DNA of 64,000 bases, from NCBI RefSeq assembly GCF_019740355.2, contig NZ_CP091819.1, positions 2,728,001 to 2,792,000 of the forward strand, given 5' to 3'. How positions within the stretch are numbered: the stretch's first letter is position 1; every line of letters starts with the position of its first letter. The notes under the pieces are model-generated. The model was not told where the DNA came from. It worked only from the letters and a program-made list of their open reading frames with translations, and did not search any database. Positions 1 to 64,000 of the stretch are shown here, one piece after another. This DNA comes from Paracrocinitomix mangrovi (GTDB taxonomy: Bacteria; Bacteroidota; Bacteroidia; Flavobacteriales_D; Crocinitomicaceae). A program made the position numbers and the translations under genes.

Positions 1-1025
1 TTGCATATGTACTTCTATTTATATGGGCTATAGCAGCATCATTATACGCTAGAATAAAAAACAAAAAACAGAAAAAAGAAAAGTTTCAATTCTATAACAA
101 ATGGTGGTACTGGACAATAACCTTACTCCTAGTACTGCACATACTTTGGATCCAAATAATTAATCCTTCTTATTTTGGATACGGAACCCCAGATTATTTC
201 AGCTTAATTGAATCACGCAAAGATCATTTAATACTTTATGATTATAAATACACTGAATATACAGATGAGGATGGTAATCTAGAAAGCAGTGTTCCTAACT
301 TAAGATTACACGTGATTGACAGAAATAAACATGAACGCGTTTACTGGGATTTAATAGGAGACAATTACAACCCTATTATATATGGCAATAACGTAATACT
401 GGAAGAAAAATCAGACAGTAAAATAAAGAGCATAAGCATATTTGATGTCAAGAAACAAAAGACACTACTATTAGCCAAACTTCAAGACACAATTCCTATC
501 GGAGAAAATGAAGTAGAGATATATGAAATTACCTATGACTATTTATCCTACAAAATACAAACTTCCGTAGGAGATTTATATTCTTTGAACAAGCACAATC
601 TTAAATTCGAATGGTACGACAGTCAAAACTATAGATACCCAAATGATGATTCCCACTTCTTATTAAGAAGTTCAATGAATACCAGTGATAAGCAAGATCT
701 ATATCTAGATGATCAACTCACCCCTTATGAATACTTAAAAGGCGAAATTGTCAATGAACATAGTTTACACGATACTGATTATGCACTAATTCATTTCCAG
801 CAAGATTTGGATAAAACAAATCCGTCCCTTAGTCTTGTCAACGAATATGGCCAAGAACTTTGGGTTAAAACTTTAAAGGATTTTAGAAAAGATGGTGACG
901 CTTCTGGCTTAAAATACATACACCGTACTTTACTTTCAGACAGTTGTTGCTTTGTTACTTCCAATGAACATATCTACGAATACGACCTTAGAACAGGCAA
1001 ACTAAATTGGCACATATCACTTTAA
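1..1025 (+). CDS. Membrane protein with PQQ/WD-like C-terminal domain (5' end outside window)
   Basis: The frame is open from base 3 with no stop before 1023-1025, so the gene enters from the left edge; about 340 residues are visible. Two hydrophobic segments lie near bases 6-45 and 102-165, separated by a Lys-rich loop, so the N-terminal part is membrane-embedded. The remainder is soluble and beta-rich, and it ends with an EYDLRTGKLNW motif typical of a PQQ-type beta-propeller blade. A GTG at 312 could be taken as a start, but that would discard the in-frame membrane segments. No enzymatic motif is visible. The function is unknown; an outward-facing propeller sensor or scaffold is possible. 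Confidence 0.6.
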   Translation, partial: AYVLLFIWAIAASLYARIKNKKQKKEKFQFYNKWWYWTITLLLVLHILWIQIINPSYFGYGTPDYFSLIESRKDHLILYDYKYTEYTDEDGNLESSVPNLRLHVIDRNKHERVYWDLIGDNYNPIIYGNNVILEEKSDSKIKSISIFDVKKQKTLLLAKLQDTIPIGENEVEIYEITYDYLSYKIQTSVGDLYSLNKHNLKFEWYDSQNYRYPNDDSHFLLRSSMNTSDKQDLYLDDQLTPYEYLKGEIVNEHSLHDTDYALIHFQQDLDKTNPSLSLVNEYGQELWVKTLKDFRKDGDASGLKYIHRTLLSDSCCFVTSNEHIYEYDLRTGKLNWHISL

Positions 1026-1091
1026 CAGAACTTAAAGGATTAACTTTCGTATAACTTAAAGTCAGTATATTAGCGACAAGTAGGGGGATTC

Positions 1092-3224
1092 ATGATGAGC
1101 TTTTACAAATTTTGGCTACGCATCATCAACAGCAAACACATATTGCTGCTTGTGGTATTTATTGCCTTATTTAAGCCTGCTTTCTCAGAAAATATAGATT
1201 CTTTACGCTTGGCCTACGACTATTCAGAAGATGCTTATAAGAGAATCAATATCCAAATAGAAATAGCCAAAGAGTATTATCACCGTAAATCATATGATAC
1301 CTCCATTTTTGAATTTACAAAAGCAATCAGCTTAATTCCGAATGATAGTGCTTCGCTCAAAGCCAAAACCCTTGAAAAATTGTCCAAGGTATATCGCAAA
1401 AAAGAAGATATGCCTAACGCCATTAGAACCCAAAAAGCTGCTAAAGACTTTTACATTCAAGCAGGAGAAGGACCAGAAACTATTGCCTGGCAATACGCTT
1501 CTATTGGAAGAGGTTTTTACTCCGAAGCCTCTTATGATTCAGCCATGGTTTATTACATGAAGTCAAAGGAAATATTTGAAAAAAACGAAATACATGATGA
1601 ATCTTACGGTAACCTATTGCACTTTATAGGATCTGTTTTTAAAAGACAAGGAGACGATCAAAAAGCTTGCGAGTATTACAATGAGGAAGTTGAGTTTGGT
1701 AAAAAATATGGCTACAAACACATTGAAGCGGAAGGCTTGTATTTAGGCGGAATCTGCATTGAAGATACCAGAGATGCACTCAACAACTACTTTAAATGTT
1801 TAACCATTTATCAAGAGGTAGAAAGTGAAAAAATGATGGGTTTGATGTACACGCTAATAGCCGGCGCATATGCCAATTTGGATCTAAACGACAGTGCTAT
1901 TTATTATCAAGAAAAATGGTTAAAAATATGCGAAGATGGAGGTGAAATAAGTCACTTAGCATCCGCACATAGCACATTAGCCGAACTATTAATAAGAGAT
2001 AATCGATTAAACGAAGCAGAAAAGCACCTGGCCCAAGCTTTAGAAATTGCGAAGGTCGCAGGAGTTAAAGCATACATTAGATTTAAAGATATATATGCGA
2101 CTTACTTTAATTTAAGCTTAGCTAAAAAGGATTATAAGAATGCCGTTGACTACCAATCTTTGTGGTATTCTTACAGGGATTCTGCTCGAAATCAAGAACA
2201 TCAAGATGCCATTTTAGAAATGGATAAAATTTACAATCAGGAGAAACAAGAAGCAGAACATCAAAAGGAATTAGCACTAAAGGAAAAACAGTCAATGCTT
2301 GATAAACAAGAAATTGAAAATCAATCTCAAATGAACAAGATTTTAATGGCTGCATCAATCCTTGTTTTAGCATTGGGGATATTTGTATTTATCAAATACC
2401 GTGAATCTCAAAAACAGAAAAAAATCATACACCATCAGAAACAAGCAATGGAATTTCAAAAAGAACTTGTTGAAGCAAAAAACAAGGATATTATGGATTC
2501 TATGGTTTATGCCAGCTCTATTCAAAAAGCCATTAACACCAGTGAAGATTATATCTCCACCATGTTCAAAGACGTATTTGTGTTTTATCAACCAAGAGAT
2601 ATAGTTTCTGGAGATTTTTATTGGGGATATCAAACAGAGGATGGTAAAAAACTAATTGCTGTAGGAGACTGCACAGGACATGGAGTACCGGGTGCAATGA
2701 TGAGTATGTTAGGTAACGCATTTCTAAACGAAATAGTAGTTGAAGGTAAACTATATGAACCTGCCGCTATTTTGGATAAATTAAGAAATCAAGTAAAAAA
2801 AGCCCTTCAAACTGAGTCTCGCAGAGACGGGATGGATATGGCATTCTGTTGTATTGAAAATAACAAACTTTATTTTGCAGGGGCCAACCTTCCTCTATAC
2901 GTTCTAAGAAAAGGAACATTAATTGAAATAAAAGGAAACAAACAACCTGTTGGTTATCAACCTTTAAAAGAAACACCATTTACCCAAGAAGAATTTGAAT
3001 TACAAGCAGAAGATCAAATTTATCTCTTCTCTGATGGATATGCTGATCAATTTGGAGGGCCAAAGGGTAAAAAATACAAATACAAAACCTTTAGGGAAAA
3101 GCTAGCAGATATAAGCTCTATGAGTTTCTCACAGCAAAGAAAGGTAATCAGTGAAGAATTTGAAGTTTGGAAAGGAGATTTAGAACAACTGGATGATGTT
3201 TGTGTTTTGGGTATCAAGGTTTAA
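1092..3224 (+). CDS. TPR-repeat membrane protein with C-terminal SpoIIE/PP2C phosphatase domain
   Basis: This 710-residue protein starts with a signal peptide (about residues 1-32). An array of TPR-like helical repeats follows (about 40-340), then a Gln/Glu-rich coiled coil, one membrane helix (about 415-434), a second short coil, and a SpoIIE-type Ser/Thr phosphatase domain (about 485-710). The phosphatase motifs GDFYW, GDCTGHGVPGA and LFSDGYADQFGG carry the acidic metal-binding residues of the PP2C fold. The likely topology is a periplasmic TPR sensor with a cytoplasmic phosphatase, of the kind that dephosphorylates anti-sigma-factor antagonists. ATG 1092 is preceded by AGGGGG; a second ATG follows directly. 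The phosphatase domain resembles that of the gene at 49332-51359. Confidence 0.85.
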   Translation: MMSFYKFWLRIINSKHILLLVVFIALFKPAFSENIDSLRLAYDYSEDAYKRINIQIEIAKEYYHRKSYDTSIFEFTKAISLIPNDSASLKAKTLEKLSKVYRKKEDMPNAIRTQKAAKDFYIQAGEGPETIAWQYASIGRGFYSEASYDSAMVYYMKSKEIFEKNEIHDESYGNLLHFIGSVFKRQGDDQKACEYYNEEVEFGKKYGYKHIEAEGLYLGGICIEDTRDALNNYFKCLTIYQEVESEKMMGLMYTLIAGAYANLDLNDSAIYYQEKWLKICEDGGEISHLASAHSTLAELLIRDNRLNEAEKHLAQALEIAKVAGVKAYIRFKDIYATYFNLSLAKKDYKNAVDYQSLWYSYRDSARNQEHQDAILEMDKIYNQEKQEAEHQKELALKEKQSMLDKQEIENQSQMNKILMAASILVLALGIFVFIKYRESQKQKKIIHHQKQAMEFQKELVEAKNKDIMDSMVYASSIQKAINTSEDYISTMFKDVFVFYQPRDIVSGDFYWGYQTEDGKKLIAVGDCTGHGVPGAMMSMLGNAFLNEIVVEGKLYEPAAILDKLRNQVKKALQTESRRDGMDMAFCCIENNKLYFAGANLPLYVLRKGTLIEIKGNKQPVGYQPLKETPFTQEEFELQAEDQIYLFSDGYADQFGGPKGKKYKYKTFREKLADISSMSFSQQRKVISEEFEVWKGDLEQLDDVCVLGIKV

Positions 3225-3244
3225 TTTGTATTTTGCAAATACCC

Positions 3245-3745
3245 ATGAAGAAGTTACTAATCTTATCTAGCCTGTTTCTGGCAATTAATTCTATTGCCCA
3301 AGAAAAAAACCGCATCAATTATGATCAATGGATAATGATTGAAAAAGGCACTTACACCAGAATGATGACCACTGCAGATTCTTTATTGGTTGAATATGAA
3401 AGTCAACCTTTTGAAGTAGAAGAAGCTCCATCAAAATGCTGCACTAATGGTTTGTTGGTGATTAAAAACCTTTATAAAGCTGCCATGAGTGAACAAAAGG
3501 GTGATGAAGATGCCAAAGCGGGTTATGACAAAGTAAGCAATTTGATTAAAGACGAAAAGCTGTTAGAAGGCGATAGCAGCACACAAGAACTACTTAAAAG
3601 AGGAAACGAGTATCAATCAACAGGAAACTATAAAAAAGCCCTAATATTTTATGAAAAGGCTTTAGAGAAAGATCCTGCATCAAAAAGCATCAAAAAAACC
3701 ATTAAGCAAACAAAAAAGAAACTAAAGAAATACAAACAAGCTTAA
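3245..3745 (+). CDS. Small secreted protein with C-terminal TPR
   Basis: This 166-residue protein begins with a clear signal peptide (MKKLLILSSLFLAINSIAQ). The start at 3245 was chosen because the upstream in-frame extension lacks signal-peptide character and overlaps the phosphatase gene. A double-Cys motif (SKCCTN) sits mid-protein. The last 60 residues form one tetratricopeptide repeat (GNYKKALIFYEKALEKDP) followed by a Lys-rich tail. It lies 20 bp after the SpoIIE gene and is probably cotranscribed with it. A short inverted repeat (GTATTT/AAATAC) lies just before the start codon. Its stop overlaps the convergent gene by 4 bp. Function unknown. Confidence 0.75.
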   Translation: MKKLLILSSLFLAINSIAQEKNRINYDQWIMIEKGTYTRMMTTADSLLVEYESQPFEVEEAPSKCCTNGLLVIKNLYKAAMSEQKGDEDAKAGYDKVSNLIKDEKLLEGDSSTQELLKRGNEYQSTGNYKKALIFYEKALEKDPASKSIKKTIKQTKKKLKKYKQA

Positions 3746-4884
3746 AGTGTTTTGAAAAAACCTTCAATACCTCTTCCTTCATCATAATCTTTGGACCAGG
3801 CCATTATTTCATCCTCTGTATAAGCTAATGCGCCTTTTTCAATTAAAAATCTAATTGCCCTCATTTCTCTAAAAGAAATCTTACCATCTATCATGATACC
3901 AAATATGTAAAGCTTTTCTATCGCATCCCGAGTGTGAGCAGATAATTGCGGTATTTCTTCTAAAAAGTCTTCATTGTATTCGGGTTCTTCTTGAATTTCA
4001 ATTTCAAACTTATTTAATAAGGTTAGGCTCAATAAAAAATGGTTATAGTGAAATGACCTTTTTGACTCAGAAATAAGCTGCAAACTGTCATAAATATGCT
4101 TTCTAAACTCCTGATTGTCCTTATTTTCTTCGTACAAAATGTCTACAACTCTTTTAATTAAAGGTGGTGCCATCACTCTAATTTTAGACTCTTTTATAAC
4201 CTTTGATGATCCCCACATGTTCCAAAATGCATACACCGGAATACCAGCCATATCAAGCACAAATCTTAGGGCATATCTTCCTAAAATCTTCTTGACAAAA
4301 ATTCTAAATAGAATATTACTTGCTGTAGCTTTTAATCTTAACAAAAACTGAAAAATAACAACCCCTGTCTTAGATAAACCCTCATAAGGATTGATCCCAA
4401 TTTCTTCTAATTGCTTTTGTTTTTTCTCCAACCCTACAGCAATAAGTGCATTTAAATTGTGCTGATAATTTTCATCTGCAGGATTTGGATGACCGCATAC
4501 ATTAGAGATAGCGCCAACTGCTTTGATATTGATATAAGTTAAATACCAAATCTCTATCATTACCAATACAATACTATAAATCATGAATTCAACTTCAATA
4601 GGAACTTCCCCACTGTAAATAGGATTATCCGGTATTGTAAAAGTTCGAACTGGGAAAAGTGATTCACCAAAGTAATGATATGGTAAGTACAAAAGTAAAA
4701 CCCCTAAAGTTCCGGCAATTGCCGCTTTAATAAGCGTATTTACTTTTATTGATTTCAATTGCGCCTGCTCTTCTTCATTTAAAATGAAAAGATCATCACC
4801 ATCTTGAAACTGATTGATTTTTTTTAGTTCTTTTTCAGCTATTCGCGTCCAGAAACTCTTTTTATCGTTTTTCTTATCGGCCAT
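3742..4884 (-). CDS. Conserved membrane protein, possibly LBF_2804 family
   Basis: The protein has 380 residues with a hydrophilic, Lys-rich N-terminus. Hydrophobic segments lie near 50-70 and 100-120 and weaker ones near 170-220. A cytoplasmic C-terminal helical region follows. Its last 70 residues (DGKISFREMRAIRFLIEKG) resemble a TerB/EF-hand-like helical domain. It resembles from memory a Bacteroidota membrane protein annotated as the LBF_2804 family; this is uncertain and implies no function. It ends inside the convergent small secreted gene (4-bp overlap) and lies 54 bp downstream of the M48 protease, so it may share that transcript. Confidence 0.65.
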   Translation of the reverse strand: MADKKNDKKSFWTRIAEKELKKINQFQDGDDLFILNEEEQAQLKSIKVNTLIKAAIAGTLGVLLLYLPYHYFGESLFPVRTFTIPDNPIYSGEVPIEVEFMIYSIVLVMIEIWYLTYINIKAVGAISNVCGHPNPADENYQHNLNALIAVGLEKKQKQLEEIGINPYEGLSKTGVVIFQFLLRLKATASNILFRIFVKKILGRYALRFVLDMAGIPVYAFWNMWGSSKVIKESKIRVMAPPLIKRVVDILYEENKDNQEFRKHIYDSLQLISESKRSFHYNHFLLSLTLLNKFEIEIQEEPEYNEDFLEEIPQLSAHTRDAIEKLYIFGIMIDGKISFREMRAIRFLIEKGALAYTEDEIMAWSKDYDEGRGIEGFFKTL

Positions 4885-4938
4885 TACTTAAGTAGATAGA
4901 CCAAATATATTCAAGAAATAAATAAGTGCATCAAAAAC

Positions 4939-5877
4939 CTACACTTGCTCTAAAAATGCTATTCTTTTTTCAATAGGAGGATGGGTAGCAAAAAGTCCTG
5001 TAAACCCAGAAAGGGCGGCACCTTGTTCTTTAGGATTGTTTTCAATAAACATTCCTTTTACGTCATCACTGCGAACATCATCAACCGTCGAATGGCCAGA
5101 TATTTTTCTAAGTGCAGAAGCCAAAGCATCAGGACGTCTGGTCATTTCGGCAGCAGCTGCATCAGCCATGTATTCTCTTTTACGAGACAATCCAAATCTG
5201 AACAATATGGTAAGGAAATAAGCAATTGCACTAACCAACAATATGATTAACACTAAACGTCCATCTTGTTTGTTGTTATTGCTCCTTCTATGTCCTCCAT
5301 AAAGAACAGATCTAAAAGCAACTTGCACAACAAAAGCCAGAATACCAACAAAAATGACAGAAATAACTAGCAACTTAACGTCCTTGTTTTTGATGTGTGC
5401 CAACTCATGGGCAATCACTCCCTCAAGTTCTGCATCATTTAGTTTATTAATGATACCTCTTGTAAGTGTAACACTATAGGTTTTTTCATTCAAACCACTG
5501 GCAAAAGCATTTAATGCATCACTTTCAATGATAAACACTTTTGGCATTGACATTCCTTGTGACATACATAGGTTTTCAACCAGGTTGTAAACACGCATGT
5601 TTTCTTTTCTTTCTAATGGACGGGAATGAACCGCGAATTGAATCATTTTTGAATGAAAGGTGTATGCGATTAAAAACCACAAACCAACCGCTCCAATAAT
5701 GAAAGGAAGAGATACTAAGAATTTCTCCTGAACATATCCATCCCATTGTCCTTCATTAATTAAAAAGAAAACCAACCAAACAGAAGCGATAATAACTGTT
5801 GGAAAACCAATTAACATCAATGCAGATTTGGTGTTATTACTCCTAATCTGGCTATCTAAACCTACGTAAGCTGCCAC
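4939..5877 (-). CDS. htpX: M48-family membrane zinc metalloprotease (HtpX-like)
   Basis: This 312-residue protein has two N-terminal membrane helices (about 18-40 and 55-73), the zinc motif HELAH at 157-161 followed by IKNKD, and a downstream REYMADAAA segment whose Glu235 would be the third zinc ligand. Two more hydrophobic segments (about 168-190 and 207-226) lie between them. This is the HtpX-type layout of membrane proteases that act on damaged or misfolded membrane proteins. The gene lies 13 bp after lemA on the same strand; lemA next to an M48 protease is a recurrent pairing. The symbol is by family resemblance; a non-HtpX M48 member is possible. Confidence 0.88.
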   Translation of the reverse strand: MAAYVGLDSQIRSNNTKSALMLIGFPTVIIASVWLVFFLINEGQWDGYVQEKFLVSLPFIIGAVGLWFLIAYTFHSKMIQFAVHSRPLERKENMRVYNLVENLCMSQGMSMPKVFIIESDALNAFASGLNEKTYSVTLTRGIINKLNDAELEGVIAHELAHIKNKDVKLLVISVIFVGILAFVVQVAFRSVLYGGHRRSNNNKQDGRLVLIILLVSAIAYFLTILFRFGLSRKREYMADAAAAEMTRRPDALASALRKISGHSTVDDVRSDDVKGMFIENNPKEQGAALSGFTGLFATHPPIEKRIAFLEQV

Positions 5878-5890
5878 TGGAAATATTTAT

Positions 5891-6454
5891 TTAGAATTCA
5901 ACTTTAGGAGCTTCGTCTAATTCTTCTCTTTTAACAACTCCAAGATCAAAAAACGGTTCTTCACTAATCTTAGCCATTCTAGCTACGATATTACTTGGGA
6001 AGGTTTTTGTTTTTACGTTCAACGCTTTGGTTGCTGAGTTAAAGAATCTTCTTACAGCTGACAATTTATTCTCAATATCAGACATTTCATTTTGAAGTTG
6101 TAAGAAATTGGTATTTGATTTCAAATCAGGATAAGCTTCCATTTGCATTGAAAACTGCGACATAGCACCCGCTAAAGCCGCTTCAGCAGCAATCTTTTCA
6201 TTTACCGTTCCAGCAGACATAGCTCTGGCTCTGGCTTGAGTAACTTGCGTTAAAACTTTCTCTTCTTGTTGAGCATACCCTTTAACAGTAGCCACCAATT
6301 GAGGAATTAAATCGTGTCTTTGTTTAAGTTGTACATCAATATCAGCAAAAGCTTGCTCTCTATTTGTCTCCAAACGCTGAAGTGTGTTGTACAATGAAAC
6401 GAACCATAATATTAAGATTAATACAACGGCTCCAATAACTATTCCTGCTATCAT
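5891..6454 (-). CDS. lemA: LemA family protein
   Basis: The protein has 187 residues. A single N-terminal membrane anchor (about 2-24) is followed by the conserved LemA signature (LETNREQAFADIDVQLKQRH and DLIPQLV), then a four-helix domain ending in ALNVKTKTFPSNIVA. LemA proteins are membrane-anchored helical bundles of unclear biochemical role. The TAnnTTTG box at 6490-6497 is a candidate promoter for lemA and the protease behind it. Confidence 0.9.
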   Translation of the reverse strand: MIAGIVIGAVVLILILWFVSLYNTLQRLETNREQAFADIDVQLKQRHDLIPQLVATVKGYAQQEEKVLTQVTQARARAMSAGTVNEKIAAEAALAGAMSQFSMQMEAYPDLKSNTNFLQLQNEMSDIENKLSAVRRFFNSATKALNVKTKTFPSNIVARMAKISEEPFFDLGVVKREELDEAPKVEF

Positions 6455-6489
6455 TTTTTTTTAATTAGGTTTTATTTGGATTAAATATA

Positions 6490-6497
6490 CAAAAATA
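6490..6497 (-). promoter_or_regulatory. -7 box (TATTTTTG) of lemA
   Basis: TATTTTTG on the minus strand matches TAnnTTTG, 35 bp before the lemA ATG at 6454. TCAATCC (6498-6504) and GGATTGA (6531-6537) form an inverted repeat just upstream. Confidence 0.4.
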
Positions 6498-6557
6498 TCA
6501 ATCCGCGTGTTGATTTAAGGACGATTGAAAGGATTGAATATTTTATTGATGAGCTAT

Positions 6558-7535
6558 TTACTGAACAATTATTCTGAAATTCTCGTCAGCAATTTTGATC
6601 ATATAAGTTCCGGCAGCAACATGTGATGGAACATTATAGATAATTTGATTGTTGTTTACAACGTCAAATGACTCAGTAGCAACAACTTTACCATCTGCAC
6701 TGTATATATTTAAATCTATTACATTGTTGAATGATTCAGGTAAATAAATAACAATTGAACCTCCTTGAATAACCGGATTCGGGTACAAAGAAATTTCATT
6801 GATATTTTCGTCCTGAACTGATACAATTGGAGAATAAGAAAAATCACCATTGAAATCAGTTTGTTTTAATCTGTAATAGGACACTCCATATAGCGGTAAA
6901 TTATCCGTATCTGAATAATGAATCGTATATGAAGAATTACCAGCACCATCAACATTATATAATGCTTCCCAACTAATTCCGTCTGCGCTTCTCTCCACTG
7001 TAAAATAATCATTGTCAATTTCAGATTTTGTCACCCAATGCAGATCGACGACCCGTTCATTACTTCGCATGTCAGCAGTAAAAGATACCAATTCAATAGG
7101 CAATTGCGAAGGAGGGCAACCACCATCACATAGTAAAATAGGACCTGCTAAATCACCACTAGAAGCATTCCAGTATTGAGTAGAACACATCTCTACATAA
7201 GTAGAAGATCCCCCACCTGAACCAACTCCCATTGATCCGCCAGGAAATACCATAATATCAGAATTACATGGCAATTTTAATTTTTTACCATTTTGAAATT
7301 CAATTCTTCCATACAAGAAGATTATCATTGAATCAGGACAAGCATTTAAGTCGATTGTACTTGTAACATCAATCTGAATACTAGCTGGAATAATGATAGT
7401 ATCAAAACAACCCGGAACACCATTAGACCAAAGAGCAGGTTCATTCCAGTCTCCAGAAGACAAAGCAGTTGTACTGGTAGCCTTCGCATTCAGCAAACTT
7501 ATGAGTAAGAATGTTAATAATAGTAGCCTTTTCAT
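6558..7535 (-). CDS. Secreted protein with T9SS type A sorting domain
   Basis: This 325-residue protein has a signal peptide (MKRLLLLTFLLISLLNAKA). Its N-terminal region begins with GDWNEPALWSNGVPG and continues as short beta repeats, then a Gly/Ser-rich stretch. A fibronectin-like linker follows (about 145-240; IELVSFTADMRSNERVVDLHWVT in two parts, YYRLKQTDFNGDFSYS). The C-terminal 75 residues are a Por-secretion type A sorting domain: LYPNP, YSADGKVV, AGTYMIKI. Such proteins cross the outer membrane by T9SS and are attached to the surface or released. Its own binding function is not evident. Confidence 0.85.
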   Translation of the reverse strand: MKRLLLLTFLLISLLNAKATSTTALSSGDWNEPALWSNGVPGCFDTIIIPASIQIDVTSTIDLNACPDSMIIFLYGRIEFQNGKKLKLPCNSDIMVFPGGSMGVGSGGGSSTYVEMCSTQYWNASSGDLAGPILLCDGGCPPSQLPIELVSFTADMRSNERVVDLHWVTKSEIDNDYFTVERSADGISWEALYNVDGAGNSSYTIHYSDTDNLPLYGVSYYRLKQTDFNGDFSYSPIVSVQDENINEISLYPNPVIQGGSIVIYLPESFNNVIDLNIYSADGKVVATESFDVVNNNQIIYNVPSHVAAGTYMIKIADENFRIIVQ

Positions 7536-7646
7536 CCTTTTGGTAACAGGTATGGTTAAAACTTATTACGCTAATTTAAAACAAAAGGTTGTGGATAACT
7601 ATGAAAATCGGTGAATAAACTTAATTAATCTATGAAATACGGCTAA

Positions 7647-9977
7647 TTAGCCTCTTTTCTTTCTAGAGTATCGGTAGAATAATATGCCAGCGACCAAGAT
7701 AAAAAAAAAGCTTCCGCCACCTATATATAAAACCTTGGTCCAGTACTTTTTATCTGCCTCTTCTTGCAAGTAATCCAGGTAGGCTTTACTGTGATAGGAT
7801 GGTGTTGGCTTTTCTTTGAGCCAACTCAAATTGTTGACGGATGAATCAGGATGAGGAATAGTAATACTAAACAAAGTGTCTCCCAAATCAGGGAACAGAT
7901 TAGTATAATTAAGTGAATCAACCATGAAACCTTCCTTGTCGTACAGTTTAATTAACTCTCCATTAGAAGAAAAACCAAATTCAAAATCACCAATAACATT
8001 TAAAGAATCTCCGGGATATAGAGTTTTAAAACGCCCAAGGTTCTCAGATAATACTATAAAACTATTAGGTTCCAAAGAAGTTCCATCAGGCACTTTCCAT
8101 CCTTTTTTATAGCTTCTTTCTGTCAATGTCCAGCCAGATAAATCAATGGTGCTATTAGAATTATTATACAATTCAATCCAGTCTCCGGATGTGTCTGCCT
8201 CAGGCTGGAAAAAGGCTATTTCGTAAAAAACCAGGCTATCAGCAAATTTGCTTTTAGGTTTAGGTTGAATAATAGGAACTAAATTCATATTCCCTTTAGG
8301 AACAATGGTGCGAATCGCTCCGGCATTCTTATCATCTTCCCAACCAACCAATTCATAATCATGTTTAAGTTTTACCTCTATTTGAATAGGAACATTCTTG
8401 AAATAAATCCCTTTATAATCACGCTTCAAGTCCAAAGAACTAAACTTCACATCACACAATTCTTTACCGGGATGATCTAAAGAAATTTCAACAGTATCTT
8501 CTAAACCAAACTTTTGCATAATATGCATTCTACAATAGTGCGGCCTGTTTGCAATGAATGTCTTTACAATGTTACAATGGTGATGCCAGTTCTCATAAGA
8601 AGATCCCCAACGTTTTTGGTGGTATGGCATTTCACTATCAATCGTTGCCATCATACTTTCAAATAATCTTTTGGCAGTATCCGGATGATAAACTGTGTTT
8701 AGATGATCAGCAAACGTATTAATGTATTGATACTCTAGTTTTTTATTTGATAATAATGATCTAATAATGAAGGTCGACCAAGCCGGATCTGGCCATTTTT
8801 CCGCATTAATAGAGGTAAATTTTAATAATGTATTTCTTTTATATCCGCTTGGTGCATTATTACCCAAACCTTGGTCTATATCGTAATAAACCCATCTCCA
8901 TTTTGCCGAATCATTTCTTTCTCTCCAATATCTTATGTTTCCACCGGCATCTCTATTATCAGAATATACTTCGGCAATATTATACCTGATAAAATCATTG
9001 ACATCCATAAAAGTTTTAAGCTTCTCAACATTTTCATCTTTTGACAAATCATGAGAACTTAAGTACGCCAACAACTTTTTATAATTGGTTGAAGAACCAT
9101 GTCTTCTAACTCCATTTTGACGGAGAATGTCTACGTTGTCCTTATCAACTCCATAATTATCATGTAAATAATGCTCATTGATTTTTTCCCTTAAGTTTTG
9201 AATTCCCCAGTATTTACCGTTGATAAACAAAACAGCCGGACGATATGCCTGAATAGCTACACCAGTAGGTTTTGCCATTTGCGTCATAAAAGCATCTCTT
9301 AAATGTGTTCGTTGAAAATCACCACCGGAATTTCTGAGTATAAAATTCTTATACTCATCCATTTCTCTTTCAGGAAAAATAGGATACTCAATTCTATTAT
9401 TACCATACTTTGTTCTGGCAAAAACAGCAATTGATTTCATTGGTAACATTCTACTGAATCCTCCAAAAATATTGATCCCAACTCCTTGATTAAAACAAAG
9501 TTTACCTTCTTCATCATACATTTCAATATTGGCTGATCTTTCCCAATCTCTCCAATAATTAGCTCCTAAATGCGGCTCAACTGTATCAGCACAACAACCT
9601 TCAACATAAATTCCACTTTCAAAATCCCACAAATTGCCCGGTTCAGTTGCTAAAGACACAACAGGTAAATCATACTTTCTATCACAAACATATGTGTTAG
9701 TTTGAACGGTAGATCTTTTACCATCTTTATAAGCGACAGCTCTAATTATTACAACATCATTTACTTCAAATGGTTTTGTATATCTAGCACTTCCTGATGA
9801 AGGAACACTTCCGTCAAGTGTGTAATAAATGTTAGCACCGCTTCCGGCATCCAGGGTAACTTTTGTTGGTTTTTCATATACACCCCCAATAGGATTAAAG
9901 TTAATCACCAATTCATCCTGGCTTTTTCCGTAAAAAGAAAACAATAACGTTAATATGAATAATAGATGCTTCAACAT
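7647..9977 (-). CDS. CotH-kinase-like surface protein with chitobiase-type and lamin-tail domains
   Basis: This 776-residue protein has a signal peptide (about 1-19), then a chitobiase/FN3-like beta domain (about 25-95; YYTLDGSVPSSGSARYT). A CotH-type kinase domain follows (about 150-480; FRNSGGDFQRTHLRDAFM, GKYWGIQNLREKINEHYL, WVYYDIDQGLGN), then a lamin-tail domain (about 605-695; DWIELYNNSNSTIDLSGWTL). It ends with a membrane helix (about 748-766) and a basic tail. CotH proteins are atypical kinases, phosphorylating spore-coat proteins in Bacillus. The C-terminal anchor replaces the T9SS tail often found on this architecture. A TAnnTTTG box precedes it at 9992-9999. Confidence 0.85.
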   Translation of the reverse strand: MLKHLLFILTLLFSFYGKSQDELVINFNPIGGVYEKPTKVTLDAGSGANIYYTLDGSVPSSGSARYTKPFEVNDVVIIRAVAYKDGKRSTVQTNTYVCDRKYDLPVVSLATEPGNLWDFESGIYVEGCCADTVEPHLGANYWRDWERSANIEMYDEEGKLCFNQGVGINIFGGFSRMLPMKSIAVFARTKYGNNRIEYPIFPEREMDEYKNFILRNSGGDFQRTHLRDAFMTQMAKPTGVAIQAYRPAVLFINGKYWGIQNLREKINEHYLHDNYGVDKDNVDILRQNGVRRHGSSTNYKKLLAYLSSHDLSKDENVEKLKTFMDVNDFIRYNIAEVYSDNRDAGGNIRYWRERNDSAKWRWVYYDIDQGLGNNAPSGYKRNTLLKFTSINAEKWPDPAWSTFIIRSLLSNKKLEYQYINTFADHLNTVYHPDTAKRLFESMMATIDSEMPYHQKRWGSSYENWHHHCNIVKTFIANRPHYCRMHIMQKFGLEDTVEISLDHPGKELCDVKFSSLDLKRDYKGIYFKNVPIQIEVKLKHDYELVGWEDDKNAGAIRTIVPKGNMNLVPIIQPKPKSKFADSLVFYEIAFFQPEADTSGDWIELYNNSNSTIDLSGWTLTERSYKKGWKVPDGTSLEPNSFIVLSENLGRFKTLYPGDSLNVIGDFEFGFSSNGELIKLYDKEGFMVDSLNYTNLFPDLGDTLFSITIPHPDSSVNNLSWLKEKPTPSYHSKAYLDYLQEEADKKYWTKVLYIGGGSFFFILVAGILFYRYSRKKRG

Positions 9978-9991
9978 TCCTTATGTGAAAT

Positions 9992-9999
9992 CAAAAATA
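9992..9999 (-). promoter_or_regulatory. -7 box (TATTTTTG) of the CotH gene
   Basis: TATTTTTG on the minus strand matches TAnnTTTG and ends 14 bp before the ATG at 9977. Confidence 0.4.
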
Positions 10000-10205
10000 A
10001 ACCAATCTTATTTATAATAACTTAACAATGGCTTCATTTTATTAGCTGCTTTATGTTGACGATTATTTGCAGCTCAAATAATACTGTTCACTTTACAATC
10101 AAACATCCGCAAATAATAAATCAAATCACTAAAGTGCAGCTAAAATCTATAATTTTAAACCTATTGGCCTGATATTCGTATGTGAATACCAAAGCATTAT
10201 ATATT

Positions 10206-11345
10206 ATGAAAGCATTTTTTACCTCTATTTTCTTACTTGCCGGAATTCTGGTTTTTTCACAAAACACTGATAGTACAAAAAACCAGGAATTGAGTTTGTT
10301 GTTTTTGGGTGACATCATGGGACATGGTCCTCAAATTACTTCAGCATATGATGCCGAATCAAAATCATATAATTATGATGATGTATTTAAATATGTAAAA
10401 GATATCATTTCAGAACCTGATTATGCCATTGGAAACTTGGAAGTAACTTTGGCCGGACCTCCATTTAAGGGGTATCCTCAATTCAGTTCACCGGATGCAC
10501 TAGCCAAAGCATGTCAAAATGCAGGTTTAGATGTATTGGTTACAGCTAATAATCATAGTTGCGATAGAGGAGGAGATGGTATTAAAAGAACCATTCAAGT
10601 ATTAGACTCACTAAACATTATTCATACAGGAACTTTTCAAGATCAGGCAGAAAGAGATAAAAACTATCCTTTGATCATTGAAAATGATTGTATGCGCATT
10701 GCACTTTTAAATTATACATACGGAACTAACGGACTTCCTTTTCCTGCTCCAACTATTGTTAATATGATTGATAAGGAGCAGATGAAAAAAGACCTGGAAG
10801 TTGCTAAATCTAAAAACGTAGATAAAATAATAGTATTTACGCATTGGGGATCAGAGTATCAGCTGCTTCCAAATGAGTACCAAAAATCAAATGGTAAGTT
10901 CCTATTTGAAAACGGAGCGGACATTATAATTGGTGCTCATCCTCATGTTTTAGAACCAATGGTTTGGGAAAAACAAGAGGCAGAAGAAGGGAAAGAATCT
11001 TTAATTGTATACTCATTAGGAAACTTTGTTTCAAATCAGAGAAAAAGATATACAGATGGTGGATCAATGTTTAAAATGACTTTCAAAAAAGAGGGAAATA
11101 AAACATTTTTAAAAGACGCCGGATACATTTTAACCTGGGTTTACACACCAACAGAGGACAATAAAAAGAAATATTATGTATTACCTGCGGCTCAGTATGA
11201 AAACAATGCTGAATTCTTTGATAATTCAGAGAGTTATGAAAAAATGAAAGCTTTCATCAAAGACTCTCGTGAATTATTTGGAACAGAAAATGTTGCAGTT
11301 CCGGAATACAAATATGTAGATGGTAAATGGCAAATACAGCCATAA
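10206..11345 (+). CDS. CapA-family secreted protein (poly-gamma-glutamate-synthesis-like metallophosphoesterase fold)
   Basis: The product has 379 residues from ATG 10206, chosen because it begins directly with a signal peptide (MKAFFTSIFLLAGILVFSQ); an in-frame ATG at 10182 adds eight residues before it. CapA signatures are visible: LLFLGDIMGHGPQI, AIGNLEVTLAGPP, VTANNHSCDRGGDGI, VFTHWGSEYQ and IIGAHPHVLEPM. These give the Asp, Asn and His residues of the calcineurin-like fold. Relatives act in capsule or poly-gamma-glutamate export, but no capB/capC neighbours exist here, so the substrate is open. It is a single-gene unit between oppositely oriented genes. Confidence 0.88.
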   Translation: MKAFFTSIFLLAGILVFSQNTDSTKNQELSLLFLGDIMGHGPQITSAYDAESKSYNYDDVFKYVKDIISEPDYAIGNLEVTLAGPPFKGYPQFSSPDALAKACQNAGLDVLVTANNHSCDRGGDGIKRTIQVLDSLNIIHTGTFQDQAERDKNYPLIIENDCMRIALLNYTYGTNGLPFPAPTIVNMIDKEQMKKDLEVAKSKNVDKIIVFTHWGSEYQLLPNEYQKSNGKFLFENGADIIIGAHPHVLEPMVWEKQEAEEGKESLIVYSLGNFVSNQRKRYTDGGSMFKMTFKKEGNKTFLKDAGYILTWVYTPTEDNKKKYYVLPAAQYENNAEFFDNSESYEKMKAFIKDSRELFGTENVAVPEYKYVDGKWQIQP

Positions 11346-11368
11346 AAAATGGCCCGAATTTACGGGCC
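11344..11368 (-). terminator. Rho-independent terminator of the sigma/anti-sigma operon
   Basis: A perfect 6-bp GC stem GGCCCG/CGGGCC with a 6-nt loop at 11351-11368 is followed on the minus strand by a six-T run (the A run at 11344-11349). It lies 43 bp past the stop at 11412. On the plus strand it immediately follows the capA-like gene and may also terminate it, but there it has no U-tract. Confidence 0.8.
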
Positions 11369-11411
11369 TCCTGGATAAATTAGAGTAAGTATATCCTTTT
11401 AGTTTAAATTG

Positions 11412-12518
11412 TTATAGAATTACGTTAAATTCTCCTGTTCTTGGTATGATACTTCCATCAGTTCCAACAGCATTGATGTTGTAGTAGTATCTTCCTGCTT
11501 CTTTAGAACCATCAGGCAATTCACCATACCATTTGAAGTTAGGGTCATTAGTTTCGAAAATAACTTTACCAACTTTGTTAAAGATTTGAATGCTAAAAAC
11601 CTCTATTTCTTTCATTTCTATATAGAAGAAATCATTGTCATTATCTCCATTAGGTGTAATTACGTTTGGTATTTGACTGATTTCAGAAACTCCTTTGATT
11701 TCAACAATTAAAGGATATAAATTTCCTTTCTTGTCTTGATCTTCCTTAATCTCAACCATAACAGTATACACACCAGGTTTTTTATATGTATATTCTAATT
11801 GGTCACCTTCCTTGATTGATCCATCTCCCAATCTCCATGAAACGCTTGAATGATTTTCTGCATTTGCATCAAAACTAACCGTGTTTCCATTTACTTTAAA
11901 TGTTGGGTTGTAAGTAACTTTTGGTTTTTCAGTTTCCACAATTTTACCCGACTCATTTTCCTCATTTGGATTTTTAACCTCTTTATCACCTTCATTATTT
12001 CCAAAAGTGTTTTCACCATTTCCACCTACACCCTGACCGGTTCCTTGTGAAAAATCAAAGGTTGTAGACCCTTCATTTCCTTCATTAATATCAACAGAAA
12101 TTGAAGTTTCAGTATTTTCATTATGATCATTTGATTCTACATTTATTTCATTCAATTGATCATTTTCTTCAACAACATTTGATTGTTCTGCACTATTATC
12201 TATAGTAGGTTGAATATTTTCTTCAGTATTAACTACTGTATTTTTGTCAATCTTCTCCGTAATATTAGGTTGATTAACAATTTGATCTGACTCTGTGGTA
12301 TCATTAAAATACCAAACACTAAAAGTTGTTACAGCCGCTGCTCCAACAATTATAGCCACTTTAGTAAAAGCAGAAATTCCTCCTGCAGCTGCTCCAGAAC
12401 CTGCAGCACCCCTTCCTATACTTTGAGACACATTTGCCCAAACAGAAGGATCTACGTTTGCCTCAAAATTTTCAAACTTTTGTTTGAACAATTCTTCTAT
12501 GTTAATGTCCTCTTTCAC
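11412..12518 (-). CDS. Anti-sigma-like membrane protein with PKD and gliding-motility/T9SS type B C-terminal domain
   Basis: This 368-residue protein has a short cytoplasmic N-terminus (EELFKQKFENFEANVDPSVW), one membrane helix (about 50-70), and a long acidic Asn/Glu-rich linker (about 75-200). A PKD-like domain follows (about 205-275; SWRLGDGSIKEGDQLEYTYK). It ends in a CHU_C/gliding-motility C-terminal domain (about 280-368; IPNVITPNGDNDNDFF, FSIQIFNKVGKVIFE). No cleavable signal peptide is present, so the C-terminal module should face the periplasm of a single-pass inner-membrane protein. It overlaps the ECF sigma gene by 17 bp, which points to translational coupling and an anti-sigma role. 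That role is inferred from position and topology. Confidence 0.8.
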   Translation of the reverse strand: MKEDINIEELFKQKFENFEANVDPSVWANVSQSIGRGAAGSGAAAGGISAFTKVAIIVGAAAVTTFSVWYFNDTTESDQIVNQPNITEKIDKNTVVNTEENIQPTIDNSAEQSNVVEENDQLNEINVESNDHNENTETSISVDINEGNEGSTTFDFSQGTGQGVGGNGENTFGNNEGDKEVKNPNEENESGKIVETEKPKVTYNPTFKVNGNTVSFDANAENHSSVSWRLGDGSIKEGDQLEYTYKKPGVYTVMVEIKEDQDKKGNLYPLIVEIKGVSEISQIPNVITPNGDNDNDFFYIEMKEIEVFSIQIFNKVGKVIFETNDPNFKWYGELPDGSKEAGRYYYNINAVGTDGSIIPRTGEFNVIL

Positions 12519-13056
12519 TTTCTTCTACAAAATTCTTTTCTATCAATATCTTTCTCAACATTTTCTTGGCGCGAGAATATTGTGACTTTGATGTACTTTC
12601 AGTAACGCCTAACTGCTCAGCTATTTCCTTGTGAGAATATCCTTCAATAGCGAACATATTAAACACTACTCGGTAACCCTCAGGAATCGCTCTGATGATT
12701 TTTAACAGGTCATCTGCATTGATTGATTCAACAATAAAATCTTTTGAATCCAACATAAATCCAACCGAATCCACATCAACATCTTTTTGATATTTTTTCG
12801 CTTTTCTATACGCATCTAATGCAGTGTTTACCATTATTCTTCTTACCCAACCTTCAAGAGAACCTTTACTTTCAAAATCAGGAAGTTTATTAAATACTTT
12901 GATGAATCCATCTTGTAAAACATCCTGGGCCTCTTCATAATTGTTGGTGTAACGAAGGCAAACACCCATCATTTTTTTAGCAAATAAATCATAGAACTTT
13001 TTCTGAGCACTTTGACTTCCGGAAACACATTCTTTCACTAACTGCTCATCCGTCAT
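12502..13056 (-). CDS. ECF-type RNA polymerase sigma-70 factor
   Basis: The protein has 184 residues from ATG 13056, where the family's N-terminus begins (MTDEQLVKECVSGSQSAQKK); the 17 residues upstream in frame look unrelated to the family. Region 2 is visible (LRYTNNYEEAQDVLQDGFIK, GWVRRIMVNTALDAYRK), then region 4 with a helix-turn-helix (AIEGYSHKEIAEQLGVTEST, SQYSRAKKMLRKIL). It lacks the extra domains of larger ECF groups. It is first in a two-gene operon with the membrane protein it overlaps, which probably sequesters it. Confidence 0.92.
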   Translation of the reverse strand: MTDEQLVKECVSGSQSAQKKFYDLFAKKMMGVCLRYTNNYEEAQDVLQDGFIKVFNKLPDFESKGSLEGWVRRIMVNTALDAYRKAKKYQKDVDVDSVGFMLDSKDFIVESINADDLLKIIRAIPEGYRVVFNMFAIEGYSHKEIAEQLGVTESTSKSQYSRAKKMLRKILIEKNFVEESERGH

Positions 13057-13108
13057 AGTTACTCTTTCAATTACAAGACTAATGTAACTATTTAAAAGTT
13101 GCACCACC

Positions 13109-13136
13109 CTTGAATATTTTTAATTTAATTATCTTT
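13109..13136 (+). promoter_or_regulatory. Candidate Bacteroidota promoter for the TlpA-like gene
   Basis: TTG at 13109-13111, a 17-bp spacer, then TATCTTTA at 13129-13136, one base off the TAnnTTTG -7 consensus. The TTG-start gene at 13171 lies 34 bp downstream. Read by eye only. Confidence 0.4.
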
Positions 13137-13170
13137 ACTTATCGTTAAAAACCCTGAAAAAACGCACCCT

Positions 13171-14430
13171 TTGAGAAGAATATTGAACAAGTATGTATTG
13201 CTAATATTTAGCATATTTTTCCTTGTAAACCCAGTGTTTTCCAAGACTCCTAAACTTAAAACCGGCAAATGGTATACTCAGTTCCAACTTTCTGAGCATG
13301 ATTTTTTACCTGTCATCTTTGAATTTAAAAAAGAAAACAAAAAAAATCAGCTGTATATCATCAACGGAAATGAGCAAATTTTATTGGAAGATATTGATTT
13401 TCAGGGTGATTCAATCTTTGTTCAATTTCCCGCTTTCGCTTCAGAATTAAGAATGAAAGCTCACAGCAAAACTCACATAAGTGGAAATTGGTACAACCAT
13501 GCTAAAAAAGGAAACTACTTTTTACCTTTTTGGTCCAAGCATAATTTTGCCGATAGGTTTCCAAGAAACGAAGGAAATTTTTACTTAGACGGAAAATGGG
13601 AAGTTACTTTTGATTATAAAGGGGAAAGTGAAAAAGCAGTAGGTTTATTTAATGGTGCCCAATATGGTATTCAAAAGAAAATTGATGAAGACTATCAAAG
13701 CCATATAAATGGTACCTTTTTAACGGAAACAGGAGATTATAGATTTTTAGAAGGTGCTGTAGTTAAAGACAGTATATACCTTTCAACATTTGATGGATCT
13801 CATGCCTTTTTATTCAAAGCTTTAATGAAAGAAGATACATTATGGGGTGAATTTCTTTCAGGTAAACACTATAAAACAGAATGGTTTGCTGTTAAAAATG
13901 AGAATTTTGAATTACGTCATCCTGATTCATTAACACAGGTAACAAGTGAACAACCCATTGCTTTTACTTTACCTTCAACTAAAGGAGGAAATTATACTTA
14001 CCCTAATAGTGATTTAAAAGATAAGGTTGTACTTATTCAAATCATGGGAACCTGGTGTCCTAATTGTTTAGATGAAAGTATGTATCTAAAAAATCTTTAC
14101 GCCAAGTATGAAAATCAACTGGAAATTATTGCGGTAACTTTTGAAACACAAAAAGAGTTAGATCAAAAATTAGAAAAAGTCAAATCATATCAACGCAACC
14201 TTGAACTTCCTTGGGAATTTTTAGTAGGAGGTGGAGCATGTAAACCATGTGCACTTGAACTTTTTCCTATGTTAAACGATATTATGTCTTTTCCTACTCT
14301 TATTGTAATAGACAAAAAAGGAAATATCAGAAAGATACATACAGGTTTTAGTGGTCCAGGAACAGGAAAATATTATGATCAATTTGTAAGTAGCATGGAT
14401 GACTACATTGATCACCTTATTAAAGAATAA
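13171..14430 (+). CDS. TlpA-family thioredoxin-like disulfide reductase
   Basis: The protein has 419 residues, starting at TTG 13171. That start gives a good signal peptide (MRRILNKYVLLIFSIFF, cleavage near VFSK), and no ATG lies in a suitable place. About 230 residues of beta-rich domain follow. The C-terminal thioredoxin fold contains GTWCPNC with the redox pair Cys296/Cys299 and a cis-Pro motif (SFPTLIVI). A further CKPC pair (GGGACKPCALELF) lies between them. Family members act in the periplasm in cytochrome c maturation or as extracytoplasmic reductases. Its target is not indicated by neighbours. Confidence 0.85.
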   Translation: MRRILNKYVLLIFSIFFLVNPVFSKTPKLKTGKWYTQFQLSEHDFLPVIFEFKKENKKNQLYIINGNEQILLEDIDFQGDSIFVQFPAFASELRMKAHSKTHISGNWYNHAKKGNYFLPFWSKHNFADRFPRNEGNFYLDGKWEVTFDYKGESEKAVGLFNGAQYGIQKKIDEDYQSHINGTFLTETGDYRFLEGAVVKDSIYLSTFDGSHAFLFKALMKEDTLWGEFLSGKHYKTEWFAVKNENFELRHPDSLTQVTSEQPIAFTLPSTKGGNYTYPNSDLKDKVVLIQIMGTWCPNCLDESMYLKNLYAKYENQLEIIAVTFETQKELDQKLEKVKSYQRNLELPWEFLVGGGACKPCALELFPMLNDIMSFPTLIVIDKKGNIRKIHTGFSGPGTGKYYDQFVSSMDDYIDHLIKE

Positions 14431-14434
14431 AATA

Positions 14435-14869
14435 TTAGCAAGGTATTTTTGCTACTCTTTTAGCGTGTCTTCCACCTTCAAATTCTGTGTTTAAAAAAGC
14501 ATCCACCATTGCAATACCATCTTCAACTGAAATAAATCTTGCTGGTAATGCTATGATGTTGGCGTTATTATGTTGTCTTGCTAGTTCAGCAATCTCAACT
14601 GTCCAACATAAAGCAGATCTAATTCCTGCGTGTTTGTTAACGGTCATGTTGATACCATTACCACTTCCACAGATTACAATTCCTATTAAATCTTCATCCT
14701 TTTCAACCATTTCTGCAACCGGATGTCCATAATCAGGATAATCAATACTTTCTTCAGAATCTGTTCCAAAGTCTTTAATTTCGTAACCTGCTTTTTTAAG
14801 GTGATCTATAATGGCTATTTTCAAAGAATAACCAGCATGATCACAACCTATTGGAATTATTTTTTTCAT
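14435..14869 (-). CDS. rpiB: Ribose-5-phosphate isomerase B
   Basis: The protein has 144 residues, usual for RpiB. It interconverts ribose 5-phosphate and ribulose 5-phosphate in the pentose phosphate pathway. Visible motifs are IGCDHAGYSLK (Asp10, His11), ICGSGNGINM with the catalytic Cys67, and ARQHNNANII with His100. Its 3' end carries a TAGCAA/TTGCTA inverted repeat at 14436-14454, between it and the convergent thioredoxin gene. Confidence 0.93.
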   Translation of the reverse strand: MKKIIPIGCDHAGYSLKIAIIDHLKKAGYEIKDFGTDSEESIDYPDYGHPVAEMVEKDEDLIGIVICGSGNGINMTVNKHAGIRSALCWTVEIAELARQHNNANIIALPARFISVEDGIAMVDAFLNTEFEGGRHAKRVAKIPC

Positions 14870-15327
14870 TGTGCTTTTTTACAAATTTATGGAAAGTGAT
14901 TTTGGCTGCGAATGTGAATTGTTTATAATTATTAACATCTTTCTTCTATTTTTCCTAACTTTAGTAACCACGCTACTTTGAACAAAATTACTTTTCAACA
15001 ATGGCATGGAAAGAGTTGTTAAGAAATCGTTCAATCATTATGATAAAATCAGTGACTAATAATTAGGAAAAATAAAAAATAATTTCAGCTAGAATTATAT
15101 TTGGTATTTCACTGTTTAAAACAAGCCAATTTATGGACGACTTTTTGACAGTTATTTACGATTAAAGTATGAAAAGTAATACACATCTAACAGGAATTTA
15201 CAATTGTTAATAACCATTATATATGTATCAATTCTAATAGGTTAACTCAATAAATAATTGTTAGCAGAATATTAATAAAATCATCTTAATGAATTTCTAA
15301 GTAGAAAAAAACAAGACTTATCAACAA
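14870..15327. other. 458-bp intergenic region, no gene seen
   Basis: Strongly AT-rich region between rpiB (minus) and the MORN-repeat operon (plus). Stops occur in all frames and there is no tRNA or strong hairpin. It should hold both divergent promoters. TTGACA at 15145-15150 and TATGAA at 15168-15173 sit 17 bp apart, but this E. coli-like pattern is not the usual one for the phylum. GTTA motifs recur at 15206, 15241 and 15260. I see nothing firm enough to call as an operator. Confidence 0.5.
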
Positions 15328-16893
15328 ATGAACAGCCCTAATAATAATAAAGACTTCTTTCCTTTTCTAAAAAAAATATGTTGTTGTTTATTATTTATAG
15401 TAGGGGTGAATAATTCTTTTGCTCAAGAAGATGAAGTTGATCCGAACGGATATAATGTCTTTTTTTACAAGGATGGTCAAAAAGCAAGTGAAGGATATTT
15501 TAAGAATGGACTTCCTGAAGGAATTTGGAAAAGTTATCATCCTAACGGACAATTAAAATCAATAGGAAAAAAAGAGGAGGGTTGCTCGGACAGCTTGTGG
15601 AAATTTTATGATACCAACGGTTTATTAACATGGACCTACAACTATGAAAATGACAAAAAAAATGGTTGCGCCGTCAAATATGATTCTCTAGGTAATGTTG
15701 AAATAGAATCTTATTATGTGGATGATATTAAACAAGGAGAAGAACAGTGGTTTTTTGATACCGGAGAATTAAAGCAAACGGTTAATTATGTTAATGGTGA
15801 AAAATCAGGTTTAAGTGTGGTTTACAATGAAGAAGGTCATGTTGTTGAAGAAGAAGAATATAAAGATGGTTATTTAAGGCATAAAGAAAAATTCAATCAA
15901 TTAGATGAAGATGGTTCAAAAACAGGTGTGTGGAGAACTTATCATAAAAATGGAACGATAGCTACTGAAACCAATTACAAGTCGGGGAAAAAAGAAGGTA
16001 CCCTCAAAGAATATGATGAGTACGGAAAACTTATCAATATCAACAAAATGATTGGAGATTCAATAGCTTCTGATCCAGGAGGTGTAGTTATTATTGATTT
16101 ATATAAAGAATATCATCCTAACGGAAAAGTGAAGTTAATGGGTGGATTAAATAAAGGGCTGCGTTCAGGAATATTCAGAGAGTATGATGATGAAGGTAAT
16201 TTGATCCAGGGTTATATATATCAAAAAGATACTTTATTGTCTTCCGGAATGGTGAAAGCAGGAGGGATTTTTGACGGAGAATGGACAACTTACTACAATG
16301 ACGGAACCATAAAATCAAAAGGACCTTACAAAGATGGTATCAAAGATGGGGTTTGGGTTTACTATTATCCTAATGGCAAAAAAGAACAAGAAGGGGCTTT
16401 TAAAGAAAATGTATTGAGCGGTAGATGGGTTTGGTATTATGAAAATGGAAGAATAAAAAAAGAGGAGTTTTTTAATAGAACAGGAGAGTTGCAAGGAAGT
16501 ATGGTTGAGTATGACTCTTTAGGTAATGAATTAACTAAAGGTGAATATTTTAATGGAAAAAGAGAAGGACCTTGGTTTTATCATGTAGGTGATCATAAAG
16601 AAGTAGGTTCATTTTCATTAGGTGAAAAAGAAGGTTTATGGAAATCGTACTATTTAAATGGGAAGTTGGCATTTGAAGGAGAATATGTTCAGGGTGAGCC
16701 AAAAGGAAAGCATGTTTATTACCATAAAAACGGTTTGAGAAAGTCATATGGTAAATATGCTGGTGGATTAAAACATGGTGTTTGGCGAGAATTTAATACT
16801 AGAGGGGAACAAATAGAGTACATTCACTATAAACATGGTGAAATCAAAAAGATTAATGGTTGTAGGGTAAACGAAGCAGAACCAGAAGAATGA
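15328..16893 (+). CDS. Secreted MORN-repeat (YwqK-like) protein
   Basis: The protein has 521 residues with an N-terminal signal peptide (hydrophobic core about 17-31, ending NNSFAQ). The whole mature part is a tandem array of about 20 MORN-variant repeats of 20-24 residues, each with the pattern YYxNGxxKxEGxYKxGxxxGxW. Proteins of this repeat are often labelled YwqK-family antitoxin, but nothing here suggests a toxin partner. The stop codon overlaps the kinase start by 4 bp (ATGA), so the two are translationally coupled. A role as periplasmic or surface input protein for that kinase is an inference from this arrangement. Confidence 0.85.
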   Translation: MNSPNNNKDFFPFLKKICCCLLFIVGVNNSFAQEDEVDPNGYNVFFYKDGQKASEGYFKNGLPEGIWKSYHPNGQLKSIGKKEEGCSDSLWKFYDTNGLLTWTYNYENDKKNGCAVKYDSLGNVEIESYYVDDIKQGEEQWFFDTGELKQTVNYVNGEKSGLSVVYNEEGHVVEEEEYKDGYLRHKEKFNQLDEDGSKTGVWRTYHKNGTIATETNYKSGKKEGTLKEYDEYGKLININKMIGDSIASDPGGVVIIDLYKEYHPNGKVKLMGGLNKGLRSGIFREYDDEGNLIQGYIYQKDTLLSSGMVKAGGIFDGEWTTYYNDGTIKSKGPYKDGIKDGVWVYYYPNGKKEQEGAFKENVLSGRWVWYYENGRIKKEEFFNRTGELQGSMVEYDSLGNELTKGEYFNGKREGPWFYHVGDHKEVGSFSLGEKEGLWKSYYLNGKLAFEGEYVQGEPKGKHVYYHKNGLRKSYGKYAGGLKHGVWREFNTRGEQIEYIHYKHGEIKKINGCRVNEAEPEE

Positions 16894-19800
16894 TCAACAA
16901 ATTCTATAATTCAACTAAGGAAATAGCTATTGATAATGTATATAAAACAATGGCTTATATTCTTGTTCCCATAGTAGCCGGTTTTTTACTGTTGGGACAG
17001 TTGGAGTATATTGAATTGGGTAGCATGTATCAATCAATATTAATTTATTTAATGTTCATGTTGATTATACTGGCTGTTCTCGGAAAATTTCAACTATTTA
17101 AAAGTAATTTCAAGTACGCTCATTATACCTTTTTAGCCGGTGTAATGATTCTAAATCTAGTTTGGTACTATTTATCCGGAACCTCAGAAGAAAAATTGAG
17201 TCTTTTACTTTGCTATTCACTGATAGGAATTTCTTTAATAGACCCTAAAGTAACTTTGTGGTTTTATATTTTATCTATTGCAGCTTTTTTAGGTGTATCG
17301 TTAGCTAAAAACAATATTGATCTTCAATTAGGGTTTTTGATTGTTTCTACAGCTGTTGTAATTAGTGTTTTTAATGTATGGAGACATCAAATTAATTTGC
17401 AATTAAAGGCATCCAGGCATTCTTACAAAAGTATTTTTGATTCATCCCAACAACAGATTTATGTTGTTAACAAGGATCATAAAATTCTTGAATTATCTAT
17501 CACTGCAGAGGAAAATCTTAAAGCGAATGGATTAACAAATTTTACCAATCTAAGCTTTGGTGATGTTTATAAAGTTGAAAATGAGCCGGGAAAAAAGACA
17601 CTTAATAGTGGATTTAAAGAGGCTTTAGAAACAGGGGCCTCAGTTTTTCAGATAAGTTGTGCTTGTAGTAAAACGGCAGATTTTATTCCTCTGGAAATGT
17701 CTATTAGATTATCCAAATATTTCAATGAAGAGGTATTTGTCGTAACGGTAAGAACATTAAAAGATCAATTTGATTTTCAAAAAGAACTTATTGAACACAA
17801 AGACAATGTAACTCAAATATTGAACAACATTGATTACTTCGTTTTTAATGTTACCTATGACGTTTCTGAGCGATTTAAACATCACGTGAATTTTGTTTCA
17901 TCTAGAGTTAAAGAAGTTTACGGTTGTACGATTGATGAATACATTGCTTTAATAAAGGCTGAACGCTTAAGTAAAGACTTTCACCCTGAAGATGTTGATA
18001 GAGTGAACAAACAAATAGAGGCGCTATTTATAACAGGTGGTAAGGCTGAAAGAAAGTACCGAAAGAATGTGAAAGGTGAGTGGCGTTGGATGGAAGAAAA
18101 GTTGTTTGTAGAAAAGCTTGAAGAAGGAAATCGTGTTTCCATTTTTGGAATGACGAGAGATGTAACTGACGAAATGCTGGCTGAGCAAAAACTCATTGAG
18201 TCAGAAAAAAGATATCGCCAAATTTTTGAAAATAATTTAGCAGGTGTTTACAAAACTCATGTGAATGGTCAAATTTTGGATTGTAATCCTGCATTTGCTA
18301 AAATATTAGGATATGATTCTGTAGAAGAGTTAAAGGATAAAAAGATTCAAGATCTGTATCAATCAAAACAAGACAGACTAGACTACATAGCGTCTTTAAA
18401 AGAAAAAAAAGAGCTTAACAATTACACATCTCACCTAATACGAAAAGACGGAAGAAGCTTAATCCTCAACAATAACGTATCTATTTTACCGGATGAAAAT
18501 GGAGACGAAAATATTATTGTTGGTACTGTAATAGATGTAACGGATTTACATGAAACATCACTAGCATTAAGACACAGTGAGGAAAAATACAGATTGCTTT
18601 TTGAAGAGTCTAACAATGCTATTTTACTTATTGTAATAGCAGATAAAGAGAATTATATAGTAGATGCTAATCAAATGGGATCAGATTTGTTTGGCATGTT
18701 GGAGGATGAAATAATCGGCAAACAATTAAATGAATTTCTATTTGAAGGATTTGCTGTAGATGAAGAGTTGGCAGATGTAATTAAAGAACTTAAAAAAGTA
18801 AAAAAGGAAGAGCGTGAATGGGAATTTAAAAAACCGGATGGCGCTTCATTTTATGCTGAAATATCTTTCACATATGTTCAGATTGATGATGAGCAAGTGC
18901 TACAAATGGTTATCAAAGATATATCTGACCGTAAACAATATGAAAAAGAGATTCTCCAAAGTAGGTTGAGTTTTAAAAATATTGTAGATAGATCTCCATC
19001 TAGCATTTTGATATTTAGTAAAAACGAGTTGGTATATGTCAATCCAAAAGGTGAAGATCTTTACTACAAAATGCTGAATTCTAAAAGCAGAAATCTTTTT
19101 GACATCTTCCCAAAAGAAAAACACGTACTGATAAGAGATTTAATTGCTGAAGCTGAAAATGATATTAATTCCTACACTGAAATAGATTTAGGAACTGGAG
19201 ATGAATTGAAGCGCTTTAGCATCAATGTGGTGAGCACCATTTATAATTTCGAAAAAGCCGTGTTGTTTTTACTGCAAGATATCACGCTTCAAACGGAATA
19301 TAATATTCAAAAACTGAGAGCTGAAATGGCAGAAGAAGCCAATATTCAGTTACAAGAAGAAGTTAACAGGCATAAGAGAACGCAACTTTCTTTATTGGAA
19401 TCTACCTCTAGATTAAAGGCTTTGTTTGAAAGTGCGGCTAATTTATTTATCATCTCCCTTGATAAAGACCTTAACCTGGTTTCCTATAACCAGAACTTTA
19501 AAAATATGGTCAAAAACTATCTTGATATTGATGTAGAAATAGGTCAAAACTTCATGAAAATTTTCCCTATTGAGGATTATGCTTATGAAATAATATCAGA
19601 TAGATTGAGCAGTGTATTAAATGGTACACCTTCTAACTTGGTATCTAAATTTAAAGCGAAGCAAGGTTATGTTTGGATGGAATCTTTTATGAGTCCTATT
19701 CAAATAGGAAATGAAGAGGTGAAAGAAATATCTTTCATATCACATGACATAACAGAGCAAATTCACAACAGAAGAAAAATTCTGGAAAGTGAAGAAAATA

Positions 19801-20789
19801 ACCGCGCTATTTTATTGGCAATGCCAGATTTGTTATTTAAAGTGACAAAAGAAGGTGTGTTTACTGATTACAGAGCAACCAGTGAAGAGAATAAGGCGGC
19901 CTTTAAACAATTGACCAGATCAACTGATATTGTAGGTAAAAAAGTGGCAGATGTTTTTAAGGATAAGCAGATAGCGGATGAGATTGAAAAAAATCTAAAA
20001 GAGACGATTGAGAATGATTTGCCGGTAACGCACAATTTTTCAATTAGTTTGGATAAGGGATCTGAGAAAGTATATTTCGAAAACAGGTATTCAAAAATCA
20101 ATGATGAAGAGGCCATTATTATTTCTAGAAATGTTACTGCGGATATTGAAAATGAACTGAAACTAATAGAGTCAATCAAAGAAAAAGAAGTACTGTTAAA
20201 AGAAGTACACCACAGGGTTAAAAACAACCTTCAGGTGATAAACAGTATTCTTAATTTACAGTCATCTTATATTGAAGATGAAGAAACATTACAGATCATT
20301 ATTGAATCACAAAACCGAATTCGATCAATGTCTTTTATCCATGAAAGTCTTTATCAAACAAAAGATTTTTCATCTATTAATTTTAAAGACTACATCACAA
20401 ATCTGGTTCAAAACCTGGTTCATACCTACGAAGTTTATAGTGATAAAACAGATTTGGATCTTAAAATAGAGGACGTAGACCTGGCCTTAGATCAGGCAAT
20501 TCCTTGCGGCTTGATTCTCAATGAATTAATCACAAACGCCCTAAAATACGCATATCCAGAGGGTCAATCGGGAAAAATCACCATTGAAGTGTTTGAAAAA
20601 GATGGCAAAGTGTATATGAGGGTTCAAGATTTTGGTGTAGGTTTGCCAGAGGAATTTGATATTTCAGAGACAGATACATTAGGATTGAGCTTGGTAGACA
20701 CCTTAATCGATCAACTTGATGGAGAACTGCTTCTGAAAACTCAAAAGGGAACGGAAATTTTAATTATCTTTGAAAAGCAAGCAATTTAA
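16890..20789 (+). CDS. Multi-PAS sensor histidine kinase (HisKA_2 type)
   Basis: This 1299-residue protein begins with about six membrane helices in residues 18-170. About seven PAS/PAC domains follow, starting near 195, 320, 445, 567, 695, 845 and 975, each with the FxxIFExxxxxI-like start and a DITxxxxxE-like end. A HisKA_2 dimerisation domain contains EVHHRVKNNLQVI (His1107/His1108, the first being the usual phospho-acceptor). An HATPase domain follows (NELITNALKYAYP, DFGVGLP, GLSLVDTL). It autophosphorylates in response to cytoplasmic PAS-sensed cues. Its partner is the LytTR regulator 2 bp downstream. PAS ligands cannot be told from the sequence. Confidence 0.92.
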   Translation: MINKFYNSTKEIAIDNVYKTMAYILVPIVAGFLLLGQLEYIELGSMYQSILIYLMFMLIILAVLGKFQLFKSNFKYAHYTFLAGVMILNLVWYYLSGTSEEKLSLLLCYSLIGISLIDPKVTLWFYILSIAAFLGVSLAKNNIDLQLGFLIVSTAVVISVFNVWRHQINLQLKASRHSYKSIFDSSQQQIYVVNKDHKILELSITAEENLKANGLTNFTNLSFGDVYKVENEPGKKTLNSGFKEALETGASVFQISCACSKTADFIPLEMSIRLSKYFNEEVFVVTVRTLKDQFDFQKELIEHKDNVTQILNNIDYFVFNVTYDVSERFKHHVNFVSSRVKEVYGCTIDEYIALIKAERLSKDFHPEDVDRVNKQIEALFITGGKAERKYRKNVKGEWRWMEEKLFVEKLEEGNRVSIFGMTRDVTDEMLAEQKLIESEKRYRQIFENNLAGVYKTHVNGQILDCNPAFAKILGYDSVEELKDKKIQDLYQSKQDRLDYIASLKEKKELNNYTSHLIRKDGRSLILNNNVSILPDENGDENIIVGTVIDVTDLHETSLALRHSEEKYRLLFEESNNAILLIVIADKENYIVDANQMGSDLFGMLEDEIIGKQLNEFLFEGFAVDEELADVIKELKKVKKEEREWEFKKPDGASFYAEISFTYVQIDDEQVLQMVIKDISDRKQYEKEILQSRLSFKNIVDRSPSSILIFSKNELVYVNPKGEDLYYKMLNSKSRNLFDIFPKEKHVLIRDLIAEAENDINSYTEIDLGTGDELKRFSINVVSTIYNFEKAVLFLLQDITLQTEYNIQKLRAEMAEEANIQLQEEVNRHKRTQLSLLESTSRLKALFESAANLFIISLDKDLNLVSYNQNFKNMVKNYLDIDVEIGQNFMKIFPIEDYAYEIISDRLSSVLNGTPSNLVSKFKAKQGYVWMESFMSPIQIGNEEVKEISFISHDITEQIHNRRKILESEENNRAILLAMPDLLFKVTKEGVFTDYRATSEENKAAFKQLTRSTDIVGKKVADVFKDKQIADEIEKNLKETIENDLPVTHNFSISLDKGSEKVYFENRYSKINDEEAIIISRNVTADIENELKLIESIKEKEVLLKEVHHRVKNNLQVINSILNLQSSYIEDEETLQIIIESQNRIRSMSFIHESLYQTKDFSSINFKDYITNLVQNLVHTYEVYSDKTDLDLKIEDVDLALDQAIPCGLILNELITNALKYAYPEGQSGKITIEVFEKDGKVYMRVQDFGVGLPEEFDISETDTLGLSLVDTLIDQLDGELLLKTQKGTEILIIFEKQAI

Positions 20790-20791
20790 TC

Positions 20792-21544
20792 ATGCCTAAA
20801 ACCAACGTACTCGTCGTTGAAGACGAAAGCATTGTTTCTAAAGATATTCAGCACAGTCTAAAAAAATTAGGCTACAATGTGGTTGGTGCCGCATCAACAG
20901 GAGAAAAAGCTTTTGAATTAGCCTCTTCTGAAAAGCCAGATATCATCTTAATGGACATCATGTTAAAGGGTGATATGAATGGTATTGATACAGCTCAAAA
21001 GGTAAAAGAAGAATTGCAGATCCCAGTTATATATTTGACTGCTTATGCAGATGAATCAACCTTAGAAAAAGCGAAGGTAACTGAGCCATACGGATATATT
21101 ATCAAACCTTTTAAAGAAGTTGATTTACACACATCAATAGAAATGGCGCTTTATAAATTCTCTAAAGAAAAAGAGGTTATTAAAGCACGTGATTTATTCT
21201 ATTCCTTAATTGAAAACAAAGACTCAAACGGATTTATTTTTGTAAAATCTAAAAGCCGTTTGGTTAAAATAAAAACCTCTGACATCTACTATGTAGAGGC
21301 CTTAAAAGATTACGTTGTTATCAACACCTTAGATAGCAGATACACTATTCATTCTACAATGAAAGATATCGCGTCTAAACTGGAGCCGGATAACTTTATC
21401 CGTGTTCACAGATCTTTTATAGTAAGGTTGGATAAAATTGCGTCTATTGAATATCCTAACCTCCACCTGGAAAATGACAAAAAAGTCATTCCTATTGGAG
21501 GATCATTCAAAGATGAGCTGATCAAAAAGCTGAACTTAATCTAG
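20792..21544 (+). CDS. LytTR-family response regulator
   Basis: The protein has 250 residues. An N-terminal receiver domain (about 4-120) has the acidic pair Glu10/Asp11, phospho-acceptor Asp55 (LMDIML) and GYIIKPF with its conserved Lys. A C-terminal LytTR DNA-binding domain follows (about 145-250; IYYVEALKDYVVINT, FIRVHRSFIV). It lies 2 bp after the seven-PAS kinase and is its obvious partner. Its 3' end overlaps the convergent SCO gene by 9 bp. No matching direct-repeat operator was found upstream of this operon. Confidence 0.93.
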   Translation: MPKTNVLVVEDESIVSKDIQHSLKKLGYNVVGAASTGEKAFELASSEKPDIILMDIMLKGDMNGIDTAQKVKEELQIPVIYLTAYADESTLEKAKVTEPYGYIIKPFKEVDLHTSIEMALYKFSKEKEVIKARDLFYSLIENKDSNGFIFVKSKSRLVKIKTSDIYYVEALKDYVVINTLDSRYTIHSTMKDIASKLEPDNFIRVHRSFIVRLDKIASIEYPNLHLENDKKVIPIGGSFKDELIKKLNLI

Positions 21545-22249
21545 TTCATACTCTTTTTTCAAATCGTAAACATCACGGATTAATTCGTCTACCTCTTCGG
21601 GATTGGTTCCGTCGTACATTCCTCTGATGCGTCCATCAGGATCAATTAAGGCAAAGTTCTCTGTGTGTAAAAAGTCAGATTCACCTCCATGATCAAAGTC
21701 CGGGTCTGCTTCATCAGGAACTACTAAATAAGACTTTCTGGCCATGATGTATAAATCATGTTTACTTCCTGTTAAAAACCACCATTTTTCCGGATCGGCA
21801 TCAAATCGCTCAGCATAAGCCCTCATTGTTTCGACGGTGTCAATAGAAGGGTTTACAGTATGACTTAAGATTAAAAAGTTAGGGTCGTTTTTAAATTCTG
21901 CCTGAACACGTTTTAATTGCGTGGTCATTTTAGGACAAATTCCCGCACAGGTTGTGAAAAAGAAATCAGTCACAAAAATTTTACCGACTACGTCGGCTTT
22001 TGTAATGGTATCACCAAGCTGGTTTTGGAACGAAAAATCACTAATAGTGTGATCTTTTGTTACATCCTGAATCTCGGGATCAACCAATTTTGGATTTACA
22101 TCTGAAGGATTTATGACTTTCAAACGATTGTTTTGACTTCTGTTAACAGGAGAATCCGGCTCGTCTGAATAATGTTGCATGTTCATTACCACCGCAATGG
22201 TCATGCCCGTTAAAACGATCAGAGTGAAAATAATAATACGTTGTTTCAT
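21536..22249 (-). CDS. SCO1/SenC-family copper chaperone
   Basis: The product has 237 residues from ATG 22249 (MKQRIIIFTL); the extra seven residues upstream are an unlikely start. An N-terminal membrane anchor (about 4-23) leads to a periplasmic thioredoxin-fold domain with the CAGICP motif (Cys101, Cys105) and His195 in DFLHTENFALI. These form the copper site used to deliver Cu to the CuA centre of cytochrome c oxidase. The gene sits 42 bp after the PLP-enzyme gene on the same strand; no oxidase subunit genes are in the window. Confidence 0.92.
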   Translation of the reverse strand: MKQRIIIFTLIVLTGMTIAVVMNMQHYSDEPDSPVNRSQNNRLKVINPSDVNPKLVDPEIQDVTKDHTISDFSFQNQLGDTITKADVVGKIFVTDFFFTTCAGICPKMTTQLKRVQAEFKNDPNFLILSHTVNPSIDTVETMRAYAERFDADPEKWWFLTGSKHDLYIMARKSYLVVPDEADPDFDHGGESDFLHTENFALIDPDGRIRGMYDGTNPEEVDELIRDVYDLKKEYELD

Positions 22250-22291
22250 CCAAATATAATTTGAATGCAAAGGTCGGTATAATTTGCCTTT

Positions 22292-23545
22292 TTAAGCGTC
22301 CATTTTAGACAAAGCTTGCTCCAAGTCGTGAATTAAATCCACAGGATTTTCAACACCTACTGACAATCTAACCAATGAAGGAGTAATGTTCAATTTTTCT
22401 TTGTCTTCTTCGGATACACCGGCGTGTGTCATTGTTCCGGGGTGTTGAATTAATGATTCAGTACTTCCTAAACTCACCGCCAGTTTTATTAATTTAAGTC
22501 TGTTGATTAGTTTAAAAGCTTCTTTTTCTCCACCTACAACATCAAAAGAAACCATAGCCCCTGCCCCTTCACATTGTCTATCAAAAATCTCTTTGTTTTT
22601 ACCTTCTAAATACCCCAGGTAATATACCTTTTCAATTTTAGGGTGTAAGCTTAGGAAATCAGCAACAGCTTTGGCATTTTCAGCTTGTTTATCCATTCTT
22701 ACTTTTAAAGTTTCTAAACTTCTCATCAATAACCAGCCTGTCCAAGGTCCTGCCATGTTTCCTAAAAACGTACGCATTGTTTTCATGCGGGTAATTACTT
22801 CCTTATTTCCTAAACAAGCTCCTGCAATAACATCACTGTGGCCTCCAATGTATTTGGTAGCTGAATACAATACTAAATCTGCACCAAATTTTAAAGGATG
22901 TTGCCATAAAGGTCCCATGTAGGTGTTGTCAACGGCTACATAGGTTTTGCGTTCATCAGTTGAATATTCTTTAGCCAATTCAACACACATTTCAATATCA
23001 ATAATATCATTGGTGGGGTTGGCCGGAGTCTCCACATAAACCATGGCAATTTTATCTGCTTTACCACTTTGTTTAACCATTTCCATGATTTCCTCTTTTT
23101 CCTGATGAGGATAAAAACCAATAACTTCTATTCCGTACTTGTCTAAAATATGTTTGATAAAATGATCTGTTCCCCCGTATACCGGATTACTGAACAAAAG
23201 CACATCTCCCGGATGTAAAAACTCTAAAAAAACAGTTGAAATAGCCGACATTCCACTTTCAAAAACAGCACAGTCTTCTGCGCCATCCCATAGTGTTAAC
23301 CTGTTTTCTAATATCTCTAAATCTGGATTATTAATTCTACTGTAGATTAAACCAAGCTCTTCAGCCTCTCCTTTTTCTCTTAACCCATAAGCAACTTCAA
23401 AAAAAGCTTTTCCTTCTTCTGCAGACTTAAAGACAAAGGTTGAGGTTTGGAAAATTGGACATTTAATAGCGCCTTCTGACCATTCCGGAGAATAACCATA
23501 AGACATCATTAAACTTTCGGGCGAGAATTTGTGATTTGAATCCAT
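22292..23545 (-). CDS. Cys/Met-metabolism PLP enzyme, probably methionine gamma-lyase
   Basis: This 417-residue protein of the cystathionine gamma-synthase/gamma-lyase fold family has PLP lysine Lys231 (LYSATKYIGGHSD), the PLP-ring Asp206 (VAVDNTY), YGG (Tyr123) and ESGMSAIST for phosphate binding. An insertion of about 15 residues near 50-65 (GLREKGEAEELGL) is not usual for canonical members. An Lrp-type regulator is encoded divergently with an Lrp-like site between them, recalling mdeA-mdeR of Pseudomonas putida. Methionine gamma-lyase (methanethiol, ammonia and 2-oxobutanoate from methionine) is therefore the favoured assignment. Cystathionine gamma-lyase or synthase remain possible. Confidence 0.8.
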   Translation of the reverse strand: MDSNHKFSPESLMMSYGYSPEWSEGAIKCPIFQTSTFVFKSAEEGKAFFEVAYGLREKGEAEELGLIYSRINNPDLEILENRLTLWDGAEDCAVFESGMSAISTVFLEFLHPGDVLLFSNPVYGGTDHFIKHILDKYGIEVIGFYPHQEKEEIMEMVKQSGKADKIAMVYVETPANPTNDIIDIEMCVELAKEYSTDERKTYVAVDNTYMGPLWQHPLKFGADLVLYSATKYIGGHSDVIAGACLGNKEVITRMKTMRTFLGNMAGPWTGWLLMRSLETLKVRMDKQAENAKAVADFLSLHPKIEKVYYLGYLEGKNKEIFDRQCEGAGAMVSFDVVGGEKEAFKLINRLKLIKLAVSLGSTESLIQHPGTMTHAGVSEEDKEKLNITPSLVRLSVGVENPVDLIHDLEQALSKMDA

Positions 23546-23558
23546 AACAGTTTTTTAT

Positions 23559-23566
23559 CAAATCTA
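23559..23566 (-). promoter_or_regulatory. -7 box (TAGATTTG) of the PLP-enzyme gene
   Basis: TAGATTTG on the minus strand fits the Bacteroidota TAnnTTTG -7 consensus and ends 13 bp before the ATG at 23545. No clear -33 TTTG was seen. Confidence 0.45.
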
Positions 23567-23636
23567 ATGATATGACATGCTTCATACCAGTATATTAGTT
23601 ATATATAGAAAATAAAAATAAAATTGGGTTTAACTG

Positions 23637-23651
23637 TAGAATATTGTTCTA
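23637..23651. promoter_or_regulatory. Lrp-like operator palindrome
   Basis: TAGAATATTGTTCTA matches 14 of 15 positions of the E. coli Lrp consensus YAGHAWATTWTDCTR and is an inverted repeat (TAGAA/TTCTA, 5-nt centre). It sits 45 bp before the Lrp-type gene and 91 bp before the divergent PLP-enzyme gene. A further half-site-like TAGAAAAT begins at 23606, and TATATAGAA (23602-23610) pairs with TTCTATATA (23647-23655). Confidence 0.6.
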
Positions 23652-23695
23652 TATAAATGCTGTAAATTAGCCATAGATGGAAAAATCTTCTTGTT

Positions 23696-24151
23696 ATGTT
23701 AGATGAAATAGATAAAAAGTTGCTCAATTTATTACAAGATGACGCCTCTTTAACGCATAAGCAATTAGCTGCCGAACTGAATTTGACGGTAACACCGGTG
23801 TTTGAACGAATTAAAAAATTGCGAAAAAAAGGAGTGATTAAAGGCATTCATGCAAGTATTGACAGAAGAGCTGTCAACAAACCATTAATGGCTTTTTGTG
23901 AAGTCTCAGTAGCTAATCATAAAAAGGAGTATTTGGATCAGTTTGAGAAAAAAATTCTGGAATTAGATGAAGTAGTGGAATGTCATCACGTGTCGGGTAG
24001 AAATGATTACATGTTGAAAATAGTGGAGAACAACATGGATGATTACAGGGATTTTTTGGTGAATAAACTGGCAAAAATTGAAGGTGTTAGCAATGTCAAT
24101 AGTTCATTTGTGATGAAGGAGTTAAAAGAGGGGAATAAAATTACTTTATAA
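23696..24151 (+). CDS. Lrp/AsnC-family transcriptional regulator
   Basis: The protein has 151 residues, the standard Lrp length. An N-terminal winged helix-turn-helix (about 4-60; DEIDKKLLNLLQDDASLTHK, LTVTPVFERIKKLRKKGVIK) is followed by a C-terminal RAM ligand-binding domain (about 68-145; ECHHVSGRNDYMLKIV). These proteins bind amino acids and control amino-acid metabolism, commonly autoregulating themselves and a divergent gene. Its target here is probably the PLP enzyme across the intergenic operator. Confidence 0.93.
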   Translation: MLDEIDKKLLNLLQDDASLTHKQLAAELNLTVTPVFERIKKLRKKGVIKGIHASIDRRAVNKPLMAFCEVSVANHKKEYLDQFEKKILELDEVVECHHVSGRNDYMLKIVENNMDDYRDFLVNKLAKIEGVSNVNSSFVMKELKEGNKITL

Positions 24152-24187
24152 CAGCTTTGTTATATTTAACCCCAAAACCCAGAACGA

Positions 24188-24769
24188 ATGCTCAGTGACA
24201 TCTTATATTGGACGTTGAATGTATTCTATCTCATTGCAATAGTGTTTGTAGTGATGATTCCATTTTTCTTTTATCTGTATTGGCTCAACAATAAGCAAAA
24301 CAGATATTTTAAAAAATTAGGGTCAGAATTGGGACTGGAATACAAGTCTTTGGGAAATAAAATTAAAAGAGATTTTCCCGAACTCAATGGAACCATAAAT
24401 GGCGTTCGTTGTTTCATTGGCGCAAGTAGAACCAAAGGAAGATATGGAAGCAGTGCTCAAACGCGAAATCACTATCCAATTATATTGATTCAAGCAGCTG
24501 TTAATGTGCGTTTGCAAAAATTAATACTTCAGATTTCTCCCAAAGAAATTAAACATGAAGCTTCTCCAACAATAGGATTAAAGGCTGATACCCTTACAAA
24601 ACTTCAACATTTTGCTCAAAAACATGGAGGATTTGTCATTCAACAATCAAAAGAAGGGGTGATTCAAACAACTTTATTAAATGAGCTTTCTAACAAAAAG
24701 CAATATGATAAGGTGTCAGAACTTATGCCGATATTTATTCAATTGGCTAAGGATATTAATGCTAATTAA
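24188..24769 (+). CDS. Membrane-anchored protein of unknown function
   Basis: The protein has 193 residues: one N-terminal membrane helix (about 10-32), then a cytoplasmic domain with basic segments (KLGSELGLEYKSLGNKIKRD) and a mixed alpha/beta pattern. No family recognised and no catalytic motif seen. Its stop overlaps the next start by one base (TAATG), so it begins a tightly packed group of unknown membrane and lipoprotein genes. The start ATG 24188 lies 36 bp after the regulator's stop. Confidence 0.65.
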   Translation: MLSDILYWTLNVFYLIAIVFVVMIPFFFYLYWLNNKQNRYFKKLGSELGLEYKSLGNKIKRDFPELNGTINGVRCFIGASRTKGRYGSSAQTRNHYPIILIQAAVNVRLQKLILQISPKEIKHEASPTIGLKADTLTKLQHFAQKHGGFVIQQSKEGVIQTTLLNELSNKKQYDKVSELMPIFIQLAKDINAN

Positions 24770-25284
24770 TGGAGTTTATAAAAATCATATTTAGTGCTGT
24801 ATTATTGGCTGTTGGTTATGGAATAGTTCATGACATGTTCACCGCCTATATTTGTGTTGAATACTTTACTATTGGCCATCCTGTTATTATTGAATCTGAA
24901 TCTCCAATTGCCATGGCTTTGTTGTGGGGAGTTTTGGCAACCTGGTGGGTAGGCTTAATGTTAGGAATAATTCTAGCCCCTGCCGCTAGAATTGGAAATT
25001 GGCCAAAATTGAATGCAAAACAAATGAGAAAATCAATGTTTGTGTTGCTAATTGTGATGGGTGTTTGTGCAATTATCGCCTGGATAGTTGGATATTTTTT
25101 AACTAAAAACGGAACGCTTATCTTGAATCCTTATTTTGTTGAAAGGATCACACCATCAAAGCACATTTTATTTATGGCAGATGGCTTTGCACACGCAGCT
25201 TCTTACCTGGTTGGATTTATTGGTGGGATAGCATTGCTATTCAGAACGCTCATAAAGAGGTACAGATTATCTAAAAACCTATGA
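24769..25284 (+). CDS. Four-helix integral membrane protein, unknown
   Basis: The protein has 171 residues with about four hydrophobic helices (near 5-25, 45-70, 88-110 and 140-163). A polar loop between helices 1 and 2 holds TAYICVEYFTIGHPV. No known family recognised. It is translationally linked to both neighbours: a 1-bp overlap upstream and a 4-bp ATGA overlap downstream. Confidence 0.7.
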   Translation: MEFIKIIFSAVLLAVGYGIVHDMFTAYICVEYFTIGHPVIIESESPIAMALLWGVLATWWVGLMLGIILAPAARIGNWPKLNAKQMRKSMFVLLIVMGVCAIIAWIVGYFLTKNGTLILNPYFVERITPSKHILFMADGFAHAASYLVGFIGGIALLFRTLIKRYRLSKNL

Positions 25285-26063
25285 AAATGGAAAGAAAATT
25301 ATTGACTTTATCTGCAGCAGTTTTTTTGCTACTTGCTGCATGCGGAAGTGAAACAGAACAATCAAATGATCAATCTACATCTGAAAATGAAAGCGTGGAA
25401 TTAGATGACACTACTTCATTGACAGTAACCACGAATGATGATGGTACTGAGGTTTATGAATTCAAAACAGGTAAGATTACACTTAAGTCAAGTGAAGATG
25501 CTGCGTGCGGAAAAGATTATTTTGGAGGTCCCTGGAATGATGGAAAGAATTTAATGGAAGAAGACACTAGTGTTTATGTAATAGGAGACAGCATGATCTT
25601 TAAATTGTACAACGGTTCAGAATTGGTGTTGAAGGCTACTCAATTTACAGATGATTCAGATTATGATCAGGTTTTTTCTTATGGCTATGTTGCCAATTTA
25701 GATCAGGTTGATTATTGGGCAGTAAACGCTTATGGATATGAATATCACGAAACCTATATTATCAGTAAAATAAACGGAAGAATCACAAAATCAGTTGGTC
25801 ATCCTTTTGCATCTCCAAGCAAAAACTATTTGATTATGATCAATAGTGATATGGAGGCAGGATTCACTGAAAATCATCTAACTGTTTTTGATATTGAGTC
25901 AGACGGTTTGCATGAAAAGGGAAAATTGTCATTGGACACTGCGTCCTGGTCACCTAGAGGAATAGAATGGATTTCTGATTCCAGATTTAAGGTTTTACAA
26001 GCGCGTTTTAACGAAGAAACTTATGGGTTAGACATGAGTTGTGCAGAAGGAAGTATTGAGTGA
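25281..26063 (+). CDS. Lipoprotein of unknown function
   Basis: The protein has 260 residues. The signal peptide ends in a lipobox (LLLAACGSE), so it is a lipoprotein. An acidic Ser/Glu-rich linker follows (about 24-50) and then a beta-rich domain with two Cys near the termini (DAACGKDYFGG, DMSCAEGS). No family recognised. Start overlaps the preceding membrane-protein gene by 4 bp. Confidence 0.72.
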   Translation: MKMERKLLTLSAAVFLLLAACGSETEQSNDQSTSENESVELDDTTSLTVTTNDDGTEVYEFKTGKITLKSSEDAACGKDYFGGPWNDGKNLMEEDTSVYVIGDSMIFKLYNGSELVLKATQFTDDSDYDQVFSYGYVANLDQVDYWAVNAYGYEYHETYIISKINGRITKSVGHPFASPSKNYLIMINSDMEAGFTENHLTVFDIESDGLHEKGKLSLDTASWSPRGIEWISDSRFKVLQARFNEETYGLDMSCAEGSIE

Positions 26064-26066
26064 TAA

Positions 26067-26798
26067 ATGGAGGGCCGTTGTAAAATAGTAGCAATTGCCG
26101 TCTTGAGTTTGTTTATACATTCATGTGATTCAGGTATTGATAAGACGCCATCTGTAATTGAGTTTCCAGAAGATACAACAACAGAGACACAAATTGTTTG
26201 CGAAAGAACTCAATTGAGTAATTCAATATACAAAGGGGAAAGGATAAAGAAAAACACCATTGTTCGAGACGCCATCAATGGAGATAGAATTTATAAAATT
26301 CACAAGGATAGTTTGGCTGTTGAATTGTCATCTGAAGATTTTGGAAGCTGGGAATACTTAGCGTTTGATGTTAGACCTGAATATGAAATTAAGGAGATTG
26401 ACAAGGGGTACATTTATCAGGAAATATGGCATGAAGATGAAAAACTCGTAACTATATATTATTACGACCCGATTAAAAAAATAACTCCTTCTTGGTATGA
26501 CAATGATTATATCGCAGGCTTTATTCGTAAAAGTGCAGTTTATTCAGGAACTAGTCCTTTTAAACAATACAACGACCTTAAAAACGAAGGTAAGTTTTTG
26601 ATTGAGGATTACTTGAGTTTTTTAAATGCCCATCAATTTAGCAGTCACTTGTCAGTCACTGAGAAAGGAAATTGCAGGGAAGAATTTATCTTGTTTAACA
26701 GTCATGTTGATGGACCAAGGAGTTTTAGTAGAATGAGTATAACTTTTATTAACGATACCTTGCTACAATATAGTTCTGAGAAAAAAGATGTCAAGTAA
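26067..26798 (+). CDS. Putative lipoprotein of unknown function
   Basis: The protein has 243 residues. A short hydrophobic N-terminus ends in FIHSCDSG, a plausible lipobox, followed by a Thr/Glu-rich linker and a globular region rich in Tyr and Asp. The gap to the preceding lipoprotein gene is 3 bp and the next gene overlaps by 11 bp. No conserved family recognised. Confidence 0.65.
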   Translation: MEGRCKIVAIAVLSLFIHSCDSGIDKTPSVIEFPEDTTTETQIVCERTQLSNSIYKGERIKKNTIVRDAINGDRIYKIHKDSLAVELSSEDFGSWEYLAFDVRPEYEIKEIDKGYIYQEIWHEDEKLVTIYYYDPIKKITPSWYDNDYIAGFIRKSAVYSGTSPFKQYNDLKNEGKFLIEDYLSFLNAHQFSSHLSVTEKGNCREEFILFNSHVDGPRSFSRMSITFINDTLLQYSSEKKDVK

Positions 26799-27606
26799 AC
26801 AAAAAATAGCTTTAAAAGTGCTACATATTTTGTGGCAAGTATTTTTGGTTTTCTTTTTGACAGTATTAACGCAAGTTGGAGGATTAATTTATCTACTGTC
26901 ATTATGGGTAAGAAAAAAGATCAAATGGGAAAATAAATTAAAGCCCACAATCGCTTTTATAGGACTTTATCTGGTTTTTACCTTTTTAATAATTCCATTT
27001 ATTGCTCCTTTGTTTGGGAGAGAAAAGATAAACCATACCGAGAAGATAAGACCCACTAATTATATGACAGTCTTGTTGAATCGCAATTATGTTCGACCTG
27101 AAATGAATGAACTTTTGGCTGAGGTGGAGAGCGAATTAAAAAACGAAAATGTCTACATCTCCTATTTAGACGCCAACTTTCCATTTGTGAATGGCTTTCC
27201 GTTGCTTCCTCATTTGAGTCATAATGATGGTAAAAAATTAGATCTGAGTCTTATTTATGAATCACCAAATGGGAACTTAAGTAACAAACAAAAATCTTTC
27301 AGTGGATACGGAGTTTATGAAGATGCTACAGAACATGAGATTGATCAAAATGATATCTGTAAAAAAGAAGGGTTTTGGCAATATGATTTTCCAAAATACA
27401 TGACCTTTGGTCATATCAATAGTGAATTGAAATACTCAAACCAAGGCACCAAAATATTGATGCAGGCGCTACTAAAATCTGATAAATTAGGTAAGGTGTT
27501 TATTGAGCCTCACTTGAAAATTAGAATGGGCTTAAGCCATGCTAAAATTAGATATCAAGGATGTCATGCAACTAGGCATGATGATCATTTTCATATACAG
27601 CTGTAA
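26788..27606 (+). CDS. Membrane protein with LAS-type (MepA/M15-like) metallopeptidase domain
   Basis: The protein has 272 residues with two membrane helices (about 12-40 and 53-75), then a C-terminal domain. That domain carries HNDGKKLD (His145, Asp152) and RHDDHFHI (His267, His269). The seven-residue His-Asp spacing and the terminal DDHFH match the zinc ligands of the LAS superfamily, including murein endopeptidase MepA. This suggests peptidoglycan hydrolysis in the periplasm. The fold is inferred from these motifs only; overall similarity is low and no substrate is evident. It overlaps the upstream lipoprotein gene by 11 bp. Confidence 0.6.
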   Translation: MSSKQKIALKVLHILWQVFLVFFLTVLTQVGGLIYLLSLWVRKKIKWENKLKPTIAFIGLYLVFTFLIIPFIAPLFGREKINHTEKIRPTNYMTVLLNRNYVRPEMNELLAEVESELKNENVYISYLDANFPFVNGFPLLPHLSHNDGKKLDLSLIYESPNGNLSNKQKSFSGYGVYEDATEHEIDQNDICKKEGFWQYDFPKYMTFGHINSELKYSNQGTKILMQALLKSDKLGKVFIEPHLKIRMGLSHAKIRYQGCHATRHDDHFHIQL

Positions 27607-27640
27607 GAAAAATCTTATCTTGTATTACAAACCCAAAACA

Positions 27641-27994
27641 ATGTTGTTAAATAGATATTATTTCCCATTAATGCTGTTCCTTTTTTCATTCTGCTTTCAT
27701 GCAAAAGCGAATGACATAAGTTATCCTAAACATTCAATCAGAAAAATATCACGAATTGACTATAAAGAGAAAAGCTTAAAAGATAGAATTTCTCCATTTC
27801 GTCCAATAAAGCACAAAACTAAATATGAAGGTGTTTCTTTAGGTCTTATTGCATTTGGTTTAGTAGCAATTCTAATTGGAGTCTTTTTTATAGTAGATTA
27901 TGCCAAGGATCAGTTTTTTGAGAACCTTGGAATTATCATTGGACCGATATTAATTCTGATCGGAGTTGGCTTGATTATTTTAGGGCTCAAATAA
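27641..27994 (+). CDS. Small exported membrane protein, unknown
   Basis: The product has 117 residues from ATG 27641. That start was chosen because it opens a signal peptide (MLLNRYYFPLMLFLFSFC, ending AKAN), whereas the upstream in-frame extension overlaps the peptidase gene. A basic region (about 30-60) is followed by two hydrophobic helices (about 67-86 and 95-115). No family recognised. It closes the 24188-27994 gene group, 34 bp after the peptidase gene. Confidence 0.6.
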   Translation: MLLNRYYFPLMLFLFSFCFHAKANDISYPKHSIRKISRIDYKEKSLKDRISPFRPIKHKTKYEGVSLGLIAFGLVAILIGVFFIVDYAKDQFFENLGIIIGPILILIGVGLIILGLK

Positions 27995-28013
27995 GCCAAT
28001 TGAATAGGTCAAC

Positions 28014-28457
28014 TTAAAAACTAACTTTACTAAACTCCATTTCCATTTTAAAGTCATCAAAGTATTCGGTAACTTTTAAATATCTGGCTTCCACCTCTTC
28101 TATTTCCCAGTAGCCGTTAAAAATTTTGTTGCCCTCATCATCTTCTGTGTAAAGATTCCAAATATGTGTGTCTTCATCACTTACTTTAAAATCATGAAAA
28201 ACTGTTGTATGTTCTTCATTTTGCACAAGGTCTTTTGTTGCTGAACAATAACGGCCATTTTTGAATTTACACTTGTAAAATGTCATGTTACCATCAATGC
28301 CGCCTTGTATTAAATCTAAAGTGTCACCATCAATATAAGCGACCATTTTATCTATGTCCCAATGACCGTCAATCATCTTAACGGCTGAATCATCTTTTTT
28401 ACAAGACCCTAAAAGAAATAAGCTAAAAAGCAGAGGTAAAAAAAGTAAATTTTTCAT
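28014..28457 (-). CDS. Lipocalin-like lipoprotein
   Basis: The protein has 147 residues with a lipobox (FSLFLLGSCKKDD). The mature part (DGHWDIDKMVAYIDGDTLDL, then alternating beta strands ending RYLKVTEYFDDFKMEMEF) has the pattern of small lipocalin-like Bacteroidota lipoproteins. Ligand unknown. The inverted repeat at 28459-28481 lies right before its start codon. Confidence 0.75.
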   Translation of the reverse strand: MKNLLFLPLLFSLFLLGSCKKDDSAVKMIDGHWDIDKMVAYIDGDTLDLIQGGIDGNMTFYKCKFKNGRYCSATKDLVQNEEHTTVFHDFKVSDEDTHIWNLYTEDDEGNKIFNGYWEIEEVEARYLKVTEYFDDFKMEMEFSKVSF

Positions 28458-28458
28458 T

Positions 28459-28481
28459 GTGTGAATTTAATAGGTTCACAC
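28459..28481. promoter_or_regulatory. Inverted repeat directly before a start codon
   Basis: GTGTGAA and TTCACAC separated by 9 nt, ending one base before the ATG (minus strand, 28457). In RNA it would form a 7-bp hairpin over the ribosome-binding region. As DNA it could be an operator. Confidence 0.4.
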
Positions 28482-28501
28482 AGCTCTAACCAAAAACGTG
28501 C

Positions 28502-28531
28502 CAACTCTTAAAACTTATAGATTAAGAGTTG
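28502..28531 (-). terminator. Terminator-like hairpin after the T9SS gene
   Basis: A perfect 10-bp stem CAACTCTTAA/TTAAGAGTTG with a 10-nt loop lies 8 bp past the stop at 28539. On the minus strand it is followed by GGCACGTTTTT, a T-run displaced by five bases. The stem is AT-rich, so termination strength is uncertain. Confidence 0.5.
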
Positions 28532-28538
28532 TAAGAAT

Positions 28539-29450
28539 TTATTGAATAATTATCCGTTGACGAGAAGAGACGCCATTTGCTTGCAATAAACCAATATATA
28601 CCCCAGTATTTAAATGGCTGATATTAATTTGATCTTTTGCACTTACTATCCATTCGCCAACTAGTCTTCCTTCTGCATCAAATAATTTAAACTCGCCAGA
28701 AAAAGGAGATTCAACGGTTAATAACTCATTAACCGGATTTGGATAAACTTTCCAATCAAAAGTTGAAATAGAGGCTACGCTCAATGGGTCACAGTCTCCA
28801 AAAATGGTTGTTCCGTTTTCAATAAAGCAAGGTACATTTTGATTACCTGAAATATCTATTATGTAATTTACAGTAGCATCAAATGGAATTACTCCATAGA
28901 TTGTATCTCCTATACCTTCTATCCATTCCATTGGTTTTCCGTACATGTTTGGGAATCCGGGAGAAGCATAAAATGAAAAATCGTTAAAAAGTATTCTTTT
29001 TCTATCAACACCATTCACGTTGATGGTGTCAACCTGTACAACTATTAAAGTGTCATATCCACTACCTTCATATGAAAATTTTACTTCTTTGATCAAAGAG
29101 TCTCCAACTTCCATATTAAAGTCGTACAACATTTTTTTTGTAATTAAGTCGGAAGAATAGTAGACAATATTTGAATCTCTTTGAATATACCATGTCTCAT
29201 TTGTAATATAATTTGCTGGCATACCAAAATGACGTTCGTATTGGACAACTTGAAAGGTATCGGTACCAACAATTGTATCGCCTACTACATCTGTATACCA
29301 GTCATTATATGACCAAAAACCTTGGCCAGGTCCTGCATTTCCATGCCACACGTATTTTTCATGCCAACTTGTGTTGGGTTGAAAGAAATGTTGCCCGAAA
29401 CAAGACAAACTCATTAACAAAAAAGATGAAAATAAAAACTTCATAAGCAT
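28539..29450 (-). CDS. Secreted protein with T9SS type A sorting domain
   Basis: The protein has 303 residues with a signal peptide (SFLLMSLSCFGQ); ATG 29444 is an alternative start two codons in. A beta-rich domain of about 200 residues contains a repeated GDTIxGTDTFQV-like theme. The C-terminal sorting domain follows (about 228-303; VYPNPVNELLTV, LFDAEGRLV, LNTGVYIGLLQ). The N-terminal domain resembles that of the protein at 51462-52412 (W.....Y....D..V, DTMVGG versus DTIVGT), so the two are probably paralogues. The gene lies 52 bp downstream of aspS on the same strand. Function of the passenger domain unknown. Confidence 0.82.
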   Translation of the reverse strand: MLMKFLFSSFLLMSLSCFGQHFFQPNTSWHEKYVWHGNAGPGQGFWSYNDWYTDVVGDTIVGTDTFQVVQYERHFGMPANYITNETWYIQRDSNIVYYSSDLITKKMLYDFNMEVGDSLIKEVKFSYEGSGYDTLIVVQVDTINVNGVDRKRILFNDFSFYASPGFPNMYGKPMEWIEGIGDTIYGVIPFDATVNYIIDISGNQNVPCFIENGTTIFGDCDPLSVASISTFDWKVYPNPVNELLTVESPFSGEFKLFDAEGRLVGEWIVSAKDQINISHLNTGVYIGLLQANGVSSRQRIIIQ

Positions 29451-29502
29451 TAGTTTGGGTTACTATTTACCACGAAGTTATTAAAAAAAAGGTTGGTGAA
29501 TA

Positions 29503-31263
29503 TTACTCCACAGATGCTTTTACAGCAATATTTAACTCGTCTAACTGTTCTGTTTTTAAAACTGAAGGCGAATCAATCATTACATCTCTACCGGCATTGT
29601 TTTTAGGGAAAGCAATATAGTCTCTGATAGATTCAGAACCGCCCATAGTCGCAACTAATCTATCAAAACCAAAAGCAATTCCACCGTGAGGAGGCGCACC
29701 AAATTCAAATGCATTCATTAAAAAGCCAAATTGCTCTTGAGCCTCTTCATCTGTAAACCCAAGCAACTTAAACATTTGAGCTTGTAGTGCTTTGTCGTGA
29801 ATTCTAATTGAACCACCACCTAACTCAACACCATTCATGGCCAAGTCATAAGCGTTAGCTCTAACTTTGCCCGGTTCTGTTGATAACAACTCAATATCTT
29901 CTTTTTTAGGTGAAGTAAATGGATGGTGCATTGCATGATACCTTTGTGTGTCTTCATCCCATTCTAATAAAGGAAAATCAGTTACCCAAAGTGGTTTAAA
30001 CTCATCAGGATTTCTCAAACCAAGTTCAGTTCCCATGTGTAAACGCAATTCGTTCATTTGAGATCTTACCGTGTGTTCATCACCAGATAAAACCAATAGT
30101 AAATCTCCCTTTTCAGCTCCACAAGCATTTGCCCATTCTGCTAAAGCGTCCTGGTCAAAGAATTTATCTACTGATGATTTGTAAGTTCCGTCTTCATTGC
30201 ATTTACAATAAATCAAACCTTTGGCTCCAATTTGAGGACGTTTTACCCAATCAACTAATGCATCTAGTTGTTTTCTAGTGTATTCTCCGGCTCCTTTAGC
30301 ATTAATTGCTACCACTAATTCCGCGCTATCAAAAACACCAAATCCTTTACCTTGGGCAACAGCATTCAAATTCACAAACTCCATCCCAAAACGAATATCC
30401 GGTTTGTCAGATCCGTAACGCTCCATAGCCTCTGCATAACTCATTCTTGGAAAATCTTCCTTGAATTCAACACCCCTACATGTTTTAAACAAATGTTTAA
30501 TCAATCCTTCAAAAGTGTTTAAGATATCTTCCTGATCAACAAATGCCATTTCGCAGTCAATCTGCGTAAATTCCGGCTGACGATCTGCTCTTAAATCCTC
30601 ATCTCTAAAACACTTTACAATTTGGTAGTATCTGTCATATCCTGACACCATCAACAATTGTTTAAAGGTTTGTGGAGATTGAGGCAAGGCATAAAACTCT
30701 CCCGGATTCATTCTACTTGGAACAACAAAGTCACGTGCTCCTTCAGGTGTAGATTTAATCAAATAAGGTGTTTCCACTTCTACAAATCCAACCGAATCCA
30801 AATATTTATGTGTTTCGTTTGAAGCTTTGTGACGCAACAATAATTTTTCTTTTACCGGATTTCTTCTCAAATCCAGGTAGCGATATTTCATACGCAACTC
30901 TTCTCCACCATCCGTTTCATCTTCAATTGTAAAAGGAGGAGTTTTTGCTGCATTAAGCACGGTAACCTTTTCAGCTTTAATTTCAATTTCTCCTGTAGAG
31001 ATATTAGGATTTTTTGACTGTCTTTCTGCTACTATTCCAGTAATTTGAATCACATACTCTCTACCTAAAGATTTAAGTTGTTGCATCAATTCTGGTGCAA
31101 CATTCTCTGCTTCTCCAACAACTTGAGTAATGCCATATCTGTCTCGGATGTCTACCCAGATTAAGTTTCCTTTGTCACGAATGGTTTGTACCCATCCTGC
31201 TAAAGTTACTTCTTGACCTATATTTGAGGCATTAAGCTCTCCACAAGTATGCGTTCTATACAT
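29503..31263 (-). CDS. aspS: Aspartyl-tRNA synthetase
   Basis: The protein has 586 residues, typical of bacterial AspRS. An N-terminal OB-fold anticodon-binding domain (about 1-105; [20 protein letters not shown]) is followed by a class II catalytic core with motif 2 ([20 protein letters not shown]). The bacterial GAD insertion (about 290-410) comes next, then motif 3 ([16 protein letters not shown]). It charges tRNA-Asp. It is transcribed divergently from tadA. Confidence 0.97.
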
Positions 31264-31282
31264 GGTTTAAAAATTAGAATCG

Positions 31283-31290
31283 CAAAGTTA
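31283..31290 (-). promoter_or_regulatory. -7 box (TAACTTTG) of aspS
   Basis: TAACTTTG on the minus strand matches TAnnTTTG and ends 19 bp before the aspS ATG at 31263. Confidence 0.5.
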
Positions 31291-31314
31291 ATGAAGTTGT
31301 TTGATTGGAATAGA

Positions 31315-31322
31315 TAATTTTG
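31315..31322 (+). promoter_or_regulatory. -7 box (TAATTTTG) of tadA
   Basis: TAATTTTG matches TAnnTTTG and ends only 7 bp before the tadA ATG at 31330, so the transcript would be nearly leaderless. TTG at 31297-31299 lies 15 bp upstream. Confidence 0.5.
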
Positions 31323-31329
31323 TTGAGAT

Positions 31330-31773
31330 ATGATTGAGATTTATACAGACGAGTTTTTCATGAAACAGGCTTTTAAAGAAGCCGAAGAAGCATTGGCTAA
31401 AAATGAAGTTCCAGTCGGAGCAGTGGTTGTTATGAAAGACCAAATTATAGGTCGTGGTCACAATCTTACAGAACAATTTAATGATGTAACAGCTCATGCT
31501 GAGATACAAGCAATATCAGCAGCAGCAGAGTTTTTAGGTGCTAAATATTTAAAGGGCTGTACTTTGTACGTAACGCTTGAACCTTGCGTAATGTGTGCAG
31601 GAGCCTTATATTGGTCTCAGATAGACAAAGTTGTTTTTGCTGCTACAGATGACAAAAGAGGAGCTGGTAGACATGACAATCTTTATCATCCTAAAACTAT
31701 AGTTGAAGGAGGTTTAATGGCACAAGAATCAGCAGATATGATTAAAGCTTTTTTTGCAGATAAAAGAAAATAA
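31330..31773 (+). CDS. tadA: tRNA-specific adenosine deaminase
   Basis: The protein has 147 residues of the cytidine/deoxycytidylate deaminase fold. The zinc site is HAE (His56, catalytic Glu58) with PCVMC (Cys86, Cys89). TadA deaminates A34 to inosine in the tRNA-Arg anticodon. The stop is immediately followed by the TTG start of the sensor kinase gene. Confidence 0.93.
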   Translation: MIEIYTDEFFMKQAFKEAEEALAKNEVPVGAVVVMKDQIIGRGHNLTEQFNDVTAHAEIQAISAAAEFLGAKYLKGCTLYVTLEPCVMCAGALYWSQIDKVVFAATDDKRGAGRHDNLYHPKTIVEGGLMAQESADMIKAFFADKRK

Positions 31774-34605
31774 TTGAGAAGTGTTTTAATCATCATATCA
31801 ATCATATTTACAATAACTGCAAATTGTCAGGATCCGGCATTCTTCAATGTAGGCAAAGACAAACTATCAGGAGTAAATATTTATCATGTAAATCAGGATC
31901 AAAATAACAACTACTGGTTGGCCACAAACAATGGTTTGTATCGTTACAATGGCTATGATTTTCTTCAAATATTAGGAGAAAATATGTTGAGTAGATCTCT
32001 TTTTAATGTCTGCATTGATGATCAAAACAATGTGTACTGTCATAACCTAAGCGGTCAAATATTTAAAGTAGAGAATGACAGTTGTAAACTCTATTTTCAA
32101 ATTCCTGATTCGTTGATGAAAGAGGAAATCTCTATTCAATTCAATGATCAAAACCAACTTATTGTTTTAGCCAGAAGACTATTTGTTATTCATTCAAAAG
32201 ATTCGCTGCAATTGCTTGACACAGCATATTATCCTGAAATTCGCTTTGGTGGGGGCCTTTACAGTGACAATAAAGGAGCTTTAATGCTTTTTGATTATGT
32301 AGCAGACTGTATTTACAAATTAGAAGGAACGGAGTTGTCTTTTTTGGTTGAGGCGCCCAAGAACATATGGCCGACCTATTTTTTGATTGAAGACAATTTA
32401 GTGGGCCTAGACTTAACAACAGCCAGAACGTTTTATTTGAATGGTGAAATCATTGAGCAGGATGAAGGAAATTTTCATGCTAGAAACCGGATTTATTCTG
32501 ATGGTGAAAACATTTGGGTGGCCAACTTAAAGGGAGGTGCAAAAGTTAGAAAAGGTTTAGATGGTCCTTTATTCAATGATAGGGAGGTGCTTTCAAACTA
32601 TTTTATTTCCAGTTTAATGAGAGACAATGAGGGTAACATTGTCATAGGAACATTTAGAGATGGACTTTTAATTATCCCAAACATTAATGCATCAACATAT
32701 CATATTCCTATTCACAATGATCGTCCAACCAAAATAGTAAATGGTGCCAATGGAGACTTGTTAATTGGAAGTCAATTGGGAAATGTTTATGAACTAAAAC
32801 CCAACGGTGAAATGAACCTGTTTTACAAGAACAATACAAAGTTCATTGAATTTATGACCTATTTTCCTGATAGAAATGAATTACTGGTTGATGACAACAT
32901 TCCTCATTTTATTGATCTTAAAACAGGCAATGTCAGCAATTATGCATTTGGCGCTATAAAGGATGTTAAGCAAGTGGATGATAAGCGTTATTTGATAGCA
33001 TCAAATATGGGTGTTCGCTGGATAGATATTTTAACTAAAGAACCGGGCGTTTTAGACAAATATAAAATGCGTACTAATGCAATTGAATTCAATAAAAAAT
33101 CAGGAAAAATCTATGCCGGAACTTCGTTGGGATTACTTATTGGAGATGAAAATTCACCTGAATATTACCGCATAAATGGACAAAACATCAATACAACACA
33201 GCTGTTTTGTAAAAACGACACCATTTTTGTGTGTACTCAAAACAAAGGGGTGCTGTTGTTTTACAATGATTCATTAGTAGAGTCATGGGATACTAAAACC
33301 GGTTTATCATCCAACCATGTGTCTAAATTAATCCCGTACAAAACAAACTTCATCATGTCTACTGATCATGGGGTTTGTATCGTTTCCGGTAAAGGAAAAA
33401 TAAAGTTGTGGATTGGAAAACCTGAAGGACTAACAAAACAAAATGTTTCTGACATTGCTGTTGTGGATGACTTTTTATATGTTTCACATTCAGATGCGGT
33501 GCAAAGAATAAACCTTAATACGCTCCAAAACCAAAATGACTATCCAAACATTGAGCTTCTTTCGGTTGAGGTCAATGACCAAATAAAAAACCCGACTACC
33601 CATCAACGATTTAGTTATAATGAATCAAAATTTGTCTTTAAGCTTTCTGCCAAAACCCTTAAATATAAATCGGAGATTGTTTACGAATATATGCTGGAAG
33701 GCATAGATGAATTTTGGCAGTCAAACCCGTATGAAGAGAATACAATCGTGTATAAATCCTTGCCTCCCGGAAAGTACTCGTTTAAGTACAGAACTGTGGT
33801 TAGGGGAAATAGAAGTGAAATCCAGGAGTATAATTTTACCATTGCTAATCCATTGTGGAGAATCTGGTGGTTTTGGGTTGTTATAGCCGTTTTGTTTTTA
33901 ACAGGAACTTACCTTTATTATGCTAGAATAACGGCTAGACAGAGAAAATTAGCAGAGAACCAACGAGAACTGATCAGTTCCAAACTTACGGCCATTCAGT
34001 CTCAAATGAATCCGCATTTTATATTTAATTCTTTGAATTCAATTCAAGATTTGGTGTTAAGAGAACAAGGAGATGATGCCTATAATTATATCAGCAAATT
34101 TGCCTTTTTGGTTCGCAAAGTGTTGGAGTTTTCAGATTTGGATTTTGTTGAAGTTTCTGAAGAGTTAAAGTTGTTAAAGGTTTACCTGGAGTTGGAACAG
34201 CTTCGATTCAAGAATGATTTTGAATTTGAAATTGAGTCAGATGACACAGAAGGGATAGAAATTCCTCCAATGATCATTCAACCCTTTGTTGAAAATGCCA
34301 TTAAGCATGGATTACTGCACAAATCGGGTAAAAAGAAACTGAAAATAAAAGTGTCATTTGCCAATGAAAACATCATTTGTGTAATTGAAGACAATGGTGT
34401 TGGAAGAAAAAAATCTGCCGAGATCAACAAAAGAAAATCAGACAAACACAATTCGTTTTCTGTAAAGTCAATAAGGTCAAGGCTAGATATTTTAAAATCA
34501 CTTTATGGTGGTCAGTTTGGGGTAAATTTTGAGGATTTATTCGAAAACGAAGAAGCCAGCGGAACAAGGGTTATATTAAAACTGCCTTTTAAAAGAAAGT
34601 TTTAA
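31774..34605 (+). CDS. Beta-propeller sensor histidine kinase (LytS-type, Y_Y_Y domain)
   Basis: The protein has 943 residues starting at TTG 31774, which opens a signal peptide (RSVLIIISIIFTITANCQ). A periplasmic two-component-regulator propeller (about 25-590; blades with WLATNNGLYRYNG, NIVIGTFRDGLLI, FIMSTDHGVCIV) leads to a Y_Y_Y domain (about 600-690; FKLSAKTLKYKSEIVYEYML). A membrane helix (about 698-718), a coiled segment and a LytS-type His_kinase domain (QMNPHFIFNSLN, His748) follow, then an HATPase domain (PPMIIQPFVENAIKHG). It is the cognate kinase for the LytTR regulator 73 bp downstream. The start follows tadA with no gap. Confidence 0.92.
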   Translation: MRSVLIIISIIFTITANCQDPAFFNVGKDKLSGVNIYHVNQDQNNNYWLATNNGLYRYNGYDFLQILGENMLSRSLFNVCIDDQNNVYCHNLSGQIFKVENDSCKLYFQIPDSLMKEEISIQFNDQNQLIVLARRLFVIHSKDSLQLLDTAYYPEIRFGGGLYSDNKGALMLFDYVADCIYKLEGTELSFLVEAPKNIWPTYFLIEDNLVGLDLTTARTFYLNGEIIEQDEGNFHARNRIYSDGENIWVANLKGGAKVRKGLDGPLFNDREVLSNYFISSLMRDNEGNIVIGTFRDGLLIIPNINASTYHIPIHNDRPTKIVNGANGDLLIGSQLGNVYELKPNGEMNLFYKNNTKFIEFMTYFPDRNELLVDDNIPHFIDLKTGNVSNYAFGAIKDVKQVDDKRYLIASNMGVRWIDILTKEPGVLDKYKMRTNAIEFNKKSGKIYAGTSLGLLIGDENSPEYYRINGQNINTTQLFCKNDTIFVCTQNKGVLLFYNDSLVESWDTKTGLSSNHVSKLIPYKTNFIMSTDHGVCIVSGKGKIKLWIGKPEGLTKQNVSDIAVVDDFLYVSHSDAVQRINLNTLQNQNDYPNIELLSVEVNDQIKNPTTHQRFSYNESKFVFKLSAKTLKYKSEIVYEYMLEGIDEFWQSNPYEENTIVYKSLPPGKYSFKYRTVVRGNRSEIQEYNFTIANPLWRIWWFWVVIAVLFLTGTYLYYARITARQRKLAENQRELISSKLTAIQSQMNPHFIFNSLNSIQDLVLREQGDDAYNYISKFAFLVRKVLEFSDLDFVEVSEELKLLKVYLELEQLRFKNDFEFEIESDDTEGIEIPPMIIQPFVENAIKHGLLHKSGKKKLKIKVSFANENIICVIEDNGVGRKKSAEINKRKSDKHNSFSVKSIRSRLDILKSLYGGQFGVNFEDLFENEEASGTRVILKLPFKRKF

Positions 34606-34607
34606 GC

Positions 34608-34640
34608 TTTTCCTGAAAAGAATCATCCATTCCTAAAAAT
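34608..34640. promoter_or_regulatory. Candidate LytTR operator, site A (paired direct repeats)
   Basis: TTCCTGAAAA begins at 34610 and TTCCTAAAAA at 34630, exactly 20 bp apart, just upstream of the LytTR regulator gene. Two same-face direct repeats about two helical turns apart are the usual geometry of LytTR binding sites. The same pair, with the same spacing, recurs at 35436/35456. Confidence 0.5.
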
Positions 34641-34678
34641 AAATGAAGGTGAATGGAATTAATGTTCAATTTTGTGCC

Positions 34679-35422
34679 ATGTCAAAATTTAAGGCCGTAA
34701 TAGTAGATGATGAAGAAAGTGCCAGAAATATTCTGTACAGTCTGTTGTCTAAATATTGTCCGGACATTGAAGTAGTGGCCCTTTGTGCAGATTTGGAACA
34801 AGGAGTTGAAGCGATTGAAAAAAATTGCCCTTCACTAGTTTTTCTTGACATTGAAATGCCCAATTATGCGGGTTACGAAATCACTTCTTTTTTTGACAAA
34901 ATAGGCTTTGAAATCATCTTTGTAACTGCTTACGATCATTATGCAGTAAGAGCTTTTGAAGTTTCAGCACTGGATTACCTGTTAAAACCTGTAGAAATTC
35001 AAAGGCTAAAAGAGGCAGTAGATAAGTTTGTGCTAAAGGAAAAGTCAAGAGACCTGGCAAAAAACTACAAAGTTTTGGTTGACAGCCTAAACAAAGATTC
35101 AATTCAAAAAATCATTATTCCCATTAATGGAGGTCAAAAGGTTTTAGAGCTAAATGAAGTGGTTGCTATTGAGGCAAATGAATCTTACAGTGTTATTCAT
35201 ACACAAGACAAACAATATCTCTACAGCAAGAACTTAAAGCACTTTGAAACCTTACTGGAGTTGAACGATAATTTTGTGCGCATTCACAAATCATGGATCA
35301 TCAATTGTGACTTTATGGAGTTTTATTCTAAGTCTAAGTTGACGGTAATGTTGAGCAACGGAATAGAAGCAAAGCTGTCTAAATATAAGAAGCAACAGTT
35401 TGAAGAACTGATAGTTTCGTAG
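34679..35422 (+). CDS. LytTR-family response regulator
   Basis: The product has 247 residues from ATG 34679 (MSKFKAVIVDDEESARNIL), the usual start of these receivers; an in-frame ATG at 34643 adds 12 residues. The receiver domain has DDE, phospho-acceptor Asp57 (FLDIEMPN) and LLKPVE with its conserved Lys. The LytTR DNA-binding domain follows (about 140-245; VVAIEANESYSVIHT, FVRIHKSWIIN). It is the partner of the beta-propeller kinase upstream. Paired direct repeats upstream of this gene and again downstream of it suggest autoregulation and control of the secreted genes that follow. Confidence 0.93.
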   Translation: MSKFKAVIVDDEESARNILYSLLSKYCPDIEVVALCADLEQGVEAIEKNCPSLVFLDIEMPNYAGYEITSFFDKIGFEIIFVTAYDHYAVRAFEVSALDYLLKPVEIQRLKEAVDKFVLKEKSRDLAKNYKVLVDSLNKDSIQKIIIPINGGQKVLELNEVVAIEANESYSVIHTQDKQYLYSKNLKHFETLLELNDNFVRIHKSWIINCDFMEFYSKSKLTVMLSNGIEAKLSKYKKQQFEELIVS

Positions 35423-35432
35423 AGATAATTTT

Positions 35433-35468
35433 CCATTCCTGAAACATATTGTCTATTCCTGAAACAAA
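35433..35468. promoter_or_regulatory. Candidate LytTR operator, site B (paired direct repeats)
   Basis: ATTCCTGAAACA occurs twice, at 35435-35446 and 35455-35466, a 20-bp period. It lies between the LytTR regulator and the glycine-rich secreted protein gene, about 60 bp before that gene's ATG. TATTCTTG, one base off TAnnTTTG, follows near 35492. Confidence 0.55.
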
Positions 35469-35525
35469 TCGGGACACTCTTAAAATTCATCTTTATTCTT
35501 GGTCTCACAAACGAAAAGAATAGAA

Positions 35526-36899
35526 ATGAAACACTACTTATTAATACTATTTTTTCTGATTTCAGGAGTTCAGGCAGTAGCTCAAAAAAATCAAAATCAC
35601 TATGCAGAGAAATTTACTTCAGGACAATACTCTGTATATAAAGTAGTGGAGAAATCATATGGCAAATATGTCTTTGAAGAAGTTAAAAAGAAATGGCCAA
35701 TTGAAGTAACAGCATCATCAGGTAAAATTGATCAGGTACTTGTTAAAAGAGCGGGAATTATTGATGAAATCTACAAACCGGATATTCCAACATTCCCGGC
35801 ATACTTTGGTTTTCAAGACCTAAGAGTAACATACATTGATGGTTTACTCTACTATTATAAGTGGACTTCAAAAAATGCGGCAGACATAAAATATATTATG
35901 TCAACTTCTAAAATTGTAAGTGGCAAATTAGATCCGTATAAAGTTGAATTGGAAGAATATGTAAAAAACATAGTAAAAAACCAATCTGGTGCAAAAGAGG
36001 AGATTAAAGAACAAAAGCAACAATTAGCTGAAGAAGAAAGGTTGGCTAACTCACTTCAAAACAAAAAACCAAAATCAATTAAAGGTCAATGGGTAAAAAC
36101 ACCTGATAATTTAGGTTTAGGATCTTTATTGACATATGGTGTGGTAGCCACTTTAGAAGACGGTACAGTACTTAAAACCCCAAACTTAGGAGGTAAACTT
36201 CCATGGTCAGATTTTAAAATCGAAGCTGAAGGATCAACCAACACAGAGGAAGAAATAATGGTGTTGGAAGATGGAAGTCTGATTCCAAATGACAAGGTGA
36301 TCTTGAAAATACAATCAGTGTATCATCCAACTATCAAAACAACATTGAGCAAAGACCTTACCTATAACAAGGATTTGGAGATTAATTATCCGGGAGGATA
36401 TGGTAAATCAGGATCAGGAGTTGGTTTAGCATGTTCAGATTGCGGAAGAGATGGAGGAGATGGTGGCGGAGGCTACAAAGGGAAATCTTTGAATATCAAT
36501 GTGCAGGAATTTACTAACACAGGTACAGGTGTTACATACAATAAAGTTGAAATCATTGATGCCTATTCAGGTAAGACACTTCACAAATTTAAAATAAGTC
36601 CATTCTCAACACTTATCATCAATAATCCTGGTGGATCAGGAGGAAGCGGAGGAAATGGTGGGGCCAATGGATCTGCATCTGCTGATGGAGGTAATGGCGG
36701 AGATGGCGGAGATGGTGGAGACATCACAATCACTTTAAATAGTGGAACAAACCTAATGTACAGAGATAATAACCACGGCGGTAGAGGTGGAGGATCTGGA
36801 AGCGGAGATGGTTCATTAGGTAAAAGAGGACAAAACGGAAGTGCTGGTTATAAGGGAACTACAACTGAAAGCACAGGATTTGTAAATATAAACTGGTAA
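35526..36899 (+). CDS. Secreted protein with glycine-rich C-terminus
   Basis: The product has 457 residues from ATG 35526, chosen because it opens the signal peptide (MKHYLLILFFLISGVQAVAQ). The region to about 190 is mixed and ends in a short coiled coil (KEEIKEQKQQLAEEERLANS). A beta domain follows (about 200-300). Two blocks of Gly-rich sequence (about 290-320 and 360-445; GGNGGDGGDGG, NHGGRGGGSGSGDGS) flank a beta-strand section. No T9SS tail is visible and no family was recognised. Position after the kinase/LytTR pair and the direct-repeat site suggest it is an output of that system. Confidence 0.75.
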   Translation: MKHYLLILFFLISGVQAVAQKNQNHYAEKFTSGQYSVYKVVEKSYGKYVFEEVKKKWPIEVTASSGKIDQVLVKRAGIIDEIYKPDIPTFPAYFGFQDLRVTYIDGLLYYYKWTSKNAADIKYIMSTSKIVSGKLDPYKVELEEYVKNIVKNQSGAKEEIKEQKQQLAEEERLANSLQNKKPKSIKGQWVKTPDNLGLGSLLTYGVVATLEDGTVLKTPNLGGKLPWSDFKIEAEGSTNTEEEIMVLEDGSLIPNDKVILKIQSVYHPTIKTTLSKDLTYNKDLEINYPGGYGKSGSGVGLACSDCGRDGGDGGGGYKGKSLNINVQEFTNTGTGVTYNKVEIIDAYSGKTLHKFKISPFSTLIINNPGGSGGSGGNGGANGSASADGGNGGDGGDGGDITITLNSGTNLMYRDNNHGGRGGGSGSGDGSLGKRGQNGSAGYKGTTTESTGFVNINW

Positions 36900-36918
36900 T
36901 AAATTAGAATTAAGAAAA

Positions 36919-38127
36919 ATGAAAAAGTTAGCATTAAGCATTTTTTCTCTAGCCGTAATTGTTGCAGGAAGCAATGTATATGGCCAAGGGTTTAAAGACA
37001 AATTAAAAAGCAAAATGGGCGGCGGCGGAGCAGATTACTCGCACCTAAATGAAATCAATGATGAGTATGGAGTTTCTGGAGCCTATACTTCTTTAGATCC
37101 TGAAGAAGTAAAAGCACCGTCAGGGATGATTAAAAAAATCAATGATTTTGGTTTTGAATTCGTAAAAGAAAAAGACGGAAACGTTGTGAACGAATTAACC
37201 TGGCACATTAGTAAAACTGACAAAGTTGACCTTAAACTAAAAGAAAGTTGGAAAACTAAAAACAATCAGGTTGTGTTTTATAAATGGTTGTCAGCATCTA
37301 AATATATTGAGCTTATTCAGTTAGAGCCAGGTGTATTTGCTGGTACAACAGTTAAAAACTCTATTCCTAATAACGGTGGTGCAGCTCCAGCTGACTGGGA
37401 AAGAACAGTAGAGAATGTTTTTGCTAAGGACCCTGCTCAGTTAGAGGTTTATGACAAAGAAACGGCTAAAGCTAAGACGGATATGATCATGATGTCGTTA
37501 AATGCTGAGGCAATCGAAAAGAAAAAGAAAGAGATGGAAGGTTATGAAGCTTACAAAAACTACGTAGGTAAAATCGCTTTCTCTGATGTTTTAAACATTT
37601 TCAACTATCAGTATACTGATAAGCCAACTGAAGACCCTAAAAAGTTTAAAAAAGAGTTAGAAATTGGTAAAGAAATGTATCTAAGAGCATACTTGGACAA
37701 ACCATTGGCAATTGCATATCCTGGTGCCTGGTTCAACATTTCATACGAAATGAAAGGTAAAAAAACTGACAGAGAGTCTCTAAGAGCTAAAAGCAGTTTT
37801 TACAGTAAAAACATTCCAAGAAAAGACAGATATCTAGGTGACTTCTGTACTTGGGTGCACTCAACTATTGAAAAACAAAGAGGATTTGACGTATGGGATT
37901 ATGCTTATGTTGAATTGTTGTACCAATTAAAAGACGAGTTTAAAGTAGGTGAAACATATGAGTTGACAGTTACTTTCTCAGCTTTTAAAGATGGTGAAAA
38001 CATTGCTACAGTTGCTCAAGGAAAAGTGAACTTAAAGTTTACTGAAGATAGTAAAAAATTGCTTTTCAACAACGAAACCGGAAGCTTAGGAATCATCAAC
38101 AAATATGAAAAATATTTGAACGAATAA
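36919..38127 (+). CDS. Secreted protein of unknown function
   Basis: The protein has 402 residues with a signal peptide (MKKLALSIFSLAVIVAGSNVYGQ). A short KSKMGGGGADYSH segment begins the mature part, followed by an alternating alpha/beta globular region with many charged residues (FEFVKEKDGNVVNELTWHI; KLNF-like strands near the end). It has no lipobox, T9SS tail or membrane helix. It begins 19 bp after the glycine-rich gene and is probably cotranscribed. No family recognised. The strong terminator at 38196 ends the unit. Confidence 0.72.
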   Translation: MKKLALSIFSLAVIVAGSNVYGQGFKDKLKSKMGGGGADYSHLNEINDEYGVSGAYTSLDPEEVKAPSGMIKKINDFGFEFVKEKDGNVVNELTWHISKTDKVDLKLKESWKTKNNQVVFYKWLSASKYIELIQLEPGVFAGTTVKNSIPNNGGAAPADWERTVENVFAKDPAQLEVYDKETAKAKTDMIMMSLNAEAIEKKKKEMEGYEAYKNYVGKIAFSDVLNIFNYQYTDKPTEDPKKFKKELEIGKEMYLRAYLDKPLAIAYPGAWFNISYEMKGKKTDRESLRAKSSFYSKNIPRKDRYLGDFCTWVHSTIEKQRGFDVWDYAYVELLYQLKDEFKVGETYELTVTFSAFKDGENIATVAQGKVNLKFTEDSKKLLFNNETGSLGIINKYEKYLNE

Positions 38128-38141
38128 ACGAGGCTAATTTA

Positions 38142-38181
38142 AACCCAAAGGGGTTCGCATCTGATGTCACTGTCAGGCGAA
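38142..38181 (+). ncRNA. Tandem hairpins in 3' UTR, possible small RNA
   Basis: AACCC/GGGTT (38142-38155) is followed directly by a second hairpin with TTCGC (38154-38158) pairing GCGAA (38177-38181), and CTGA (38161-38164) pairing TCAG (38173-38176) inside. The two share bases 38154-38155. A terminator follows at 38196. GC content is above the surroundings. This may be a processed 3'-UTR RNA or simply an extended terminator region. Confidence 0.35.
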
Positions 38182-38195
38182 TTCGAGAGTAGATG

Positions 38196-38228
38196 AAAGG
38201 AGGTCAATAATGGCCTCCTTTTGTTTTT
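38196..38228 (+). terminator. Rho-independent terminator
   Basis: AAAGGAGGTC (38196-38205) pairs with GGCCTCCTTT (38212-38221) around a 6-nt loop, followed by TGTTTTTG. It lies about 70 bp past the stop at 38127 and closes the sensor-kinase/secreted-protein unit. Confidence 0.85.
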
Positions 38229-38251
38229 GTGATTTTTCCGATATTTAGATC

Positions 38252-38461
38252 ATGGGATCAATTAGCAAACAACACTTTAAATGGGCCAAAAGCTTCGAGC
38301 GGAATTTAAAGATGTGGTTGTTGATTTTATTACCAATAATAGTGGTGTGTTGGTATGTTGATATGATGATGGAATGGAAATATATTTTGGCCATAATCAC
38401 TACCTCTTTTTACGTCTTCTTTGTGCTATTCTATTTTATTCTTAGAGCAATCAACAAATAA
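38252..38461 (+). CDS. Small two-helix membrane protein
   Basis: The protein has 69 residues: a basic N-terminus (KQHFKWAKSFERNLK), then two hydrophobic helices (about 21-38 and 43-65) with a WxxDMMMEWK turn. Unknown family. It lies after the terminator and 21 bp before modA. The modA -7 box lies inside that 21-bp gap, so the small gene probably has its own transcript. Supported only by length, start and hydropathy. Confidence 0.5.
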   Translation: MGSISKQHFKWAKSFERNLKMWLLILLPIIVVCWYVDMMMEWKYILAIITTSFYVFFVLFYFILRAINK

Positions 38462-38470
38462 GTAATTAGC

Positions 38471-38478
38471 TAATTTTG
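38471..38478 (+). promoter_or_regulatory. -7 box (TAATTTTG) of modABC
   Basis: TAATTTTG matches TAnnTTTG and ends 4 bp before the modA ATG at 38483, implying a leaderless modA transcript. No -33 TTTG at the expected distance. Confidence 0.45.
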
Positions 38479-38482
38479 TAGA

Positions 38483-39235
38483 ATGGTCAAACAGCTTTCA
38501 TTTTTAATATCAATTGTTTTCTTGTCTTCTTGTGGAGGAGATGAAAGTAAAGAAGACCAATTAAATATTGCCTGTGCTGCAAATATGGAAGTGGCCATAG
38601 ACTCTATTTGCAAGGTTTTTGAGCAAGAACAAAATATTAAGTGTCAGGTAAATTCGGGTGCTTCAGGTATGTTGTATACCCAAATTAATCAGGGTGCGCC
38701 GTTTGACGTTTTTGTGGCAGCTGATGATACTTATCCCATGATGTTGTTTAATGATAATTTGTGCGAAAAACCTGAAGTTTATGCAAAAGGACAACTGGTT
38801 TTGGTTATTAAAAATGTGGGAAGAATAAGAAGTGTTGAAGAGGTATTACTTTCAGATGAAGTGCAAAAAATAGGAATTCCTGACTCCTCAGTTGCTCCGT
38901 ATGGAAAAGCAGCAATGGAGGCCCTGGCTAGTTTAAAACTAGATGAGCTGATAAATGATAAAATCGTGTGGGCCGAAAGCGTTGGACAGGTGAATCAATT
39001 TTATGAAACCCATGCTGTTGATGCCATTTTTACTAGTTATTCCTTTGTTAAAACTCCGGGAAATAATTTTAATCATCTCTTGATTGCGGATTCACTTTAC
39101 CAGCCAATTCAGCAAAGTGCCTGTGTAATTAAGAAAGAAAATACACAAAATGAAAGCGCTCAAGCCTTTCAAAGTTTTATCTTGTCTGAAAAAAGCCAAA
39201 ACATACTTTTACATTTTGGCTATAAGATGAATTAA
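38483..39235 (+). CDS. modA: Molybdate ABC transporter substrate-binding lipoprotein
   Basis: The protein has 250 residues with a lipobox (IVFLSSCGGDE). The ModA/type II periplasmic-binding fold shows NIACAANMEVAIDSICKVFE, NSGASGMLYTQINQGAPFDV, FVAADDTYPM and VAPYGKAAMEAL; Ser and Ala-Gly-Ala residues in these segments bind the oxyanion. The lipid anchor replaces the soluble form used by E. coli. modB begins at its stop (TAATG overlap). Confidence 0.92.
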   Translation: MVKQLSFLISIVFLSSCGGDESKEDQLNIACAANMEVAIDSICKVFEQEQNIKCQVNSGASGMLYTQINQGAPFDVFVAADDTYPMMLFNDNLCEKPEVYAKGQLVLVIKNVGRIRSVEEVLLSDEVQKIGIPDSSVAPYGKAAMEALASLKLDELINDKIVWAESVGQVNQFYETHAVDAIFTSYSFVKTPGNNFNHLLIADSLYQPIQQSACVIKKENTQNESAQAFQSFILSEKSQNILLHFGYKMN

Positions 39236-39900
39236 TGCTGGATTTTACACCATTTTATATCACTTTTAAGTTGGCACTATTTACGGTGTTAATTCTTCTA
39301 ATAATTGGAATTCCATTGGCTTATTTTATAAGCATGAAAAAGTGGAAAGGAAAGGTGTTGGTGGAAAGTATATTAATGCTGCCAATTGTTTTACCTCCTA
39401 CAGTTCTTGGTTTCTACTTTTTGACATTTCTTGGTAAAAATTCAGCTTTTGGCGGATTTTTGTACCGCAATTTTAATATTGAATTGGCTTTCACCTTTAA
39501 TGGGATTTTGCTGGGATCGGTAATTTTTTGTTTGCCATTTATGCTAAACCCAATAATAGCCGGGTTTAGAGGGATTCCTGCCAATACTATTGAATCTGTT
39601 AAAATGCTAAGAAAAAGTGCCTGGAAAGCATTGTTCAAGGTGTACATCCCTTATGTCAAACGCTCTATTTGGACAGCTATTTTGCTCACTTTTGCTCATA
39701 CTATTGGTGAGTTTGGTGTGGTACTAATGATCGGTGGAAAAATGGAAGAAACAAGAGTGGCCTCCGTGGCTATTTATGACGAAATGAATCGCACCAATTT
39801 TGATGCCGCTAATCAATACGCGCTAATTTTACTAGGTATCAGCTTTGTGCTAATTGTGGTGCTTAATTTGGTTTCTAAAAACAAACATAATATTGCTTAA
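39235..39900 (+). CDS. modB: Molybdate ABC transporter permease
   Basis: The protein has 221 residues with about five membrane helices. The EAA loop (ESVKMLRKSAWKALFKVYIP) that contacts the ATPase and the GEFGVVLMIGG segment typical of ModB/CysT permeases are visible. It transports molybdate across the inner membrane with ModA and ModC. The modC frame begins inside its last codons. Confidence 0.93.
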   Translation: MLDFTPFYITFKLALFTVLILLIIGIPLAYFISMKKWKGKVLVESILMLPIVLPPTVLGFYFLTFLGKNSAFGGFLYRNFNIELAFTFNGILLGSVIFCLPFMLNPIIAGFRGIPANTIESVKMLRKSAWKALFKVYIPYVKRSIWTAILLTFAHTIGEFGVVLMIGGKMEETRVASVAIYDEMNRTNFDAANQYALILLGISFVLIVVLNLVSKNKHNIA

Positions 39901-40561
39901 TATAGATATTTATAAACGTTTAGGAAACGATAAAAATAAAATAGAAATTCGTTTCAAGGCCTCTGCAAACATTGGCGAAATTACCGCATTGTATGGCAAA
40001 TCGGGCATTGGAAAAACAACTGTACTCAGAATTATAGCAGGTTTAGATAAAGCAAATGAAGGAACAATAACTTTCAAGGGTCATAATTGGTTCAACAAAG
40101 ACCAAAATTTACCATTAAAGCAAAGGCCTGTAGGAATGGTTTTTCAGGATTACAATTTGTTTGAAAACATGACCGTTCTCAAAAACCTTGAATTCGCTGC
40201 AGATGATCAAATTGCTGAAGATGTTTTAGCCTTGTGTAAAAAGCTTGGCATTGATAAAATGTTTAGCAGATATCCAAGAGAGCTGTCTAAAGGTCAACAG
40301 CAAAAAGTGGCCATTATCAGAGGTGTGATAATGAAAACAGAGCTAATGTTGTTGGACGAGCCTTTTTCTGCATTAGATGATGACAGTATTTTAGAAATAA
40401 TTGAGGTGATTCAAGCATTAAAATCTAACTTCTCAACAACCATTATTTTGGTTACCCACCGTAAAGATGTAATTCTAAAAATGGCAGATTCAGTAATTGT
40501 TTTTGCAGAAAATAAAACAACTCAAGGAGACCCTAAAGAGCTTCTTCAGAGATCTTTCTAG
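39893..40561 (+). CDS. modC: Molybdate ABC transporter ATP-binding protein (short form)
   Basis: The product has 222 residues from TTG 39893 (MLNIDIYKRLGNDKNKIEI); another TTG at 39854 adds 13 residues deep inside modB. No ATG is near. Walker A is GKSGIGKTT, Q-loop GMVFQDYNLF, signature LSKGQQQKVAI, Walker B LMLLDEP, then a switch His in VTHR. It ends soon after the nucleotide-binding domain, so it lacks the C-terminal TOBE/MOP molybdate-binding domain of E. coli ModC (about 350 residues). The 8-bp overlap with modB implies coupled translation. Confidence 0.9.
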   Translation: MLNIDIYKRLGNDKNKIEIRFKASANIGEITALYGKSGIGKTTVLRIIAGLDKANEGTITFKGHNWFNKDQNLPLKQRPVGMVFQDYNLFENMTVLKNLEFAADDQIAEDVLALCKKLGIDKMFSRYPRELSKGQQQKVAIIRGVIMKTELMLLDEPFSALDDDSILEIIEVIQALKSNFSTTIILVTHRKDVILKMADSVIVFAENKTTQGDPKELLQRSF

Positions 40562-40565
40562 GGTT

Positions 40566-41030
40566 TTATTCTACATTATTACTGGGATGATATTTAAAAT
40601 AACCGATTGTGCCTGTTACTATATAGACAAGAGGTAGCAAAAGGTAAATGATGTGTTCTTGATCCCAAAATGAATTTTCTGGCACCCATTCTGGAACAAT
40701 AAATGCTATATAAATGACTAATAATAAAAGACCTGACATCAGTTCCCTTTTAGATTTATTAAACTTAATCAGGCTTTGATAAGTTTTGTATTTGGGGATG
40801 TTTTTAAATAAAATAAAATCTGAATCAGGTTTGGTTTTCACATATTCAATATGCCCAACATTTTCTTTTATCGCTTCATCAAGCGCTAATTCTGAATCCT
40901 TTTGAATTACTCGATTACTTCTTTTAAAGGTATAACCATACTCAAAGGGATGATCTTCAATTAAATTGATATCAATCAATTCAAAGTCTTCTAACTTTTT
41001 AGTTTCAGGTTTTCTTTTGAACATTTTCAA
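40566..41030 (-). CDS. Membrane protein of unknown function
   Basis: The protein has 154 residues. A charged N-terminal region (about 1-95) contains a beta-strand-rich segment and precedes two membrane helices (about 97-115 and 126-145). No family recognised. It converges on modC with a 4-bp gap and lies 56 bp downstream of lysS on the same strand. Confidence 0.6.
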   Translation of the reverse strand: MKMFKRKPETKKLEDFELIDINLIEDHPFEYGYTFKRSNRVIQKDSELALDEAIKENVGHIEYVKTKPDSDFILFKNIPKYKTYQSLIKFNKSKRELMSGLLLLVIYIAFIVPEWVPENSFWDQEHIIYLLLPLVYIVTGTIGYFKYHPSNNVE

Positions 41031-41032
41031 AG

Positions 41033-41058
41033 TTTCGGGTATGATAAATATACCGAAA
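41033..41058 (-). terminator. Hairpin after lysS
   Basis: TTTCGG(G)TAT at 41033-41042 pairs with ATACCGAAA at 41050-41058: nine pairs with one bulged G and a 7-nt loop. It lies 28 bp past the lysS stop. No T-run follows on the minus strand, so it may be a weak terminator or a processing or leader hairpin for the next gene. Confidence 0.35.
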
Positions 41059-41086
41059 AATGAAAACTAATGCTATGAAGAGGTTT

Positions 41087-42796
41087 TTACTCAACCAAGT
41101 CTACAATCAAAGCTTCGTCTGTCTTTGTTACTTTGGTCAGCCCCATTTTACCAAGCGCTTTGATGCCCTTGTCCCATTGTTTGTTAGACAAGCCTGCAGC
41201 TTCTTTCAAGGCATTTAAATCCATTGATTTTTCTTTGCTGATGATGTCGAAAATCACTTTTTCATTGTCGCCTAACTCCAGTTTTTTCTCACCAAATTTC
41301 TCTGGCTTCATTTGCGGAAAGAATAGCACTTCTTGGATAGATTGATTGTTAGTTAAAAACATTACTAATCGGTCAATCCCAATACCTAAACCGGATGTAG
41401 GAGGCATTCCATATTCCAAAGCTCTTAAAAAGTCATAATCAATAAACTGACTGGCCTCATCATCTCCTCTTTCTGCCAATTTAAGTTGCTCCTCAAATCT
41501 TTCTCTTTGATCAATTGGGTCGTTCAATTCAGAATAAGCATTAGCTACTTCTTTTCCGCAAACCATCAACTCAAAACGCTCTGTTAAAGTAGGATCCTCT
41601 CTGTGCTCTTTACACAATGGAGACATTTCTTTTGGATAGTCAATAATGAATGTTGGTTGGATGTAGTTTCCTTCACATTTTTCACCAAAAATTTCATCTA
41701 TCAATTTTCCTCTTCCCATGGTATCATCAACCTCAATGTCACTTGATTTACAGAAAGTTCTTAATTCGTCTTCTGATTTTCCCTGAATGTCAAATCCGGT
41801 AAAATCAATGATAGACTGACGCATGGTAACTCTTTTATAAGGAGCTTTGAAGTCAATTTTATGTTCACCAAATGTGGCTTCAGTTGTTCCGTTTACAGCA
41901 ATAGCAGTATGTTCTAATAATTGCTCGGTGAACTCCATCATCCAATTATAATCTTTGTATGCTACATAGATTTCCATGGCAGTAAATTCAGGATTATGGG
42001 TTCTATCCATCCCTTCATTTCTGAAGTTTTTAGAAAACTCATAAACTCCCTCAAATCCACCAACAATTAATCTTTTTAAATATAACTCATTGGCAATTCG
42101 CATGTACAATGGAATGTCCAGGGCATTGTGATGAGTTTTAAAAGGTCTTGCTGCTGCACCTCCCGCTATTGGTTGTAATACCGGTGTTTCAACCTCAAAA
42201 TATCCACGGTCATTGAAAAATTGACGCATGGCATTGAACAATTTGGTTCTTTTAATAAAAACCTCTTTTACCTGAGGATTTACAACCAAATCTGCATATC
42301 GTTGTCTGTATCTTGCTTCTGGGTTGGTAAAAGCGTCATGAACATTTCCTTCAGCATCCGTTTTTGGTAAAGGCAATGGTTTTAAAGATTTACTCAACAT
42401 GCTAAATTGCTTAACACGTACAGTAATTTCTCCTTTTTGAGTTTTAAAAAGAGTTCCTTCTATTCCAATAAAATCACCTAAATCCAACAATTTTTTGAAA
42501 ACTTCATTGTATAAAGTTTTATCGTCTCCAGGACACATTTCATCACGGTTAAAATAAACCTGAATTCGTCCTTCAGAATCTTGAATCTTACCAAAAGAAG
42601 CTTTTCCCTGAATATTTTTTTGCATCAACCTACCTGCAATTACTACTGCTTTACCTTCTTCAAAATTGGCTTTAATATCTGTTGATTTATGGTCAACAGG
42701 ATACAATGCCGCAGGATAAGGTTCAATGCCTAATGCTCTTAATTGATCTAATGCTTCTCTTCTCTGAATTTCTTGTTCTGAAAGTTCAATGTTCAT
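41087..42796 (-). CDS. lysS: Lysyl-tRNA synthetase (class II) with C-terminal extension
   Basis: The protein has 569 residues; E. coli LysRS has about 505. An OB-fold anticodon-binding domain (about 50-145) is followed by the class II core: motif 2 (KNFRNEGMDRTHNPEFTAME) and motif 3 (SGLGIGIDRLVM). After the normal end (VLFFPQMKPE) comes a tail of about 70 residues (DNEKVIFDIISKEKSMDLNA, LSNKQWDKGIKALGKMG) that looks like a winged-helix fold. The core charges tRNA-Lys; the tail's role is unknown. A candidate -7 box lies at 42862-42869. Confidence 0.96.
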   Translation of the reverse strand: MNIELSEQEIQRREALDQLRALGIEPYPAALYPVDHKSTDIKANFEEGKAVVIAGRLMQKNIQGKASFGKIQDSEGRIQVYFNRDEMCPGDDKTLYNEVFKKLLDLGDFIGIEGTLFKTQKGEITVRVKQFSMLSKSLKPLPLPKTDAEGNVHDAFTNPEARYRQRYADLVVNPQVKEVFIKRTKLFNAMRQFFNDRGYFEVETPVLQPIAGGAAARPFKTHHNALDIPLYMRIANELYLKRLIVGGFEGVYEFSKNFRNEGMDRTHNPEFTAMEIYVAYKDYNWMMEFTEQLLEHTAIAVNGTTEATFGEHKIDFKAPYKRVTMRQSIIDFTGFDIQGKSEDELRTFCKSSDIEVDDTMGRGKLIDEIFGEKCEGNYIQPTFIIDYPKEMSPLCKEHREDPTLTERFELMVCGKEVANAYSELNDPIDQRERFEEQLKLAERGDDEASQFIDYDFLRALEYGMPPTSGLGIGIDRLVMFLTNNQSIQEVLFFPQMKPEKFGEKKLELGDNEKVIFDIISKEKSMDLNALKEAAGLSNKQWDKGIKALGKMGLTKVTKTDEALIVDLVE

Positions 42797-42861
42797 TTCA
42801 TGTGTATTATTATGAACCTAAACCCCTTAAAGGCTTCGGTTCTTTGATAAAAACAGGTGAC

Positions 42862-42869
42862 AAAGATAA
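42862..42869 (-). promoter_or_regulatory. -7 box (TATCTTTG) of lysS
   Basis: TATCTTTG on the minus strand matches TAnnTTTG and ends 65 bp before the lysS ATG at 42796, giving a leader of about 60 nt. Confidence 0.4.
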
Positions 42870-42967
42870 CCCTTATCCTACTGATTTTAGCAATGCATGA
42901 TAAAATTTAACCTTATTGTTAAACCAAAACATATTATTTCACGTAGTATTGTAGCATAATCACAGCT

Positions 42968-43951
42968 ATGAAAGAAATAATTTCTGCCAAAACAAAACAA
43001 ATTTCAGAAGCAATAGAGATTGGAAAGTCTTTAGATTTTAAACCAACAAAAAAGGAATTCTCAAACATACTATTATGTGGTTTAGGGGGATCCGGAATTG
43101 GAGGCGCAATAGTTTCTCAATTGTTAAAAGCAGAACTAAAAATCCCTTTTGTATGTGTAAATGATTATAATACACCTGCATTTGTAAATGAAAACACTTT
43201 AATTATAGCTTCTTCTTACTCAGGAAATACTGAAGAAACTATAGCGGCGGTTGAAGAAGGAATGGCAAAAAAAGCCGAAATCTGTGTTGTATCTTCAGGT
43301 GGAAAATTGACAGAAATGGCCAAATCAAATGGCTGGAATCATGCAATTGTACCAGGTGGAGAGCAACCAAGAGCCATGTTGGCTTATTCCATTATCCAAC
43401 AGTTATTTCTGCTTAATAGATACGGTTTAATTGATGATCAACACGTAAATGACTTAAACAAAGTCAATCAATTGATTGAAAGCAATGAGGCTACTACGCA
43501 AGAAAGAGCCAAAAATCTGGCAAAACAACTTGACGGAAAAATCCCTGTAATCTATGCAGATTCTCAGTTTGGAGGTGTTGCTACAAGATTTAAACAACAG
43601 CTAAATGAAAATGCCAAAGTGTTGTGTTGGGATCATGTTTTACCGGAAATGACGCATAACGAATTGGTTGGATGGGCAGGAGGTTCTAACATCATTGCTC
43701 CAATTTATTTGGCAACAAAATACGATCACCCAAGAACCACTGCTCGCTGGGAAATATCTAGAAAAATAATAGGTGAACATACAGATACAATCAATGAAAT
43801 TTGCGCAATTGGAGATTCTAGAATTGAACAAATTTTTTACCTGATTCACCATACAGATTGGGTGTCTTACTTTTTATCAGAGATTAGAAATGTTGATTCG
43901 GATGAGGTAGAAGTAATAGTTTACCTTAAAGACGAAATGGCAAAGAGATAA
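42968..43951 (+). CDS. Bifunctional phosphoglucose/phosphomannose isomerase
   Basis: The protein has 327 residues of the SIS-domain PGI/PMI family. Motifs are LLCGLGGSGIGGAIV and SSYSGNTEETI in the first SIS domain. YADSQFGGVATRFKQQLNE and DHVLPEMTHNELVGW in the second hold the active-site Glu and His. It isomerises glucose 6-phosphate and mannose 6-phosphate with fructose 6-phosphate. It stands alone; the 171-bp upstream region contains the divergent lysS promoter. Confidence 0.9.
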   Translation: MKEIISAKTKQISEAIEIGKSLDFKPTKKEFSNILLCGLGGSGIGGAIVSQLLKAELKIPFVCVNDYNTPAFVNENTLIIASSYSGNTEETIAAVEEGMAKKAEICVVSSGGKLTEMAKSNGWNHAIVPGGEQPRAMLAYSIIQQLFLLNRYGLIDDQHVNDLNKVNQLIESNEATTQERAKNLAKQLDGKIPVIYADSQFGGVATRFKQQLNENAKVLCWDHVLPEMTHNELVGWAGGSNIIAPIYLATKYDHPRTTARWEISRKIIGEHTDTINEICAIGDSRIEQIFYLIHHTDWVSYFLSEIRNVDSDEVEVIVYLKDEMAKR

Positions 43952-43960
43952 AATCTCAAA

Positions 43961-45055
43961 TCACCATGGATCCTGGAAATTAGGATTTGTAACAAAAGAA
44001 CTGTCCGTTAAAGAATAAAGAAACCACAACAAAGCTGTTTGTTCTTGTGGATCTAATTGAACTCCACCATCATTTACAGATTTCATTAAAGGGTCAATAG
44101 TTGCTGAATTTTGTAATCCAAAACTATAGTGTTGAACCACTTGTGACAAGGTAGTAAACCTTCCATCATGCATATACGGCCCAGTGAAAAGTAGATTTCT
44201 TAAGGTAGGAGTTTTAAATTTCCCATGATCAGTTGAATTCCCCGTAACAGCAGCAAGACCCGGATCCAAAGGGTTTGCATCCAATCCGTTGTTATGATAA
44301 ATATTATCCGTCCAAAGAGGATTAAACTGATCTCCGTGACAATGAAAACAATCTCCTTTGGTTTCGTCCATAAAAATGGCAAATCCTTGATAAGCAAGTT
44401 GCTCTTTATCCAATGCCCAACCTGAGCTTCCGGTTGCAAAATTGCTGTAAACAAATTTGTCAAACGGGCTATTTCCTGAAATCAACGTTCTTTCAAACTG
44501 AGCTATAGCTTTTACTACCATAATTGAGTCAATTTCAGAGGAACCAAATATTTGCTCGAACTTACTTGGATACAAAGGGTCTGCCTGAAGTTTGGACAAA
44601 GTGTTGGGCCATGACTGATGCATTTCAATTGGGTTTGGAACCGGCTCCAGGGCTTGTCCTTCAACACTTGCAGATCTTCCATCCCAAAATAAGCCATCTT
44701 CCATCCATCCAACATTGATTATTGGCATGGCATTTCTTGTTCCAGCAATTCCATCTATTCCATAACTTACTGCACCTGTATCACTAAATGAATGTTCCGG
44801 CATGTGACAACTAGCGCAAGATTGCGTGTTATCTGCAGAAAGTCTTTTATCAAAAAACAACAACCTTCCCAGTTCTACTCCTTCTTCTGTTGTAACATTG
44901 TCATTGGGCTCATCAATTGGAGGAAGATATTTTCCTATCATGTCCGGATACTCAAAAGTATAAGGTGTCGTTCCTTTTGGTATGGGCTTTATATCTTTTC
45001 TACAAGAGATAAAAAAGACAACAGTAAACAATATGAACAGATACTTTTTCGACAT
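43961..45055 (-). CDS. Di-haem cytochrome c peroxidase, lipoprotein form
   Basis: The product has 364 residues from ATG 45055 (MSKKYLFILFTVVFF); the ATG four codons upstream is less likely. The lipobox is FFISC (Cys18). Two haem motifs are visible: CASCH (Cys80-His84) and CFHCH (Cys236-His240), each in a half of the CcpA/MauG-type fold (DKRLSADNTQSC; FKTPTLRNLLFTGPYMHDG). It reduces hydrogen peroxide using c-type cytochrome electrons outside the inner membrane. MauG-like functions cannot be excluded. Confidence 0.92.
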   Translation of the reverse strand: MSKKYLFILFTVVFFISCRKDIKPIPKGTTPYTFEYPDMIGKYLPPIDEPNDNVTTEEGVELGRLLFFDKRLSADNTQSCASCHMPEHSFSDTGAVSYGIDGIAGTRNAMPIINVGWMEDGLFWDGRSASVEGQALEPVPNPIEMHQSWPNTLSKLQADPLYPSKFEQIFGSSEIDSIMVVKAIAQFERTLISGNSPFDKFVYSNFATGSSGWALDKEQLAYQGFAIFMDETKGDCFHCHGDQFNPLWTDNIYHNNGLDANPLDPGLAAVTGNSTDHGKFKTPTLRNLLFTGPYMHDGRFTTLSQVVQHYSFGLQNSATIDPLMKSVNDGGVQLDPQEQTALLWFLYSLTDSSFVTNPNFQDPW

Positions 45056-45064
45056 CAACTCTAA

Positions 45065-45072
45065 CAAAATTA
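45065..45072 (-). promoter_or_regulatory. -7 box (TAATTTTG) of the peroxidase gene
   Basis: TAATTTTG on the minus strand ends 9 bp before the chosen ATG at 45055. It supports that start, since the box leaves no room for a leader before the ATG at 45067. Confidence 0.45.
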
Positions 45073-45135
45073 CGTAATCCTTGACAAAAGGGTGTGACTT
45101 AAGTCATAAAACGATTAGTCGGTAAGGTTTATTAT

Positions 45136-45143
45136 TAATTTTG
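45136..45143 (+). promoter_or_regulatory. -7 box (TAATTTTG) of lipB
   Basis: TAATTTTG matches TAnnTTTG and ends 7 bp before the lipB ATG at 45151, so the mRNA is probably leaderless or nearly so. Confidence 0.5.
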
Positions 45144-45150
45144 TAGTACA

Positions 45151-45852
45151 ATGACACCGCAAGTAGAAATAATTGACAAAGGTCTAATAGACTATAAGGA
45201 ATGCTGGGACTTTCAGGAAGATTTGTTCAAAGAAACTGTTGATCAAAAAATATTATTGCGCGACGGTAAATCTGATCAGCAAACAAATGACTATTTGATT
45301 TTTTGTCAGCATCCTCATGTATATACGCTTGGCAAAAGTGGAAACGAGCAAAATTTACTGATGGCAGAAGCAATGTTAAAAAGCATCAATGCCCAATATT
45401 ATAAAATCAATAGAGGAGGAGACATTACATATCATGGTCCGGGTCAAATTGTGATGTATCCAATTTTTGATTTGGATCATTTTTTCACGGACATTCACAA
45501 ATACATGCGGTTTTTGGAAGAGGCAGTGATTCTGACACTGGCTGAGTTTGGTATAAAAGCCGGTCGTGTTGAAGGATTGACAGGTGTTTGGCTGGATGGA
45601 GGAACACCAAAAGAACGCAAGATCTGCGCAATGGGAGTAAAAGCTTCAAGATGGGTAACCATGCACGGTATTGCCTTAAATGTGAATACAGACCTTAGCT
45701 ACTTTAACCATATAGTTCCTTGCGGTATAGAAGATAAATCCGTAACTTCTATGGAGAAGGAGTTAGGAAAAAGGTTAGATTTAACTCAGGTTCAGGAAGT
45801 TTTAAAAGAAAACATGGCCAATATTTTCAACTTTGATTACAAAAACGCCTAA
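45151..45852 (+). CDS. lipB: Lipoyl(octanoyl) transferase
   Basis: The protein has 233 residues. [18 protein letters not shown] carries the conserved His and Gly residues of LipB. The acyl-enzyme Cys191 ([12 protein letters not shown]) and Lys157 (ERKICAMG) lie 34 residues apart, the same spacing as the E. coli pair. It transfers octanoyl from acyl carrier protein to lipoyl domains. No lipA is in the window. The serine hydrolase gene starts 3 bp after its stop. Confidence 0.95.
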
Positions 45853-45855
45853 AAA

Positions 45856-47073
45856 ATGAGGTTAGTTAAAAAAACGCTTAAATGGGTTGCGCTTCTGATA
45901 CTGGTGCTATTGCTGACAGCAAACTTGGCAATTATCTTTACCGGAAGGTATTATATCTACAAGGGAATTTCAGCCACTTATTTTAGGGGCCATATTCGCC
46001 CGCATATTTATGATCAGGATGTGTTCAATAATAGAGACATTCCTGCTGGTGTAGCTCAACCATGGCAAGACTCTCCTTATTTGGCCAAAATGGACCTGAC
46101 TTCAGATGAAAGAGAAAGAATTGAGTCTTTAGAACCGGCCTCTTTTCTTGTTGCATATGGCGATACCGTGATATATGAAGAGTATTGGAATGAACATGAT
46201 AGAAGTCGCACTTCTAATTCATTTTCAATGGGTAAATCTGTGATTTCACTTTTAATAGGTGTTGCTTTGGATGAAGGTAAAATCAAATCACTGGACGAAC
46301 CTGTTGCCAATTATTTACCTGAATTTGAGGATGAAAAAAAGAATATTACGATAAGACATTTACTTACAATGTGTACCGGATTGTCTTGGAGTGAAAGCTA
46401 TATTCATCCTTTTTGTGATGTTGCAGAACTCTATTACGACACTGATGCAAGGGATTTATCGTGTAACAGAAGAACTATTGAAGAAGAACCAGGAATTAAC
46501 TGGAGATACAAGAGTGGTGACACCCAGGTGTTAACGTATGTTTTGGAAGCAGCAACCGGACAAAAAGTATCAGATTATGCATCTGAAAAACTTTGGAAAC
46601 CAATGGGTGCAGAAAGTGACGCTATGTGGAGTTTGACCGGTGATGAAAACAGCACAGAGAAAGGTTATTGCTGTTTTTATTCAACTTCCAGAGATTTCAT
46701 CAGATTGGGAAAACTAATCAATAACCGAGGAAATTGGAATGGAGAACAATTGGTTAGTGCGTCTTTTGTTGACGAGATGTGTACAATTGCACCTTTGATC
46801 AAGTCAAACGGAAAACCAAATAATTGTTATGGTTATCAATATTGGATTTTTACCGGATTGCCATATGAGGTAACTTATTTCAGAGGAATGTCTGGCCAAT
46901 ATATCATTTCAATTCCTTCAAAACAATTAGTAATTGTTCGTGCAGGAAATGGAACAGAAGGAAATGTAGTGGATACACCTCCGCAGGATGATGCATTTGA
47001 AAACCATTATGCTGAATTGCCTTTTTACATTGCAACGGGTGAAAGGTTGTTAGAAGAATACAAGAAATTATAA
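45856..47073 (+). CDS. Membrane-anchored class C beta-lactamase-like serine hydrolase
   Basis: The protein has 405 residues. An N-terminal membrane anchor (about 8-29) precedes a beta-lactamase/PBP fold with the catalytic tetrad motif FSMGKSV (Ser124, Lys127), an RYKSGD motif in the usual YxN/S position and HLLTMCTGLSW-type loops (IRHLLTMCTGLSWSES). Such proteins are peptidases, esterases or amidases rather than resistance enzymes in most cases. Cotranscription with lipB is likely (3-bp gap). Substrate unknown. Confidence 0.85.
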   Translation: MRLVKKTLKWVALLILVLLLTANLAIIFTGRYYIYKGISATYFRGHIRPHIYDQDVFNNRDIPAGVAQPWQDSPYLAKMDLTSDERERIESLEPASFLVAYGDTVIYEEYWNEHDRSRTSNSFSMGKSVISLLIGVALDEGKIKSLDEPVANYLPEFEDEKKNITIRHLLTMCTGLSWSESYIHPFCDVAELYYDTDARDLSCNRRTIEEEPGINWRYKSGDTQVLTYVLEAATGQKVSDYASEKLWKPMGAESDAMWSLTGDENSTEKGYCCFYSTSRDFIRLGKLINNRGNWNGEQLVSASFVDEMCTIAPLIKSNGKPNNCYGYQYWIFTGLPYEVTYFRGMSGQYIISIPSKQLVIVRAGNGTEGNVVDTPPQDDAFENHYAELPFYIATGERLLEEYKKL

Positions 47074-47081
47074 TCTTGTTT

Positions 47082-47089
47082 TATTTTTG
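47082..47089 (+). promoter_or_regulatory. -7 box (TATTTTTG)
   Basis: TATTTTTG matches TAnnTTTG and ends 9 bp before ATG 47099. It overlaps the GTG at 47087, which argues for the ATG as the true start of the gene. Confidence 0.4.
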
Positions 47090-47098
47090 TGCCCGCTA

Positions 47099-47509
47099 AT
47101 GAAAAAGGATATTGAAATACCTAAAGTTGAAGACATCTCTGTTGCAGTTGTCAAAGAATGGAATGACGAAAAAACAGAAGAGGTTTTCAATGTATATCTA
47201 ATTAATCTCCAAAACAAACAAATCCAAAACACCTTGGTAACTTCTAAGGGGTATGGTGAAAATCAAAGTACAGGAGAAAAAATCAACACCTCTGTTCTAA
47301 GACATTTTATTGGAGATTTGGATGCCAAAGATTTTGCCAAAATTGAACCCATTATTGAAGAGGTATTTGGCCTTAACAATGAATACTGGGTTTCATTTTT
47401 TCAAAACAATCAGATGTACGATAAAAAATTCATCTTTTTACCGGAAACCATCTGTGATGAAAACATGATCAACGTTCCTTTATTGAATAAAAAGGGAGTG
47501 GTGATTTAG
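47099..47509 (+). CDS. Conserved cytoplasmic protein, unknown
   Basis: The product has 136 residues from ATG 47099. No signal peptide or membrane segment. The pattern VAVVKEWNDEKTEEVFNVYL, then FIGDLDAKDFAKIEPIIEEV, suggests a compact alpha/beta protein. The family seems widespread in the phylum, but I cannot name it. It has its own -7 box. Confidence 0.65.
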   Translation: MKKDIEIPKVEDISVAVVKEWNDEKTEEVFNVYLINLQNKQIQNTLVTSKGYGENQSTGEKINTSVLRHFIGDLDAKDFAKIEPIIEEVFGLNNEYWVSFFQNNQMYDKKFIFLPETICDENMINVPLLNKKGVVI

Positions 47510-47600
47510 TTATCACGGTTGATTTCTTTTTACAACTGTTGTGACATTTTCCTTTTAAATTAAATGAACCTTTGTAGATTAGTTAGACAAAAATTGTCCT

Positions 47601-48320
47601 ATGCGTCTATCAAAAATCAACATTGAAAATATTCTTTTTCTGGACATTGAAACAGTGCCACAGGTGTACAACTTTAGTGATTTGGATGAAAAAACAGCCC
47701 AATTGTATTTAGATAAGAACAGATACATCCAGGAAAGAGATGGTTTGAGCAATGATGAGGTTTATGAAAAAGCGGGTGTATTTGCCGAATTCGGTAAAAT
47801 TGTTTGTATTTCATGTGGGATAGTGCAGGATAAATCTTCAGGAAAAGAAATCAGATTACATTCTTATTACGGGGATGACGAAAAGCAATTATTGCAGGAC
47901 TTTGCTAAGATGTTAGACGCTCATTATTCGGGCCAGCAGCACATCATGTGTGGTCATAACGCCAAAGAATTTGATTTTCCGTATATCGCCAGAAGAATGC
48001 TCATTAATGGAGTTAATTTGCCTTTAGCATTGGACATTGCAGGTAAAAAACCATGGGAAATAAATCATCTGGACACCATGGAATTGTGGAAGTTTGGTGA
48101 CTTTAAAAATTACTCTTCTCTGAGTTTATTGTGCCATATTTTTGATATTCCCACTCCTAAGGATGATATCAGTGGAGCAGATGTAGCAAGGGTTTATTAT
48201 GAAGAAAATGACCTGGAACGCATTGTTGCATATTGCCATAAAGATGTTGTTGCACTAATTCAGTTATTTTTGAAGTTGAGAAACGAACCTTTGGTGAAAG
48301 AAGAAAACATCAACGATTAA
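47601..48320 (+). CDS. DEDD-family 3'-5' exonuclease related to PolB exonuclease
   Basis: The protein has 239 residues. Exo I is FLDIETVP (Asp and Glu), Exo II is GHNAKEFDFPYIARRM, and Exo III is YCHKDVVAL; these are the acidic residues that bind two metals. The layout matches the stand-alone predicted PolB-like exonuclease family (PF10108). It would degrade DNA or RNA 3' to 5'; the cellular role is unclear. A GACAA-AAA-TTGTC inverted repeat at 47586-47598 lies right before its start codon. The next gene starts at its stop (TAATG). Confidence 0.88.
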   Translation: MRLSKINIENILFLDIETVPQVYNFSDLDEKTAQLYLDKNRYIQERDGLSNDEVYEKAGVFAEFGKIVCISCGIVQDKSSGKEIRLHSYYGDDEKQLLQDFAKMLDAHYSGQQHIMCGHNAKEFDFPYIARRMLINGVNLPLALDIAGKKPWEINHLDTMELWKFGDFKNYSSLSLLCHIFDIPTPKDDISGADVARVYYEENDLERIVAYCHKDVVALIQLFLKLRNEPLVKEENIND

Positions 48321-48802
48321 TGACAAGAATTTTAACTGTTCTTTTATTGGTGATTACTGTTGGTTGTGGTTCAGAATCTGAGAACACTGAATCACAAAAG
48401 CAAGAAGGCGCATTAGTTCATTTTAATGATTTTCCCGAATATCAATTTGATGGGATTAAATTGGGTGATGATCTCAAATCCGGTCAACATTTTTTGGCTG
48501 ATAATGGATATGAAGAAAAGACTAATCAAGTTGGACATTTTTGGAATGATTCATTACAAATAGAGGTCATTTTATCAGATGAAGTAAGGATAAACCAATT
48601 TAAAGTTTTCTTCTTTGAAGAGGAAACGGTCCAAAATGCGGATGTTTTGAAAAATTTTTTCACTGAAAAAGCAAAGAGCAGTAGTTTGTCTGAAGAATAC
48701 TCAGTTTTTGAATTCGAATCAGAGAATAGTAAGTTTTCCCTGACGTTGTTTTCTCAAAATGATATTTTAAGGATTCAATTTCAATTGAAAAGTTCACATT
48801 AA
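48320..48802 (+). CDS. Small lipoprotein, unknown
   Basis: The protein has 160 residues with a lipobox (LVITVGCGSE). The mature part is an acidic beta-rich domain (HFNDFPEYQFDGIKLGDDLK, EVILSDEVRINQFKVFFFEE). No family recognised. One-base overlap with the exonuclease gene and a 10-bp gap to the next gene suggest one operon. Confidence 0.68.
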   Translation: MTRILTVLLLVITVGCGSESENTESQKQEGALVHFNDFPEYQFDGIKLGDDLKSGQHFLADNGYEEKTNQVGHFWNDSLQIEVILSDEVRINQFKVFFFEEETVQNADVLKNFFTEKAKSSSLSEEYSVFEFESENSKFSLTLFSQNDILRIQFQLKSSH

Positions 48803-48812
48803 TATTTATAAT

Positions 48813-49331
48813 ATGGCATTGATTAAATCTTGTAGAGGCTTTTCGCCTGAAATTCCTAAAACATGTTGGTTGGCAGATAATGCAACTATTGTTGGTGATG
48901 TAAAAATGGGAGAGAATTGCTCTGTTTGGTTCAATGCGGTTATTCGCGGAGACGTCAACTCCATTAAAATGGGCGATAATGTTAACATTCAGGACGGAGC
49001 CGTGATTCATTGTACCTATGAAAAAACAAAAGTTAAGTTAGGACAAAACGTTTCAATAGGTCACAATGCACTTGTTCATGGTTGCACTGTTGGTGACAAT
49101 GTCCTTATCGGGATGGGCTCAATCGTAATGGACAATTGTGTCATTGAAGAGAATTGTATCATTGCAGCCGGGGCTGTTTTATTGGAGGGAACCAGAGTTG
49201 AAAGCGGATCTATCTATGCAGGTGTTCCAGCCAAAAAAGTCAAAGATCTTTCTCCTGAAATGTTCAAAGGTGAGGTGATGAGGATAGCGAAGAATTATCG
49301 CATGTATGCTTCGTGGTTCGAAGCAGAATAA
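48813..49331 (+). CDS. Gamma-class carbonic anhydrase-like hexapeptide-repeat protein
   Basis: The protein has 172 residues forming a left-handed beta-helix of hexapeptide repeats (ATIVGDVKMGENCSVW, RGDVNSIKMGDNVNIQD). The gamma-carbonic-anhydrase His positions are present (GAVIHCTY, SIGHNALVHGCTV). The family includes CamH/YrdA/CaiE-like proteins, many of them without proven carbonic anhydrase activity. It abuts the convergent phosphatase gene with no gap. Confidence 0.9.
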   Translation: MALIKSCRGFSPEIPKTCWLADNATIVGDVKMGENCSVWFNAVIRGDVNSIKMGDNVNIQDGAVIHCTYEKTKVKLGQNVSIGHNALVHGCTVGDNVLIGMGSIVMDNCVIEENCIIAAGAVLLEGTRVESGSIYAGVPAKKVKDLSPEMFKGEVMRIAKNYRMYASWFEAE

Positions 49332-51359
49332 TTACACCCTCACCCCAATCACGCAAACATCATCTAATTGCTCAAAATGCCCTTTCCAATTGTTAAATTG
49401 ATCTGCAATGGCAAGCTTTTGTTCCTCCATGTTTAGGTGTTGTAAGCTCAATAGCAACTTTTTAAAGTTTGCCGACTTGAACTTTTTGCCTTTATCACCC
49501 CCAAACTGATCAATATAACCGTCTGAAAAGATGTAGAAACTATCTCCGGGATTTAAACTGATATTATGTGTAATATAAGGTTGAGGTTGATCAAATTTAC
49601 CAATGGGCTGTTTGTTGGCCTTTATTTCCTCAATCTCAGTTCCACCTTTTCTAATAACCCAAAGTGGATTGTGAGCACCAGCGTATTTTAGAGAATGAGA
49701 AGCAGTTTGAGAATGAGAAGCAGTTTGAGAATGAGAAGCAGGATGAGAATGAGTATTAGAATGTGAATTAGAGTTATCTTCATTCTCATTCTCAAAGTCA
49801 TTCTCATAATTCGTGTTGGGTGTTAGCGAAACAAGCGCTATATCCATTCCGTCCTTAACCTCTTCTTTGCTTTTTTCAAATTGAGCAATCACCAACTCTC
49901 TTGTTTTGTCTAAAACTTTTCCGGGTTCAGTGATTTTAAACTCGTTGACAGATCTGTTTAAACTATTGTTACAAACCACAGACACAAGGGCTCCCGGAAC
50001 ACCATGGCCTGTACAATCTGCAGCCGCGATCATTAATTGATCATCTGCTTCATTCATCCAATAAAAATCTCCTGCAACAATGTCTTTAGGCAAATAATAC
50101 ACGAAGCTGTCCGGCAAATTCTTTTGAATCAATTCATCAGGTGGTAAAATAGCCGACTGGATTCTTTTGGCATAATTGATTGAATCTATAATCTCTTGAT
50201 TTTTCTCCTCTACCAGGTGTTTTTGCTCTTCAATTTTGTGTTTCTGTTCGGCCAACAATACGTTTGATTTATTCTTAGATCGATAAGCCTGAACAATAAC
50301 AATGGAGATGAGTACAATAAAAATCATCCCAAAAAGAATCATGTTTTTACTTTTTTTAATGGGTCCCATTAAATCTGCTTGAGGAACTAAAACGCAGGCA
50401 TAAAAAGTTAAGTTCCCAACTTCATAAGGCGCATATTTGGCCCAGTAACTATTACCCTCATTTTTAAAAGCAAAAATGTGTTCGGGTTTGTTTTGATCAA
50501 TCCAAATTTGATGTGATTTAACCACATCACTTTGGTAAAAAGTATCTACATGAGACAGGGCGTATGACAACATATCTTTTTCGGTATGATTATCTGTCAT
50601 TTTCGGAATCCCCACAAATTCACCCGAATCTGTAACAATAAAGGCCTTACCGTTTTCACTGATATCAATTTTTGTTGTCAACAATGATAAATCCTTCAAT
50701 GTAATGTCCATTGAAATAATGCGCTTTTTAGCCGCGGGATATTCAAATCTTTTTGAAAGTGAAATACCCGGCACTCCGGCAGCAACAAACATATAAGGTG
50801 CCGTCCAAATGGCTTTATCAGTTTTAATGGCTGACTTAAACCATGGCCTTTCTCTAGGATCAAATTTTGAGTCTGTTCTGGTCCACATGGAATCAAGGTA
50901 AAGCGTATCATCAGAGAAGTTCCAAATTCTATTATCCGGACCTACATCTGTTTTATTACCTAAAAATGTCATTGCTGAAAACCAACCTTCGTAATGCTTG
51001 TACTTTGGATCATCTATTCTCCCGGCATAAAACTGGTTTCCTAATTCGTCTGAAACGTAAACAGATGATATAGAAGGACTAGATTTACAAATAGAGAAAA
51101 ACTCTTTAGCTAATTCGTCTTGCGGTTTGTTTTCAAACATTCCCTGATTAGCTTTAATCCATTCACCCTCTAATCTGTCAATTACCGGATTGAAAAAGGC
51201 ATCAATTTTTGAACGAACCAATGAGTTTTTTTCTTCTAATAATTCCTGAGCAGTTTTGTTAACTGAATTGTCCAATCTCAAATACATCCAAACCAAAAGC
51301 CCCAATGTTATTACTAACAGTGTGTAAATGATACGTGATTCAACTTTGGCTTTGTTCAA
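49332..51359 (-). CDS. Cache-domain sensor with SpoIIE/PP2C phosphatase output
   Basis: The protein has 675 residues. A membrane helix (about 11-28) precedes a periplasmic dCache-like sensor (about 35-330; RERPWFKSAIKTDKAIWTAP, GNLTFYACVLVP), then a second helix (about 342-360) and a coiled coil. The SpoIIE domain follows (about 415-675; GDFYWMN, DCTGHGVPGA, FSDGYIDQFGG). Its phosphatase is interrupted at about 523-556 by an Asn/Glu then Ser/His/Thr-rich low-complexity insert encoded by 18-bp tandem repeats. The likely job is to turn a periplasmic small-molecule signal into dephosphorylation of an unknown regulator. Confidence 0.88.
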   Translation of the reverse strand: MNKAKVESRIIYTLLVITLGLLVWMYLRLDNSVNKTAQELLEEKNSLVRSKIDAFFNPVIDRLEGEWIKANQGMFENKPQDELAKEFFSICKSSPSISSVYVSDELGNQFYAGRIDDPKYKHYEGWFSAMTFLGNKTDVGPDNRIWNFSDDTLYLDSMWTRTDSKFDPRERPWFKSAIKTDKAIWTAPYMFVAAGVPGISLSKRFEYPAAKKRIISMDITLKDLSLLTTKIDISENGKAFIVTDSGEFVGIPKMTDNHTEKDMLSYALSHVDTFYQSDVVKSHQIWIDQNKPEHIFAFKNEGNSYWAKYAPYEVGNLTFYACVLVPQADLMGPIKKSKNMILFGMIFIVLISIVIVQAYRSKNKSNVLLAEQKHKIEEQKHLVEEKNQEIIDSINYAKRIQSAILPPDELIQKNLPDSFVYYLPKDIVAGDFYWMNEADDQLMIAAADCTGHGVPGALVSVVCNNSLNRSVNEFKITEPGKVLDKTRELVIAQFEKSKEEVKDGMDIALVSLTPNTNYENDFENENEDNSNSHSNTHSHPASHSQTASHSQTASHSLKYAGAHNPLWVIRKGGTEIEEIKANKQPIGKFDQPQPYITHNISLNPGDSFYIFSDGYIDQFGGDKGKKFKSANFKKLLLSLQHLNMEEQKLAIADQFNNWKGHFEQLDDVCVIGVRV
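49691..49762 (-). repeat. 18-bp tandem repeat inside the phosphatase gene
   Basis: Two identical copies of GAGAATGAGAAGCAGTTT (49691-49708, 49709-49726), a third with two changes (49727-49744) and a decayed fourth (49745-49762). The unit is six codons, encoding SHSQTA on the minus strand, so copy-number change keeps frame. Confidence 0.9.
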
Positions 51360-51461
51360 TTGAGTAAGTTAAAAAGAGACTGCAAATTATAAGCGCAGGG
51401 TTAATTTGTTGGCAAATATGGTCAAAATTAAGTACTTTCATCATTACCTAAAACTTAATTT

Positions 51462-52412
51462 ATGAAAAGGATAGTACTCTTTTTTTGTTTGTTGTTCACA
51501 ATAAACACCCAGGCTCAAACCTGGATTGATCAAAACGCAATTTGGCATTATGAATATACTGGAGTAGCTGAGTGGGGCTATTTTACCTATGAGTATGTTC
51601 AAGACACAATGGTGGGTGGTCAACTTTGTCAGGAGATCGTTCACAAGAAACATACCTTTATGTTATCAGCTCCGCCAAATTCTCAAACAGTATATCTTGG
51701 TCCCAACACCATTAAAAAACATTACACCTATGTAAGCGGAGATACTGTGTTTTACCAAGATAATGGTGAATTTTTTGTGCATGTAAACTATGGCGCAAAT
51801 ATCGGTGATACATGGATAATATCAACCACACACAATGGTAATTCTTATTGTAACGACACTTCTATAGTTGAAGTAATTGATACGGGTTCAGTTGTCATTA
51901 ATACAAATACTTATCGTACTGTTACCCTCTCTACTTTGGAGGGTTCATCATATTTTATGAGTGGATTATTCGTTGAACGCTTTGGAAAGATGAACGTCAA
52001 CTGGGGCAGTTCGCAATTATTCCCTATATACATGGAGTGTGACACTAATGTCATTCAAGAATATTATGCCCTTAAATTCAGGTGTTTTGAAGATGATTCT
52101 TTTCCTCTTTATCACCCATCCGCAGAAGACTGTGATTATCCATTGCAAGAACTTTCAATAGGAGGATTTGATCAATTAATGTTAGAAATTTATCCAAATC
52201 CTGCTAAAGAAACAGTGAACATTAAAAACTTGAATCTACATGAGGTTTCTGATGTTTATCTTACAGATTTTAATGGTAAAAAGATGAAAACAACTTTCAC
52301 TCAAATACAGGGTTCGGTAGTATTTGATATGAGCGCAATAAGTCCAGGAATTTATTTTCTCAACGTTGTTAAAGGCGATCAAAGGCAAATACTCAAAGTG
52401 TTAAAAGAATAA
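51462..52412 (+). CDS. Secreted protein with T9SS type A sorting domain
   Basis: The protein has 316 residues with a signal peptide (MKRIVLFFCLLFTINTQAQ). The beta-rich domain (about 20-230) is related in pattern to the protein at 28539-29450. The C-terminal sorting domain follows (about 243-316; IYPNPAKETVNIK, LTDFNGKKMKTT, ISPGIYFLNVV). Cys pairs occur in the middle (RCFEDD, AEDCDY). Exported by T9SS; function of the passenger domain unknown. Confidence 0.82.
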   Translation: MKRIVLFFCLLFTINTQAQTWIDQNAIWHYEYTGVAEWGYFTYEYVQDTMVGGQLCQEIVHKKHTFMLSAPPNSQTVYLGPNTIKKHYTYVSGDTVFYQDNGEFFVHVNYGANIGDTWIISTTHNGNSYCNDTSIVEVIDTGSVVINTNTYRTVTLSTLEGSSYFMSGLFVERFGKMNVNWGSSQLFPIYMECDTNVIQEYYALKFRCFEDDSFPLYHPSAEDCDYPLQELSIGGFDQLMLEIYPNPAKETVNIKNLNLHEVSDVYLTDFNGKKMKTTFTQIQGSVVFDMSAISPGIYFLNVVKGDQRQILKVLKE

Positions 52413-52463
52413 AATTGTCCATCACTAAAACAATTTCATGCTTACATTCGTCTCTAGTAAACT

Positions 52464-54092
52464 ATGAGCACGAGCTTTTCATACCGTAAAAGAACACGCA
52501 AAGCTATTGGGTTGATCAACCGAATGATTTGGCGGTATGTAAGACTGCATATTGGTAAAAAACTCTTTGGAAAAAAATATTACCAAAAGCGCCTAAATAA
52601 GGTAGAGTTAAAGAATGCTACAGATTTAAAAAATGGCATTTTGGAACTGCAAGGACTTTTCATCAAGTTTGGTCAGCTCATGTCAATCATGTCAAATGTG
52701 TTGCCAAAAGCTTACGGTGAGTTGCTAGAATCACTTCAAGACAAAGCACCCGAGAGTCCACTTGAAAATTGTAAGCAAGTTTTGGAGGCAGATTTAGGTA
52801 AACCCATTGATCAAATATTCAAAGAAATTCCTGAAAAACCTATTGCATCTGCATCAATAGGACAGGTTTATAAAGCAACATTGTTGTCGGGAGAAGTGGT
52901 AGCTGTTAAAGTGCAGCATCAAAATATCAAAGCTTTGGCAGAAGCAGATTTGACCATCATTAAAAAGATGTTGAATCGTGTTTCTTTTTTTATCAAAGTA
53001 AACGGAATGGACTTCGTTTATGAGCAAATCCGCAAAATGATTATGGAGGAGCTTGATTTTGGTAAAGAACGCGTTTCAATGCAGATTGTGGCTGAAAACT
53101 TAAAAGACAATCCACGTGTCAAAGTCCCAAATGTTCATGAAGATTTATGTTCCAATAGAGTACTGGTAACGTCATTTGAAGAAGGAGTAAAAATCACAAA
53201 CATTGAGCAACTAAACAATTGGAATTTAGACGGTGAGGACATTTCAAGAGAACTGATTCTAGCGTATTGTAAAATGGTGCTGGAAGATGGGTTTTATCAC
53301 GCAGATCCGCATCCGGGAAATGTGTTGGTTAATCAGCAGGGTGAGATTATTCTGCTCGATTTTGGTGCTATGGCCGTGCTGAGTGAGAAAATGCGCAAGG
53401 AGATTCCTTTACTATTGCAAGCTGCTTTGAGCCAGGATTATGACAAAGTTTTAACTTCTCTGCAGAGAATGGGCTTTATTGGCGAAACTTCAGACGCCAG
53501 GAAAGTGGCTAAGAAAATAGTGGAAGCTTTTAATAAATTCCTGACCAATGAAATGGAGATCAGTGGGTTTAAAATGACAGATTTAAAAGTGGAAGACATT
53601 AAAGGATCAAGCATTGAAGCGCTTTTGAAAGAGTTGAGTATTTCAGAATTAACCAAAACTATTCAGGTACCAAAAGACTGGGTGTTGTTGAACAGAACTT
53701 TGATTTTGGTAGGTGGAATCTCATCTCAAATTGCTCCGGAACTTGATCCGGTTGAGGTAATTAAACCTTATTTAAAGTCTAAAATGATGTCTTATGATAG
53801 TATCAAATCAATGTTGATGGATGCTATTAAAAAACAGTTCAAAACCTTATTGGCTTTACCGTCTCAACTCAATACATTTTTAGCTAAAGCCAACAATGGT
53901 GAGTTGGAATTGGAGATTAAAAACGATACGCAAAAGTTATATGCCGTAGGCCAGCAATTCATGTTGGTGCTGGGGATTCTGGCCAGTTTGATGTTTTATT
54001 ATTTGGCCAAAGAAGACAATTGGCTTATTGGTACAGTTCTTTTGTCCCTTGTACTCTTAAGATCCGTTTGGAAAAACAGAAAAAAAGGGTAG
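52464..54092 (+). CDS. ABC1/UbiB/AarF-family atypical kinase
   Basis: The protein has 542 residues. Family hallmarks are KFGQ (IKFGQLMS), ASIGQVYKA, VAVKVQ, HADPHPGNVLV and LLDFGAM, which give the KxGQ motif, the Ala-rich loop, the catalytic Lys, and the catalytic and metal-binding Asp residues. Two C-terminal hydrophobic helices (about 495-535) anchor it to the membrane. UbiB proteins support ubiquinone or other quinone biosynthesis; in this phylum menaquinone-related or other lipid roles are possible. Confidence 0.9.
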   Translation: MSTSFSYRKRTRKAIGLINRMIWRYVRLHIGKKLFGKKYYQKRLNKVELKNATDLKNGILELQGLFIKFGQLMSIMSNVLPKAYGELLESLQDKAPESPLENCKQVLEADLGKPIDQIFKEIPEKPIASASIGQVYKATLLSGEVVAVKVQHQNIKALAEADLTIIKKMLNRVSFFIKVNGMDFVYEQIRKMIMEELDFGKERVSMQIVAENLKDNPRVKVPNVHEDLCSNRVLVTSFEEGVKITNIEQLNNWNLDGEDISRELILAYCKMVLEDGFYHADPHPGNVLVNQQGEIILLDFGAMAVLSEKMRKEIPLLLQAALSQDYDKVLTSLQRMGFIGETSDARKVAKKIVEAFNKFLTNEMEISGFKMTDLKVEDIKGSSIEALLKELSISELTKTIQVPKDWVLLNRTLILVGGISSQIAPELDPVEVIKPYLKSKMMSYDSIKSMLMDAIKKQFKTLLALPSQLNTFLAKANNGELELEIKNDTQKLYAVGQQFMLVLGILASLMFYYLAKEDNWLIGTVLLSLVLLRSVWKNRKKG

Positions 54093-54094
54093 TC

Positions 54095-54514
54095 TTACTT
54101 GGCAAATAACTGATCGATATTCTTAAATGATTTGAATTCCAATGCGTTTCCGGATGGATCCAGTAGAAACATTGTAGCCTGTTCTCCTACTTGTCCTTCA
54201 AATCTGATATAAGGTTCAATTACAAATTCAATTTGCAGTGATTTAAGGTGGTCCGCTAATTGTTGCCAAACATCCCAATCTAAAACAACTCCATAATGCG
54301 GAACAGGAACTGCTTTGCCGTCTACAGCATTGTGATGATTCTCTATTTGCATTCCTTCTTTCAAATGCAACACAAATTGGTGACCGTAAAAATTCAAATC
54401 AATCCAATGATCGGATGTTCTACCCGTATCACAATTAAAACACTTGATATAAAAATCATAAGCTTCTTTTAAATTTCTAACCGGAATAGCAACATGAAAG
54501 GGAGTTAAGTTCAT
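54095..54514 (-). CDS. VOC-superfamily (glyoxalase-like) protein
   Basis: The protein has 139 residues. It has the paired beta-alpha-beta-beta-beta modules of the VOC fold: [20 protein letters not shown] in the first, [20 protein letters not shown] and [14 protein letters not shown] in the second. His8, a mid-protein His and the C-terminal Glu would form the metal site. Substrate cannot be told. It converges on the UbiB gene with a 2-bp gap. A 12-bp palindrome lies in the divergent region upstream. Confidence 0.85.
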
Positions 54515-54562
54515 TTTTTCTCTGTTTTGAAATTATTAGCTGATCAAAATTTGAGCAGTAAA

Positions 54563-54574
54563 TGACAATTGTCA
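54563..54574. promoter_or_regulatory. 12-bp palindrome, candidate operator
   Basis: TGACAATTGTCA is a perfect palindrome in the 108-bp region between the divergent VOC and CBS-domain genes, 49 bp from each start. It could bind a dimeric regulator; no candidate regulator is adjacent. Confidence 0.4.
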
Positions 54575-54622
54575 AAATAAGTAGAAATAGTAATGCTACC
54601 TTTATTTTGATAAAGATTAATT

Positions 54623-54979
54623 ATGAGAGTTGAAGAAATTATGTCAACCCCTGTTGTGGTTACCAGGGAAGATACATTGGTTAAACATGCAAGAGATTTA
54701 ATCACCAGAAAAGATGTGAATGCCGTTCCGGTATTAAGGGAAGATGGTGAGATTGCAGGAATAATAAGTGTAAGTGATTTGGCAGCTACTCATTTTGATG
54801 ATAAAAAAGTCAATGACATCATGACAAAAATGGTGCATGTGGTATTGCGTAATAACAGAGTGGTAGATGCTGCAGCTGTTATGGTAAAACACAATGTTCA
54901 TCACCTGGTGGTTATGGAAGAAGGAAAAGTTATAGGGATAGTGAGCTCTTTAGATATTTTAAAGACCATGGTGGATTAA
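54623..54979 (+). CDS. Two-CBS-domain protein
   Basis: The protein has 118 residues forming a single Bateman module: CBS 1 (about 1-56; [36 protein letters not shown]) and CBS 2 (about 60-118; [20 protein letters not shown]). Such stand-alone modules bind adenine nucleotides and regulate other proteins; its partner is not known. The last four base pairs overlap the stop of the truncated ispG copy. Its final codons (GTGGATTAA) are part of the 226-bp duplicated segment. Confidence 0.9.
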
Positions 54980-55196
54980 GGATCAATCCACTCTCCATCA
55001 GATTTGATCAAATCAATAAGCTCTTCTAAAGCATCTGCTTCAGGAATATTTCTTTTAACTACTTCTTTTTCTCTGTAGAGATTGATTTTTCCTTTTCCGG
55101 ATCCTACATATCCGGAATCTGCATCTGCCATTTCTCCAGGTCCGTTTACAATGCATCCCATAATGCCAATTTCAAGCCCTTTAAGATGCTTGGTTT
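54971..55196. repeat. Direct repeat, left copy (ispG 3' end)
   Basis: 226 bp matching 56462-56687 with eight differences by hand count, same orientation. It begins at the last nine bases of the CBS gene and ends two bases into codon 569 of the ispG frame. The copies start 1,491 bp apart and bracket two secreted-protein genes. Confidence 0.93.
54976..55194 (-). pseudogene. ispG: ispG 3' fragment (codons 570-641)
   Basis: This 72-residue remnant of IspG contains the GCIVNGPGE motif with the third cluster Cys but not the CPSC pair, so it cannot be functional alone. Relative to the intact copy it carries three amino-acid changes (E for K, S for Y, R for K) from four of the eight base differences, consistent with relaxed selection. 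It is in frame with, and directly follows, the TAA stop of the gene at 55195-55863. It is not preceded by an evident start; an internal Met at 55161 is a family-internal residue. Confidence 0.88.
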
Positions 55197-55863
55197 AATT
55201 ACATTTACACCCAGAATCATTCTTTTCTTCCATATCCAAATCCCACACGGAAATTTTCTTCTTGGCACCATTCTTTTTTTCAATAAGTGCATTTTTTACA
55301 GCCTCACATGTTTTAAAATAGATTTTTAACACACTGTTTTCAGATCCACTATTTATTTTATACTGACACTTATCTCCTTTAAAAAGGTACCATACACCAT
55401 AATTTTTAAGATTGTCGGGACTGAGGTAAAGTTGATTATTCGGATGGGTTGGGGGTAAAGCTGGAAAAGGTAAATCTTTTTGAGCAATTGATTTTATTGG
55501 AGATGATCTATGATACAATATATAATCGTTATAACATAAATATTTCAGATATGGCACTTGAGTTCCTGGCTTAGTTACTTCTTTGTTTTCATCACTATAA
55601 AATTCTGCAAATTCAGGTTTTAGTTCATATTTCCATTTATTTACGTAATAATTTTTTACATCAGAAAACGCCAGCTTTATTTTATTTCCATTGGCTTTAA
55701 TTAATGTAAATATACCACCAGAGTAATTTCCATTTACTCCTCCCTTATATTTTAACTTTAATTCTATACCTTCCTCTGTCTTTCCATTTAGCAAGGTCAT
55801 TTTTATTTGAGCATTTGTTGTAAATGTTAATGTGACAAGCAAAATACAAAGGAAAATCCTCAT
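55195..55863 (-). CDS. Secreted protein of unknown function (within the ispG repeat pair)
   Basis: The protein has 222 residues with a signal peptide (MRIFLCILLVTLTFTTNAQ). The mature part is beta-rich at the start (KMTLLNGKTEEGIELKLKYK) and has Lys-rich segments and a C-terminal CKC (DSGCKCN). No family recognised. Its TAA stop falls exactly on the left repeat boundary, with the remnant of ispG following in the same frame. The gene may therefore have been trimmed or fused when the duplication formed. Confidence 0.68.
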   Translation of the reverse strand: MRIFLCILLVTLTFTTNAQIKMTLLNGKTEEGIELKLKYKGGVNGNYSGGIFTLIKANGNKIKLAFSDVKNYYVNKWKYELKPEFAEFYSDENKEVTKPGTQVPYLKYLCYNDYILYHRSSPIKSIAQKDLPFPALPPTHPNNQLYLSPDNLKNYGVWYLFKGDKCQYKINSGSENSVLKIYFKTCEAVKNALIEKKNGAKKKISVWDLDMEEKNDSGCKCN

Positions 55864-55983
55864 AGCGTAATAGTTTTATAATCTTATAAAGTTAATGTTT
55901 TTATAATCCTGATTTTGTCTATTTAAGAGATTAAACAGGTTTTTTTCATACTTTTAAATATCATTAACACCAATTAATATTTT

Positions 55984-56442
55984 ATGAAAAAGAACTTTGT
56001 TTTATTGATTTTTCCAGCCATTTATTTTTTGGCTTCTTCTTTTTTTATTAAAAGTGACGCGCCTTCCTTGATTAAAAGTAAATCATGTTACAATGAAAAA
56101 AAAGATGCTACAAAAAAAATTTCTTCCGTACTAGATGCTTTTAAAGATCAAAAGAGAACTTCTGATCCTAATTTTAAATACTTGGGACAAGCGTTCGGGG
56201 GTAAATCCATTGCTCTAACTGAATTAAAAGTTTCTGAGGTTTTAGCGGAAGAAGAAGAATATCATTTGCAATATGCTTCTTATGAAGTAGATGATAAAAC
56301 TTTTTCTGTAGAGTTTTGGGCACCCATGAATGATCAAAAATTAGAAATTGGAGCATCCATTAATGTAAAAGGTGAAGTAGATGCCTTTGAAAATATGGAG
56401 AATAAGTTCATAATTACTCTAGGCTGTGCTGAGTATAATTAG
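55984..56442 (+). CDS. Secreted or membrane-anchored protein, unknown (within the ispG repeat pair)
   Basis: The protein has 152 residues with an N-terminal hydrophobic segment (KNFVLLIFPAIYFLASSFF) that may be a signal peptide or anchor. The mature part has a helical region, then EYHLQYASYEVDDKTFSVEF and a closing IITLGCAEYN with a Cys near the end. No family recognised. It is divergent from the 222-residue secreted gene, with 120 bp between starts. Confidence 0.62.
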   Translation: MKKNFVLLIFPAIYFLASSFFIKSDAPSLIKSKSCYNEKKDATKKISSVLDAFKDQKRTSDPNFKYLGQAFGGKSIALTELKVSEVLAEEEEYHLQYASYEVDDKTFSVEFWAPMNDQKLEIGASINVKGEVDAFENMENKFIITLGCAEYN

Positions 56443-56461
56443 AACCTGTAGATTACAAAAT

Positions 56462-56687
56462 GTGGATTAAGGATCAATCCACTCTCCGTCCGACTTGATC
56501 AAATCAATAAGCTCTTCTAAAGCATCTGCTTCAGGAATATTTCTTTTAACTACTTCTTTTTCTTTGTAGAGATTGATTTTTCCTTTTCCGGATCCTACAT
56601 ATCCATAATCTGCATCTGCCATTTCTCCTGGTCCGTTTACAATGCATCCCATAATGCCAATTTTAAGCCCTTTAAGATGCTTGGTTT
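56462..56687. repeat. Direct repeat, right copy (3' end of intact ispG)
   Basis: Second copy of the 226-bp segment at 54971-55196. It forms the last 72 codons of the intact ispG and the nine bases GTGGATTAA, shared with the end of the CBS gene although no CBS gene lies here. Confidence 0.93.
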
Positions 56688-58392
56688 TGTTTCGAATTTT
56701 AGCAGTTGTTTCTTGTAAATCAAATAAAGTTCGTCCACATGAAGGGCAAGAGATGTACTCTGTTTTGGATATGCGTGTTCTGGTAGCCTGTAAAATTCCA
56801 AAAGCTGTTGAGGTAATCATTTGAGGAGATGCAACATGTTGCGCAGAAATCATCAATCCATCCCCTTTGCCATCAATGAGGTGTGCCCCAAAATCAGTAG
56901 CCGCAAATAACCTGAATTGTTCCTCATCAATTTGTCGATAATGGTAATTCATGATTACAGGAATGTCTATTCCTAAATGCATTAATTCTATAAAAAATCT
57001 ACGCATCCCAAAAATGCTGTTCTTGGCTTTAGCATGTACGAATAAAACGGCTGTCTTATCATTATTCAAAACGTTTGTTAAACGATCTATTTTATCTAAT
57101 TCAAGTGCGTTTACCTCAATAAAATTAATGGATTCAGACTTGTTGGAATTATTTTCGTAATTGTCTGAACTGTGTAAAGGATAAACTTGATTTTTTTCGG
57201 TCCATTTTGATGAATTACAAATGACAGATAAAGTTCCCGGAAGCTCAAAATCGGGTATAATGTTTCCTGTATAGATGTAATCTACAGCCTGCTCTTTAAT
57301 GGTCCATTTATCTTCATTGACATGATAAACATAACCGTATGCAAAAAGGTGTGCGGGTTTAATTTCGTTGAGGTGACTTAAATCTGCAACCACCACCGGA
57401 AAATTGTGGTCCCCAATATTTTGAACTGTTCTGGTCTTTCTCTTGGTGTATTCAAAAGGATTGTAAGGAAGTTCAAAATCAATTTCAGGAACGTTGATAT
57501 CTCTATTGGAATAGCGATCAGCTAACATTCTAGCAACCGGAATTTCGGCTTCGGGAGCCTCAGTTAATGAAACACGAATTGTATCTCCCAAACCGTCCTC
57601 TAACAACGTTCCAATACCAACGGCTGATTTTATTCGTCCATCTTCACCTTCTCCGGCCTCAGTAACGCCTAAATGCAAAGGATATACTCTTCCTCTGTCA
57701 AGCATTCGAGACATTAATAATCTGTAGGCTTGCACCATTACTTGTGGGTTACTTGACTTCATTGAAATGATAATGTCATAGTACTCATGATCTTCACAAA
57801 TATCTACAAACTCCAATGCAGATTCCACCATTCCTAAGGGTGTATCCCCATATTTGCTCATGATTCGGTCAGATAAAGAACCGTGATTGGTTCCGATACG
57901 CATTGATCTTCCCAATTCTTTGCACAAGATGACAAGAGGTGAAAATTTCTCTTTTAATTGTTGCAAAATGGCATCATAAGCCTCATCCGTATATTCGTGA
58001 ACTTCAAACTTCTTCTTGTCTGCGTAGTTACCAGGATTTACTCGAACTTTTTCAACATATTTAGCAGCAATTTCGGCTGCATTAGGCGTGAAATGTATAT
58101 CTGCCACCAAGGGCTGATTATATCCTAAATCCACCAATTCTTGTTTGATAGCTGAAAGATTCTCGGCCTCTTTAATGGATGGTGCAGTAAATCGAACAAT
58201 TTCACATCCGGCTTTGATCATCTCAATGGCTTGTTCAACAGATGCTTTAGTATCCAAAGTATCTGTTGTTGTCATTGATTGTAAACGAAGTGGATTATCA
58301 CCTCCAACACCAACGTTTCCCACCATTACCTCAAGGGTGTTGATGCGCTGGTAGTTTGTCAAACTGTAGCAATATGGAGTATATTTTCTCAC
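56467..58392 (-). CDS. ispG: 4-hydroxy-3-methylbut-2-en-1-yl diphosphate synthase, large form
   Basis: The protein has 641 residues, against about 370 for E. coli IspG: the three-domain form with a central insert (about 290-520) found in Bacteroidota and plants. The TIM-barrel part shows VRFTAPSIKEAENL, RVNPGNYADK and GTNHGSLSDRI. The 4Fe-4S ligands are Cys549, Cys552 (CPSCGR) and Cys583 (GCIVNGPGE). It makes HMBPP in the MEP isoprenoid pathway. GTG 58392 is the start, overlapping the hydrolase stop by 4 bp (GTGA). Its 3' end is duplicated downstream. Confidence 0.95.
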   Translation of the reverse strand: MRKYTPYCYSLTNYQRINTLEVMVGNVGVGGDNPLRLQSMTTTDTLDTKASVEQAIEMIKAGCEIVRFTAPSIKEAENLSAIKQELVDLGYNQPLVADIHFTPNAAEIAAKYVEKVRVNPGNYADKKKFEVHEYTDEAYDAILQQLKEKFSPLVILCKELGRSMRIGTNHGSLSDRIMSKYGDTPLGMVESALEFVDICEDHEYYDIIISMKSSNPQVMVQAYRLLMSRMLDRGRVYPLHLGVTEAGEGEDGRIKSAVGIGTLLEDGLGDTIRVSLTEAPEAEIPVARMLADRYSNRDINVPEIDFELPYNPFEYTKRKTRTVQNIGDHNFPVVVADLSHLNEIKPAHLFAYGYVYHVNEDKWTIKEQAVDYIYTGNIIPDFELPGTLSVICNSSKWTEKNQVYPLHSSDNYENNSNKSESINFIEVNALELDKIDRLTNVLNNDKTAVLFVHAKAKNSIFGMRRFFIELMHLGIDIPVIMNYHYRQIDEEQFRLFAATDFGAHLIDGKGDGLMISAQHVASPQMITSTAFGILQATRTRISKTEYISCPSCGRTLFDLQETTAKIRNKTKHLKGLKIGIMGCIVNGPGEMADADYGYVGSGKGKINLYKEKEVVKRNIPEADALEELIDLIKSDGEWIDP

Positions 58393-59339
58393 TTATTGAA
58401 TTGCTTCAACCACGTGGTGATTGTTTTAGTCAGTTTTTTATGAAGTGGTAAATCCGGATCAGAATAAAGTTCAAGTTGAGCCATCATGTTCTCCTCTTTG
58501 GTGAACTTTAATATGTGATTCATATTGCTGATGATAGCATATTTAGCATCTTTTTGTGCTGCTTGCAATTTCTCAGCTTGTTCTACAGTCACTTGAATAT
58601 CTGTTGTTCCATTGATTATTAACAAGGGTACTTTCAGTTTTGCTGCTTGCTTAGCGGGATCATATTTCATCCATGAAATTAAAAACGGTTGTACTGATGG
58701 ATGAAATAATTCGGCTAATACTCCTGGAGTTGTAGTCAGGGTGTCTCCACCTGCAAGTGTATCTAAATAGGCACCTACTAAGCCTTGTTGTTCTGGTTTT
58801 AATGTTCTACTCAATTGCCATTTTAGAATGTTGTGAATGGGCTCTCCTGCTCCAGCCAAAGAAATAACACCATCAACATTTTCGCACTGATTTGCTGCAC
58901 AAAGCGCCACCAAAGATCCTTGACTGTGTCCTGCCAAAATAATTTGATTAAAGCGAACATCAGCTGCATACTTATTGCTCCAACCTACTGCATCTTCTAT
59001 AAAGCTGTCAAAAGAAAGTTTGGAAGGATCTAAGTCTTCTATTTTACTCTCTGCAATTCCTCTTTTGTCATATCTCAATACTCCGTAACCACTAGAAGCT
59101 AATGATTCGGCCAACATTTTTAAGGAGTTGTTTTTCATTTGAGGGTTGTTCCCATTTCTGTCTGTGGGTCCTGAACCGGCTATTAATATAACCAATGGTT
59201 GAGCAACTGATGGATCATCAGAAGAAAGTAAAGTTCCTTTAATTGTTACCTCATTTTGTGCCAATTCAACTTGTTCTTCAGAATATCCAAAGGCGTTGAA
59301 AAGCAAGAAAACAAATATGATTAAGCTAGTGTGTTTCAT
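58389..59339 (-). CDS. Secreted alpha/beta hydrolase
   Basis: The protein has 316 residues with a signal peptide (SLIIFVFLLFNAFGYSE). The alpha/beta-hydrolase fold shows LVILIAGSGPTDRNGNNPQ (oxyanion region), a GHSQGS nucleophile elbow, LLIINGTTDIQV (acid) and a late His in SNMNHILKF. Family members are esterases or dipeptidyl-peptidase-like. It is translationally coupled to ispG (4-bp overlap); a functional link is not evident. Confidence 0.85.
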   Translation of the reverse strand: MKHTSLIIFVFLLFNAFGYSEEQVELAQNEVTIKGTLLSSDDPSVAQPLVILIAGSGPTDRNGNNPQMKNNSLKMLAESLASSGYGVLRYDKRGIAESKIEDLDPSKLSFDSFIEDAVGWSNKYAADVRFNQIILAGHSQGSLVALCAANQCENVDGVISLAGAGEPIHNILKWQLSRTLKPEQQGLVGAYLDTLAGGDTLTTTPGVLAELFHPSVQPFLISWMKYDPAKQAAKLKVPLLIINGTTDIQVTVEQAEKLQAAQKDAKYAIISNMNHILKFTKEENMMAQLELYSDPDLPLHKKLTKTITTWLKQFNK

Positions 59340-59438
59340 CCTATAATTTTAACGAAGCTATATTACTCATTTCGAATCAGGCGAACAAATATTGTAGGTT
59401 ACTTCGCATAATTCTTAACAAATGAAAAGAAAAGTTGT

Positions 59439-60422
59439 TTACCCCTTGATTCTCAAAACGGAATGTTGGGATGCTGTTAAAAAATCTCGATAACAAATAT
59501 TGATAGGGTTGTCCATGTCCAATGCTGTCATTCCCAGTTTTCCAAATAACAGATTGCTTTCTTCCCTACATTTAGCATTGTGAAGTCTGATGGCTTTGCT
59601 CAAGTTCATTTCTGTTTCTGCAGTTGCATTTCCCGCAAGATGTTCATTCCAGAATTGAGTACCCAAATCCATTATTTCATTCCAACGAATTTTTGCTGCT
59701 TGCTCGTTATTGAAAATATTATCTGACAGTTTTTGCATTCTGTCTTCATCCAAAACCATATCACTTTCATGTAAGTTGGCAATTACATTTTTGGCAAGAT
59801 CAATCAATCTGGCATGTAGACCTTCAACCACGCCAATAAAACACATTTCGGCAAACAATAAAAAGGACATACCTTGAGCTGGATGATTTATAGATACTGG
59901 TTTTTCAAGACTAAAAACATCTTCATCAGGGACAAAAACATCCGTTAAAGAAACATCATGGGTGTCTGTATTTCTCATTCCCAAAGCGTTCCAGACGTCA
60001 TGAACTTTTACTTTCTCAGCAGGAACACAAAAGGTTAAAACAGATCCGTTATCTTCTCTAATAGCATTGAATGTAAAAGTTGTTGCGTTTTTACCTCCGC
60101 TACAATATTTCCAATGTCCCGATATTTGCCAACCCCCGTCTGCTTTAATTGCTTTACCGGTAGATGCCCCGGACCCTGCTATCAAGGAGTTTTTTGGTGC
60201 AAAAACACGCTCAGCAGTTTGGCTTAACATATATGCACTGAAATAATTTCCACCTGTTCCAATGGCAACAGACCAACCTAAATCCCCATCTGTGTATGCA
60301 AGAGATTTAATTAATTCTGTACCACTGACAATGGATTCATTTCTTCCTCCAAAATCTTCTGAAAGAAATAGTTTGTAAAGATTTTCTTGAATGCCCTTTT
60401 TGTATAATTCTTCTCGAATCAT
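59439..60422 (-). CDS. Short acyl-CoA dehydrogenase-like flavoprotein
   Basis: The protein has 327 residues, shorter than the usual 380-400 of the family. The N-terminal helical part contains [20 protein letters not shown], the middle beta domain [20 protein letters not shown] and [12 protein letters not shown]. The C-terminal end [12 protein letters not shown] resembles the flavin-dependent monooxygenase branch (HsaA/DszC-like) more than true dehydrogenases. It likely binds FMN or FAD; substrate unknown. Its start overlaps the metG stop by 4 bp (ATGA). Confidence 0.78.
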
Positions 60423-62476
60423 CTAATTTCACCACCCGCATTAAAGGCCTTTTCAGGAGAGATGAAACTCAATTCTCCATTTTCATTTTCGGCCATTAAA
60501 ATCATTCCCTGACTTTCAACTCCACGAATTTTTCTTGGAGCCAAATTCATCAAGATGCTTACTTTGGTTCCTACAATATCTTCAGGCTGGTAGTGTTCTG
60601 CTATTCCAGAAACTACTGTTCTTTTATCCAAACCTGTATCTACAGTAAGTTTCAACAACTTGTCTGCTTTTGGTACTCTTTCAGCCGCAATAATCTCACC
60701 TACACGAATATCCATCTTCATAAAATCGTCAAATGCAACTTCTTCTTTTTGAGGTGGAAAATTACTGTTATTCATGGCTGAACTTTCTTTTAATTTTTCA
60801 ACTTGTAGATCAACAAAAGCATCATCTATTTTTTCAATTAAAATGGATGCTTTGTTCAATTGATGACCTTCTGGCAACAAATCTGATTTTCCTGCAAAAC
60901 CCCAATTTTTTGAGTCAAAATTGACAAATTCACCAATTTTTTGAGCCTTTTTAGGTAAAAATGGAGCAAAAACGATAGAAAGGTTGGCAGTAATTTGTAA
61001 AGCAACATTCATAATTGTCTTTACTCTTTCCATATCTGTTTTGGCCAATTTCCAAGGTTCTGTATCTGCCAGATATTTGTTTCCTAATCTTGCCAAATTG
61101 ATTGCTTCTGCCTGCGCTTCTCTCAATTTGTATTTCATAATCAGTTCGCCAATTTTTGCAGGAAATTTTTCCATTTCGGCGATAACTTCTTTATCTGTAT
61201 CAGTAGTGTTTCCTAAAGCAGGAACCTTACCTTCAAAATATTTGTGGGTTAAAACAACCGCGCGGTTAACGAAGTTTCCAAGAATATCTGCCAATTCGTT
61301 GTTGATTCTAGCCTGGAATTCTTTCCACGTAAACTCACTATCTTTGCTTTCAGGAGCAATGGCTGTTAAAACGTATTTTAATTCGTCAATTTTTGTTGGA
61401 TTTTCTGCAATGTATTCATGCAACCAAACAGCCCAGTTTCTTGAAGTAGAGAATTTATCTCCTTCCAGGTTCAAAAACTCATAAGCAGGTACATTATCCG
61501 GCAACACAAAATCACCATGTTCTTTAAGTAACACAGGGAAAATAATCGCGTGAAAAACAATGTTGTCTTTACCAATAAAGTGAACTAGTTTGCGATCACC
61601 TGTCCAGTAATCTTCCCAGTTTTTACCGTTTTGTTGTGCCCATTCTTTAGTAGCAGAAATGTACCCAATAGGAGCATCTAACCAAACGTAAAGCACCTTG
61701 CCTTCGGCTCCTTCAACAGGTACTGGAACACCCCAATCCAAATCGCGTGTCATTGCTCTTGGCTTCAATCCGCCATCAATCCAACTCATGCACTGTCCTA
61801 CTACTTGATTTCTCCAATCTTTAGGATTATGATGCTGTTTGCCATCAAGCACTCCGTCTTTAATCCAACTTCTTAGCCAATCTTCATGTTTGTCCAATGG
61901 CAAAAACCAATGAGAAGTTTGTTTTAAAACAGGTGTTTTTCCACTTAAAGTAGAAACAGGGTTAATCAATTCTGTTGGACTTAAGGTAGATCCGCATTTT
62001 TCACATTGATCACCATAAGCATTTTCGTTTTGGCAATTTGGGCAAGTACCTGTGATGTATCTGTCAGCTAAAAATTGCTTGAATTCTTCATCATAATACT
62101 GTTCAGTAGTTTGCTCAATAAAGCTTCCTTTATCATTCAACTTTTTGAAGTAATCAGAAGCAGTTTTATGATGAATTTCATTAGATGTTCTTGAATAAAT
62201 ATCAAATGATATATCAAAATCATTAAAAGCAGTGGAGTTGATTTGGTGGTATTTATCAACGATAGCTTTTGGTGTTGTGCCTTCTTTTTTAGCTCTTAAT
62301 GTAATGGCCGCACCATGTTCATCAGAACCGCAAACAAAAACTACATCTTGTTCAGTCATTCGCAGGTATCTAACAAAAATATCTGCAGGTAAATAAACTC
62401 CGGCAACATGACCTAAATGCAAAGGCCCGTTGGCATACGGAAGAGCGGCTGTAATAGTGTATTTATTTTCTGACAT
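60419..62476 (-). CDS. metG: Methionyl-tRNA synthetase with C-terminal tRNA-binding domain
   Basis: The protein has 685 residues. Class I catalytic core: the HIGH-type motif HLGH (His20-His23), a zinc knuckle ([18 protein letters not shown]) and the KMSKS-type motif KFSTS. The anticodon-binding helical bundle comes next. A C-terminal EMAP/Trbp111-like OB domain follows (about 575-685; [20 protein letters not shown]). It charges tRNA-Met and the initiator. First gene of a two-gene unit with the acyl-CoA dehydrogenase-like gene. Confidence 0.97.
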
Positions 62477-62495
62477 TTTGTGCTAAAAAGTTCAG

Positions 62496-62503
62496 CAAAG
62501 ATA
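62496..62503 (-). promoter_or_regulatory. -7 box (TATCTTTG) of metG
   Basis: TATCTTTG on the minus strand matches TAnnTTTG and ends 19 bp before the metG ATG at 62476. It mirrors the box of the divergent gene at 62537. Confidence 0.5.
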
Positions 62504-62536
62504 AGGTTTGTTTCTATATTGAATCTTAATTCCAGC

Positions 62537-62544
62537 TATCTTTG
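62537..62544 (+). promoter_or_regulatory. -7 box (TATCTTTG) of the LD-carboxypeptidase gene
   Basis: TATCTTTG matches TAnnTTTG and ends 7 bp before ATG 62552; TTG at 62519-62521 is 15 bp upstream. Confidence 0.5.
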
Positions 62545-62551
62545 AAACAAG

Positions 62552-63415
62552 ATGAAAATTAAAATAGTTTCGCCAGCAAAGCATATTGATGCAAAGCGCA
62601 TTGATTTTGCAGAAGGATTTTTACGTAGTAAAGGCTTTACGGTTGAAGTGTCTGCCCACGCAAAAGGACAACATAACTACTTTTCAGGAACAGATGAAGA
62701 GAGATTGCATGATTTGCAAGATGCTTTAGATGATGAAACAGTAGATGTTATTCTTTGTTCAAGAGGGGGTTATGGAACGGTACGAATTATTGATCAACTA
62801 GATTTTCGTCAATTTCTAAGATACCCTAAAAAAGTTTTGGGGTATTCTGACATTACTGTTTTGCACAACAGATTAAACAGAATGGGTTATGAATCTGTAC
62901 ACTGTACAGCACCTTTAAATTTTGAAGAGAATACTGATGAAGCACTTGACTCACTTTTGAAAGTCATCACTAATCAGACAAACAGCTATCATGTTCCCGC
63001 TCATTCATTGAACAGAAGCGGTATGATTGAGGAGAAAATTGTTGGTGGAAACTTGTCTATTTTATGTTCTTTATTAGGAACAGATGACGAGCTTAACACG
63101 AAAGGGAAAATTTTGTTTATTGAAGATATTGGAGAAGCAATTTACTCCGTTGATAGAATGATGCATCAGCTTAAAAAGGCCAAGGTGTTAAAAGGGCTGG
63201 CAGGGCTTTTAGTGGGTGGAATGACCAATGTAAAAGATTCTGAAATTCCTTTTGGAAAAACAGTAGATGAAGTGATCAGAGAGGCTGTAGAAGAATACGA
63301 CTATCCTGTATGTTTCAACTTCCCGGCAGGCCATATCAATGATAACAGAGCAATTATTTTTGGTAAAGAAGCGAGTTTAGCCGTTTCTGATGCTGGAAGT
63401 ATATTCAAACAATAA
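62552..63415 (+). CDS. ldcA: LD-carboxypeptidase (peptidase S66)
   Basis: The protein has 287 residues. S66 motifs: ILCSRGGYGTVRIIDQLD, nucleophile Ser99 (LGYSDITVL), Glu191 (FIEDIGEAIY) and His261 (FNFPAGHIND), the Ser-Glu-His triad of this family. It removes the terminal D-Ala from tetrapeptides during murein recycling in the cytoplasm. No signal peptide, as expected. The symbol is by family; MccF-like relatives exist but usually lie near resistance genes. Confidence 0.92.
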   Translation: MKIKIVSPAKHIDAKRIDFAEGFLRSKGFTVEVSAHAKGQHNYFSGTDEERLHDLQDALDDETVDVILCSRGGYGTVRIIDQLDFRQFLRYPKKVLGYSDITVLHNRLNRMGYESVHCTAPLNFEENTDEALDSLLKVITNQTNSYHVPAHSLNRSGMIEEKIVGGNLSILCSLLGTDDELNTKGKILFIEDIGEAIYSVDRMMHQLKKAKVLKGLAGLLVGGMTNVKDSEIPFGKTVDEVIREAVEEYDYPVCFNFPAGHINDNRAIIFGKEASLAVSDAGSIFKQ

Positions 63416-63447
63416 TCTACAATTGATTTTCGTTACTTTTGGCGTTC

Positions 63448-64000
63448 ATGGAATCTAAGCCTAGTTTGTCTATTGTTTTACCTTGTTTCAATCCTCCTGA
63501 AGGATGGGCCGAGCAAGTTGTAAAGAGTATGGACATAATTGGACGTGAATTAACCAATGAAATAAACAGTTTAGGACTGATCATTGTAAATGATGGTTCC
63601 AATAAGAATTTCACCGCCGAAGATCAAAACAAAATTAAAGCTGCAGTTCAAGAAGTAGAATTTGTCAGCTATTCTGAAAATAGAGGTAAAGGATACGCCT
63701 TAAGGCAAGGAGTTGCAAAAGCCCATTCAGATATTATAGTTTATACAGACATTGATTTTCCTTACGAAGAAAAAAGTGTTGTAGCTGTTGCCCGAGAGTT
63801 GTTAAATGGCAATGAGGTAGTTTTAGGGCATAGAGGTAAAGACTATTACGAAAATACACCTTGGTTCAGAAAAGTTGTTTCAAAGACTTTAAGATGGGTT
63901 CTTAAAACTTTTTTAAGATTGCCAACAGATGACTCACAATGTGGATTAAAGGGATATGATCAAAATGGCGCTAAAGTATTTTTAGACACTAAAATAGATA
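63448..64000 (+). CDS. Family 2 glycosyltransferase (3' end outside window)
   Basis: From ATG 63448 the frame is open to the right edge (184 codons). The GT-A fold is clear: LSIVLPCFNPPEGW, LIIVNDGSN, ENRGKGYALRQGVAKAHSDI, and DIDF as the likely DxD-type motif, then DSQCGLKGYD. This resembles polyprenyl-phosphate glycosyltransferases (dolichol-phosphate mannosyl/glucosyl type). It starts 32 bp after the LD-carboxypeptidase gene on the same strand. C-terminal membrane helices, if any, lie beyond the window. Confidence 0.85.
   Translation, partial: MESKPSLSIVLPCFNPPEGWAEQVVKSMDIIGRELTNEINSLGLIIVNDGSNKNFTAEDQNKIKAAVQEVEFVSYSENRGKGYALRQGVAKAHSDIIVYTDIDFPYEEKSVVAVARELLNGNEVVLGHRGKDYYENTPWFRKVVSKTLRWVLKTFLRLPTDDSQCGLKGYDQNGAKVFLDTKID

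Follow-up and report, generated by a model that had tools for sequence, protein, structure and literature searches.

How did two small genes with secretion-type starts come to lie between two copies of the 3' end of ispG, and by which route could they have been placed there while this essential gene stayed whole? The question is raised by a window of 64,000 nucleotides from Paracrocinitomix mangrovi (contig NZ_CP091819.1, positions 2,728,001 to 2,792,000), the window being the whole stretch of DNA that was analyzed. An original prediction, made from the letters and a list of open reading frames (ORFs), had likened the arrangement to an element that enters the 3' end of a gene and restores it. 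Here, we compare the locus with related genomes, estimate how often gene tails are duplicated elsewhere, and weigh the routes by which the arrangement could have arisen. Of these, ordinary recombination is the most likely, ahead of a dedicated mobile element.

The repeat and the genes it encloses

Self-comparison of positions 52000-60000 returned a single two-copy family, a 226-nt direct repeat with a start-to-start spacing of 1,491 bp (Table 1), and a base-by-base count confirmed the eight differences that had been counted by hand between the left and right copies (3.5%). In the 4,365,762-bp single-contig genome the 226-bp segment matches these two places only (E <= 0.001), and given that the copies differ, they are not a simple assembly duplicate. 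The repeat unit comprises the final 72 sense codons of ispG with its stop codon, preceded by two bases and followed by five; beyond these limits, the sequences adjoining the two copies do not match each other. The left copy is open in reading but headless, with the CBS gene at its far end. As predicted, the two genes between the repeats are divergent and the intact ispG ends in the right copy; this ispG is 83% identical to the orthologue in G001 and 78% identical to that in G003, both from the same genus.

Table 1 Features of the duplicated ispG tail in the window, and the corresponding duplication in a second genome of the family (G511)
Feature	Position	Strand	Size	Description
CBS-domain gene	54623..54979	+	118 aa	presumed original downstream neighbour of ispG; Pfam CBS, E 2.7e-24
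Left repeat copy	54971..55196	-	226 bp	probable displaced ispG 3'-end remnant, taken as non-functional
Insert between repeats	55197..56461		1,265 bp	GC 0.294
Cargo gene A	55195..55863	-	222 aa	signal-peptide-like start by reading; orphan
Cargo gene B	55984..56442	+	152 aa	signal-peptide-like start by reading; orphan
Right repeat copy	56462..56687	-	226 bp	working 3' end of intact ispG plus five bases
Intact ispG (GcpE)	56467..58392	-	641 aa	Pfam GcpE, E 1.1e-123
G511 ispG-tail duplication	contig C164, L210:1498-2786			around a Ycf48/BNR-type protein gene

Both edges of the left copy run into genes. The original prediction had described nine shared bases, GTGGATTAA, as the end of the CBS gene on the left that is orphaned on the right. 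The CBS ORF does end in GTGGATTAA, but its last four bases lie inside the ispG-tail remnant, and five of the nine (GTGGA) are common to both copies beyond the ispG stop codon. At the other edge, the insert contributes one base and the left repeat two to the stop codon of cargo gene A, and hence cargo A may have been cut at this junction. Within the left repeat, two adjacent changes complete a perfect 8-bp inverted repeat at 55095-55117 that is unreported for the right copy. A template-switch (quasi-palindrome) mutation would give such a pair of changes, and the eight differences may then amount to seven events.

The GC content of the insert lies below that of the 5-kb flanks (0.360 and 0.372), and when the window's 58 non-overlapping ORFs with at least 110 aa are compared, a single one is lower in GC than cargo A and three are lower than cargo B. 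No second copy of the insert occurs in the genome beyond chance-level short matches. Neither cargo protein has a Pfam family above cut-off or any match in NCBIfam or PADLOC, cargo B has no PDB sequence match, and a search of 58 other relatives found neither protein. Wider samples gave weak partial matches to cargo A in 4 of 394 other phylum genomes (E 5.7e-6 to 0.007) and, among 199 other family genomes, weak matches to cargo B in two (E 0.001 and 0.002). Pattern searches returned no relative of cargo A in genome contigs and none of either protein in viral contigs, and fold predictions (mean pLDDT 40.4 for B and 38.4 for A) were set aside as a clue to the cargo. In terms of mobility genes, Pfam and NCBIfam recognized no integrase or transposase family in the two ORFs of the insert, and none was recognized in 19 of the 20 other ORFs of at least 90 aa between 40566 and 63415. 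A search for terminal inverted repeats, in which a match had to start within 20 bases of both insert ends, gave no ungapped inverted match of 10-30 nt at >=85%.

To judge which tail is the kept one, the seven codons that differ between the copies were compared with three same-genus relatives. The left copy alone departs in amino acid from all three at tail codons 7 and 26 (0-based). At tail codon 18, where the difference is silent, the left codon occurs in none of the three, and the other four differing codons show a mixed pattern. Given that both amino-acid departures are in the left copy, it is the left copy that seems to drift and the right copy that seems to be kept. These departures, together with an AT-rich cargo that was not found in 58 other relatives, fit the predicted insertion better than an old tandem duplication. 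The original prediction had also taken the CBS-ispG junction to be ancestral. Four CBS homologues measure 117, 118, 120 and 121 aa (two of the six other loci read, L044 and L045, lie on the other strand and are left out), close to the CBS gene of the window, and these lengths favour CBS-ispG as the original junction, but the junction itself was seen in no relative. The C-terminus of the CBS protein was discarded as a polarity marker, given that its length is conserved and its last residues are not.

The ispG locus in relatives and a second case

An ispG match was obtained in 34 of 39 genomes, the source genome included, and a different gene follows ispG in each of the three same-genus relatives. 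In G001 it encodes a 466-aa protein, membrane-type by reading, and in G002 a 264-aa protein with a secretion-type start, as far as the 3 kb after ispG allow in a genome where ispG is split over two contigs. In G003, a 278-aa TPR-containing protein with a secretion-type start is followed by a glyoxalase gene, which is also present in the window and in G003 lies ~1 kb from ispG with no CBS gene between. No close CBS homologue was found in G001, and those of G002 and G003 are on contigs other than that of ispG. The repeat, the cargo and an empty CBS-ispG site were seen in 0 of the 3 same-genus genomes. Hence, the predicted empty-site allele did not turn up there, and neither did the arrangement shared by all close relatives that would have indicated an old tandem duplication. 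Searches of relatives, phylum and family samples and contigs likewise gave no donor with ispG beside these cargo genes, no circle and no empty site.

A profile search with the ispG tail found a match in 210 of 240 family genomes and more than one match in two of the 210, namely the source genome and G511; an earlier draw of 200 family genomes had given more than one tail in 2 of 180. With so few such genomes, a fixed hotspot at ispG was rejected. G511 is a metagenome-assembled genome from another genus of the family, with about 580 contigs and a completeness of 67. Its ispG frame is open to the contig edge and has a normal end. The gene after it, of 337-348 aa, has Ycf48/BNR-type domains and a lipoprotein-like start, and behind this secreted-protein gene follows a decayed tail (~175 bp, 88.6% identity) in which a gap of one base causes a frameshift. 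Other cargo between ispG-tail repeats, for which a search had been suggested, is thus found here in the form of a different secreted-protein gene. The upstream repeat boundary lies ~50 bp nearer the stop codon than in the window, and the downstream boundary is approximately at the stop codon, compared with five bases past it in the window. The differing boundaries speak against a fixed attachment site, in a comparison of two events only and with a G511 copy whose decay could hide part of the repeat. The 158-aa downstream neighbour in G511 was found in 0 of the 122 other loci searched, which leaves no empty site there either.

No further case was added by searches at individual ispG loci. A second ispG tail at E 0.01 was found in 0 of 109 loci (29 from the family or order with 1.5-kb flanks and 80 other contigs), and G511 was the one clear case in a nucleotide self-search at looser settings, which covered 122 of 123 loci, the remaining one being dropped for lack of a tail. 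Weak short matches at E <0.01 occurred in L078 (40 bp), L220 (32 bp) and L035 (19 bp), with L084, L110, L211 and L215 among the others; the match in L078 was inspected as a possible second tail and judged to be chance.

Gene-tail duplications at other genes

As a yardstick for duplicated gene tails in general, we used a sample of 3,464,771 bases (2,828 non-overlapping ORFs, each at least 100 aa long), which combined 1.264 Mb of the source genome, 0.8 Mb of G510, G473 and G484, and 95 loci. Repeat pairs numbered 14 in the loci, 42 in the genome blocks and 9 in a stricter run on the source genome itself. By ORF reading, one clear (L121) and one possible (L099) gene-tail duplication lie outside ispG, on a yardstick that is rough, given manual classing, loci fetched around ispG and varied thresholds. 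If the background is taken as one or two events, the P for a single additional ispG case among 209 is 0.07 or 0.14, again a rough figure. Preferred use of ispG as a site is thereby suggested, with a recurrence that is not clearly beyond background.

The clear case is in Pedobacter puniceum (NZ_WKJI01000003.1, L121:2161-3446), where the end of a 160-aa gene is duplicated over ~159 bp at 88.7% and brackets a ParD/ParE toxin-antitoxin pair, the ParD match covering profile positions 33-78 of 81 only. This is the same architecture at another gene. The Marinoscillum pacificum locus (L099:140-882) has a 65-bp direct repeat (94%) around ~610 bp with one 114-aa ORF and is possibly a smaller example of the same type of scar.

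Two related arrangements were left out of the count. The 398-bp front part of a lipoprotein gene in G510 (146845-149836, L221-L240 joined) recurs 2.2 kb away at 89% (146845/149439), with the second copy in a shorter, truncated ORF and two other ORFs between, and L119 has a second, broken copy of a whole gene. A repeat at genome positions 2898347/2899273 (268 bp, 96.6%) resembled the ispG case and was rejected, given that it belongs to two tandem 286-aa ORFs. These ORFs (C1:2898347-2899540, L186) share the 268-bp 3' part and differ at their starts, and by sequence this suggests a recent conversion of the C-terminal part.

Possible routes of insertion

The reading that we prefer, with slightly better than even confidence, is that incoming DNA carried an ispG 3' end and recombined through it, which displaced the old tail. 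We infer ispG homology on the incoming DNA, a circle or one-sided route, RecA, and CBS-ispG as the ancestral order. Foreign DNA with an ispG 3' end linked to two secreted-protein genes would enter the cell and integrate through this homology by general (RecA-type) recombination. The simplest route would be a single crossover with a small circle; alternatively, a linear piece could have recombined by homology at one of its ends, with the other end joined illegitimately. The product would have the order CBS, old tail, cargo, new tail and ispG. Since ispG would keep one complete tail, the essential gene would stay intact; the tail next to CBS would be a remnant that drifts. The other cargo and other boundaries of G511 are expected if homology, and not a fixed site, sets the ends. 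Homology alone leaves the first joining of tail to cargo at both ends unexplained.

Differences between the copies fall at third codon positions in 5 of 8 cases in the window and 11 of 18 in G511, together 16 of 26. This lean (P 0.003 against one third) fits copies that are diverged alleles. Compared with one half, the P is 0.16, and the lean is also compatible with a copy made within the genome, if the working tail accepts silent changes; it was therefore not taken as proof of a foreign allele.

Recombination of this kind has precedents. Among Escherichia coli lacZ integrants, a PCR product indicating duplication was obtained from 56 of 60, and sequencing of 14 showed duplicated stretches of 109-950 bp, which the authors read as single crossovers with a circle (PMC3240628). 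As is proposed for the window, foreign DNA is bracketed by a partial duplication of the target gene and no dedicated recombinase is involved, although those integrants came from a laboratory conjugation plasmid under selection, whereas the present case is natural and has copies that differ by 3.5% (PMC3240628). The true one-sided events in that study (HFIR, 4 of 60) gave deletions, not duplications (PMC3240628), which weakens the linear one-sided variant and places the circle above it. For rhs tips, a single-crossover model with circular intermediates has been proposed (PMC2935791). There, too, a new 3' end with linked genes is added and the old fragment is shunted to a silent downstream place, and the leftover fragments vary in length. 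However, rhs ends are variable, whereas the end displaced here is the same conserved tail, from the gene of an essential enzyme; the rhs core was identical in its attached and detached copies, whereas the ispG tails differ by 3.5%; and the ispG locus has only one displaced tail (PMC2935791). Homology-facilitated illegitimate recombination has been proposed for Vibrio cholerae T6SS effector-immunity arrays (PMC5361080), which share with the one-sided route a homologous and an illegitimate end and the shift of old gene parts downstream, but which retain immunity genes, in contrast to an ispG leftover that has no apparent function (PMC5361080).

Break-repair insertion would need no homology on the incoming DNA, and we consider it unlikely. 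Staggered nicks ~226 bp apart would be filled in and a stray fragment captured, so that the target is duplicated; gene tails would be seen because only insertions whose duplication rescues the gene end survive. The duplications in G511 and L121 end at other distances from the stop codon, which is what random target ends would give, no sequence is common to both sides outside the repeat, and tandem duplications at breaks are the topic of eukaryote papers. A fresh copy, however, would gain differences only later, and the copies here differ by 3.5% with a third-position lean. No Ku gene was found in the genome by a search that was positive in just 1 of 14 control genomes and thus had a weak control; its absence lowers break-repair capture only a little, given that end joining could proceed free of Ku. 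The E. coli precedent, the rhs model and the Vibrio arrays make general recombination the better bet.

A reduced site-specific element in the ispG 3' end, which supplies a tail and whose integrase is lost or acts in trans, seems improbable to us. The geometry is that of prophage e14, which in icd leaves a 163-bp icd' fragment (PMC6379469): the 3' end of a gene is replaced by a supplied copy, with a pseudo tail of similar length, and the family does hold a second ispG case. But e14 is a prophage with site-specific integration (PMC6379469), and at ispG there is no shared boundary, nor was an integrase recognized in the insert or among 19 of the 20 nearby ORFs surveyed. The upstream boundaries of the two ispG cases are ~50 bp apart, and of the 210 family genomes that the tail profile matched, only 2 have more than one tail. 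Pattern searching of viral contigs turned up no relative of the tail, and identity to it stays under 80% in all of the matching plasmid (18) and phage (4) records. The lack of a recognized recombinase and the different boundaries in G511 also tell against the dedicated cassette or integrative element that had originally been envisaged.

Local rearrangement, either as a tandem duplication of the tail with cargo added later or as a move of CBS with an ispG fragment to a place beside the cargo, is highly improbable. The flank does turn over, as each of the three same-genus relatives has a different gene behind ispG, and in G003 the glyoxalase gene stands close to ispG without CBS. Against this, two events would be needed, the CBS ORF has the length of its homologues, which is unlikely after cut and fusion, and the genome holds no second cargo copy. 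A DNA transposon or insertion sequence is not supported, given the lack of terminal inverted repeats and of a transposase in the insert, and 226 bp is far above the usual transposon target duplications.

Among the literature matches listed, judged by titles and abstract openings, nothing described ispG or gcpE as an integration site, genomic island or direct-repeat locus, and nothing on the ispG locus appeared under the family name combined with direct repeats, transfer or duplication; one 'ispG' match was the name of an insertion sequence, not the gene. The kind of event that we propose, displacement of a gene tail by homologous recombination, is known. Its place is less usual: an essential conserved gene, with orphan secreted-protein cargo, and twice in one family. 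A wider and decidedly doubtful reading is that there is a pool of cassettes without a recombinase, for which housekeeping genes provide homology anchors in their conserved 3' ends. Each would consist of a gene tail with one or two small genes, for secreted proteins or toxin-antitoxin pairs, would circulate as a circle and would integrate by general recombination; ispG in this family would then be an anchor used at least twice with different cargo.

If toxin loci are not the only places where tail displacement works, and ordinary essential genes can undergo it too, small orphan genes could be gained without the machinery of mobile elements. The scar that it would leave, a decaying duplicate of a conserved gene tail, could be searched for in any genome, and the recurrence at ispG with different secreted-protein genes offers one concrete place in which to test this route.
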